Part shown: positions 1 through 33,384 of the stretch, one piece after another | Numbering within the stretch: the first letter of the stretch is position 1 | Layout: every line of letters begins with the position of its first letter | Source of the DNA: a virus | Reading direction: 5' to 3' (one strand) | Length of the DNA: 33,384 bases | IMG/VR virus record: IMGVR_UViG_3300032046_000123 | Span: 1-33,384 of that record | Program-made: the position numbers and the translations under genes | Notes under the pieces: model-generated | What the model saw: only the letters and a program-made list of their open reading frames with translations | The model's database searches: none | Told to the model about the DNA's origin: nothing

Positions 1-1
1 C

Positions 2-256
2 GAGCAGGCCAAGCCCGCGCCGGCGAAACCATGCGTCAGCAGGATTGTCGAGGACTGGCTGAAGGCAAACGACTTCGACGGGTTGTGCAACCCTGACAGA
101 GAATGCGGCTGCACGCTCAATGACCTGATGCCTTGCAACGCCCCGCACGAGGGGGACTGTCAGGCCGGGTACGCAGGCACGCCGAATCCATCTGGCGACA
201 GGATGTTGTATCTGACCCGCGAGGCTGCCGATGCGGCGAAGGAGCAAGGACGATGA
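2..256 (+). CDS. Cys-rich phage protein, 5' end cut off
   Basis: The frame is open from the left edge and stops at 254-256; 84 residues of the C-terminal part are visible. It has eight cysteines, including the cluster CGC and pairs around 'LMPCNAP' and 'GDCQAGY'. I recall similar 'WLKANGYDGL...CGC...DLMPC' segments in many small phage proteins of unknown role, in which the cysteines could bind zinc. The stop overlaps the ATG of the next gene (ATGA), which indicates translational coupling in one operon. Its start lies outside the window. Function unknown. Confidence 0.75.
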   Translation, partial: EQAKPAPAKPCVSRIVEDWLKANDFDGLCNPDRECGCTLNDLMPCNAPHEGDCQAGYAGTPNPSGDRMLYLTREAADAAKEQGR

Positions 257-744
257 CCCTATCACTCTCGGATAGATTGTGCAACATGGCAAACGAGCCG
301 ACGACCAGTTTCAGCGCGGCGGCACTGATGCACGAGGCTCACGGCGAGATCGAGCGGCTGACACGCGAGCTTGCCGAGGCGAAGGCGGCGTGTGCGGCAT
401 GGAGCAAGGTCGTCGAGACTATCCGAGACGCCGTACTACACGAGCGCGGCGCGATGGCGGAACTGGACTTCGGCTCTGACCGCATAAATGCCGTGTTGGT
501 GGAGATAGATGATGCAACGCCTGATACCAACCCCGGCCAGGCCATGCTCGACGAGAGCGCTAAACTCCGCGCTGCGATCAACACGATGGCGACTGACGCG
601 ATGTGGATAGCACAGATCGACGAAGGGCCGGATAAGGGCAAGTGGCAGTGGATTCTGGTCGGCGAGACGGAATGGCATGGCGCGTATTTAACGCCGTTGG
701 AAGCCGCGCTGGCAGGGGTGAAGAAGGAGCCTAAGGATGGCTGA
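253..744 (+). CDS. Hypothetical early phage protein with coiled-coil segment
   Basis: Encodes 163 residues. ATG at 253 is chosen because it overlaps the upstream stop as ATGA and has AAGGAG 8 bases upstream; an in-frame ATG at 286 lacks a ribosome binding site. Residues about 20-55 are Glu/Ala/Leu/Arg-rich (HGEIERLTRELAEAKAA) and should form a coiled coil. The C-terminal third contains 'GKWQWILVGETEWHGAY', a short beta-rich patch. No enzymatic motif is seen. It lies in a run of small overlapping early genes. Function unknown. Confidence 0.7.
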   Translation: MTLSLSDRLCNMANEPTTSFSAAALMHEAHGEIERLTRELAEAKAACAAWSKVVETIRDAVLHERGAMAELDFGSDRINAVLVEIDDATPDTNPGQAMLDESAKLRAAINTMATDAMWIAQIDEGPDKGKWQWILVGETEWHGAYLTPLEAALAGVKKEPKDG

Positions 745-1048
745 GCAAAATGACAAATGCCCCGGTTGTGGAGCGGCAGTAAGGGACGCGGTTCATTGTC
801 TAGGCACCACATTTGTCACGCATTATTACGAGTGCGATACCACGGATTGTCGCGACGAGTGGCCCGTCGAATACGACCACGTGCCTACCCACAAGAGCCT
901 GCATTTGTGGACAAGCAAAGAGTGCTACCGTCGCCAGCTTGTCGCAGAGAAGGCAGAGAACGCCCGGCTGAAAATACTCGTCGCCCTGCTGACCAAAGAG
1001 CGAAACGGCCTGCTCGCAGCCATACCCGAAGACTGGAAGGGAGACTGA
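737..1048 (+). CDS. Small zinc-ribbon protein
   Basis: Encodes 103 residues. The N-terminus has CPGC (residues 8-11) followed by a second Cys pair in 'YECDTTDCRDEWPV', the usual four-cysteine zinc-ribbon layout. The C-terminal half is helical and Leu/Glu/Lys-rich. The start overlaps the upstream stop by 8 bases, with AAGGAG (725-730) ahead of it. Such proteins are common in phage early regions and may bind nucleic acid or host proteins; the partner is unknown. Confidence 0.75.
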   Translation: MAEQNDKCPGCGAAVRDAVHCLGTTFVTHYYECDTTDCRDEWPVEYDHVPTHKSLHLWTSKECYRRQLVAEKAENARLKILVALLTKERNGLLAAIPEDWKGD

Positions 1049-1050
1049 CC

Positions 1051-1209
1051 ATGCCCACAAGCAATCTAAACATGGCCCTATCCGCCCTAGACGTACTGAT
1101 GGCCTCCGTTAAGCGCGGCAACCTGCGGCTGACAGATGAAGAACTGCGGGTATTCGCCGACAAACTCCGAGACGAAGCCGAAGAACTACTCGAACTTGTG
1201 GGAGACTGA
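1051..1209 (+). CDS. Very small helical protein
   Basis: Encodes 52 residues. ATG at 1051 follows the upstream stop by 2 bases, with GGGAG 5-9 bases ahead. The sequence is almost entirely helix-forming (LTDEELRVFADKLRDEAEELLELVGD), acidic and Leu-rich, suggesting a helical hairpin or an oligomerising peptide. No family recognised. Confidence 0.6.
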   Translation: MPTSNLNMALSALDVLMASVKRGNLRLTDEELRVFADKLRDEAEELLELVGD

Positions 1210-1211
1210 CT

Positions 1212-1445
1212 ATGCCGCTGCCGGTTATTCATAACGCCAGTTTCCATGAATATGAACTGCGTGGTTGCCCACTACTAAGCATCGCTGGCTTGGAGTGTGT
1301 GGCCCTGTGGCGTGTTGCTGAAATGCTTGGCTGTGACCGCAAAGAGGCAGCAAGGCGACTAGGGCTGGTCCACGCCGAGCCGGGCCAGGCTCCAGCGGTG
1401 GAGCCGGCACAGACCGGGCCGTTGTTTCCGGGAGATGACGCATGA
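1212..1445 (+). CDS. Small protein, possibly helix-turn-helix
   Basis: Encodes 77 residues. The ATG lies 2 bases after the upstream stop with GGGAGA ahead. Residues about 32-50, 'ALWRVAEMLGCDRKEAARRLGL', have the spacing of a short helix-turn-helix, so a DNA-binding role is possible but unproven. The C-terminal tail is Pro/Ala-rich. The stop overlaps the next ATG (ATGA). Confidence 0.6.
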   Translation: MPLPVIHNASFHEYELRGCPLLSIAGLECVALWRVAEMLGCDRKEAARRLGLVHAEPGQAPAVEPAQTGPLFPGDDA

Positions 1446-1669
1446 CAAACAAACGAATACGAAATGCGCCCGTAACAGTCCTGTCGCCGTCAAAGTCGAA
1501 TCGGGTAACGGCCATGTGCGATTCTCGTCATGGGATTTTCCTACATCTGCAATCATTTTGCAATGGCGAGTGGCACCACGCCGGAGGCATTCCGTTGGAT
1601 GCGGAGGAGGCCCAAGTCATAGGCAAGGCCCTGATTCGACTGGCTAAGGCTAGAAAGGCACGGAAATAA
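1442..1669 (+). CDS. Hypothetical small basic protein
   Basis: Encodes 75 residues. The start is fixed by an ATGA overlap with the upstream stop and GGGAGATG ahead. The middle, 'FLHLQSFCNGEWHHAGGIPLDAEEAQVIGKALIRLAKA', reads like a small beta-beta-helix fold, and the C-terminus is Lys/Arg-rich. I recognise no family. It sits within the continuous early operon. Confidence 0.6.
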   Translation: MTNKRIRNAPVTVLSPSKSNRVTAMCDSRHGIFLHLQSFCNGEWHHAGGIPLDAEEAQVIGKALIRLAKARKARK

Positions 1670-1705
1670 TGAAACCGGAACCGATACCGTTTGAGGGAGA
1701 TGATG

Positions 1706-1936
1706 ATGCCGGATTCTGACTTCGCTCGCATGTTCCAGGCCGGGATACCGGTAAGTGGGATTCGATGCCCTGATTGCGGCGTGATGCTCATACGCCCCGA
1801 GCAGGCCGGCAGCAACGATGCAGTGCCGACAACATGCCCGGCTTGTGGGGTGGCCCTGGAGTATTATCAACAGCAGGACGATTTGGGAATGTTCCACTGG
1901 TGGCGAGTGCGAGCAGCACTGAAGGAGATAAAATGA
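1706..1936 (+). CDS. Small zinc-ribbon protein
   Basis: Encodes 76 residues from ATG at 1706. ATGs at 1700 and 1703 and a TTG at 1691 are also in frame; 1706 is preferred because GAGGGA (1693-1698) lies 7 bases upstream. CPDC and CPAC, about 27 residues apart, form a classic four-cysteine zinc ribbon, followed by 'LEYYQQQDDLGMFHWWRV'. Probable metal-binding adaptor or nucleic-acid binder of unknown partner. The stop overlaps the next start (ATGA). Confidence 0.65.
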   Translation: MPDSDFARMFQAGIPVSGIRCPDCGVMLIRPEQAGSNDAVPTTCPACGVALEYYQQQDDLGMFHWWRVRAALKEIK

Positions 1937-2088
1937 AACCGAAACTGACAGACGCCGAGATTGCGCATATTGCCCGCACCGTGTGGTTTGCCGCCTATGT
2001 CGGCAAAAGTACACTACAGGTCATCGAGTCTGGCATCCGCGAGGCCGTGAAGCTGCTGGAGGAGAAGGAAAGAGAGAAGAAATGCTAG
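1933..2088 (+). CDS. Very small helical protein
   Basis: Encodes 51 residues. ATG at 1933 overlaps the upstream stop and has AAGGAGAT 5 bases ahead, one of the better ribosome binding sites in the early block. The sequence 'LTDAEIAHIARTVWFAAYVGKS...EAVKLLEEKEREKK' is helical with a charged C-terminus. Function unknown. Confidence 0.6.
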   Translation: MKPKLTDAEIAHIARTVWFAAYVGKSTLQVIESGIREAVKLLEEKEREKKC

Positions 2089-2465
2089 ACGATCTGCCCA
2101 AAGGCGAGATTGCGTTCCTGGCCTCACCATACTCTCACCCCGACCCCGCCGTGCGAGAGCGGCGGTATCAACAGGCCGCGAAGGCGACGGCATACCTGAT
2201 TTGCCATCGAGGGATGACTGTATTTTCCCCCATAGTTCACTCGCATCCCCTGGCCCTGATCGGCGGACTTGACGCCTGCGACTTGGCCTTCTGGCAGCGG
2301 CAGAATAAGCCTTTCATGGACGCCTGCTACGGCGGGCTGATCGTTCTGAAGCTCGACGGGTGGAAGGAGTCTGTGGGCGTACAGGCAGAGATTGCATTTA
2401 TGCGCGGCAAGCGCCGCCAGATCGAATACTTGGACCCTGCGGACATCGAGGAGGCCCCTCAGTGA
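2082..2465 (+). CDS. DUF1937 / nucleoside 2-deoxyribosyltransferase-like protein
   Basis: Encodes 127 residues. The fold is recognised from an N-terminal 'AFLASPYSHPDPAVRERRYQ' (SPY at 15-17) and a C-terminal 'LDGWKESVGVQAEIAF' (residues 91-106). In the DUF1937 and deoxyribosyltransferase superfamily, the Glu in this last motif (E103 here) is the expected nucleophile attacking the N-glycosidic bond. Such enzymes act in the cytoplasm on nucleosides or nucleotides. In a phage this fits host nucleotide-pool remodelling or modified-base metabolism, but the substrate cannot be read from the sequence. ATG at 2082 overlaps the upstream gene by 7 bases and follows GGAGAAGG. Confidence 0.75.
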   Translation: MLDDLPKGEIAFLASPYSHPDPAVRERRYQQAAKATAYLICHRGMTVFSPIVHSHPLALIGGLDACDLAFWQRQNKPFMDACYGGLIVLKLDGWKESVGVQAEIAFMRGKRRQIEYLDPADIEEAPQ

Positions 2466-2980
2466 CAATCCGCCGGTACGCTATACTGCCCCGCCAACGG
2501 TTCGACAGAGCACTTGGCGGCTGGATTTGCCGCAACTGTGGCAAGGTCGTGCCCAAGGGCAAAAAATCGTGGTGCAATATGGCCTGCAAACAGGAGGCCG
2601 GGATCAAAGCGTGGCCAGCAATGGCCCGCCGGTTGGTTTCTCAGCGAGACAAGGGGATTTGCGCCCGTTGCGGATTTGATGCAGAGGCTCTTGACGAGGC
2701 GGTCAAGAGCCTGTGCCCGTGGGGGGGCTGGGTACAGGGGGATTATCGGGGATTGTTGAGCACCTACCGCGCGTTCCTTCGAGAAAACGGCCTGCGATTA
2801 GAGCGGTCACACTGGGAGGCTCACCACAAGCACGCCGTCGCCGAGGGCGGCGGAGGGTGCGGATCGGACAACTACGAAACGCTCTGCTGGCGCTGCCATC
2901 CCCAGGAAACCGGGCAACTGCGGCAGCGGCTAAACCGGGCGAAGATTCGGATGCCGCTGTTTGAGGAGACCCGCCAATGA
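2462..2980 (+). CDS. HNH endonuclease with extra N-terminal zinc knuckle
   Basis: Encodes 172 residues from GTG at 2462, chosen for the GTGA overlap and GAGGAGG 6 bases ahead. A first zinc site is formed by C23, C26, C38 and C42. The HNH core is split: C67-x2-C70, then about 50 inserted residues, then 'EAHHKHAV' (H121-H122), N137 and C142-x2-C145-H146. HNH proteins use this beta-beta-alpha metal site to nick or cleave DNA, and phage members often serve packaging or homing. It lies far from the terminase, within early genes next to a RusA-like resolvase, so recombination or host-DNA cleavage is more likely. Confidence 0.8.
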   Translation: MTIRRYAILPRQRFDRALGGWICRNCGKVVPKGKKSWCNMACKQEAGIKAWPAMARRLVSQRDKGICARCGFDAEALDEAVKSLCPWGGWVQGDYRGLLSTYRAFLRENGLRLERSHWEAHHKHAVAEGGGGCGSDNYETLCWRCHPQETGQLRQRLNRAKIRMPLFEETRQ

Positions 2981-3324
2981 GAAACATGTCATTTAATCTG
3001 ACAGAGCAACAATTCCTGGACGGCAGCAAGACCGTCACGCGGCGACTGGGCTGGGAGTTCCTACGGTCTAACGACCGGCTCCGCGCAGTCCGCAAGAGCC
3101 GGGGACTCAAACGCGGCGAGCACCCTGTCGTCCTTGGCGTGATACGGGTTAAGCGTGTTGATCGTGAACAGCTGCGGAACATCAGTTGGGTCGATGTCAT
3201 AGCGGAGGGATTCCCGCGATTGACCACAGCCGAGTTCATGGCATTATTCTGCAAGCACATGAAATGCCAGCCCGACGTGATGGTGACGCGGATTGAGTTC
3301 GAGAAGGTGGAGGTCCCCCAATGA
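2977..3324 (+). CDS. ASCH-domain protein (first of two)
   Basis: Encodes 115 residues. The pattern 'MSFNLTEQQFLDGSKTVTRRLGW', then 'NDRLRAVRKSRGLKRGEH', then 'LGVIRVKRVDREQL' is the ASCH/PUA-like beta-barrel signature found in many phage proteins. ASCH domains are proposed RNA- or nucleoside-binding modules. The start overlaps the HNH stop (ATGA); the stop overlaps the RusA-like start. A second, divergent ASCH gene follows RusA. Confidence 0.75.
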   Translation: MRNMSFNLTEQQFLDGSKTVTRRLGWEFLRSNDRLRAVRKSRGLKRGEHPVVLGVIRVKRVDREQLRNISWVDVIAEGFPRLTTAEFMALFCKHMKCQPDVMVTRIEFEKVEVPQ

Positions 3325-3848
3325 TCCGCTCGACTGACCCGATCCGCGGCCTGGCCGCCGCAATCGCCGCCCAGGACGCCGCCAAGGCCAAGCCCAAGCC
3401 CACACAGACCACCGGCGAGGTCGTCACCCTGATTCTGCCCCTGCCGGCCAAATCCTTATCACCAAACGCGCGGGATTGCCACTGGGTGATTGATATAGCA
3501 AAGAGGATACACCGCGACCGGGCACGATGGGCAACCTACGACGCCATTGCGGGCGCCACGCCCCGATGGCTCGCCGCGACAATCCAGGCCACGTTTTACC
3601 ATGCCCAGCACCGGGTGCGGGACCAGATGAACCTCATCGGCAGTCTCAAAGCCTATGAGGATGGTATTGTTGACGCGGGGCTGCTGGCCGACGATGAGGG
3701 AGTCACTTGGCTCCCGGTAATCCGGCGGATAGACCGGGACAACCCCAGACTGGTGCTGACCATTACCCGTCAGGACGAAATCGCCACCGCTGCGGCGGCG
3801 CGGGAATGTGCCGGCGAGGCCGGCGAGAAGATGGAGGATGAAGCGTGA
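3321..3848 (+). CDS. RusA-like Holliday-junction resolvase, atypical active site
   Basis: Encodes 175 residues. The core 'LPLPAKSLSPNARDCHW' (40-54) followed by 'RDQMNLIGSLKAYEDGIVDAGLLADDEG' (residues 100-127) matches RusA family proteins, dimeric Mg-dependent nucleases that cut four-way junctions and debranch phage DNA before packaging. The usual D-x-D-N is here D101-Q-M-N104, so the second catalytic acid appears replaced by Met; D101, D118 and D124/D125 remain. The first 30 residues are an Ala/Lys/Pro extension. It overlaps both ASCH neighbours by 4 bases. Confidence 0.75.
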   Translation: MIRSTDPIRGLAAAIAAQDAAKAKPKPTQTTGEVVTLILPLPAKSLSPNARDCHWVIDIAKRIHRDRARWATYDAIAGATPRWLAATIQATFYHAQHRVRDQMNLIGSLKAYEDGIVDAGLLADDEGVTWLPVIRRIDRDNPRLVLTITRQDEIATAAAARECAGEAGEKMEDEA

Positions 3849-4357
3849 ACCCGCAAAAACGCCTCTTTGACGCGATCTATCCACAGCCGACCATTCCGGC
3901 CATCACGCTCTGGCAACCGTGGGCCACGTGGATCGCGGCCGGGCTCAAGACCATCGAGACGCGCCGGCATGATCGTTTTTATCGCCTGGCCGGCCACCGG
4001 ATTGCGATTCACGCGGGCAAGCACTTCGATAACTGGTCTCTGCGTATAGCTTCGGGATATAGGGGGAAAATGTTTTGCGTTTGGCAAGAGCTTTGGCCGG
4101 ACCTGAAGGCCGATCCACTCGGCTGCGTGGTTTGTACCGCTATGGTTAAAGAGGCCCGCTGGCTGACCGGCGCCGATTCGCCGGCGGCGTTGTATCCGTG
4201 CGGACCTAACCGCTTCGGCCTGGTGCTTGGCAACATTCGTGTTTTGCCCGAGCCGCTGCCCTGGTGCGGAGGCCGCGGCATCTGGCAACTGCCCATCGAT
4301 GCCCTCACGCCTGGTCCTGCGGCCGTGCATGAGATAGTGGAGGGCCTGGCGCCATGA
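3845..4357 (+). CDS. ASCH-domain protein (second of two)
   Basis: Encodes 170 residues from GTG at 3845 (GTGA overlap; GGAGGATG ahead). 'AITLWQPWATWIAAGLKTIETRR' and 'YRLAGHRIAIHAGK' are the strong ASCH signature of the larger bacterial and phage subgroup; the C-terminal half has 'GCVVCTAMV' and 'NRFGLVLGNIRVLPEPLPWCGGRGIWQLP', typical of full-length members. The role is probably nucleic-acid or nucleoside binding. The pairing with another ASCH protein around a resolvase suggests a DNA- or RNA-processing unit, by inference only. Confidence 0.8.
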   Translation: MNPQKRLFDAIYPQPTIPAITLWQPWATWIAAGLKTIETRRHDRFYRLAGHRIAIHAGKHFDNWSLRIASGYRGKMFCVWQELWPDLKADPLGCVVCTAMVKEARWLTGADSPAALYPCGPNRFGLVLGNIRVLPEPLPWCGGRGIWQLPIDALTPGPAAVHEIVEGLAP

Positions 4358-4827
4358 TGAGATACGCCAGCAACACCAACGTCAGCGAAGGTCGCAGCCG
4401 GGCCGAGATCGAGCGGTTGCTGATGCGATACGGGGCGGAAGAGTTCGGCTACGTGACTCGGTCTGGTGAGGCCATGATCGGGTTCGTTTACCGCGAGCTT
4501 CGCGTGCAGATGGCGATGCCGCTACCGTCGCGCAGCGAGAAACGCTTTACTCACACCCCCGGCCGCGGCGGACTCCGCACGCCGGACGCCGCCATCACGG
4601 AGTGGCAGAAAGAGGTCCGGCGGCGCTGGCGGTCGCTGTGCCTGGTGGTCAAGGCACTGCTCGTCGGAATTGATGACGGCGTGCTGACATTCGAGCAGGC
4701 GTTCATGCCCTGGGTGGTCTGGGGCAACGGCCTGACCACCAGCCAGATGATCTTGCCGCATATCAAGGAAGCTATCGACGGCGGGCACATGCCGAAGGAC
4801 CTGAAGCAGCTCGAGTTACTTCCATGA
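4354..4827 (+). CDS. Conserved phage protein of unknown function
   Basis: Encodes 157 residues. The opening 'MMRYASNTNVSEGRSRAEIERLLMRYGAEEFGY' and 'MAMPLP' followed by a helical 'LLVGIDDGVLTFEQAFMPWVVWGNG' are typical, as I recall, of an uncharacterised protein in many siphophage and podophage early or replication regions. No catalytic motif is visible. ATG at 4354 overlaps the ASCH stop (ATGA), with GGAGGG ahead. The downstream ATGA overlap keeps it in the operon. Confidence 0.7.
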   Translation: MMRYASNTNVSEGRSRAEIERLLMRYGAEEFGYVTRSGEAMIGFVYRELRVQMAMPLPSRSEKRFTHTPGRGGLRTPDAAITEWQKEVRRRWRSLCLVVKALLVGIDDGVLTFEQAFMPWVVWGNGLTTSQMILPHIKEAIDGGHMPKDLKQLELLP

Positions 4828-5057
4828 CCACAGACTCCGTAATCTATGACTGGCAAAAGTCCCGCAAGTCCAGCCGCGCAATCCTTGGACTCTACCGGGA
4901 CGGCCTGCTGGTGTGCTCTTTGGTCCTGGACGGGACGTGGAGGCCGGCCGCAAAAGAAGAAGATGCCCAACGATGGTGGGCAGACATTCGTCCAGACGAC
5001 CGGGCGGAGATTCTGCTGAAGCTGGCGGAACTGAACGCCGGAAAAGAGCCAGTATGA
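4824..5057 (+). CDS. Hypothetical small protein
   Basis: Encodes 77 residues. The ATG overlaps the upstream stop (ATGA). The N-terminal half looks like a short beta-sheet ('AILGLYRDGLLVCSLVLDGTW') followed by helices ('EEDAQRWWADIRPDDRAEILLKLAELNAG'). No family recognised. Both ends overlap neighbours by 4 bases. Confidence 0.6.
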   Translation: MTTDSVIYDWQKSRKSSRAILGLYRDGLLVCSLVLDGTWRPAAKEEDAQRWWADIRPDDRAEILLKLAELNAGKEPV

Positions 5058-5236
5058 CCACCGACCCAAAACCCAAGCTGCAACTGCACGACGTGTACTG
5101 CGATTGCCCAGAGTGCCTTCACCGCCTCGGCGGCAAGATGCGCGTAGCTACAATCTGGTCGCGGGATGGCCAGTGGTTTGCGTTGAAGCTGGTGTGTGAC
5201 AGGTGCGGATTTTGTGATGAGGTTAAGAATCTATGA
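5054..5236 (+). CDS. Small zinc-ribbon protein
   Basis: Encodes 60 residues. 'YCDCPECLHRLGG' and 'LVCDRCGFCDEV' provide two Cys clusters separated by about 30 residues containing a beta hairpin, i.e. a zinc-ribbon fold. The start at 5054 is fixed by the ATGA overlap. Likely a nucleic-acid- or protein-binding accessory; function unknown. Confidence 0.7.
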   Translation: MTTDPKPKLQLHDVYCDCPECLHRLGGKMRVATIWSRDGQWFALKLVCDRCGFCDEVKNL

Positions 5237-5763
5237 CCACAGACCGCGACCTGATACGCAAGCTCCTCGCCGTCGCACTCGACGAGACCAAAGCCGAAAC
5301 CCCGCGGCAGGAGCGGGCGCCCTACGAGGGAGCGGCCAAGTCCCCCGCTATCTGTCACGACTGCGGCTTCAGCTTGAGCGACCCGGGCCCGTGCCCCAAG
5401 TGCGGGTGCGGCAAGCGAGATCTCGCCACGGCATTCGTGCGCCGCGATCTGTCCGAACTGCTCGAAAAACACCAAGCCGTCCAGTCCACTAGACAGGCGA
5501 CAGCGGCCAAGCCGGCCCCGCCCGGCTCGCCGCTGGCGACGGCGGCCCAAAAGCGGCCCGAAAAGCGCGCAGAAAGCGCGCAAGCGGTGAAGAAGAAGGG
5601 CAGGCCACGAATCCCCGCGCCGCCGACCAGATCGCCGCTTGAAGCTGCCAGGGCTACCGGCAAGCCGTGTACGAGCGTGGAATGGAAACGGGCCTACATG
5701 AAGGTCTGGAACCGAGACGCCTGGGCGAAGCTAAGGCGAAGGGCATTGGTGAGTGAGTTATAG
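5233..5763 (+). CDS. Zinc-ribbon protein with long basic disordered tail
   Basis: Encodes 176 residues. 'CHDCGFSLSDPGPCPKCGCGKRDLA' (residues about 41-65) is a zinc ribbon. Residues about 90-145 are Ala/Lys/Pro/Arg-rich and probably disordered, including a 'KKGRPRIPAPP' AT-hook-like sequence. The C-terminus 'WKRAYMKVWNRDAWAKLRRRALV' is a basic amphipathic helix. The combination suggests a DNA-binding protein. The start overlaps the previous stop (ATGA). Confidence 0.65.
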   Translation: MTTDRDLIRKLLAVALDETKAETPRQERAPYEGAAKSPAICHDCGFSLSDPGPCPKCGCGKRDLATAFVRRDLSELLEKHQAVQSTRQATAAKPAPPGSPLATAAQKRPEKRAESAQAVKKKGRPRIPAPPTRSPLEAARATGKPCTSVEWKRAYMKVWNRDAWAKLRRRALVSEL

Positions 5764-5848
5764 ACCAGCACATTTGAGACTACTCGACGCGCTCGCCATG
5801 CGCCGAGGCATACACAGGCCGCCCGCCGTTATGCACTCTTGTGGATGA
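5753..5848 (+). CDS. Possible 31-residue peptide
   Basis: A GTG at 5753 opens a frame of 31 residues containing 'RPAHLRLLDALAMRRG', ending at 5848. It overlaps the end of the preceding gene by 11 bases and fills most of the gap before the replication gene. The ribosome binding site is poor (AAGG about 17 bases upstream). It could be a real short peptide, or simply leader sequence. Low confidence. Confidence 0.3.
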   Translation: MSYRPAHLRLLDALAMRRGIHRPPAVMHSCG

Positions 5849-5863
5849 GGGAAAGGACGCCCA

Positions 5864-6745
5864 ATGACACGATATAGGAAAATCTACCCCTGCTTCTGGC
5901 GCGACGACAAGGTGCTGACGTTGCCCGACGCCGCGAAACTCGTCGCCCTCTACTGCCTGTGCGGCCCCCAAACCAACAGGATTGGCCTGTACGTCCTGTC
6001 ACCCGGCCTCGCCGCGGAGGATTGCGGCATGACCCAGAAACGGTTCCTCGCGCTTCTTGATACCGTATGCCATACCCTATCCTGGCGGTATTTTGGACCC
6101 TCGCGCGTATTCTATATTCCCTCGTGGTGGGCTTGGAATCGGCCTGACAACGAGAAGGCGATGAAGGGTGCGCTCACCGATCTGGGCGAAGTAACACAAA
6201 CACCGCTGACACAAGAGTTTCTAGCCAACCGGATACACCTGCCAGACAGTATCGCTTTGGTGCTCGATACAGTATGCCATACGGTATCCATACAGGAACA
6301 GGAACAGGAACAGGAACAGGAACAGGAACAGGAACAGGAACAGGAAGAAACAGCGTTAGCTCCGACCGCTGCAGAGCCAGCGTCGGAGCCGGAAACGAAG
6401 ATTACTTGGACTACTGTTGGTGGATTTCAGAACATCACACCCCAAGACCGCCAGGACTGGGCAACCGCGTACCCGGCCTGCACCCTCGACGTACAGCTTG
6501 CCCAGATGTGCCAATGGCTGAAGGCCAACCCTGCCAAGGCCCATAAGAGCCAGTGGCGACGCTTCATCACCGGCTGGCTGGCACGGTCCCAGGAGCGTGG
6601 TGGGGACGTGGCCAGCAACCGCACGATGCCAGGAGCACCGGCACCACCACCACAACCCCCGATGACTGTGGCTGAGGCTCTGGCCCGCACCAAGCGTATC
6701 CGCGAACAACAGGAGCTTGAGAATGGACTCGACAGCCGCCGCTGA
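5864..6745 (+). CDS. Phage replication initiator-like protein (winged-helix N-terminus)
   Basis: Encodes 293 residues; ATG follows GAGGGAAAGGA. The first ~120 residues ('RYRKIYPCFWRDDKVLTLPDAAKLVALY', 'GLYVLSPGLAAEDCGMTQKRFLALLD', 'VFYIPSWWAWNRPDN') match the N-terminal helix-turn-helix domain of an uncharacterised but widespread phage replication-region family. A (Gln-Glu)9 run occupies residues 144-161. The C-terminal part ('WATAYPACTLDVQLAQMCQWLKANPAKAHKSQWRRFITGWLARSQE') resembles the conserved end of lambda-O-type and DnaD-type phage initiators. DTVCHT occurs twice (around residues 67 and 136) where the DNA holds two palindromic repeats, so the gene may contain its own origin. The next gene lies in the helicase-loader position. 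Confidence 0.7.
   Translation: MTRYRKIYPCFWRDDKVLTLPDAAKLVALYCLCGPQTNRIGLYVLSPGLAAEDCGMTQKRFLALLDTVCHTLSWRYFGPSRVFYIPSWWAWNRPDNEKAMKGALTDLGEVTQTPLTQEFLANRIHLPDSIALVLDTVCHTVSIQEQEQEQEQEQEQEQEQEETALAPTAAEPASEPETKITWTTVGGFQNITPQDRQDWATAYPACTLDVQLAQMCQWLKANPAKAHKSQWRRFITGWLARSQERGGDVASNRTMPGAPAPPPQPPMTVAEALARTKRIREQQELENGLDSRR
6059..6346 (+). other. Candidate replication origin inside the initiator gene
   Basis: Two 23-bp repeats, 6059-6081 and 6266-6288, share the layout GATAC, one base, GTATG, one base, CATAC, one base, then (C/G)TATC. The second copy is a near-perfect dyad, the first has one arm mismatch. Five bases after the second copy begins a (CAGGAA)9 purine-rich tract. Iterons plus a biased tract inside an initiator gene is the layout of lambda-type origins. 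No experimental evidence; inferred. Confidence 0.45.
6293..6346 (+). repeat. (CAGGAA)9 hexanucleotide tandem repeat
   Basis: Nine perfect copies of CAGGAA in tandem, coding (Gln-Glu)9. The 6-base unit means that slippage changes protein length by two residues without a frameshift. The + strand is purine-rich apart from one C per unit. Confidence 0.95.
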
Positions 6746-7553
6746 AATCCTGATCTGGATGAAAACCATGTGGACCCGCTGGGCGCCCAATGACGCCGAG
6801 TGGGACTCCTGGACCCGACTCCTCGAACGCTTGGCCGACCCCGGCGCAGTTCGGCAGGCCCTGCAAACCCTCCGCGACACGACCGACTGGACCTCGCCCA
6901 AACGGGCGCAGCTCCTGGAAATCCTCAACAAGAGCACCACCCGCGGGAACCGGAGCAATGCCAGGCACGCCGGACACTCGGGCATGTACATCCAGTGCGT
7001 GAGTTGCAAGTCGCCACCCAGCACGACTCCGAATGTGGCAGGCGAACCGCGATATATTGCCCGTCGCGCGAACGATGGGTTTCTTGGCGAGTTCAGGACG
7101 CTGTACTGGCCGACGGACCATGACATGCCTCCAGAGCATGTTATCCTCGAGCGCATGGAAGAGTTTAGGGTTCTGAACCAAGCCACGTATGGCGGCACGT
7201 GGCAGTTGGTACGCTCGCTGCAAGGGCCGCTTGACGACGGCGCCATGATTCGCCGCCGGGCAGAGCTACGGCCAGCCAGCACCCGACGAGGCCCCTTGTG
7301 GCGACTAATCCAGGCTTCCATTGACAAGTTGCAGGGCCTGCCCCCGCAAGAGTACGCTGCTGACGAGCAGCCGGCAGAGGAGTACAAGGGGACCCCCAAG
7401 CGGTCCGGGCCCGAGCCCGATCACGAGCGCAAGCCGATCCGCCAAGCAATCACAGACTTCATGGCGGGCAAACCGCAGCCGCACCGTCCCCCGCCGGACT
7501 GCCCCGGCCCGGAGCTACCCGTGTGCCCCGACCTGGGCGAGGAGCCGTTCTGA
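6723..7553 (+). CDS. Hypothetical protein in helicase-loader position
   Basis: Encodes 276 residues. ATG at 6723 is chosen over an in-frame TTG at 6717 because AGGAG (6711-6715) lies 7 bases upstream. The first 70 residues are helical ('AAAEILIWMKTMWTRWAPNDAEWDSWTRLLERLADPGAVRQAL'). A single 'CVSC' lies near residue 95. The C-terminal 60 residues are Pro/Lys-rich and probably disordered. Immediately after an initiator-like gene, phages often encode a helicase loader (lambda P, DnaC-like), but no Walker motif is visible, so this is a positional guess. It is the last gene before a structured intergenic region. Confidence 0.6.
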   Translation: MDSTAAAEILIWMKTMWTRWAPNDAEWDSWTRLLERLADPGAVRQALQTLRDTTDWTSPKRAQLLEILNKSTTRGNRSNARHAGHSGMYIQCVSCKSPPSTTPNVAGEPRYIARRANDGFLGEFRTLYWPTDHDMPPEHVILERMEEFRVLNQATYGGTWQLVRSLQGPLDDGAMIRRRAELRPASTRRGPLWRLIQASIDKLQGLPPQEYAADEQPAEEYKGTPKRSGPEPDHERKPIRQAITDFMAGKPQPHRPPPDCPGPELPVCPDLGEEPF

Positions 7554-7564
7554 CGCTTTTCGTA

Positions 7565-7611
7565 AACATGCGATGTTGCTTTTTATAAACATTCCGGCGA
7601 CCCGCAAACAT
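7565..7611 (+). promoter_or_regulatory. Operator-like dyad with AAACAT repeats
   Basis: AACAT-GCG-ATGTT (7565-7577) is a perfect 5-bp dyad. AAACAT recurs at 7564, 7587 and 7606. A TATAAA (7584-7589) lies just after the dyad, but no convincing -35 is present. The layout is compatible with a repressor site over a weak promoter in the gap after 7553. Inference only. Confidence 0.3.
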
Positions 7612-7663
7612 GCTGCACGGTGCAAGTGTAGTGAAGTGCCGCACTTATGTTTTTGCTGCGGAG

Positions 7664-7680
7664 TTGGCACGGCGCTTGTA
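7664..7680 (+). promoter_or_regulatory. Sigma-54-like promoter element (GG-N10-GT)
   Basis: The sequence TTGGCACGGCGCTTGTA matches the sigma-54 (RpoN) consensus YTGGCACGRNNNTTGCW at every defined base except the C of the -12 GC, which is T here. GG (7666-7667) and GT (7678-7679) are separated by exactly 10 bases. The predicted start point is near 7690, at the first base of the structured element downstream. A dyad AAGTG-CCG-CACTT (7634-7646) just upstream could be an activator site. The -12 mismatch weakens the call. Confidence 0.4.
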
Positions 7681-7689
7681 GGTATGTCT

Positions 7690-7790
7690 TGGCGAAGGTG
7701 CAAGATGAAACCAAAACAACAGCCCGGCGCAGGGAGCATTTCGCCAGCAATGGCAACTTGCACCTTCAGCCCTGCGCCGGGTGTTTCATT
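7690..7790 (+). ncRNA. Candidate structured leader RNA with pseudoknot-type pairing
   Basis: Three perfect complementary pairs interleave. GAAGGTGCAAG (7694-7704) pairs with CTTGCACCTTC (7757-7767). CCCGGCGCAGGG (7723-7734) pairs with CCCTGCGCCGGG (7770-7781). ATGAAAC (7705-7711) pairs with GTTTCAT (7783-7789). The second and third nest with each other but cross the first, so the fold is either a pseudoknot or a two-state switch. GCCA-GCAA-TGGC (7743-7754) is a hairpin with a GNRA tetraloop. TGGCGAA (7690-7696) can alternatively pair with TTCGCCA (7740-7746). The element ends 3 bases before AGGAG of the gene at 7807, so control of its translation is likely. No known class recognised. Confidence 0.55.
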
Positions 7791-7806
7791 TCAGGAGACG
7801 AGAGCA

Positions 7807-8133
7807 ATGAGCAATGAGCAAGACAAGGCGACGGCGAGGCCGTGGGTGGTGGAACACGACGGCGAAAGTGACGAGAGGACCTACTTTCCAGTAATCACCT
7901 TTGGGGCGCGTAACATCGCGGTTGTCGAGGCGTACTATGGCGACGGCGCGGCCAACGCCGCGCTGATCGTCCGGGCGGTGAACGCGCACGACAAACTCGT
8001 CGCGGCGTGCGAACGGGCCGAGCGCCTTGTACAGCCCGGCAACGAACCGCGCGACGGCTGCCGGGGCATGTTCCCGGAACTGGTAACGCAACTTCGCGCC
8101 GCCCTGGCCCTGGCCCGCGAGGTGAAGCCATGA
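7807..8133 (+). CDS. Conserved small phage protein downstream of structured leader
   Basis: Encodes 108 residues. ATG at 7807 has AGGAG (7793-7797) ahead, immediately 3' of the structured leader. 'ARPWVVEHDGE', then 'DGAANAALIVRAVNAHDKLVAACERAERLV', follows a common phage layout in which an 'ANA..I..A.N....LV' helix precedes a coiled segment; the role of that family is unknown. The frame remains open upstream through the gap to 7321, but the leader structure and the ribosome binding site argue for 7807. The stop overlaps the next ATG. Confidence 0.7.
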   Translation: MSNEQDKATARPWVVEHDGESDERTYFPVITFGARNIAVVEAYYGDGAANAALIVRAVNAHDKLVAACERAERLVQPGNEPRDGCRGMFPELVTQLRAALALAREVKP

Positions 8134-8585
8134 GAGGCCAACTCGACTTGATCGGCGGGCTGCCGTTTGCCGAGACGATGGAAGTGCGGTTCACGCCGGC
8201 GGAACCAGCGGCCAAGTCTAAGCGAACCCGCCGCAAGCTGGCCCCCGTGGACAGCACTGGAGCGGCGGGGCTGGAATATCTCCTGCGCGAGCGGCAGGAG
8301 CCCTATGTCGCTGTCGATGAGGCGAAGAAGGCAATCTTCTCGGGCGCGGGCATCGAGGCATTCGACTTCTTGGTCTACCGCAAAGACGGTCCAAACCACT
8401 TGGTCTTGATCGTCCACGGCACACCAACGGCGGAACAGGATGCCCTACTGGCCGAGTGGGAGAAGGTCTTTGGCTCGGCCTTCATGGGCGTCTTCGTCTG
8501 CCGCCGAGCAAGCGGCTGGCAGGGCCGCACACGAACAAATGAAAACTGGACGCCGTATCTGACGGGCGAGGAGGGCGAGTTATGA
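8130..8585 (+). CDS. Divergent PD-(D/E)XK nuclease-like protein, catalytic residues lost
   Basis: Encodes 151 residues; the ATGA overlap fixes the start at 8130. Residues 48-110 ('GLEYLLRERQEPYVAVDEAKKAIF', 'AFDFLVYRKDGPNHLVLIVHG') resemble, from memory, a nuclease-fold family common in Planctomycetota whose members read 'FDF.VY...GPNLLVEVKGR' and continue with 'W...FG..F...LVF', as here ('EWEKVFGSAFMGVFV'). The core Asp (D79) is kept, but the expected E-x-K is I94-V-H96, so catalysis is doubtful. It could be a decoy, regulator or DNA-binding remnant acquired from a host. Moderately sure of the fold, unsure of the function. Confidence 0.5.
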   Translation: MRGQLDLIGGLPFAETMEVRFTPAEPAAKSKRTRRKLAPVDSTGAAGLEYLLRERQEPYVAVDEAKKAIFSGAGIEAFDFLVYRKDGPNHLVLIVHGTPTAEQDALLAEWEKVFGSAFMGVFVCRRASGWQGRTRTNENWTPYLTGEEGEL

Positions 8586-8764
8586 AATGCCCGCGCTGCC
8601 GATACGACATCCGCCAGTCCATAATCCTGGCTTGGGCCGGCACTATCATCGCCAAACGCCGCCGCCGCAACGGCAATACGATCACCAGCGACCAGGCCCG
8701 CGAGCTCCAGGCCAAGTCGGCAGAGGCCAGAAGGGCAAAGAAGGAGAAAACATGCACTGCGTAA
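8582..8764 (+). CDS. Small CxxC protein
   Basis: Encodes 60 residues. CPRC at residues 3-6 and a very basic middle (KRRRRNGN) suggest nucleic-acid binding; only one clear Cys pair is present (a third Cys lies near the C-terminus), so a full zinc ribbon is doubtful. 'ITSDQARELQAKSAEARRAKKEK' is a basic helix. The start overlaps the previous stop (ATGA). Confidence 0.6.
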   Translation: MKCPRCRYDIRQSIILAWAGTIIAKRRRRNGNTITSDQARELQAKSAEARRAKKEKTCTA

Positions 8765-8973
8765 CGAGTCGAAAACAACTCATCATCCAGCAGATACGGA
8801 TGCGGCTGGCGAGCCGAATGACGCTGGAACAGGCGTTCGCGGAGACGCGAGGGTTTGAGTACTTGCGGCTGGACGAGTTGCAGAGATTGCTCGCTCGTCA
8901 GAGCAGCGACCCGATACGGTTTGATGATGGGTTGATGAAGGCGAGCCGACAGCAACTCCACAAAGCCAAGTAG
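8752..8973 (+). CDS. Hypothetical small helical protein
   Basis: Encodes 73 residues. ATG at 8752 has AAGGAG 7 bases ahead and overlaps the previous gene by 13 bases. The sequence is helical throughout ('RKQLIIQQIRMRLASRMTLEQAFAETRGFEYLRLDELQRLLARQ'). No family recognised. It is the last gene before the large non-coding region that precedes the terminase genes. Confidence 0.6.
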   Translation: MHCVTSRKQLIIQQIRMRLASRMTLEQAFAETRGFEYLRLDELQRLLARQSSDPIRFDDGLMKASRQQLHKAK

Positions 8974-9275
8974 CACCCGCGGCCGAGTTCCACCAGGAGC
9001 CGGCCGCTTCTCTGCGCCGACAATGCCACGACCGGCACGAACGCCACGACCAGGCCGCGCCCCGCCTTGATCTCATGCCAGGGGGTATCAGGGGCCGTCC
9101 CTCGCCAGATCGTCGATCCTGGGGCAACGTCGAGAGCCGCGAAAACCGGAATTGTCGGGAAAAGCCCGCAGTCTGTGAGATTCGTGGTTTCCGGGCTGGT
9201 TCAGATAAGCTTGCGGCAAGCCTTTGCTGATACCAAAAGTGGTCGGCCAAAGTCAAGAGAAATCGCAACATTCTG

Positions 9276-9331
9276 AAAATATATTCTGACCGCCAGCATT
9301 TCGGGTGTTTTCACCCACCTGAATATATTTT
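9276..9331 (+). repeat. AT-rich 11-bp inverted repeat around a GC hairpin
   Basis: AAAATATATTC (9276-9286) and GAATATATTTT (9321-9331) are perfect reverse complements. Between them is GGGTG-TTTT-CACCC (9303-9316). The AT arms stand out from the GC-rich surroundings and end 22 bases before the -35 of the downstream promoter. Possible operator, activator site, UP-like element or terminase binding site. Confidence 0.7.
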
Positions 9332-9352
9332 GCCCACTGGGAAAAATTACCC

Positions 9353-9381
9353 TTGACATTGGGAAACCTGCGGTCTATGAA
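9353..9381 (+). promoter_or_regulatory. Sigma-70-type promoter for the terminase/head operon
   Basis: TTGACA (9353-9358, perfect -35), a 17-base spacer and TATGAA (9376-9381, four of six matches to TATAAT). The expected start point, about 7 bases after the -10, coincides with the ATG of the small terminase gene at 9388, implying a leaderless or nearly leaderless transcript. Confidence 0.65.
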
Positions 9382-9387
9382 TAGGCT

Positions 9388-9882
9388 ATGAGCGATGGGA
9401 AAGCCTTGACTGCCTTTGAGCCGAGCGAACATCAGAGAGGTGTCCTATCTGCTTTTCAAGACGCGGATTATGGCTGTCGGGTGCAAGATGCGTGTCAAGC
9501 CGCGGGGATTTCCAAGCAGGCGTACTACCTATGGTTCGATAATTCCGATTTCGCGGACTGGTGGAAGAACCAGGCCAATCGCTTTTTCGCCTTACAGTCT
9601 GGCCGGGTCCAGCACGCGACTTTGATGTCGGCAACGACGGATGCGCCGGGCGATCCTCGGGCCCAGAAGCTCTACTTCGAGCGAAATGACCACGACTACT
9701 GCCCTCGGCAGCGGCAGGAGATTGCCGCCGAGGTCGAGGTGACACATGGAGTCGACCCCACAGAGTTGTGCGAGCTCGCTGCTGCTGCAATGTCCGCGCG
9801 ACCTGGCCCGGAACCTGACGTGGCGCCGGTGGGCACTGACGGCGGCTGCGAAAAACAAGAGCCTCCAGCACCAGTGGCTTAG
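9388..9882 (+). CDS. Putative terminase small subunit
   Basis: Encodes 164 residues. Residues about 29-57 ('GCRVQDACQAAGISKQAYYLWF') form a helix-turn-helix of the type used by small terminases to bind packaging DNA. 'ARALTLMSATTDAPGDPRAQKLYFERND'-like helical text follows (residues about 72-105 here: 'QHATLMSATTDAPGDPRAQK'), as in phBC6A51-type subunits. It directly precedes and overlaps the large subunit. No clear Shine-Dalgarno lies ahead of ATG 9388; an in-frame TTG at 9406 is an alternative. The last 45 residues overlap the large-subunit gene and are low-complexity. Confidence 0.7.
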   Translation: MSDGKALTAFEPSEHQRGVLSAFQDADYGCRVQDACQAAGISKQAYYLWFDNSDFADWWKNQANRFFALQSGRVQHATLMSATTDAPGDPRAQKLYFERNDHDYCPRQRQEIAAEVEVTHGVDPTELCELAAAAMSARPGPEPDVAPVGTDGGCEKQEPPAPVA

Positions 9883-11632
9883 TGCTTGCGGTGCTGGGCC
9901 GGACGGTCTGGTGCTGTGGGTCGATACGTTCGCCTGGGTGTTTGAGCCGAGGCCGGGTGGCCTGATCGAAGGCCTGCGGGCCGTGCCGTTCGTCGCCTGG
10001 CCGGTTCAGGAAGACGCACTGCGAGAGTTGTACGATGCGATCACACGAGGTCACGACGTGCTGATGGACAAGAGCAGAGACATGGGTGCGAGCTGGCTGT
10101 GCCTGCTGGCGATAAGCTGGTTCTGGCTGTTCGAGCCGGCGTTCGCGGCGACTCTGGCCTCGCGCGTCGAGGACCTGGTCGACCGGCGAGGGGATCCCGA
10201 CTCCCTCATGTGGAAGTGCGATTTCGTCCGCGATCGCCTGCCCGTCTGGATGCGGCCGAAACTCCGCCGTCAAGCCTTACATGTCGAAAACCTCGACAAC
10301 GGCTCGGTGATAGACGGCTCGTCCACCAACCAGGACCTCTCCCGCGGCGGGCGCCGCCGGGTGATCCTGCTCGACGAGTTTGCGGCCGTGGACCAAGGCG
10401 ACTCGATCTACCGGAGCACATCCGACGCTACAACCTGCCGGCTATTCAACAGCACACCAAAGGGCATGGGCCAGTTCGACGAGGCCGGCAACCTGCGCGG
10501 CAATGCGTTCGGGGCGATCCGACACAGCGGCAGGATCAAGGTCCTTACGTTGCACTGGTCGAGGCACCCGACGAAGGGCCGGGGCCTGTACAGGGCCACG
10601 GACACGGCGGTTGAGCGTCTCGATGATGCTGCGCTGCCTGCCGGCTACCCGTTCGTCTGTGATGGCAAAATGCGCTCGCCTTGGTATGACTCCGAGTGCG
10701 CTCGGCGTGTGAGCAAGCGGGATGTGGCTGAAAACCTGGACATCGACTATCTGGGGTCCGGGGATATGTTCTTCGACGCGGATGTGCTTCGCGACCTGCG
10801 GGCGAGTGGCCAGCTTGTAACGCCAACGAGGCGGGGTTCCATTGCGTTCCGGCTCGAGGCCACGGCAGAGGGCCGGGCGATGCGGCTCGATCTGCTGTCG
10901 CAACCGTGGCGCGATGAACGGCTTGGCTGGTTCTCCTGGTGGGGCGACTTGGACGATGATGGACGGCCCGCCAAGCGGGATGGGCGAGTCTTCGCCGCGT
11001 TCGCGGACATCGGCTTGGGCACGGGGGCGAGCAATTCGACGCTTGCTGTGGGCGACATGACTACCGGCGAGGTTGTTGGTCTGGGTGTCTCGGCGGTGCA
11101 CAGCCCGGAGGAGTGGGCCCGATGCAGCGTGGCCGCTTGCCGCTGGCTGGGCGGGCAACAAGACTGCCTGCTCGGTTGGGAGACCAACGGCGGTCATGGA
11201 TTGTTATTTGGCCGCGAGGTCTGGCGACTCCAGTGGTCGAGACTGATGGGTAAGGCAAATGCGAAACTGCCTTGGCAACCCGGCCAACACGGGATCGGTT
11301 GGACTAGCGATCGGGCGAGTAAGCACTTGCTGCTCGGTGAACTTCGCATCGGTCTTGCCCGGCGGGCGATCATCCTGCATGACACGGCGACGGTTGGCGA
11401 GTTGGAGCAATACGTCTACTACGCCAACGGCGGTGTCGGCCCCGCGGATTTGGTCGAAGAACTTGAGGGTGCCAGGGATGCCCACGGCGACCGGGCACTA
11501 GCTCACGCCGGCTTGTGGCGGTGCATGAACATTCAGCGTGGGCCGGAAGCGGAGAGGAAGACCGCCCCGCCCGGCAGTTACGCCTGGATGGTGGAACAGG
11601 AGCAGGCGGCGAAACGACAGAAGGAAGACTGA
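9746..11632 (+). CDS. terL: Terminase large subunit (ATPase-nuclease)
   Basis: Encodes 628 residues. It powers DNA translocation into the prohead and cuts the concatemer. The N-terminal ATPase shows a variant Walker A 'MDKSRDMGASW' (107-117) and Walker B 'VILLDEF' (206-212, D210/E211), followed by 'NSTPKG', a motif III-like coupling segment. The C-terminal RNase-H-like nuclease begins at 'FAAFADIGLGTG' (D421). No other ATG/GTG/TTG exists before the conserved N-terminus, and 'GAGGTG' precedes ATG 9746, so the 137-base overlap with the small subunit seems real. It ends TGATG into the portal gene. Confidence 0.9.
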   Translation: MESTPQSCASSLLLQCPRDLARNLTWRRWALTAAAKNKSLQHQWLSACGAGPDGLVLWVDTFAWVFEPRPGGLIEGLRAVPFVAWPVQEDALRELYDAITRGHDVLMDKSRDMGASWLCLLAISWFWLFEPAFAATLASRVEDLVDRRGDPDSLMWKCDFVRDRLPVWMRPKLRRQALHVENLDNGSVIDGSSTNQDLSRGGRRRVILLDEFAAVDQGDSIYRSTSDATTCRLFNSTPKGMGQFDEAGNLRGNAFGAIRHSGRIKVLTLHWSRHPTKGRGLYRATDTAVERLDDAALPAGYPFVCDGKMRSPWYDSECARRVSKRDVAENLDIDYLGSGDMFFDADVLRDLRASGQLVTPTRRGSIAFRLEATAEGRAMRLDLLSQPWRDERLGWFSWWGDLDDDGRPAKRDGRVFAAFADIGLGTGASNSTLAVGDMTTGEVVGLGVSAVHSPEEWARCSVAACRWLGGQQDCLLGWETNGGHGLLFGREVWRLQWSRLMGKANAKLPWQPGQHGIGWTSDRASKHLLLGELRIGLARRAIILHDTATVGELEQYVYYANGGVGPADLVEELEGARDAHGDRALAHAGLWRCMNIQRGPEAERKTAPPGSYAWMVEQEQAAKRQKED

Positions 11633-13356
11633 TGCCAGTAGTGACAGAACCACGTCGAGCGGGAGTAAGCATCAGAACCGACAGGGATTCTTTCGCCTCG
11701 AAGTTGACGTACGCCATTGGCCAGTCGAACGAACGGATGCTCAAGTTCCGGCAGAACCGCATCAAGGTCCTCAAGGAGTTCGCCGGTCCCTTGTACGGGA
11801 GTGGCGTTGATGATGGGAAGGATCGGCCCTTCGCCACGCTCTACTCCTTCATCACGGTACTGTTGCCTTCCATCGCCACGGGCAAGATCGCCGTGGACTG
11901 CAACACCAGGGACCCGGTTCTTCGCCAACCGGGCCGCGAGATCGCCCTTGCAATCGAGCGAGTGATTGAGGATGCCCGCCTCGTCGACGAGATGTTGGGC
12001 GTTTGTATGGACGCGGTGTGCGGCTTTGGCATTCTCAAGGTGGGGCTGGAGGCACTGCCGCGGGGACGGGCGGATTACGCGGATTGGCGGCAGGACCCGG
12101 GGCTTCCATTCGGCGAGCGGATCAGTCCCGATAGTTACATCCTCGGTCCGTGCAAGGAGCGGGAGGCGGCGCCTTTCGAGGGCGATGTCTACCGGATTGA
12201 CCGCGAGGACGCCTACAACGTGCCTGATGTGAACAAGGAAGCTCTGGACCGGCTGGCGACGTTCCAGGACACAAAGCGCGAGGGCGCCGAGACGATGACG
12301 CCCGGCGGCCGCGACTTCGAGGACTTGTTTCCGCAATTCGAGTGGGCGGATATCTGGTTGCCGAAGGAGCGCGTAGTCGTGACGGTCTCGCCCAGGCCGG
12401 AGAATGGTGCTGGCATCATCCGCGAGGTGGACGGGTCGGACTTTACCGAGGGTGGGCCTTACGAAATACTCGGGTATGACTACGTGCCCGACAATCCCTT
12501 GCCGCTTGGCTGCGGACTACAAATGCACGACCTGCACTTGTTCCTGAACCGCATGGGTCGAAAGTACATGCGGCGGATCGACAACCTGAAGGATGTTCTG
12601 GTTGTGACTGACCCCGAAATGGGCAAGGTGCGAGACGTCAGTGACGGGCAGATCTTCACCGTTACAGACCCCAAGAGCGGGCAGGTCTTCAGTTTCGGCG
12701 GGAACGTGGCCGAGATCGGCAACGCGATCCAGTTCATGCAGGATCAACAGAACCGCAATGGGCCGAACCCGGAACTTCTGGGCGGGTTGGCGGCGAATAG
12801 CAAGACGCTTGGCCAGGACCAGATGAAGTACGCCACAGCCAGCCAGCGGATTTCTCGCATGGTTGTGACCACGGTGCTGTTCATGACGCGGATCATCCGG
12901 CATTTCGGCTGGTACATGTGGAATGACCAGGCGCGGGTATTCCCGGGTGTGGAGCGTGTGGGCGAGGAGATGATCCAGCGGCAGAGCAGACCGCAGGACC
13001 GCAACCCGCAGGCATGGTCGGACCTGGGCCTTTCGTTGAACGCCTACGTATCGGCAGCGGCCTCGCCGGATCAGGAGTACGACCGCTATGCGGAGATGTT
13101 CGAGCGGTTCATCGTTCCGGGCATTCCATTGATGGCCAGTCAGGGTAACGTGCCCAACATGCAGGCCATTGTGAGCAAACTCGCCGAGAAGCGCGGACTG
13201 CGTGAAATCGACGACTGGTTCACGATGGGCCAGCCGGCGGCGGTTCCCGGCAATGCCCAAGGCGGTGGACCCAGAACGAGCGTGAACATATCGCAACCGG
13301 GGGTGGCCCGGCAAAAAGCCGAACCTGCCACGGTTGCCCAGCAGGGAGCACAGTAA
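11632..13356 (+). CDS. Putative portal protein
   Basis: Encodes 574 residues. It sits exactly where portals sit (after the large terminase, before scaffold and capsid) and has portal-like length and composition: helical N-terminus ('LKFRQNRIKVLKEFAGPLYG'), 'GFGILKVGLEALP', a mid-protein beta-rich wing ('PKERVVVTVSPRPENGAGIIREVDG') and a long helical stem ('MHDLHLFLNRMGRKYMRRIDNLKDVLVV'). Portals form the dodecameric DNA gate of the head. I assign it mainly by context because I recognise no specific subfamily. ATG 11632 overlaps the terminase stop, with GAAGGAAG ahead. Confidence 0.75.
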   Translation: MPVVTEPRRAGVSIRTDRDSFASKLTYAIGQSNERMLKFRQNRIKVLKEFAGPLYGSGVDDGKDRPFATLYSFITVLLPSIATGKIAVDCNTRDPVLRQPGREIALAIERVIEDARLVDEMLGVCMDAVCGFGILKVGLEALPRGRADYADWRQDPGLPFGERISPDSYILGPCKEREAAPFEGDVYRIDREDAYNVPDVNKEALDRLATFQDTKREGAETMTPGGRDFEDLFPQFEWADIWLPKERVVVTVSPRPENGAGIIREVDGSDFTEGGPYEILGYDYVPDNPLPLGCGLQMHDLHLFLNRMGRKYMRRIDNLKDVLVVTDPEMGKVRDVSDGQIFTVTDPKSGQVFSFGGNVAEIGNAIQFMQDQQNRNGPNPELLGGLAANSKTLGQDQMKYATASQRISRMVVTTVLFMTRIIRHFGWYMWNDQARVFPGVERVGEEMIQRQSRPQDRNPQAWSDLGLSLNAYVSAAASPDQEYDRYAEMFERFIVPGIPLMASQGNVPNMQAIVSKLAEKRGLREIDDWFTMGQPAAVPGNAQGGGPRTSVNISQPGVARQKAEPATVAQQGAQ

Positions 13357-13357
13357 A

Positions 13358-13807
13358 ATGCCAAGTATCGTGGTGATAGTCGAGGCCGCGGGCCAGAACG
13401 GGAGCGACGTTTTCGACGCCGAGACGCGGATGATGACACCGAAGGAGGCGGACAAGTACATCCCGAGGTCCAGCACGCGGATGACCGTGCCGGAGCCGCA
13501 CTTGTCGTACAATCCTCAAATCGCGGCAAGACAGGAGGCGGAGTACGCGAAGAAAGTCAAGAAGATGGCCGAGACTCTCATACCCGTCAGGATGTTCCAC
13601 GGCAAGACGGGCAAGGAGCCGGGTTTCTACGTCGTGTCGGGCGAGAAGGCCGGGAGTCAACTGAAGCTGTGCATCTTCGACAGCCAGAAGCGGACGTGGA
13701 GTGAACGGGAAAATTACGTGTGGGATGGTCCGCACTTCACGCTCGATGAGGCGAAGGCGGCGAGCAGCGGCCACGCCCAGCCGGTGGGAAAGAAGGTGCC
13801 GGCATGA
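13358..13807 (+). CDS. Hypothetical protein between portal and scaffold
   Basis: Encodes 149 residues. ATG at 13358 lies one base after the portal stop. 'FHGKTGKEPGFYVVSGEKAGSQLKLCIFDSQKRTWSERENYVW' reads as a small all-beta domain; 'AARQEAEYAKKVKKMAE' is a coiled segment. No known motif. Possibly a head-assembly accessory. It overlaps the next gene by 4 bases (ATGA). Confidence 0.6.
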   Translation: MPSIVVIVEAAGQNGSDVFDAETRMMTPKEADKYIPRSSTRMTVPEPHLSYNPQIAARQEAEYAKKVKKMAETLIPVRMFHGKTGKEPGFYVVSGEKAGSQLKLCIFDSQKRTWSERENYVWDGPHFTLDEAKAASSGHAQPVGKKVPA

Positions 13808-14043
13808 GTGAAGGAATCAAACTCGGCAACCGCGCCGCTGAACAGTTCCTTATCGGCGACGTGGTGATGCTTAAGAGCAAGGGGCCGGTGATGACGGTCA
13901 TCAGCAATGCCGCCGGCGATGTTGTTGTGGCGTGGTTCATTCCGTCCGGCCAGGTGCAGAGTGCGAAGTTCCCGCCAAAGGCGCTGGAGAAGTACGTCGC
14001 GCCGGAACCCAAGCCGAAGGAACCCGACGCGGAACCCGCATAA
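13804..14043 (+). CDS. YodC-like (DUF2158) small protein
   Basis: Encodes 79 residues. 'FLIGDVVMLKSKGPVMTV...VVVAWFIPSGQVQSAKFPPKALE' matches the YodC/DUF2158 pattern ('F.IGDVV.LKSGGP.MTV...WF.....Q.A.FP...LE'), a small beta-barrel of unknown function found in bacteria and phages. The C-terminal tail is Pro/Glu/Lys-rich. It is the last gene before a strong terminator. Confidence 0.75.
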   Translation: MSEGIKLGNRAAEQFLIGDVVMLKSKGPVMTVISNAAGDVVVAWFIPSGQVQSAKFPPKALEKYVAPEPKPKEPDAEPA

Positions 14044-14113
14044 CCGACTTTTTGTAAGACAACTGAATAACCCCAACGACTCGGCCTGATCCGCCGGGGA
14101 GTTTGCGAGACTC

Positions 14114-14155
14114 AAGAGCCCGACACTTAGCTAAGGGGTGTCGGGCTCTTTTGTT
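14114..14155 (+). terminator. Rho-independent terminator
   Basis: Perfect 13-bp stem AAGAGCCCGACAC (14114-14126) and GTGTCGGGCTCTT (14138-14150), 11-base loop, followed by TTGTTT. It ends the terminase-portal transcription unit before the scaffold/capsid genes. Confidence 0.9.
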
Positions 14156-14172
14156 TGGGGTCGAGAGTGAAA

Positions 14173-14547
14173 ATGAAGCGAGCATCGACAACCAACTGCG
14201 ATATGCCACGAGCCCACGGCTTCGGCAAGGGCAAACGATCCAAGGGCGGCATGTACGTCATGCACGACGGGCACCTGACGCACGTTGAGGACGTGCCGAC
14301 GCCTGACGTGCTGGCTAAGACCCGCAAGCGTGACGCCACGAACATTGAAAGCGTCTCGATGGGCGTCTCTCTCTCGCAGATGGGCCAAATGAACAAGTTG
14401 ATGGCCGACAAGGGCGTCGAGGGCGTGAAGTTCGTCCCCAACCCCAAACACGGCCAGTCAGCGATATGCGTGTGCCGCGACAGGCAGGCCAAGTTGGCCG
14501 CCATGAAGGCGCGGGGCATGTACGACTTTGAGGAAGTGCGCGGATAG
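14173..14547 (+). CDS. Hypothetical protein upstream of scaffold
   Basis: Encodes 124 residues from ATG 14173; in-frame GTG 14167 and TTG 14155 are alternatives, the latter inside the terminator tail. It is basic at the N-terminus (MKRASTTNCDMPRAHGFGKGKRSKGG) and contains 'SVSMGVSLSQMGQMNKLMADKGVEGVKF' and a Cys pair in 'AICVCRDRQAKLAAMKARGMYDFEE'. I do not recognise a family. Its position suggests a virion or assembly role. Confidence 0.6.
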   Translation: MKRASTTNCDMPRAHGFGKGKRSKGGMYVMHDGHLTHVEDVPTPDVLAKTRKRDATNIESVSMGVSLSQMGQMNKLMADKGVEGVKFVPNPKHGQSAICVCRDRQAKLAAMKARGMYDFEEVRG

Positions 14548-14611
14548 TCCCTGCCGACCGGGCCGCGAGTAGCGACCGGGCCGACGGCGGGCGAGACGCA
14601 GGAGATATGCG

Positions 14612-15670
14612 ATGACAGAAGAAGTTTCGACAGCAACGACCGAAGCCGACGCCGGCACAACCGCGGTCGCGGATGGGACGAAAGCCCTGCCCGTGACACG
14701 GACTGCCGACAATTCGGTCAATGCGGACTTGGTTAAGGCGGCTGAGCAGCGCCTTGCGGCAAAAGGATTGCTCGATGATGGTTCCCGCGAACCTGGTGAA
14801 CGTGTCGAGGCCGATGGCACCGCGAAGGCGGAGGCTAAAACCCCGAAACTTACCCAGCGCCAGCGGGAGATGGCCAAGCAGATGGGACTCGACGAGGCCG
14901 ATCTGAAATCACTTGGCAACAAGGCGACAAAGACCCTGGATGACTGGGCGACCAAATACGACCGCACGTTCAGCGATCTCGGCGCGAAGAAGCGCGAGTT
15001 GGACGAGGCGATCAAGGCCGCCAATTCGGGAAAGGTCGATGTCGCCGCGGTGACGGCTGAGGATGAAGGTCTGGACGGTGACGAAAAGGTTGAAGGCGAC
15101 GAAGCCGCAACCGTGCCGGCCAGTCATCAGAAAGCCGTCAAAGCGGGCGAGTTTCTCGATGGTTATGGCTACATCGACCCCGAGAAAGTCACCCAGTGGA
15201 GTCAGGCCGTTCAGGAGCGAATGGAAAACCTCCAAGGCATCCTGAGTGACCTGCTCGAAGAGCGGGAGTCGAATCAGTGGGATCAGTTCTTCACCGGCCT
15301 GGACCCGGCGGCGTACCCGGATTTCTTTGACGCGGATGGCAACCACTTGGACCTTGACGACAACTCGTCGGCAATGCTGGCGCAGAAGAAGTTCAAGGAG
15401 GATGTAGCGATACATCTTCGTGGCGCCGCCTTCGCCAAGAAGTCGATTACGCTCCGGCAGGCCCAGAAGCGGCTGCTCCCGGCTCCCAACCCAGAAACAA
15501 TCAAACGGGCCGAACAGGACCGCATCAGTACCGACCTTCAGCGACAGTCTCGGATGGGCATTATGCGCCCGCGTGGCTCCTCCGGCGGGGTTCCTGCCCT
15601 GACGGAAGAGGAACGGCTGGTTGCCCGGGCCGAGTCGAACCTGAAGAAGAAGGGACTGATGCCCGCCTGA
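14612..15670 (+). CDS. Putative capsid scaffolding protein
   Basis: Encodes 352 residues. Acidic, Ala/Glu/Lys-rich, with a disordered N-terminus (residues 1-75), helices 'TQRQREMAKQMGLDEADLKSLG' and 'DLGAKKRELDEAIKAANSG', and a helical C-terminus ending in basic residues. Directly upstream of the major capsid gene, this is the profile of a scaffold, which guides prohead assembly and then leaves or is degraded. CAGGAGAT precedes ATG 14612. No protease motif is visible. Assigned by composition and position. Confidence 0.65.
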   Translation: MTEEVSTATTEADAGTTAVADGTKALPVTRTADNSVNADLVKAAEQRLAAKGLLDDGSREPGERVEADGTAKAEAKTPKLTQRQREMAKQMGLDEADLKSLGNKATKTLDDWATKYDRTFSDLGAKKRELDEAIKAANSGKVDVAAVTAEDEGLDGDEKVEGDEAATVPASHQKAVKAGEFLDGYGYIDPEKVTQWSQAVQERMENLQGILSDLLEERESNQWDQFFTGLDPAAYPDFFDADGNHLDLDDNSSAMLAQKKFKEDVAIHLRGAAFAKKSITLRQAQKRLLPAPNPETIKRAEQDRISTDLQRQSRMGIMRPRGSSGGVPALTEEERLVARAESNLKKKGLMPA

Positions 15671-15687
15671 CGGCCGGGAGTTGAATC

Positions 15688-16905
15688 ATGGCAGTACAAC
15701 CAGCCGGCTTCTCGCCGAGCGACTATGCCGATGTAGTTCTCGAAGTAAACGCCGCATATCCCCTCGTGGGGGTGGGCGGCGAAGGCGAGGCGTTCTCATA
15801 CCTCATGCGGAAAGACGCCCCGCGCGACATGACCATTCTCAACAAGATCACCGGATCGGACTCGATCAAGGTCCAGGGCGGCGACACGTGCAAGTTCGAC
15901 GTGGTCTACAAGGAGTCCGGTACGGCCTCGTTCGTGCTGTACGACCAGACGTACTCGCCCTCCATCGTCAACGTGCTGAAACAGGGTAACGTGCCCTGGC
16001 GGTTGGCGAACGTCAACTGGACGGTCAGCGAACACGAGATCGACGTGTGCCGGGGTCCCCAACTCGTTCACAAACTCGCCGGCTTCCTCAAGCCGCGCAG
16101 GGCTGCCAGTCAGATGGATATGGCCCTGCTCATCCTGGACGACTTCTGGGCAACCCCGGACGGAACCAGCATGACGCGGCCGTTGGATGTCGCGCACTGG
16201 ATGGTTCCGATCAATACCGTTCAGGTTGCGGCGACGGGGACCCTCGGGGTCGATGTGGCCGGCGCCTTCCAGGGCGGGCTTCCCCTGGTCTCCTCTGACG
16301 GCACGGAAGCCACGGGTTCCCTCGGATTCACCGACGTTGCCGGAATCGATCCCGGAACATTTGTCGTGACTTCCGGGTGGAACGATGACACCTATGCCCG
16401 GTTCCGCAACTGGAACGCCCAGTGGCCGGACAGCGGCGGCGAATACACCGACACGGCCGAGGAGCGGATCTCCAAGGCGTGGCGGCACCTCCAGTTCGTC
16501 AGTCCCCCGACGGTTCTGGACTACAACACCCCGCCGTTCAACAACATCACGATCAACAGCAACGAGACGACTATTCAGTCGATGGAGCGCCGCCTGCGTC
16601 AGCAGAACGACCAGGTGGGTTTCACCCTTGCCCGGTTTGCCGGCAAGGCCACGGTGCTGTCGATCCCCGTCACCTGGGAACCCGCACTGGACACCTACGA
16701 CTCCGCGCGGGGCTATTACCCAACGTACCTCATCAACTGGGCGCACTTCCACTTCGCCGTCCGCGAGGGGAAGGTCTTCAAGGAGCAGTCGTTCCCGAGC
16801 AATGCGTTCCAGCCCAATCTGGTCACGACCCACACGTTCCTGGAGTACCAGACGATCGTAGGCGACCGGCAGAAGGTCGGCGCCGTGTTGAGCTACGTCG
16901 CCTAA
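15688..16905 (+). CDS. Putative major capsid protein
   Basis: Encodes 405 residues. Position after the scaffold, length and composition (mixed alpha/beta, 'VNAAYPLVGVGGEGEAFSYLMRKDAPR', a long helix 'TTIQSMERRLRQQNDQVGFTLARF') fit an HK97-fold shell protein. Residues 150-175 ('ASQMDMALLILDDFWATPDG') would be the spine helix region and the C-terminal 'NLVTTHTFLEYQTIVGDRQKVGAVLSYVA' the final beta strands. GGGAG precedes the ATG at about the right spacing. I recognise no specific subfamily. Confidence 0.75.
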   Translation: MAVQPAGFSPSDYADVVLEVNAAYPLVGVGGEGEAFSYLMRKDAPRDMTILNKITGSDSIKVQGGDTCKFDVVYKESGTASFVLYDQTYSPSIVNVLKQGNVPWRLANVNWTVSEHEIDVCRGPQLVHKLAGFLKPRRAASQMDMALLILDDFWATPDGTSMTRPLDVAHWMVPINTVQVAATGTLGVDVAGAFQGGLPLVSSDGTEATGSLGFTDVAGIDPGTFVVTSGWNDDTYARFRNWNAQWPDSGGEYTDTAEERISKAWRHLQFVSPPTVLDYNTPPFNNITINSNETTIQSMERRLRQQNDQVGFTLARFAGKATVLSIPVTWEPALDTYDSARGYYPTYLINWAHFHFAVREGKVFKEQSFPSNAFQPNLVTTHTFLEYQTIVGDRQKVGAVLSYVA

Positions 16906-16968
16906 GTTGGCGGCGCGGCATGAAAACTTATCGCCCAAGGCAGCATTCGGGCGGAAAGGCAGTGAATT

Positions 16969-18240
16969 ATGAACATTGCACCAGTACAACAGCATCGAAT
17001 GTCGCCGGGTCCGGCGGGCGTAGCAATATCGAACTGCTACTACGAAGGCAGCGACGCTCTCAAACCCGGCTACCTCCTGTGCGCGAATAGTGACTACGGC
17101 ACGGCGGAGGCGGTCCAGGCCGACAGGTGGCACCGGGCGGAGAAACCCGCGACGGGCAAGCTCCACAACTTCATGGGCGTCGTGGCCAGCGGCAAAAGCG
17201 TCTATCCAGCGGGACCCAATGGCCAAAGTATCTACCTGCCGGGTTCGGTCTGCCAGGTCTTCACCGACCAGAACTGCACGATTGACCAGACACTCCTGAC
17301 GGTGAAGCCCGGCAGTTACATTGCCGGCGGCCTCGGTCAGGGCATGGTGATCGCCATGGCGCTCCAGACGGTGGACCGCAGCACCGTGAACGGCCTGGTT
17401 CTTGCCAAGCTCATGGGGATTGCCCCCGCCTATGACCGGCAGAAGTGGACTGTGCCCAGCAGCACCGTCCGCAACATCTCGCCGGCAATCTGGCAGACCT
17501 GCCCGTGGGAAGAGATCAAGGCCAACCCCGGCCTCGGAGTCACCTTCGAGAGCGACTTCCTCGACTTCACGCAGGCGGCCAACATTGCGGCCGTGGCCTC
17601 CATTCAGCAGAATGGCGTGGTCGCGTTTACCGGCGCCACGGCGGGCAGCACCGTTACGCAGGAGACGGACGAGCCGTATGGCGTCGCGTGTCTTAGTTGC
17701 ACGACTGACAACGAGACGGTCTGCCTTACCGGCCCCGGCAAGAACGTGGCCGGCCATTTCGTCTTCGAGACGGGCAAGAAGCTCTGGATGGAGGCGCGTG
17801 TCAAATTGCCGGTGCTCACCGATGACCTTCAGGGCGTCTTCGTCGGGCTCGGCGAAGAGGGTCTTTGCGTTACAGTCGGCGTGATTGGAGCCGACGATGC
17901 AATGACGGACAAGGATTACGTGGGCTTCCACCACCTGGCCGCCGACGGTGATACGTTCGACACCGTCTTCAACACGTCCGGCGGCGGCACTTCGCCGGTG
18001 ACCATCAAGGCCGATGCCGTCACCATTGTTGCGGATACCTACGTCAACCTCGGTATTTACTGCGATGGAACGACGGTTTACTTCTACAAGGACGGCGTCG
18101 TTCTTGCGGATTCCGTTGCCCTTACCGCGACCGATTTCCCCGACGGCGAGGAAATGGCCTGGTACATGGCCCTCACGAACAAGGGCGGCGGCGATGCCGT
18201 CGCCAACATCGACTGGGTCCGCATCGCCCAGCTTCGATAA
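16969..18240 (+). CDS. Capsid decoration protein fused to a lectin-like domain
   Basis: Encodes 423 residues. The N-terminal ~110 residues ('SNCYYEGSDALKPGYLLCANSDYG', 'HNFMGVVASGK', 'VCQVFTDQNCTIDQTLLTVKPGSY') have the beta-barrel style of DUF2190-like head decoration proteins. From residue ~190 ('FESDFLDFTQAA...GKKLWMEARVKLP...GVFVGLGEEG...NLGIYCDGTTVYFYKDGVVLADS') the text is that of a concanavalin/LamG-like jelly roll, ending 'IDWVRIAQLR'. Decoration proteins stabilise the shell; the added domain could bind host-surface or environmental glycans. It follows the major capsid gene by 63 bases. Confidence 0.7.
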   Translation: MNIAPVQQHRMSPGPAGVAISNCYYEGSDALKPGYLLCANSDYGTAEAVQADRWHRAEKPATGKLHNFMGVVASGKSVYPAGPNGQSIYLPGSVCQVFTDQNCTIDQTLLTVKPGSYIAGGLGQGMVIAMALQTVDRSTVNGLVLAKLMGIAPAYDRQKWTVPSSTVRNISPAIWQTCPWEEIKANPGLGVTFESDFLDFTQAANIAAVASIQQNGVVAFTGATAGSTVTQETDEPYGVACLSCTTDNETVCLTGPGKNVAGHFVFETGKKLWMEARVKLPVLTDDLQGVFVGLGEEGLCVTVGVIGADDAMTDKDYVGFHHLAADGDTFDTVFNTSGGGTSPVTIKADAVTIVADTYVNLGIYCDGTTVYFYKDGVVLADSVALTATDFPDGEEMAWYMALTNKGGGDAVANIDWVRIAQLR

Positions 18241-18259
18241 CTGCAGTTGAACGAACGTG

Positions 18260-18312
18260 CCCGGCCCCCATTCTCCGGGGCTTACGGATGGGCCTCCTCT
18301 TTGGGGGCCGGG
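18260..18312 (+). repeat. GC-rich stem-loop between decoration and adaptor genes
   Basis: Perfect 11-bp inverted repeat CCCGGCCCCCA (18260-18270) and TGGGGGCCGGG (18302-18312) with a 31-base loop; shorter CCCC/GGGG pairings compete within it. No T-run follows, so it is not a standard terminator; it could be an attenuator or RNA-processing or stability element ahead of the gene at 18345. Confidence 0.6.
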
Positions 18313-18344
18313 CCGATGTTTACGAGTAGCAAGGAAAGAATAAC

Positions 18345-19298
18345 GTGGAATCGACCCTCAGCCTGACATTCGCACAGATGTACGCCAACATCGGGGCGAA
18401 ACTCTACGGCAATCGTTCGCCCACGGGGGCGGACCTTACCGAGTGCAAGCGGATCGTCAATGAGGGTTACTCATTCTTCGTGGCGTACCACGATTGGAGT
18501 TTCTTACACCCGGAGGCGGTTCTTGTGCTCTCGCCCGTGGTTGTCACGGGCACAGTGGTTACTCAGGGCGTCTACTCCAGCCCGACAACGACCGTGGACT
18601 CGACCGTGGCGAAGTTTACCGCCTCGATGGTTGGCCGCGAGTTCGTTTTCACCGATTCAGGCACGAGTTACACGATTGTGGGTTACGTCGATTCTACGAC
18701 CGTGCTACTGGGCGGCGACGCCTCGGGCGAGAAGTCCGGGGACACCTTCACGATCACCGAGGACGGCAACTACACCCTTCCCGACGACTTCGCGGAACCG
18801 GAAGGTCTATTCTCGTTTGGGCCGGATACGGGATATCCGCCTCTGCGCTGGGTTCCGGCAGATGTTATCCGCGTCAAACGGGCGGCAAGTGCGTCGGGTG
18901 CGATCCCGACTCTCTGTTCGTTGCAGGCGGTGGAGTTGACGGCGGCGACCGGCCAGCGATGGGAACTGATGGTCTGGCCCACACCATCGACTCTGACGAC
19001 CCTGTATTACCAGTACCTTCGTAACCCGGCGGCCCTGTCGGCGGACGGCGACTATCCCGTGGGCGGGATGCGCTACAGCCCGGCGGTCATGGCGTGCGCG
19101 TACATGATCTGGGAAGGCGAACAGGGCAGGACGGACGGCTCGGAGGCGGTCAAGGCGATGCGATTACTGGCGCGGGCCCAGATGACGGACCTCCGCCAGC
19201 ATCCGAGGAACCTCGGCACCAATCGGGACAACTCCGACAACGACAGGCAACAGAGAATGGACCCGATGCTCTGGCAGACGGGACTCGACATTCATTAG
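18345..19298 (+). CDS. Putative head-tail adaptor / tail tube connector protein
   Basis: Encodes 317 residues from GTG 18345 with AAGGAAAG ahead. 'LTFAQMYANIGAKLYG...LTECKRIVNEGYSFFVAYHDWSFLHPE', 'YTLPDDFAEPEGLFSF', 'ATGQRWELMVWPTPSTLTTLYYQYLRNP' and 'AVMACAYMIWEGEQG' follow the layout I recall for adaptor proteins of short-tailed phages, with helices flanking a beta insertion that seals the portal ring. Position after capsid and decoration genes supports this. Confidence 0.6.
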   Translation: MESTLSLTFAQMYANIGAKLYGNRSPTGADLTECKRIVNEGYSFFVAYHDWSFLHPEAVLVLSPVVVTGTVVTQGVYSSPTTTVDSTVAKFTASMVGREFVFTDSGTSYTIVGYVDSTTVLLGGDASGEKSGDTFTITEDGNYTLPDDFAEPEGLFSFGPDTGYPPLRWVPADVIRVKRAASASGAIPTLCSLQAVELTAATGQRWELMVWPTPSTLTTLYYQYLRNPAALSADGDYPVGGMRYSPAVMACAYMIWEGEQGRTDGSEAVKAMRLLARAQMTDLRQHPRNLGTNRDNSDNDRQQRMDPMLWQTGLDIH

Positions 19299-19307
19299 GA
19301 GCATACG

Positions 19308-19961
19308 ATGAAATTGAAGACATTGGCTGACGTGGCGGTAACGGCGACTCCGGTTGTCAAACGGTTGCCGGAATCCGGCGGCGTCTACACCCTTACGAAC
19401 TCGGGCGCGAGGTATAGCATCTTCGTCCTTCACGACCCGGACACGATCCAGGAAGGCAACGTGACGAGTTTCGCGGGCACGGCGGCGGTGATCGAGGCCC
19501 TGGGCGGCGTGGAGATACTGCCCGGCAAGAGTAGCGTCATTTCCGGCGTTCCGTGGTTCCACGTCGTCTGCGCGACTGGCGAGACCTCGACGCTGGTTAT
19601 CACGGCGGGGGCCATCGGGATGGAAAGTATGCAAATCGCCACCTTGGGGCGCGCTATGACATCCGTGGTCGTGGACCTGGACGCCAATGCCGCCGCGCAA
19701 GACCTTGTTGCCGCGCCCGGAGCCGGGCATCAGTTGTGGGTATACGGCTACGAACTCCACGCGAATATCGCCGGGACCTACCAGTTCCTCGACTCGACGC
19801 CGACGAACAGGACGGGCATCATGCCGGTCGGAGCCAACGGTGGCATGGCACGGGATTCGGCCTATCCGATCTTCAAGTGCGCGACAAACACCAAGTTGCA
19901 GATCAAGAGCGTGACGTGCGCGGCTGACGGCGTTGTTACCTACCGTGACGTGACACTGTAA
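19308..19961 (+). CDS. Hypothetical virion protein
   Basis: Encodes 217 residues. Almost entirely short beta segments rich in Ala/Gly/Thr/Val ('VYTLTNSGARYSIFVLHDPD', 'STLVITAGAIGME', 'HQLWVYGYELHANIAGTYQFLDS'), the composition of phage structural proteins. It lies between the adaptor and a short helper-like gene. AGGAG precedes the ATG. No specific family. Confidence 0.6.
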   Translation: MKLKTLADVAVTATPVVKRLPESGGVYTLTNSGARYSIFVLHDPDTIQEGNVTSFAGTAAVIEALGGVEILPGKSSVISGVPWFHVVCATGETSTLVITAGAIGMESMQIATLGRAMTSVVVDLDANAAAQDLVAAPGAGHQLWVYGYELHANIAGTYQFLDSTPTNRTGIMPVGANGGMARDSAYPIFKCATNTKLQIKSVTCAADGVVTYRDVTL

Positions 19962-19972
19962 GGAGAGCAGAG

Positions 19973-20284
19973 ATGGCCGAACAGCGTATTGTTGATCCGA
20001 AGCTTGAGGCTCTGCCGGTGGCGAAGGCGTGGGACGCCAACGCCAGGGCAGCGGCTTTTGCGGACCCGGCGACGAGGGCAGTGACCCAGAAGCCGCGCGA
20101 GTGGTCGGAGATACTGACCACGCAGAGCGGGGTGTTTGCGGTGAGCGTGCGGATGCCGGATGGCAGGGTGCTGCCTCTGACGAGCCTGTCGCTGATGGTG
20201 GAGCCCGGCAAGGTCGGGATCATCAGCGTGCGCGTGGCTGCCGGGCAGAGGCCGGAGCCAGTCGTGGAGCCAGAGGTAGGTTGA
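19973..20284 (+). CDS. Hypothetical small virion protein
   Basis: Encodes 103 residues; AAGGAGAG precedes the ATG. The N-terminal half is helical and Ala-rich ('LPVAKAWDANARAAAFADPATRAV'), the C-terminal half beta ('GVFAVSVRMPDGRVLPLTSLSLMVEPGKVGIISVRVAAG'). Function unknown; the stop is 1 base from the next ATG. Confidence 0.6.
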   Translation: MAEQRIVDPKLEALPVAKAWDANARAAAFADPATRAVTQKPREWSEILTTQSGVFAVSVRMPDGRVLPLTSLSLMVEPGKVGIISVRVAAGQRPEPVVEPEVG

Positions 20285-20285
20285 G

Positions 20286-21764
20286 ATGGCTGATACACCA
20301 CATACAAGTGCAGTAGCAGGACACTGGAACGACGCGGATACCTGGAATCCCGCGACGGTTCCTGATCCTGCTCAGGATACTGTGACTGTTGGGCACGCGG
20401 TTAAACTTGAGACCAGCGTAGCGGTTGCGGGAGTGCTGACAGTTGCTGCTGGTGGTATTTTGGGGCCGTTGTCGGATGCAGATGCTCTAACCTTGTCTGC
20501 CAATGCCGGGATTGTGCTTAGCGGAACCGGGACATTGGGTTGTGCGGCTGCGGGAGTTTTGCAGTTTACTGTGGACACTACGGCAATCACCGGCACGGGC
20601 ACGATAGACTGGGCGAATGGGAGGCTGGATGTCCTCGGCAACATCACCGGGGCATCCGCGACGAGCATCACGCACGTGAACGCCGAGCACAACGCCAGCG
20701 GCAACGACCTGACCGTGGACACCGCCGCGTCGGTGCTGACGCTTGGCGACACGACCGGCGGCGGGGTATCCACCGGGATACACATCGACATCAACGTAGA
20801 CACGACGATAACGGGAAGTCTAAGGTGCTACACGTTCGACTCGACGGGGATTGTCCTGACGTACACGGCCACGCCGACGGTTACGGTCGGGGCCGGCGGG
20901 TACACCAAGGGTAGTGTGCCCGTAGGAACGTTCAATCTGACGTTTACCGCGACGACGGCGGTGGCTACTTTTGCTACAGGGGCCGTTCTTCTGACGGTGG
21001 ACACTGGCGTAACCGTGTCTCTGTCGGCGTCCTGCAACTGTGCGGCGTTAGCTGGAGCGGGGACGATTGCACAGGGGGCATGGACCTTGGCAATTGCAGC
21101 GGTGGCTGCCGGCTGGCTTACTGCATGGACCGGTGCGATCACGGTCACGACGGGGAATTGCCAAGTTTATGCCTCCGCCACCAAAGACCCTGTGGGTAAC
21201 CTGACAGTCACGGGCACCAGCACGGGCTATTTGTATATCTACGCGTCTGGGGATATAACGCAGAACTGGACAGGGAATATCACCGCGCCCGAGTTGCGGG
21301 TGTACAATGCCACGAACGGCAAAAAGACGATACTGAGCATGACCGCCGGCTACGCCCTGAAGCTCGTCAAGTCCGGCACGGCGACGGGAAAGTTGAAGCT
21401 GGGATACGGGTCCGGCACGGGCGGCGGTGGCCTGGTCACCAACGGCTGTGTATGCCTCGCGGGCGTGGAGAAGGGTCACGCCGACAATACCCAGTGCACC
21501 TGGAGCATGGGTTCGTCGTATGTCCAGTGCAGCGGGACGATCCAGTGCGGAAGCGCCGCGCCCATCATCCTGTCCACCACCGCGCATGATGTGGTGCACA
21601 TCGAGGGCATGGGCACGGGGCACATCGACTACGCCGACCCGGCTACGAGGGTGCATTGCCACAACATGACTGATGACGGGCACAACAACGCGGTGAACAA
21701 CCTCGTGGACTTCGACAAGTACGCGGTCCCGGGCAGCCTGGCGCTGTGCGGGGCGGGAGTGTGA
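20286..21764 (+). CDS. Beta-helix-like surface or tail protein (G8-type start)
   Basis: Encodes 492 residues. The N-terminus 'GHWNDADTWNPATVPDPAQDTVTVGHAVKLETSVAVAGVLTVAAGG' resembles G8-type or cell-wall-repeat beta domains ('W.....W..G..P...D.V.I..G'). The rest is repetitive Gly/Thr/Val/Ala short strands, as in right-handed beta-helices of tailspikes or adhesins, with several Cys pairs after residue 380. A shorter protein with the same opening lies at 26522-27655. Likely a surface-exposed virion protein for receptor or glycan binding. Confidence 0.6.
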   Translation: MADTPHTSAVAGHWNDADTWNPATVPDPAQDTVTVGHAVKLETSVAVAGVLTVAAGGILGPLSDADALTLSANAGIVLSGTGTLGCAAAGVLQFTVDTTAITGTGTIDWANGRLDVLGNITGASATSITHVNAEHNASGNDLTVDTAASVLTLGDTTGGGVSTGIHIDINVDTTITGSLRCYTFDSTGIVLTYTATPTVTVGAGGYTKGSVPVGTFNLTFTATTAVATFATGAVLLTVDTGVTVSLSASCNCAALAGAGTIAQGAWTLAIAAVAAGWLTAWTGAITVTTGNCQVYASATKDPVGNLTVTGTSTGYLYIYASGDITQNWTGNITAPELRVYNATNGKKTILSMTAGYALKLVKSGTATGKLKLGYGSGTGGGGLVTNGCVCLAGVEKGHADNTQCTWSMGSSYVQCSGTIQCGSAAPIILSTTAHDVVHIEGMGTGHIDYADPATRVHCHNMTDDGHNNAVNNLVDFDKYAVPGSLALCGAGV

Positions 21765-21797
21765 ACCGGGCCAGGGGCCCAGAATGAGAAACGAACG

Positions 21798-22046
21798 ATG
21801 GTGCTAAAGGTGAGTGATTGCGGCAGAAAACACCTGGCGCTGGCGCTGTCGATCCTTGGGCTGATTGCGGCACTGCTCGGCACGTTCTGGTGGAACCAGC
21901 AGGTCAGCGCGAGCCTGCTTGAGGCGCGGGTCCGGGCGAATGAGCAATTCCGGGCCAGCACCGAGGTCAAGCTCGACAGAATCGCAGAGGACCTGCGGGA
22001 AATCAAAGAAGCTGTGCGACAGAACAAAGTGGTGTCAAAACCGTAA
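21798..22046 (+). CDS. Small membrane protein with coiled coil; i-spanin-like candidate
   Basis: Encodes 82 residues. Residues 13-32 ('LALALSILGLIAALLGTFWW') form one transmembrane helix after a short basic N-terminus, followed by a coiled coil ('LLEARVRANEQFRASTEVKLDRIAEDLREIKEAV'). N-terminal anchor plus periplasmic coiled coil is the layout of inner-membrane spanins; XhlA-type proteins have the reverse order. A lipoprotein two genes downstream could be the partner. Short for a spanin, so tentative. TTG/ATG alternatives exist nearby; ATG 21798 has GAACG but no strong ribosome binding site. Confidence 0.5.
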   Translation: MVLKVSDCGRKHLALALSILGLIAALLGTFWWNQQVSASLLEARVRANEQFRASTEVKLDRIAEDLREIKEAVRQNKVVSKP

Positions 22047-22057
22047 GGAGACCGAAC

Positions 22058-22294
22058 ATGCATTACAAGAACGGACGCGAAGCAAAGCAGGGCGACAGAG
22101 TTGTGAACTTGGAGACAGGTACGGGCGGCATCCTGCACGACCTGACTTCTGGCGATGTTTGCAACGGGCGGCTGACTCCACCAAGTCCCAATGCCGAGTG
22201 CGTGACCATCGGCAACTGTCTGCACATTGATGACATTCGGGCTTGTGATTTTGGAAAGCCCGCAAAGAACGACGTGCCTGAACCAACGAGATAG
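22058..22294 (+). CDS. Conserved small phage protein
   Basis: Encodes 78 residues; AAGGAG precedes ATG 22058. 'MHYKNGREAKQGDRVVNLETGTGGILHDLTSGDVCNGRL...ECVTIGNCLHIDDIRACDF' matches, as I recall, a small beta-barrel phage family often found near lysis or tail genes ('MHYKNGREAK.GD.V...'). Role unknown. It lies between the membrane coiled-coil protein and the lipoprotein. Confidence 0.65.
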   Translation: MHYKNGREAKQGDRVVNLETGTGGILHDLTSGDVCNGRLTPPSPNAECVTIGNCLHIDDIRACDFGKPAKNDVPEPTR

Positions 22295-22306
22295 AGGAGA
22301 CTGAAC

Positions 22307-22687
22307 ATGAAGCGAATGATACTGATGCTGGCCCTCGTGGGGCTGATGCTGCTGCCGGGATGCTCCGGCGTGCTGCTGTCACGGGAGTATTCTCTGCTAC
22401 TGGACACCACTGCTGACCTGTCCATCGAGACAGCCCGCCGGGCAAACGCGGGTACGCTCTCGCCGGAGTTGGCGGCGGCTGCGCTGACGAAGCAGGCGCA
22501 TACCTGGTACGCCTTCCAGTGCGGGCGGAATAATGTAAAGGCTGATCCCAACCTGCCGAACGTGGGCGCTATACCGACGCCGCTGCTGCCCGCGCCGGCC
22601 GCTCCGATGCCGCCTCTGCCGATGTCGGGCGCGCCCTTGTCGCTGCTGAATCTGCTGCCTCCCGTGAAGGAAGTGGAGTTTGACTGA
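22307..22687 (+). CDS. Small lipoprotein; o-spanin-like candidate
   Basis: Encodes 126 residues. A signal peptide (basic start, hydrophobic 'ILMLALVGLMLL') ends in the lipobox LPGC (C19), followed by Ser at +2, which favours outer-membrane sorting in Gram-negatives. The C-terminal half is Pro-rich ('LLPAPAAPMPPLPMSG'). Pro-rich lipoproteins in phages are often outer-membrane spanins, which fuse the two membranes at lysis. AGGAG precedes the ATG. Lipoprotein: confident; spanin: tentative. Confidence 0.65.
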   Translation: MKRMILMLALVGLMLLPGCSGVLLSREYSLLLDTTADLSIETARRANAGTLSPELAAAALTKQAHTWYAFQCGRNNVKADPNLPNVGAIPTPLLPAPAAPMPPLPMSGAPLSLLNLLPPVKEVEFD

Positions 22688-23027
22688 CACGCAACAGAAA
22701 TCACGAATAGCCAAAGAAGTTCGATGGCTTAAAAAGTGTTTCCGCTGTTTGGCGGGATGGAAGGTCAGTTTCCAGTCACGGAAGATGGGTGCGCGCACGG
22801 TGCACGGCGAACAACAGGCGGGATGTTCCTGGTCGATCCAACCCGCCAAATCCGGCAACATCGCGGCTTATGGACCGGGCCGCGTGCCTTGTGATTACGC
22901 CCTGCACGAGATATTGCATTTGGCGTTTGCGGAGTATCGCACAGTCCGGGGCGGTAAGACGCGGAGAGCGTTTGAAGAAACGCTGATACAGGATATTTGC
23001 AAGGTCTACCGACAAAGCAAGGAGTAA
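22680..23027 (+). CDS. HExxH zincin-like phage protein
   Basis: Encodes 115 residues from TTG 22680, overlapping the lipoprotein gene by 8 bases with AAGGA upstream; no ATG fits. 'YALHEILHLAFAEY' (H76-E77-x2-H80) followed by 'RRAFEETLIQDI' has the gluzincin-like arrangement: two His ligands, a catalytic Glu and a downstream acidic helix. Small phage zincins of this type are known but uncharacterised. It may cleave virion or envelope protein, and its place among membrane proteins hints at lysis. Confidence 0.6.
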   Translation: MTDTQQKSRIAKEVRWLKKCFRCLAGWKVSFQSRKMGARTVHGEQQAGCSWSIQPAKSGNIAAYGPGRVPCDYALHEILHLAFAEYRTVRGGKTRRAFEETLIQDICKVYRQSKE

Positions 23028-23033
23028 CGAGCG

Positions 23034-23369
23034 ATGGCATTGACGATAACGCTTGACGGATTGCTCGCCAAGACGCCGGAGATGTTCAAGCCGCTGGTCC
23101 TTCAGTACGGACCCGCCCTGGCGGCGATGACGGCCCAGGAGTTCTGCGACTGGCTGATGATGCTCATCAAGGGCGACGAAGGCGCGGCTTGGCGGGCGCT
23201 GCTGGCGAAGATGCCCGACACGGACCTGATCGCGGAATGGGACAAGTTGAACGCCAAGTGGGACGAGGCCAGCGCCAAGAACGCGGACAGGGTGGCTCTC
23301 CAGAAAAGCGCCGTGCTGGCGGTGCTGAAGGTGCTGCTGGGAGTCGCCCTCGCGGCGGTCGGGTTTTAA
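23034..23369 (+). CDS. Small protein with C-terminal membrane anchor
   Basis: Encodes 111 residues; AAGGAG precedes the ATG. The N-terminal 90 residues are helical and mixed-charge ('FKPLVLQYGPALAAMTAQEFCDWLMMLIKGDEGAAWRALLAKM'). The last 17 ('VLAVLKVLLGVALAAVGF') form a hydrophobic tail that could be a single membrane helix. In a cluster with a holin-like gene, a holin-regulator role is possible but unsupported by a family match. Confidence 0.55.
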   Translation: MALTITLDGLLAKTPEMFKPLVLQYGPALAAMTAQEFCDWLMMLIKGDEGAAWRALLAKMPDTDLIAEWDKLNAKWDEASAKNADRVALQKSAVLAVLKVLLGVALAAVGF

Positions 23370-23409
23370 CGCCCTGGTCGCGTGGAAACTCTTACTGAGG
23401 ATGATTCGC

Positions 23410-23628
23410 ATGGACAAACAGACAATACTCTGGATCGTTACCGCCGCCTTCCGGCTGCTGGCCGGGGCCGTCGCGGGCAAACTCGGATGGGATGCGGCGA
23501 CGCAAGAGGCCAACGTCCAAACCGCCGCCGGGGCCGTGGTGGCGCTCGTGCTGGTCGGCATTTCGATCTACACCAGCGTGAAGGCTCGCAAGGTGCTCCT
23601 GGCGACGACCCCGCCGCCGAAGAAGTAG
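23410..23628 (+). CDS. Holin-like two-helix membrane protein
   Basis: Encodes 72 residues. ATG 23410 is preferred over in-frame ATG 23401, since GAGGATG sits 8-14 bases upstream of it. Two hydrophobic helices (about 6-25 'ILWIVTAAFRLLAGAVAGKLG' and 40-58 'AGAVVALVLVGISIYTSV') with a basic C-terminus 'KARKVLLATTPPPKK' match the class II holin layout: small, two spans, charged tail. Holins perforate the inner membrane to time lysis. No endolysin gene is recognised next to it. Confidence 0.55.
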   Translation: MDKQTILWIVTAAFRLLAGAVAGKLGWDAATQEANVQTAAGAVVALVLVGISIYTSVKARKVLLATTPPPKK

Positions 23629-23630
23629 CC

Positions 23631-23837
23631 ATGCCGCCGACCTGGGAGCAACTTGTTGCCGACTGGGCGACGGATAATGGCATCGGCCTTACCGGCGCGA
23701 TCCTGCAACTGTCTGGTACGCCGGGATGGCTTGAGGCCAAACAACGGTGCCGCGACGGCGCGGCCGAAAAGGTAGTACGACACCTGTTAGATGCGGCGTT
23801 GGCTGCAACAGGATATAAACACCAAACAAAGGACTGA
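23631..23837 (+). CDS. Hypothetical small protein
   Basis: Encodes 68 residues; ATG is 2 bases after the previous stop. A helical sequence with 'WEQLVADWATDNGIGLTGAILQLSGTPGWLEAKQRC' and a basic C-terminus. No hydrophobic span. No family recognised. Confidence 0.55.
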   Translation: MPPTWEQLVADWATDNGIGLTGAILQLSGTPGWLEAKQRCRDGAAEKVVRHLLDAALAATGYKHQTKD

Positions 23838-23840
23838 ACA

Positions 23841-24164
23841 ATGCCAGCACACAACATCATGGAAAACCTTGCCGAGGCACTGAAGGGCCGCGAACTGGTG
23901 ACGACGGCGGCCAAGACGGTGACAGTCAAGGAACTACTCTTGAACTCAGTCATCAGTCTTGGCAACTGGGCGCTCACTCTGCCAACTGCGGCGGTGACGC
24001 CGCTCAAGGGCCGGGTATGGTTCATCTATGCCACGGCCGCAGCGACTATCGTTGGCGTCGCCGCGAGCAAGGCCCAGACCGTCACGTTGGCCGAAGGCGA
24101 TTTCTGCATCCTGTACCACAACGGGACTTACTTCTACAGTCTCGGCCCGGACACCGCAGCTTGA
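23841..24164 (+). CDS. Hypothetical small virion-like protein
   Basis: Encodes 107 residues. A beta-rich composition ('NWALTLPTAAVTPLKGRVWFIYATAAATIVGVAASKAQTVTLAEGDFCILYHNGTYFYSLG') similar to short structural or tail-fibre accessory proteins. AAGGAC lies ahead of ATG 23841. Function unknown. Confidence 0.55.
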   Translation: MPAHNIMENLAEALKGRELVTTAAKTVTVKELLLNSVISLGNWALTLPTAAVTPLKGRVWFIYATAAATIVGVAASKAQTVTLAEGDFCILYHNGTYFYSLGPDTAA

Positions 24165-24196
24165 CCGTAGGCCGATCTCCGGCAGGAGTCGAGCTT

Positions 24197-25336
24197 ATGG
24201 GAAGTTGGCACGACAGCGAGGACCTCGCACGCAGGCAGTCGAAAGAACTGCTCTACGGGCGCGCCCATTCCTTTGTCTTCTCCAATATAGGAGTCGGCGC
24301 CCGCCTTGCGAACATGCCGGCCCGTGGTACGGACCTCTCGACCATCACCAAACTCGGCGTGACCGGCATGACCGGCATCGGCGTGCGGGTGGCCTCCGCC
24401 CAGATCGTCCAGAACAAGGGCAACACCGAACTGCATATCACGGCCATTGAGCCGGAACCCTACGTCGCGGGTACGACCGGCCCGGAACTCAAGGGCAGTC
24501 GCCGCGAGTTCAACCAAGGCACGGTAGCGACCGGCGAGCGGCTTTTTGTCTCGACCACCAGGACCGGCAGCGGGATACCTGTGCCGCGAATATCCCCCTT
24601 CACCAACCTTGACGGCCAGGTCGAGGGCGGGTTGCTCGGGCGAGTCTGCGACCAGATCGAGCAGGACAAGGACACGATCCCCGGCCTGATCTTCACTCGG
24701 GCGCACTACAAGACGGCCGGATGGACAGACTACCGGCAGCCGAACGTGGCCAGGGTGAGCTTGCGCGGCCTGACGGCCCAAGAAGAGCTGATGTGGGAGC
24801 AAAAGGCGAGCGGCAAGCAAATCCAAGGTGACTGCTACGAAAAGGGTTTCGCGCCGTCAAGGTACATCGTCACGAAGGGCGATGTGACGGCGCTCAAGCA
24901 GAAGGCGATCATAGTCATCGAGACCGCCTATGCGACTCTCAACCCGGCCGTGCTGCTCGATTACATCAACACCCTCAACCAGGGCGCCCTGACGAATCTT
25001 GGCGTGGCTGCTGAGACGTGTCGGATGCTCGCGCCCAACGCTACCCGCTTCTGGCGGGTGGGGGCGCTCTGGTACGCGGACTACTCGATGCTGTATGACC
25101 CGTTGGCCGGGCATAACAAGATCGAAGTCATCCGGCAGACGAAGATGCCATTCAGGATGCCTTTGCTGGACGAGGGCGGCAAACTTGTGGAACCCAAAGA
25201 GTTCCGCACGGTCTACGACTGGACGAACAAGATATGCACGACGGCTGGCATGCCCTCGGATACGGCTGTTGGGACTCGTGCTCCGTACCGCCTCAAGTCG
25301 TGGTCTAAACTCGACGGGATGATTTCGTGGACCTGA
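24197..25336 (+). CDS. Putative structural protein
   Basis: Encodes 379 residues from ATG 24197, with AGGAG (24184-24188) 8 bases upstream; the frame is open further back but has no better start. Mixed alpha/beta with 'SWHDSEDLARRQSKELLYGRAHSFVFSNIGVGARLANMPARGTDLSTITKLG' at the N-terminus and 'RFWRVGALWYADYSMLYDPLAGHNKIEV' near the C-terminus. No enzyme motif. Position in the tail-side half suggests a virion or receptor-binding component. GTG of the next gene overlaps its end. Confidence 0.55.
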   Translation: MGSWHDSEDLARRQSKELLYGRAHSFVFSNIGVGARLANMPARGTDLSTITKLGVTGMTGIGVRVASAQIVQNKGNTELHITAIEPEPYVAGTTGPELKGSRREFNQGTVATGERLFVSTTRTGSGIPVPRISPFTNLDGQVEGGLLGRVCDQIEQDKDTIPGLIFTRAHYKTAGWTDYRQPNVARVSLRGLTAQEELMWEQKASGKQIQGDCYEKGFAPSRYIVTKGDVTALKQKAIIVIETAYATLNPAVLLDYINTLNQGALTNLGVAAETCRMLAPNATRFWRVGALWYADYSMLYDPLAGHNKIEVIRQTKMPFRMPLLDEGGKLVEPKEFRTVYDWTNKICTTAGMPSDTAVGTRAPYRLKSWSKLDGMISWT

Positions 25337-26025
25337 AAGGCGACAGCGACATCCTCAAGACGGTCATCGACGCCGTGAACGGCATAAGGGAATACCTGCG
25401 CATCACGGATTCGCAGCGGCCTGACATCGGCTTCGGCGATACGCAGCTTTTGCCGGACCCTATTGAACCGCCGACGAATGACGACCAGCCTGAGCCACAG
25501 GCGGCCCTGGCGCAGTCTGAAGTGGTGATACCCCTGCCGCGGGCAAGGCCCTACGATGAAGGCTACATGCTGGCGGAGCCGCTTGTCGAGTGGGGCAAGG
25601 TGACCGAGGCCCCAGGCGCAACGCCCGTGGCGACCATCGCGCTTCACCCTTGCAACAAGGACGGGACAGAATACGCCTCGGCGGCGCACGTCACGGTCTA
25701 CATCAAGAACGACCGCTCGACCGTGGACCTGAACGAGCGAAGTTGGACGACGAGTACGATCCTGTCTTTCGTGCGTTTTTCGTGCAATGTCGGCTCGGCC
25801 CCCGTAGTCGTCGGGGTTCTCGTGGGAGAGGGTTTATCGCCGGCAACCGGCGGGGAGTATTATTCTTCTTCGCCTTGCGGCCTATGGTACTACTACGACG
25901 ATGGCCGTCGGTGCATCGGATGGGGCGAGTGGGATGGTTTTGCCTGGAACTGGATTTCCCCGTGGGGAATGCCTGAGCCTGCGGCTGTCCCGATACCGGC
26001 ATGGGGAGGCGGCGTATGGTCATAG
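25327..26025 (+). CDS. Hypothetical protein, possible tail component
   Basis: Encodes 232 residues from GTG 25327, overlapping the previous gene by 10 bases. An N-terminal helix ('SDILKTVIDAVNGIREYLRI'), then a Pro/Glu/Gln linker (residues ~40-70), then a beta-rich C-terminal domain with many aromatics ('EYYSSSPCGLWYYYDDGRRCIGWGEWDGFAWNWISPWG'). An aromatic-rich surface of this kind is seen in carbohydrate-binding and adhesive tail proteins. No family match. Confidence 0.5.
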   Translation: MDLKGDSDILKTVIDAVNGIREYLRITDSQRPDIGFGDTQLLPDPIEPPTNDDQPEPQAALAQSEVVIPLPRARPYDEGYMLAEPLVEWGKVTEAPGATPVATIALHPCNKDGTEYASAAHVTVYIKNDRSTVDLNERSWTTSTILSFVRFSCNVGSAPVVVGVLVGEGLSPATGGEYYSSSPCGLWYYYDDGRRCIGWGEWDGFAWNWISPWGMPEPAAVPIPAWGGGVWS

Positions 26026-26483
26026 AGAGATTTATACCCGTCGTCAAGTACATGAGGCGAACCCTCAAAGCCCAGTGCGCCGCCGTTACGGCCGCGACAC
26101 TGACGCTAGATGAAGATGGACCGGACGGACACGCTGACGCGGTGCGTCAACAACTCGCAAAGATAGCGGACAACTGCCGAGTCGCGTGTGATGCCTACAA
26201 CAAACTCAGGTCGCTGACGGCTGAGATGGAGCGGGCAAATGGCGTAGAATCCCCCGCCTTTTATGTTCAGGATTATGTCGAGACGGGAGAGCCAGTGGTC
26301 ACGGGTGGGAAGTGCGATTGCGGACGGCTGTGCTCAGTAGTTGATCTGGCCGCACTGAATCCAGCCGATGGCGATCTGGATGCCCCATACGGCGTACTGG
26401 CCGACGCACAGAGCGAGAACGGAAGAGATTCCGACGAGAACGGTCCAAAGGATGATTCGCACTATCTTCATGTTCAATCCTGA
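26016..26483 (+). CDS. Hypothetical protein
   Basis: Encodes 155 residues. ATG 26016 is chosen over in-frame ATG 26001 because GGGGAGG (26003-26009) lies 6 bases ahead. The N-terminal half is helical ('FIPVVKYMRRTLKAQCAAVTAATLTL', 'AVRQQLAKIADNCRVACDAYNKLRSLTAEMERANG'). Cys residues in 'GGKCDCGRLCSVVDLAA' could bind a metal. The C-terminus is acidic. Overlaps the previous stop by 10 bases. Confidence 0.5.
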   Translation: MVIERFIPVVKYMRRTLKAQCAAVTAATLTLDEDGPDGHADAVRQQLAKIADNCRVACDAYNKLRSLTAEMERANGVESPAFYVQDYVETGEPVVTGGKCDCGRLCSVVDLAALNPADGDLDAPYGVLADAQSENGRDSDENGPKDDSHYLHVQS

Positions 26484-26521
26484 TTATAGGCGATCCGACC
26501 GGAAAAGGCAAGGAGTAAATC

Positions 26522-27655
26522 ATGGCTGACACACATATTTGGGACGGCAGCGGCAGTACGGGCGTTGACCTGCCAGCCAACTGGCAGTCGGGCGTTACCC
26601 CCGTAGCCGGTGACTCCATCATCGTTCCGGCTGGCAACGATCATGCGATAGCGGGAGTAACCACGGCGGCCGTGACCATTAACGCGGTATCCATCGGCAC
26701 GACCGGCACGATCACCGTGGTGGACACGTTGGGCCTGATGACTGGGGCGTATGTCGCAATCGCCGCAATCGTCGGAACCGTCGGCGATATACTCAACGGA
26801 AATAGCTACTGGGTTTCCATCACGGGCCTTGTCCTTACGCCTTACACCGACGCAGCGATGACGGTCCCGGTGGATACTAGCGGCAAGGCATACACCTCTG
26901 GCGGAACAGCGACGCGGGCCGTCCCTGCCTTGGTCACGGTCACGATCATGCCGGGGTACACCGGCACGGTCGGCAGTTCAACGGATGGCAAGCCCCTGCC
27001 CCTGCCGATCGGAGCCACCACGCTCAATCTGGCGGGCACCGGCCAGTCCTACATCGACTTGGACGCCAACGGCACGGCGACGTGTAACGTGACCGCGGCG
27101 GCGGCAAGTCCGGGCAAGGGGCAGTTTGGCCTCGCCCTGACCAGCGCCGACACCGTCGCCAACCTGAATATCGACCTGGACAGCGGGGAATCCGTGGGTG
27201 TCGCGGCTCTGGCCGGGCAGACGGCGACCTTCACGAACGTCAACATCGACGGCGGCGGAACCGTGGTACTCGGCTCCGGCATGGCCACGATAACGGCCCT
27301 GGCCATCAGGGGTACGGGCACGGTCTATATCGACTGCACCTATACCGCCTTGACCATCAATGGGACCCCTACGGTCTACCAGCGGAGCGGGGCGGGAACG
27401 ACGCTCCTCTGCCAGGGCGGGCGGTTCTACAACAACACGACCGGCACCATCACCACGACGAGCATCTTCCCCGGCGCAACCGTGGACTGCACCGAAGGCC
27501 CGCAGGCCAGGGCGATGACGACGATAAACAACTACGGCGGCCTTTTCGACGACAGCAACGCTCGCACGACCTGGACTGCAATAAACCGCTACTGTGGCGA
27601 CGAGTGCTTCAAGTTGGGAACTAACTGGAAGATGGGCGCCCGTGCGGCAATTTAG
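26522..27655 (+). CDS. Beta-helix-like surface protein (second copy type)
   Basis: Encodes 377 residues; AAGGAG precedes ATG 26522. The opening 'MADTHIWDGSGSTGVDLPANWQSGVTPVAGDSIIVPAGNDHAI' mirrors the start of the 492-residue protein at 20286 ('W....W..G..P..GD.I.V..G'). The rest is Thr/Gly/Val/Ala repeat strands, consistent with a parallel beta-helix. A short C-terminal domain ('TWTAINRYCGDECFKLGTNWKMGARAAI') is distinct. Likely a surface-exposed virion protein. It shares no obvious catalytic residues with depolymerases. Confidence 0.6.
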   Translation: MADTHIWDGSGSTGVDLPANWQSGVTPVAGDSIIVPAGNDHAIAGVTTAAVTINAVSIGTTGTITVVDTLGLMTGAYVAIAAIVGTVGDILNGNSYWVSITGLVLTPYTDAAMTVPVDTSGKAYTSGGTATRAVPALVTVTIMPGYTGTVGSSTDGKPLPLPIGATTLNLAGTGQSYIDLDANGTATCNVTAAAASPGKGQFGLALTSADTVANLNIDLDSGESVGVAALAGQTATFTNVNIDGGGTVVLGSGMATITALAIRGTGTVYIDCTYTALTINGTPTVYQRSGAGTTLLCQGGRFYNNTTGTITTTSIFPGATVDCTEGPQARAMTTINNYGGLFDDSNARTTWTAINRYCGDECFKLGTNWKMGARAAI

Positions 27656-27675
27656 CAGGCCAGAAAGGTTAGCTC

Positions 27676-29325
27676 ATGCCACTGACAGGGATAAAAAAAC
27701 GAAGCCAGGAAGAACTGGATGAACTTCGCATCAGGAGCGGGTTGCCGAAGGCAGAACCACTGGTACCGGGAACGGGCATCCTCTCAGGCGGAAGTCAGAC
27801 GATGGAAATGTCCAGACCCGCCGCTCGCATTCTTGAGACCGGCCAAGGCGAGCGATTTGGTACAAGCAATCCCAGCCAATTCGGTGAATCTCGGCAGAAG
27901 CCAGACTACGAGGCCGGTCGGCAGCAACGGGTGATCGCGAATTACGAGAAGAACATCTTGCCAAATCTGCCCAGTTCCACATTTGCGCCAGCGGCCAAAC
28001 CCGCGCCGCGAGTTATCAGTCCCGCCGAAGTGCAGGGATGGACAAAGACGCTGACGGACCTATCGAATACCGGCACCAGCGAACAGGTCAATTCCTACAT
28101 CGGCGAGATGGACCGCCAAGGCATTCCGGTTCCGCCCTATCTGAGAGCAAGGGTCCAACTTGGCACCAAGCCGGAAGCCGGGATGCAACTCCGAATCCAG
28201 GCGGATGACATCATGGCCGAACGTGATGAGGGTAGGCAGCAACAAAAGGCCATGCGCTACCTTGGCAGTATTGATCCGGGCGGGGAACCCTTCTTCCTGG
28301 ACAGGACGAATCCCGATGACGTGAAACTGGTAGATCGGCTCACCAAACTGATCGACTATGGCAAAAAGGCCGGAAGTCGGGCATCAGATGCCGTCAAACT
28401 CGTCGAGGAGTTTCGCAAGGACCATCAGGACTATTTCGAGAGGAAAAGGAACGCCGTCGAGGCAACGAAGCGAAACGAAGACGCCGCTATCGGCAGAGAG
28501 CTACGGGCCCAGAAGGTTGCCGTCGTCAAAGAGGAACGGAAGGGTCGAACGACGGCTCTTCTCGATGAACGGAAGGATATTGACGTCCAGATGAAGGACC
28601 TGCGGGATGAACTCAAGAAAGCTCAGGACGAGGATCCCGACCGGGCGGCACAGATCGTTGCAGACTTGGCGGACCTACAAGAACAGCGCGACGAGATCAG
28701 CAACGAGTATCGCGGCTTGCTTGTAACGCCCGTAGAAGCAGAAACTGGGGCGGCGGCACCTACGGTCTCTGCCGACATCGCCGGCGAGATAACTGCCGGG
28801 CAGGGACAGGCCCCGCCACCGGCCCCCGGCGGCGTCCCGGCGGCTCCGAGCGCCACGACAGCCCCACAGGCCCCGCCAGCAGTGCCGGCAACCACCCCGC
28901 CCGCCGGTCCTGCCGTCAATCCCAACGAGGTGAAGTTCGCTAAGACATGGTATGGCGACCACCACGAGACGAACAAGCAACGGAATAGTCTGTTGTCCAA
29001 ACTCGAAGAGGCCAGGCGCTATCTTTCCCAGGATGCAGTTAACGACTTGCAGAGAACCCAGGCCCAAGAAGAGATCGACTCTCTCGTGGTCCAGGTGGAC
29101 AAGATCAATGGCAACCACGCCAACCGGCTTGTACAAGACTTCATGGGTGAACTTACCAAGCGAACTGGCGGAACCCGCGAAAAGGATGCTGACGCGACGA
29201 CAGTAAGGAACAGGGGCATAGCCCGCAAGATGTTCAAGGAAATGGAACCCGCGCTCGACAGGTTGCCGCCAGACGTGTTCAAGATGTTTGCCCGGTTTAT
29301 GAAAGATAAGGACCTGCTTGAATGA
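27676..29325 (+). CDS. Putative internal or tail-associated protein with coiled coil and Pro-Ala linker
   Basis: Encodes 549 residues. Residues ~1-100 are disordered; 100-230 helical; 240-355 a strongly charged coiled coil ('KRNEDAAIGRELRAQKVAVVKEERKGRTTALLDERKDIDVQMKDLRDELKK'); ~375-415 a Pro/Ala linker; then a helical C-terminal domain. It is coupled (ATGA) to the giant gene that follows. Elongated, modular architecture next to a probable ejected protein suggests an internal or ejected virion protein; no family recognised. Confidence 0.55.
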   Translation: MPLTGIKKRSQEELDELRIRSGLPKAEPLVPGTGILSGGSQTMEMSRPAARILETGQGERFGTSNPSQFGESRQKPDYEAGRQQRVIANYEKNILPNLPSSTFAPAAKPAPRVISPAEVQGWTKTLTDLSNTGTSEQVNSYIGEMDRQGIPVPPYLRARVQLGTKPEAGMQLRIQADDIMAERDEGRQQQKAMRYLGSIDPGGEPFFLDRTNPDDVKLVDRLTKLIDYGKKAGSRASDAVKLVEEFRKDHQDYFERKRNAVEATKRNEDAAIGRELRAQKVAVVKEERKGRTTALLDERKDIDVQMKDLRDELKKAQDEDPDRAAQIVADLADLQEQRDEISNEYRGLLVTPVEAETGAAAPTVSADIAGEITAGQGQAPPPAPGGVPAAPSATTAPQAPPAVPATTPPAGPAVNPNEVKFAKTWYGDHHETNKQRNSLLSKLEEARRYLSQDAVNDLQRTQAQEEIDSLVVQVDKINGNHANRLVQDFMGELTKRTGGTREKDADATTVRNRGIARKMFKEMEPALDRLPPDVFKMFARFMKDKDLLE

Positions 29326-32300
29326 GTCTTCAAAGCGGCATACTCGAAAGACTTCGCAAGGCGGCAGAAGAACCCGAACCGGACTATTCGGATATTCGCA
29401 TCGGCACACGAGAGCAGGAGGCGGAACAGAATGCCGCAATCACGGGCATGTACGCTCGCCAAGTCGGGGAAATGGCTACCCGGCCAGTGCGAACGCCTCC
29501 TGTCTTACCACCTTATCCGGCCAAGGAGCCGGTCTACACCGATTCAACCAACAAGCGAACCGTCGCAGAATATGCTCCCTTAATACTTGGGAGACAGCCG
29601 CTCTCGCTTCGCCCGCCCAGTATTCTTGACCGCATGCGCGTGGCCGCGGCGGATACTCGCAGTCTGACCGATATTCGGACTGGCAGGGATAGACCGCTTC
29701 TCACCGAGTCCTTTGAACCTGGCCCGCCGCCTTCTCCTGGAAAGATAGGTCCCCTGGAACGCATCGAAAAGAAGTTCACGGCCAATCCTCTGTCCTTGAT
29801 TCCGGTCGCTTCCACAGTCGAAGAAATGGTTGACACGCATCATCTGTTTCTGGCTGCCGACGTGGATGAGATGAATCGGGACTTCGTTACCTACAACATC
29901 TACGATCCCGTCAAACAGCGGGAGTGGGTCAAGAGTAAGGCTCCTTGGCTTGAAGGTCAACTTCCGGCTATTGGACTTGGCTCTATTGGGCAAGCACTCT
30001 CTCCCGATGTCCTGTTTGATGATCCGACCAGGTATGCGGAAGACTTCACCATGCGCTGGGAAAGCGCTACGAAAGCCTCTCAGAAGGTCCTTGGTGATTT
30101 CATAGTTAAACTGGCCGATGATAAAGCCGGCGACGACTGGATGGCACAGGTTGCCAGCGGTGCTATTGACTTGACTCCCTACGCCCTTGAGTTTGTCATC
30201 ACTGCCGGTCTTGCCGAAACCGCCGCGTTGCCGGTTAAGATCGCGGCCCGCAAACTCCTGAAGAAGTACGGCGAAACACTTGTAGCCAAACACCTCATCA
30301 CCTCTACGGCATACATGGCAAAACTCGCCGTGCGTGCCGGCGTGCGCGGGGCAACGATAGGCTTGGCCAAGACGACCGAGGAAACCATCCAAAGAATGTA
30401 CGGGGAGATAGGATTCGACGAGACCGGCAAACTCGTCACCTTGGGCGGTGAGCCATTCTTGAAGGCGTTCGGCAAGGCGATTGCGAGTACGTTTGTCAGT
30501 TACTTCTCTGAAGAAACTGGTGAGATCGTCACTGGCGGACTCAAGAAGGTTGGTGGAGTGGCTTTATCCACGATACCAGGCGCAAAGAAGTATGTCGGCA
30601 AATTGGCTGAGAAACTCATGGCGGCTCTGCCCAAAGGAACAACGACTGCGGAGTTTCTCAGGATGATGAAGTACGACGGTCTGGTTGGCGAAATCGGCGA
30701 GGAAGGAGTTGAACGTATCATCCGGTCGGCGACGAGTCTTGATGAAGTCCCTATCCTGGAGGCTCTCTGGCCGGGCTGGGAGCAGATATTTGTAGAGGCG
30801 ATGGTCCTAGGTTTTCCGGGCGCTATTGGCATGGTGTCGGGGGCCTTCCAAATCCCTGAAGCCAAACGGATCGCGGGGCGGAAAGCGAACTACGAATATC
30901 GGGTCAAAGAATACGAACGTCGGGCCAATCTGGCGGTTCAGGCGGAAGAGGAAATTGCCCCGGAGGCCGAGAGGCGTGAAACTGAATATCAGGCGTGGTG
31001 GGAGAGAGCGGCACCTACCAGGGAGCGGGCGGCAGGCATCCAGGCAGAGCGGGAAGCCAAGACGTGGGCCGAGCGACAAGCAGCAGACCGGGAGATTGAG
31101 ACCCGAGATTTGCGCGCAATCGAAGCCCAACAGCGCAAGGTCGGCGAAGAAATCCTCATCCGCCAACAGAACGCCGAAGAGCGAACCAAGGTTGCCGCCG
31201 AAATCGAGGTAAGAAAACGGGGACGGGTCCAGCGAGAACTCGATCTGCGGCAAGACAATCTTCAACAACTTGAAATTGGTCAACGAGTCGATGCCATCCT
31301 GCAACCAGTGTACGAACTCGCGGACAAGGTGGGCGCCAGTAATCCCGGTTCTGCCTTCGGAAAGGCTAACAGTGAACTCTTGGGCAGACTCCAGGCCGCA
31401 ATCGAGGCAAATGATCCCCGTGCTGTCCAAACCGTTATCCCGGAACTGACGGAATCGTTGAACGTATACGGAAGGATCAAGGCGACCAGAGCCAAGGAGA
31501 GGGAGCAGCGCAACCTCCGCAAGACTGGCCGGATCGAGCCCGAGGCACCAAAACCGGAGTTGACTGTTGCTGATCACCGTCTTCAGAGGAGACAGGAAAT
31601 CAAGCAAAGGCGCGTGGAGGCCCAACAAGCCAAGTACACCCCGACGCGCACAGCCCGTAGACCCGCGGCGGAACTGACCCGTGAAGAGTATATCAACCAG
31701 GAGCGGGAGGACTTGCGGATCGGCGACAAGGTGGAGTACCAAGGGAAGCCGCACACCGTTGTTCACACATGGGCAAACATCTGGTCTGCGGCAAGGCCGG
31801 AAGAGATACCGAGTCACGTCACGATCCGCAATGAGAACAACATCGACAAGAAGGTCGAATCGGGCCAGGTTGCCAAGATGGATTTTGACAAGGCGACGGC
31901 AGGCCAGGAATATGATAAGGCGATCGGGAAGAAGGAGATCACCCATGCCGAAGAAGTACGAACACATGAGAGACCAGTTCGTGCGCCAGGGCCTGCCGCT
32001 GAAGGAGGCCAAGTCGCGGGCGGCGAGAACCTACATCGGCCAGTCCAAGAACCACAGCGCGGCGGCGAAGCGGCTGCACCACAAGTAAAGCGCGGTGCCG
32101 AACCATTCGACCCGTTCAAATCCCCGCCGTTCACGCGAGAGACAGTGAACCCGACAGAGATCGGAGTTCATCCCAAGATTCAGTATAAACGCGGCGCGGG
32201 CGAGCGCGGCGTTACCGGTAGTTTGACGGGCGTCCTTAAATGGAATCCGGCGGCGGCGGAACCGATGTTTGTCTGGACCGACCCGGAAACCGGCAAAGTC

Positions 32301-33384
32301 GTGGTCGTGGACGGCCACCAACGACTTGAGCGGGCGCGAACACTTGGCAAGGGCAGTATCGAAGTCAACCACATTGTGCAAGAAGCCTTTGCTGATGCCA
32401 AGGAGGCGCGGGCCTGGGGCGGAATCCAAAACATCATGCGCGGCAATGGAACCGCCGAAGATGCTGCCGCCCTGTTCAGGGAAACCGGGATAACGCTGGC
32501 GAACCTGAACAATCACGGCGTATCGGTCAAAGAAGGTGTTGCTGCCAAAGGCATGGCTCTGTCCCGACTTTGCGAACAGTTGTGGGGCATGGTTACACAT
32601 GGAGAAGTGTCCGAGAACATCGCTGTCGAGATCGGTTCGCGACTTGAGAAGTCGAGCGATCAGATGGCGGCATGGCAACTCATTAAGAAGAAACTAACGA
32701 ACGGCAGAACGATTCCGCCAAGTCTCCTGCGTGAGATCGTCTCAGAGGTGGGCGGTGCGGACAGGACGACAGAGAAACAAGGTGTCCTTTGGGGTGTCGA
32801 GGAATATGAGCGAAATCTTGCCATCGAGAAGGCGCAGGTCGCAGATGCCCTGCGGAAAGTAATCCGGCGTGAGGCGAAGACATTTGGGTTCAATGCCAGC
32901 GAGGCGCGGGCAGAAGAGTTGACCCGCGCCGGCAATGTAATCGACACCGAGGCGAACAAGGCGATTTCTGCCGACGCCAAGATCGCCGAGTTCTATTTCG
33001 ACAAATTGCGTTACCAAAAGGGACCGCTTCAGGATATACTACAAGTGGCGGCGAGAGACGTTGCCGCTGGGAAAGAGGCAAAAGATGTTGCCCAAGAAAA
33101 CTACGAGGCCGTCCGCGACGCCATACGAACCGCTGAGCGCGGAGGGCAAGGCGAGAGTCTTGCGAATGGCGAAGTGGGCGCAGGACGAACGCAAGAAGGT
33201 GCTGCCGCCGAGACGCAGGCCAAAGTAGGACTTTTCGGAGAAGGTACTGCTCCCGCCGCCCCAAAGGCCAAGCCAAAGGCGGAAGCACCAAAGGCCAAAC
33301 CACCCAAGACACCCAAGGTAGTTGACATCGCGGACCTCTCGGAAGAGGACCTAGAGAAACTCCTGAACGAGGAAGGTGCCGACG
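29322..33384 (+). CDS. Giant polyvalent-type phage protein with ParB-like domain, 3' end cut off
   Basis: I read the frame without a stop from ATG 29322 to the window edge (1,354 codons). Segments: disordered N-terminus (1-130); alpha-helical membrane-active-like region (~280-350 'LTPYALEFVITAGLAETAALPVK', ~494-511); Arg/Glu/Gln coiled coil (~515-660); Pro/Arg linker with a small SH3-like piece at ~796-845 ('IGDKVEYQGKPHTVVHTW'); second linker (~875-935); then a ParB-like domain with 'VVVDGHQRLERAR' (D997-G-H999-Q-R1001) and 'IQNIMRGNGT', followed by the helical 'GMALSRLCEQLW' extension and another Pro/Lys linker. Polyvalent proteins of this plan are packaged and injected to protect and process incoming DNA. 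Enzymatic domains may follow beyond the edge. Confidence 0.75.
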   Translation, partial: MSLQSGILERLRKAAEEPEPDYSDIRIGTREQEAEQNAAITGMYARQVGEMATRPVRTPPVLPPYPAKEPVYTDSTNKRTVAEYAPLILGRQPLSLRPPSILDRMRVAAADTRSLTDIRTGRDRPLLTESFEPGPPPSPGKIGPLERIEKKFTANPLSLIPVASTVEEMVDTHHLFLAADVDEMNRDFVTYNIYDPVKQREWVKSKAPWLEGQLPAIGLGSIGQALSPDVLFDDPTRYAEDFTMRWESATKASQKVLGDFIVKLADDKAGDDWMAQVASGAIDLTPYALEFVITAGLAETAALPVKIAARKLLKKYGETLVAKHLITSTAYMAKLAVRAGVRGATIGLAKTTEETIQRMYGEIGFDETGKLVTLGGEPFLKAFGKAIASTFVSYFSEETGEIVTGGLKKVGGVALSTIPGAKKYVGKLAEKLMAALPKGTTTAEFLRMMKYDGLVGEIGEEGVERIIRSATSLDEVPILEALWPGWEQIFVEAMVLGFPGAIGMVSGAFQIPEAKRIAGRKANYEYRVKEYERRANLAVQAEEEIAPEAERRETEYQAWWERAAPTRERAAGIQAEREAKTWAERQAADREIETRDLRAIEAQQRKVGEEILIRQQNAEERTKVAAEIEVRKRGRVQRELDLRQDNLQQLEIGQRVDAILQPVYELADKVGASNPGSAFGKANSELLGRLQAAIEANDPRAVQTVIPELTESLNVYGRIKATRAKEREQRNLRKTGRIEPEAPKPELTVADHRLQRRQEIKQRRVEAQQAKYTPTRTARRPAAELTREEYINQEREDLRIGDKVEYQGKPHTVVHTWANIWSAARPEEIPSHVTIRNENNIDKKVESGQVAKMDFDKATAGQEYDKAIGKKEITHAEEVRTHERPVRAPGPAAEGGQVAGGENLHRPVQEPQRGGEAAAPQVKRGAEPFDPFKSPPFTRETVNPTEIGVHPKIQYKRGAGERGVTGSLTGVLKWNPAAAEPMFVWTDPETGKVVVVDGHQRLERARTLGKGSIEVNHIVQEAFADAKEARAWGGIQNIMRGNGTAEDAAALFRETGITLANLNNHGVSVKEGVAAKGMALSRLCEQLWGMVTHGEVSENIAVEIGSRLEKSSDQMAAWQLIKKKLTNGRTIPPSLLREIVSEVGGADRTTEKQGVLWGVEEYERNLAIEKAQVADALRKVIRREAKTFGFNASEARAEELTRAGNVIDTEANKAISADAKIAEFYFDKLRYQKGPLQDILQVAARDVAAGKEAKDVAQENYEAVRDAIRTAERGGQGESLANGEVGAGRTQEGAAAETQAKVGLFGEGTAPAAPKAKPKAEAPKAKPPKTPKVVDIADLSEEDLEKLLNEEGAD
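31945..32088 (+). CDS. Small phage protein overprinted in +1 frame inside the giant gene
   Basis: Encodes 47 residues from ATG 31945 to TAA 32086-32088, in the +1 frame of the giant gene. AAGGAG (31932-31937) lies 7 bases ahead of the ATG. The sequence opens 'MPKKYEHMRDQFVRQGLPLK' and continues 'EAKSRAARTYIGQSKN', a pattern I recognise from a widespread family of ~50-residue phage and bacterial proteins ('MPK.YE.MRD.F...G...K.AK.KAARIYN'). The role of that family is unknown. In the giant frame the same bases encode a Pro/Gly/Arg/Glu linker, so the overlap costs little. The frame is open further upstream, but the text there is Arg/Ser shadow sequence. Confidence 0.7.
   Translation: MPKKYEHMRDQFVRQGLPLKEAKSRAARTYIGQSKNHSAAAKRLHHK

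Follow-up and report, generated by a model that had tools for sequence, protein, structure and literature searches.

A small basic phage protein probably encoded in the +1 phase within the linker of a giant gene, and its nested and separate relatives

Among the closest described cases of one phage gene lying inside another is Rz1 of phage lambda, which is embedded in Rz in the +1 phase, has its own start and is of a kind often missed by annotation programs; no spanin family contains both embedded and other architectures (PMC6139136). Embedded genes are considered rare in tailed phages by a phage annotation guide (PMC8785237). The giant polyvalent proteins, DarB and DdrB-like, are a second point of comparison (Iyer et al., 2017), and the accessible portion of that paper (PMC5512222) contains neither the word 'overlap' nor an account of genes inside genes. 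A literature search, which took in few subscription papers and so does not prove priority, turned up no account of genes lying within polyvalent genes; as far as this shows, and within the literature searched, genes inside polyvalent-protein linkers are new.

The DNA analysed here (the window) is a viral contig of 33,384 nucleotides, assigned to a tailed phage because it carries a terminase large subunit gene. Close to its end, an ORF of 47 codons lies wholly within a giant ORF, in the +1 phase relative to it (the start offset, 31945-29322, is 1 modulo 3). It runs from an ATG at 31945 to a TAA at 32086-32088 and encodes MPKKYEHMRDQFVRQGLPLKEAKSRAARTYIGQSKNHSAAAKRLHHK, and across the same stretch the outer frame reads HAEEVRTHERPVRAPGPAAEGGQVAGGENLHRPVQEPQRGGEAAAPQV. 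The features are listed in Table 1. The initial annotation had described a family-like small gene with a well-spaced Shine-Dalgarno sequence inside the linker of a giant protein, and each part of that description was borne out. We conclude, with a probability of roughly 0.86, that the nested ORF is a genuine protein-coding gene lying, in the +1 phase, where a giant phage protein has a linker between domains, that it would be initiated from its own Shine-Dalgarno sequence and that it most likely arrived by insertion or transfer.

Table 1. Coordinates of the features discussed (window positions unless a locus or accession is given).
Feature	Position	Strand	Remarks
Probable nested small gene	31945..32088	+	basic protein of 47 aa (net charge +9), predicted to form a helix-turn-helix hairpin
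Shine-Dalgarno AAGGAG	31932..31937	+	7-base spacer to nested ATG
Outer giant ORF	29322..33383	+	at least 1,354 codons, no stop, open at contig end
Outer-ORF linker opposite inner gene	31944..32087	+	read as G/P/A/E/R linker
Conserved outer part directly after linker	32097..33131	+	outer aa 926-1270; phrog_21 (portal) and giant-protein matches
Terminase large subunit gene	9746..11632	+	marks virus as tailed phage
94-105-aa nested protein (candidate) in DarB-like giants	L042:8256-8537	-	codon screen
94-105-aa nested protein (candidate), cultured-phage example	MH426726.1:32014-32328		+1 phase to giant gene, unannotated

It can be seen from the GC content by codon position that the coding signature changes within the outer gene, in the nested stretch only: there the inner frame takes over, with values of 0.56/0.40/0.92, against fairly steady values of about 0.64/0.45/0.62 in the rest of the gene. 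Codon usage was scored with a model trained on the genes of the window, among them the outer gene. Over the nested stretch this score preferred the inner frame by 21.9 bits, as compared with a mean of -33 and a maximum of +1.2 over 1,206 other windows of 47 codons in the outer gene. An HMM of the family described below, built with the window sequence withheld, matched the nested ORF with 60 bits (E 1e-16), and a six-frame search of the window with the same model gave no second match. Judged from the nucleotide sequence, translation of the small gene very probably begins from its own Shine-Dalgarno sequence.

The class of the outer protein was judged by PHROG and pairwise similarity only, since a Pfam search with it gave no match and thus no ddrB-ParB or other polyvalent domain. 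Residues 941-1270 match phrog_21 (portal) at 1e-37, the slightly longer stretch that follows the linker resembles giant proteins of Prochlorococcus, Ruegeria and uncultured phages (~30% identity), and there is a weak match to the ParB-like phrog_26387 (0.0067). Searches of viral contigs with the 47-residue peptide or the outer protein as single queries gave no relatives, and the collections hold no close relative of the window's contig; the figures for constraint given below therefore come from other copies.

Homologues of the small protein beyond this locus were nevertheless found by pattern searches of viral contigs. A degenerate DNA pattern for MPKxY...G.....AK, run on 2.9 million viral contigs, matched at least 119 stretches, of which about 100 of those listed are clear homologues, mostly of 43-75 residues; by our own estimate, chance would give about ten in the whole collection. 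These define a family of small basic phage proteins (the MPKxYE family) with, as a lower bound, at least about 80 distinct members. Residues M1, P2, K3, Y5, G16, A22, K23 and A27 are invariant in the family and present in the window's protein, an invariance that up to K23 is partly built in, as the search pattern fixed all of these residues except A27. Pattern matches at L008, L034, L071 and L101 lie outside the family or are doubtful, and were left out. A strict pattern run against 85k species of bacteria and archaea gave two MAG contigs, one of which (L126) is identical to the viral locus L036, and on these matches the family looks essentially viral.

The initial annotation had called the small gene a known one, which does not hold: the MPKxYE family is uncharacterised, having no Pfam or NCBIfam family. 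Searches of both databases with the 47-residue protein gave no credible match, and we regard a Pfam hit to P5CR_dimer (0.055) as chance for a two-helix hairpin. With tblastn the peptide found only matches of E 4 or worse in phages and none in plasmids. Among cultured phages, relatives of the small protein are limited to the N-terminus of a 361-residue protein of Thermus phages phiYS40 and TMA (phrog_32268), the first 35 residues of which resemble it weakly (E 3e-4 to 0.015; tblastn 1e-3); there, by contrast, the domain lies un-nested at the N-terminal end of a longer protein. One separate member showed a weak likeness to DUF7218 (PF23855) over 36 residues (E 0.019), but this does not establish membership, as this relative scores 15.6 of 27 bits, below the curated cut-off, and the window protein gave no match. 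At L028:4944-8078 (minus strand), a fusion of a prohead protease (S77) with a Gp23-like capsid protein begins, at its N-terminus, with a domain like the small protein.

Rare as embedded genes are held to be in tailed phages, about one third of the sampled family members are nested, a fraction of the matches listed from a pattern-biased sample. Of 84 distinct pattern members listed, 26, plus the window's, lie inside ORFs of 360-4,009 codons, and all 27 loci share one offset to the outer ORF. A second pattern gave one further nested locus (L152), so that the same gene is nested in at least 27 other environmental phages; L111 also seemed nested, but was dropped because its outer frame reads as non-coding. 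The outer giants are mosaic and mostly mutually unrelated around the nested site, and they include polyvalent proteins with ddrB-ParB, ART-PolyVal, RadC, SLT, helicase and phosphatase domains. PF18763 was found in only three of 35 contigs and is unusable as a marker for a census of polyvalent genes. The neighbours of separate members include portal, terminase, head-tail, major head and DNA polymerase genes.

How the gene came to lie in the linker has several potential explanations. The initial annotation had suggested, as one of two origins, engulfment, in which a small gene between two others became enclosed once loss of the upstream stop had fused its neighbours into one gene; this would fit the tight operons in which separate family members sit, and the giant gene of phage PBC5 is split near such a site. 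We consider it unlikely, however, for among 22 loci related to the L014/L085 giant the gene is present in those two only, and the gene-free relatives that were inspected are continuous giants with a plain P/A/E-rich linker at the site. Likewise, the giants of L085 and L087 have only the nested stretch in common and are otherwise unrelated. Because gene-free relatives have a plain linker and unrelated giants share the nested stretch alone, insertion or transfer into linkers is favoured over fusion. We also reason that the common stop-start overlaps (ATGA, TAATG) would place the upstream frame in the other phase. An unrooted tree of 81 members (49 columns) requires at least seven changes between the nested and the separate state on well-supported branches, each of them a gain or a loss of nesting.

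We therefore prefer a reading in which the small gene most likely came, by insertion or transfer, into a linker where any hydrophilic sequence is tolerated. Ribosomes that start at the nested Shine-Dalgarno sequence and ATG within the giant mRNA would make the basic helical protein of 47 residues, and those coming from the giant's own start would read the same bases as a flexible Gly/Pro/Glu/Gln-rich linker. The family exists in two states, as separate genes, often in the packaging or head region, and nested in giants.

Such an arrival could also have left an untranslated relic, a copy that recombination dropped into the linker and that is now read as outer linker only. The sporadic presence of the gene among the L014/L085 relatives (2/22) is what a relic might show, but the nested copies look translated. 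Shine-Dalgarno sequences of 5-6 nucleotides precede 19 of the 27 nested starts, as compared with 26 of 1,019 ATGs that lie in the same frame at other sites of these giants, and a recognisable one is missing at four of the 27. The divergent nested copies L085 and L100 have 28 of 31 residues identical in the inner frame and 16 of 31 in the outer, and their differences fall 5/0/14 at inner codon positions 1/2/3. Across all nested copies, with pattern-fixed codons omitted, inner position 3 is the most variable (0.53, against 0.43 and 0.42); the contrast is sharper in separate GC-rich genes (0.58 against 0.37 and 0.37), as expected if the outer frame adds some constraint to nested copies. We conclude that inner-frame constraint outweighs outer-frame constraint in nested copies. 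In the window copy, the inner-frame signature is seen in GC phase and codon score. The gene is also present once per phage, nested or separate, in 41 of 42 contigs tested. All this makes a relic distinctly improbable. The remaining contig has two equally scoring copies of the nested gene (G004, the contig of L016; 7561-7692 and 63371-63502, near both ends of its 65.5 kb), likely a terminal repeat or an assembly duplication.

A third explanation does without read-through of the outer frame: either the giant is two proteins, or ribosomes shift frame into the small gene. The annotation of PBC5, which divides the giant gene near a nested gene, could be taken this way. At 31 loci the outer phase is open at both 80-codon flanks, and at 28 of these it is also open across the gene itself, where codon resampling would give 12.0 (log10 P -12); this implies that the outer frame is kept open; the other two offsets gave 0/3 and 0/4 in the same test. 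Since the nested gene also has a Shine-Dalgarno sequence and ATG of its own, we hold the absence of read-through to be very improbable. The outer frame in use at nested genes reads G/E/A/Q/P, whereas the unused frame has 25% Arg and contains stops in 26 of 27 cases. The +1 phase is thus favoured because it gives a mostly stop-free, neutral-to-acidic linker, the other frame being Arg-rich and having stops.

The other origin suggested in the initial annotation was that overprinting had created the linker. In the corresponding history the protein would have arisen de novo by overprinting within a giant gene, and would have moved out only afterwards as a gene of its own. This history draws some room from the tree, which with 49 columns and no root leaves the direction of change unsettled, but separate genes are in the majority (54 of 81 members) and reach AT-rich phages, where stops close the outer frame, and we give this history only a very slight chance. 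Lastly, GC-rich DNA often contains long open frames in alternative phases, and one of 47 codons is unremarkable by itself (by resampling, the outer frame would stay open across the nested stretch with P 0.78), but the coding signature and the family membership contradict a chance ORF, which we dismiss.

A codon screen of 90 giant ORFs gave further nested candidates, all at the same offset: 198 residues in L091, 94 in L042, 58 in L095 and 50 in Ruegeria phage 45A6. The L091 candidate (6904-7500, plus strand) lies between the methyltransferase and helicase parts, with GAGGAGG upstream and a switch in GC phase, in the same giant ORF as a gene of the 47-residue family; identical copies are present in two contigs, one perhaps the same record, and no further relatives were found. 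Relatives of the L042 protein lie inside the annotated giants of Pavtok, PEp14, Stean, SopranoGao, Atu_ph08, VvAW1, POI1126 and Mwe-JY07 (offset 1 in 8/8), and inside an unannotated same-strand giant frame in Itty13. The hosts of this family of about 105 residues are cultured phages of Erwinia, Klebsiella, Agrobacterium, Vibrio, Ochrobactrum and Microcystis, and among seven cultured phages mean identity is 0.56 in the inner and 0.40 in the outer frame. The gene is annotated in none of the cultured-phage records examined.

A second nested candidate, of 76 residues, is found in the Erwinia phages Pavtok (L159:5523-5753), PEp14 (L160, from 5757) and Stean, with a GGAGG Shine-Dalgarno sequence and 68-74% identity among the three. 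The 50-residue candidate is common to 45A6 (L003:7006-7155) and PBC5 orf23 (L158:8001-8135), at 44% identity (E 3e-4) and in the +1 phase in both. In PBC5 (L163, ~7727-8303) the giant is annotated as orf33 and orf23, with a change of frame just before the nested gene, and this split may be natural or an old sequencing error. On balance we think that giant-gene linkers are a general home for nested genes, with unrelated families of 47, 50, 76, 105 and 198 residues, all in the +1 phase, moving between giants while the second reading serves as new linker, and that many phages with a DarB-like giant may hide them.

As the initial annotation had anticipated, one of two overlapping genes is skipped: the nested genes are unlisted in the records examined. 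Because gene callers drop one of the two, a class of conserved phage proteins would be absent from annotations, and cultured phages with sequenced genomes probably conceal further small genes within their giant genes. A family with both nested and separate versions allows direct comparison of the cost and benefit of nesting, and of the route by which genes enter genes.

AlphaFold predicts a confident helix-turn-helix over residues 1-30 of the small protein and a weaker tail (mean pLDDT 80.6). A fold search of solved structures (PDB) gave nothing significant, the best match (E 0.98) being taken as chance for a two-helix hairpin. The net charge across nested members is +5 to +17. Because of this positive charge and the head and packaging neighbourhood, we offer the weak guess that the protein might bind DNA or RNA, either late in infection or while heads are assembled.

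The arrangement resembles that of lambda Rz1 and Rz in that a small gene with its own start lies wholly inside another phage gene in the +1 phase. Rz1, however, is a lipoprotein partner of its host gene's product, whereas the product here is a basic helical protein, with neither a Cys nor a hydrophobic N-terminus in its 47 residues, and the outer gene, unlike lambda Rz, is giant, reaching ~4,000 codons. Several of the outer giants share the defining domains of the polyvalent proteins (DarB, DdrB-like; Iyer et al., 2017). Unlike any spanin family (PMC6139136), the MPKxYE family has both embedded and separate members.
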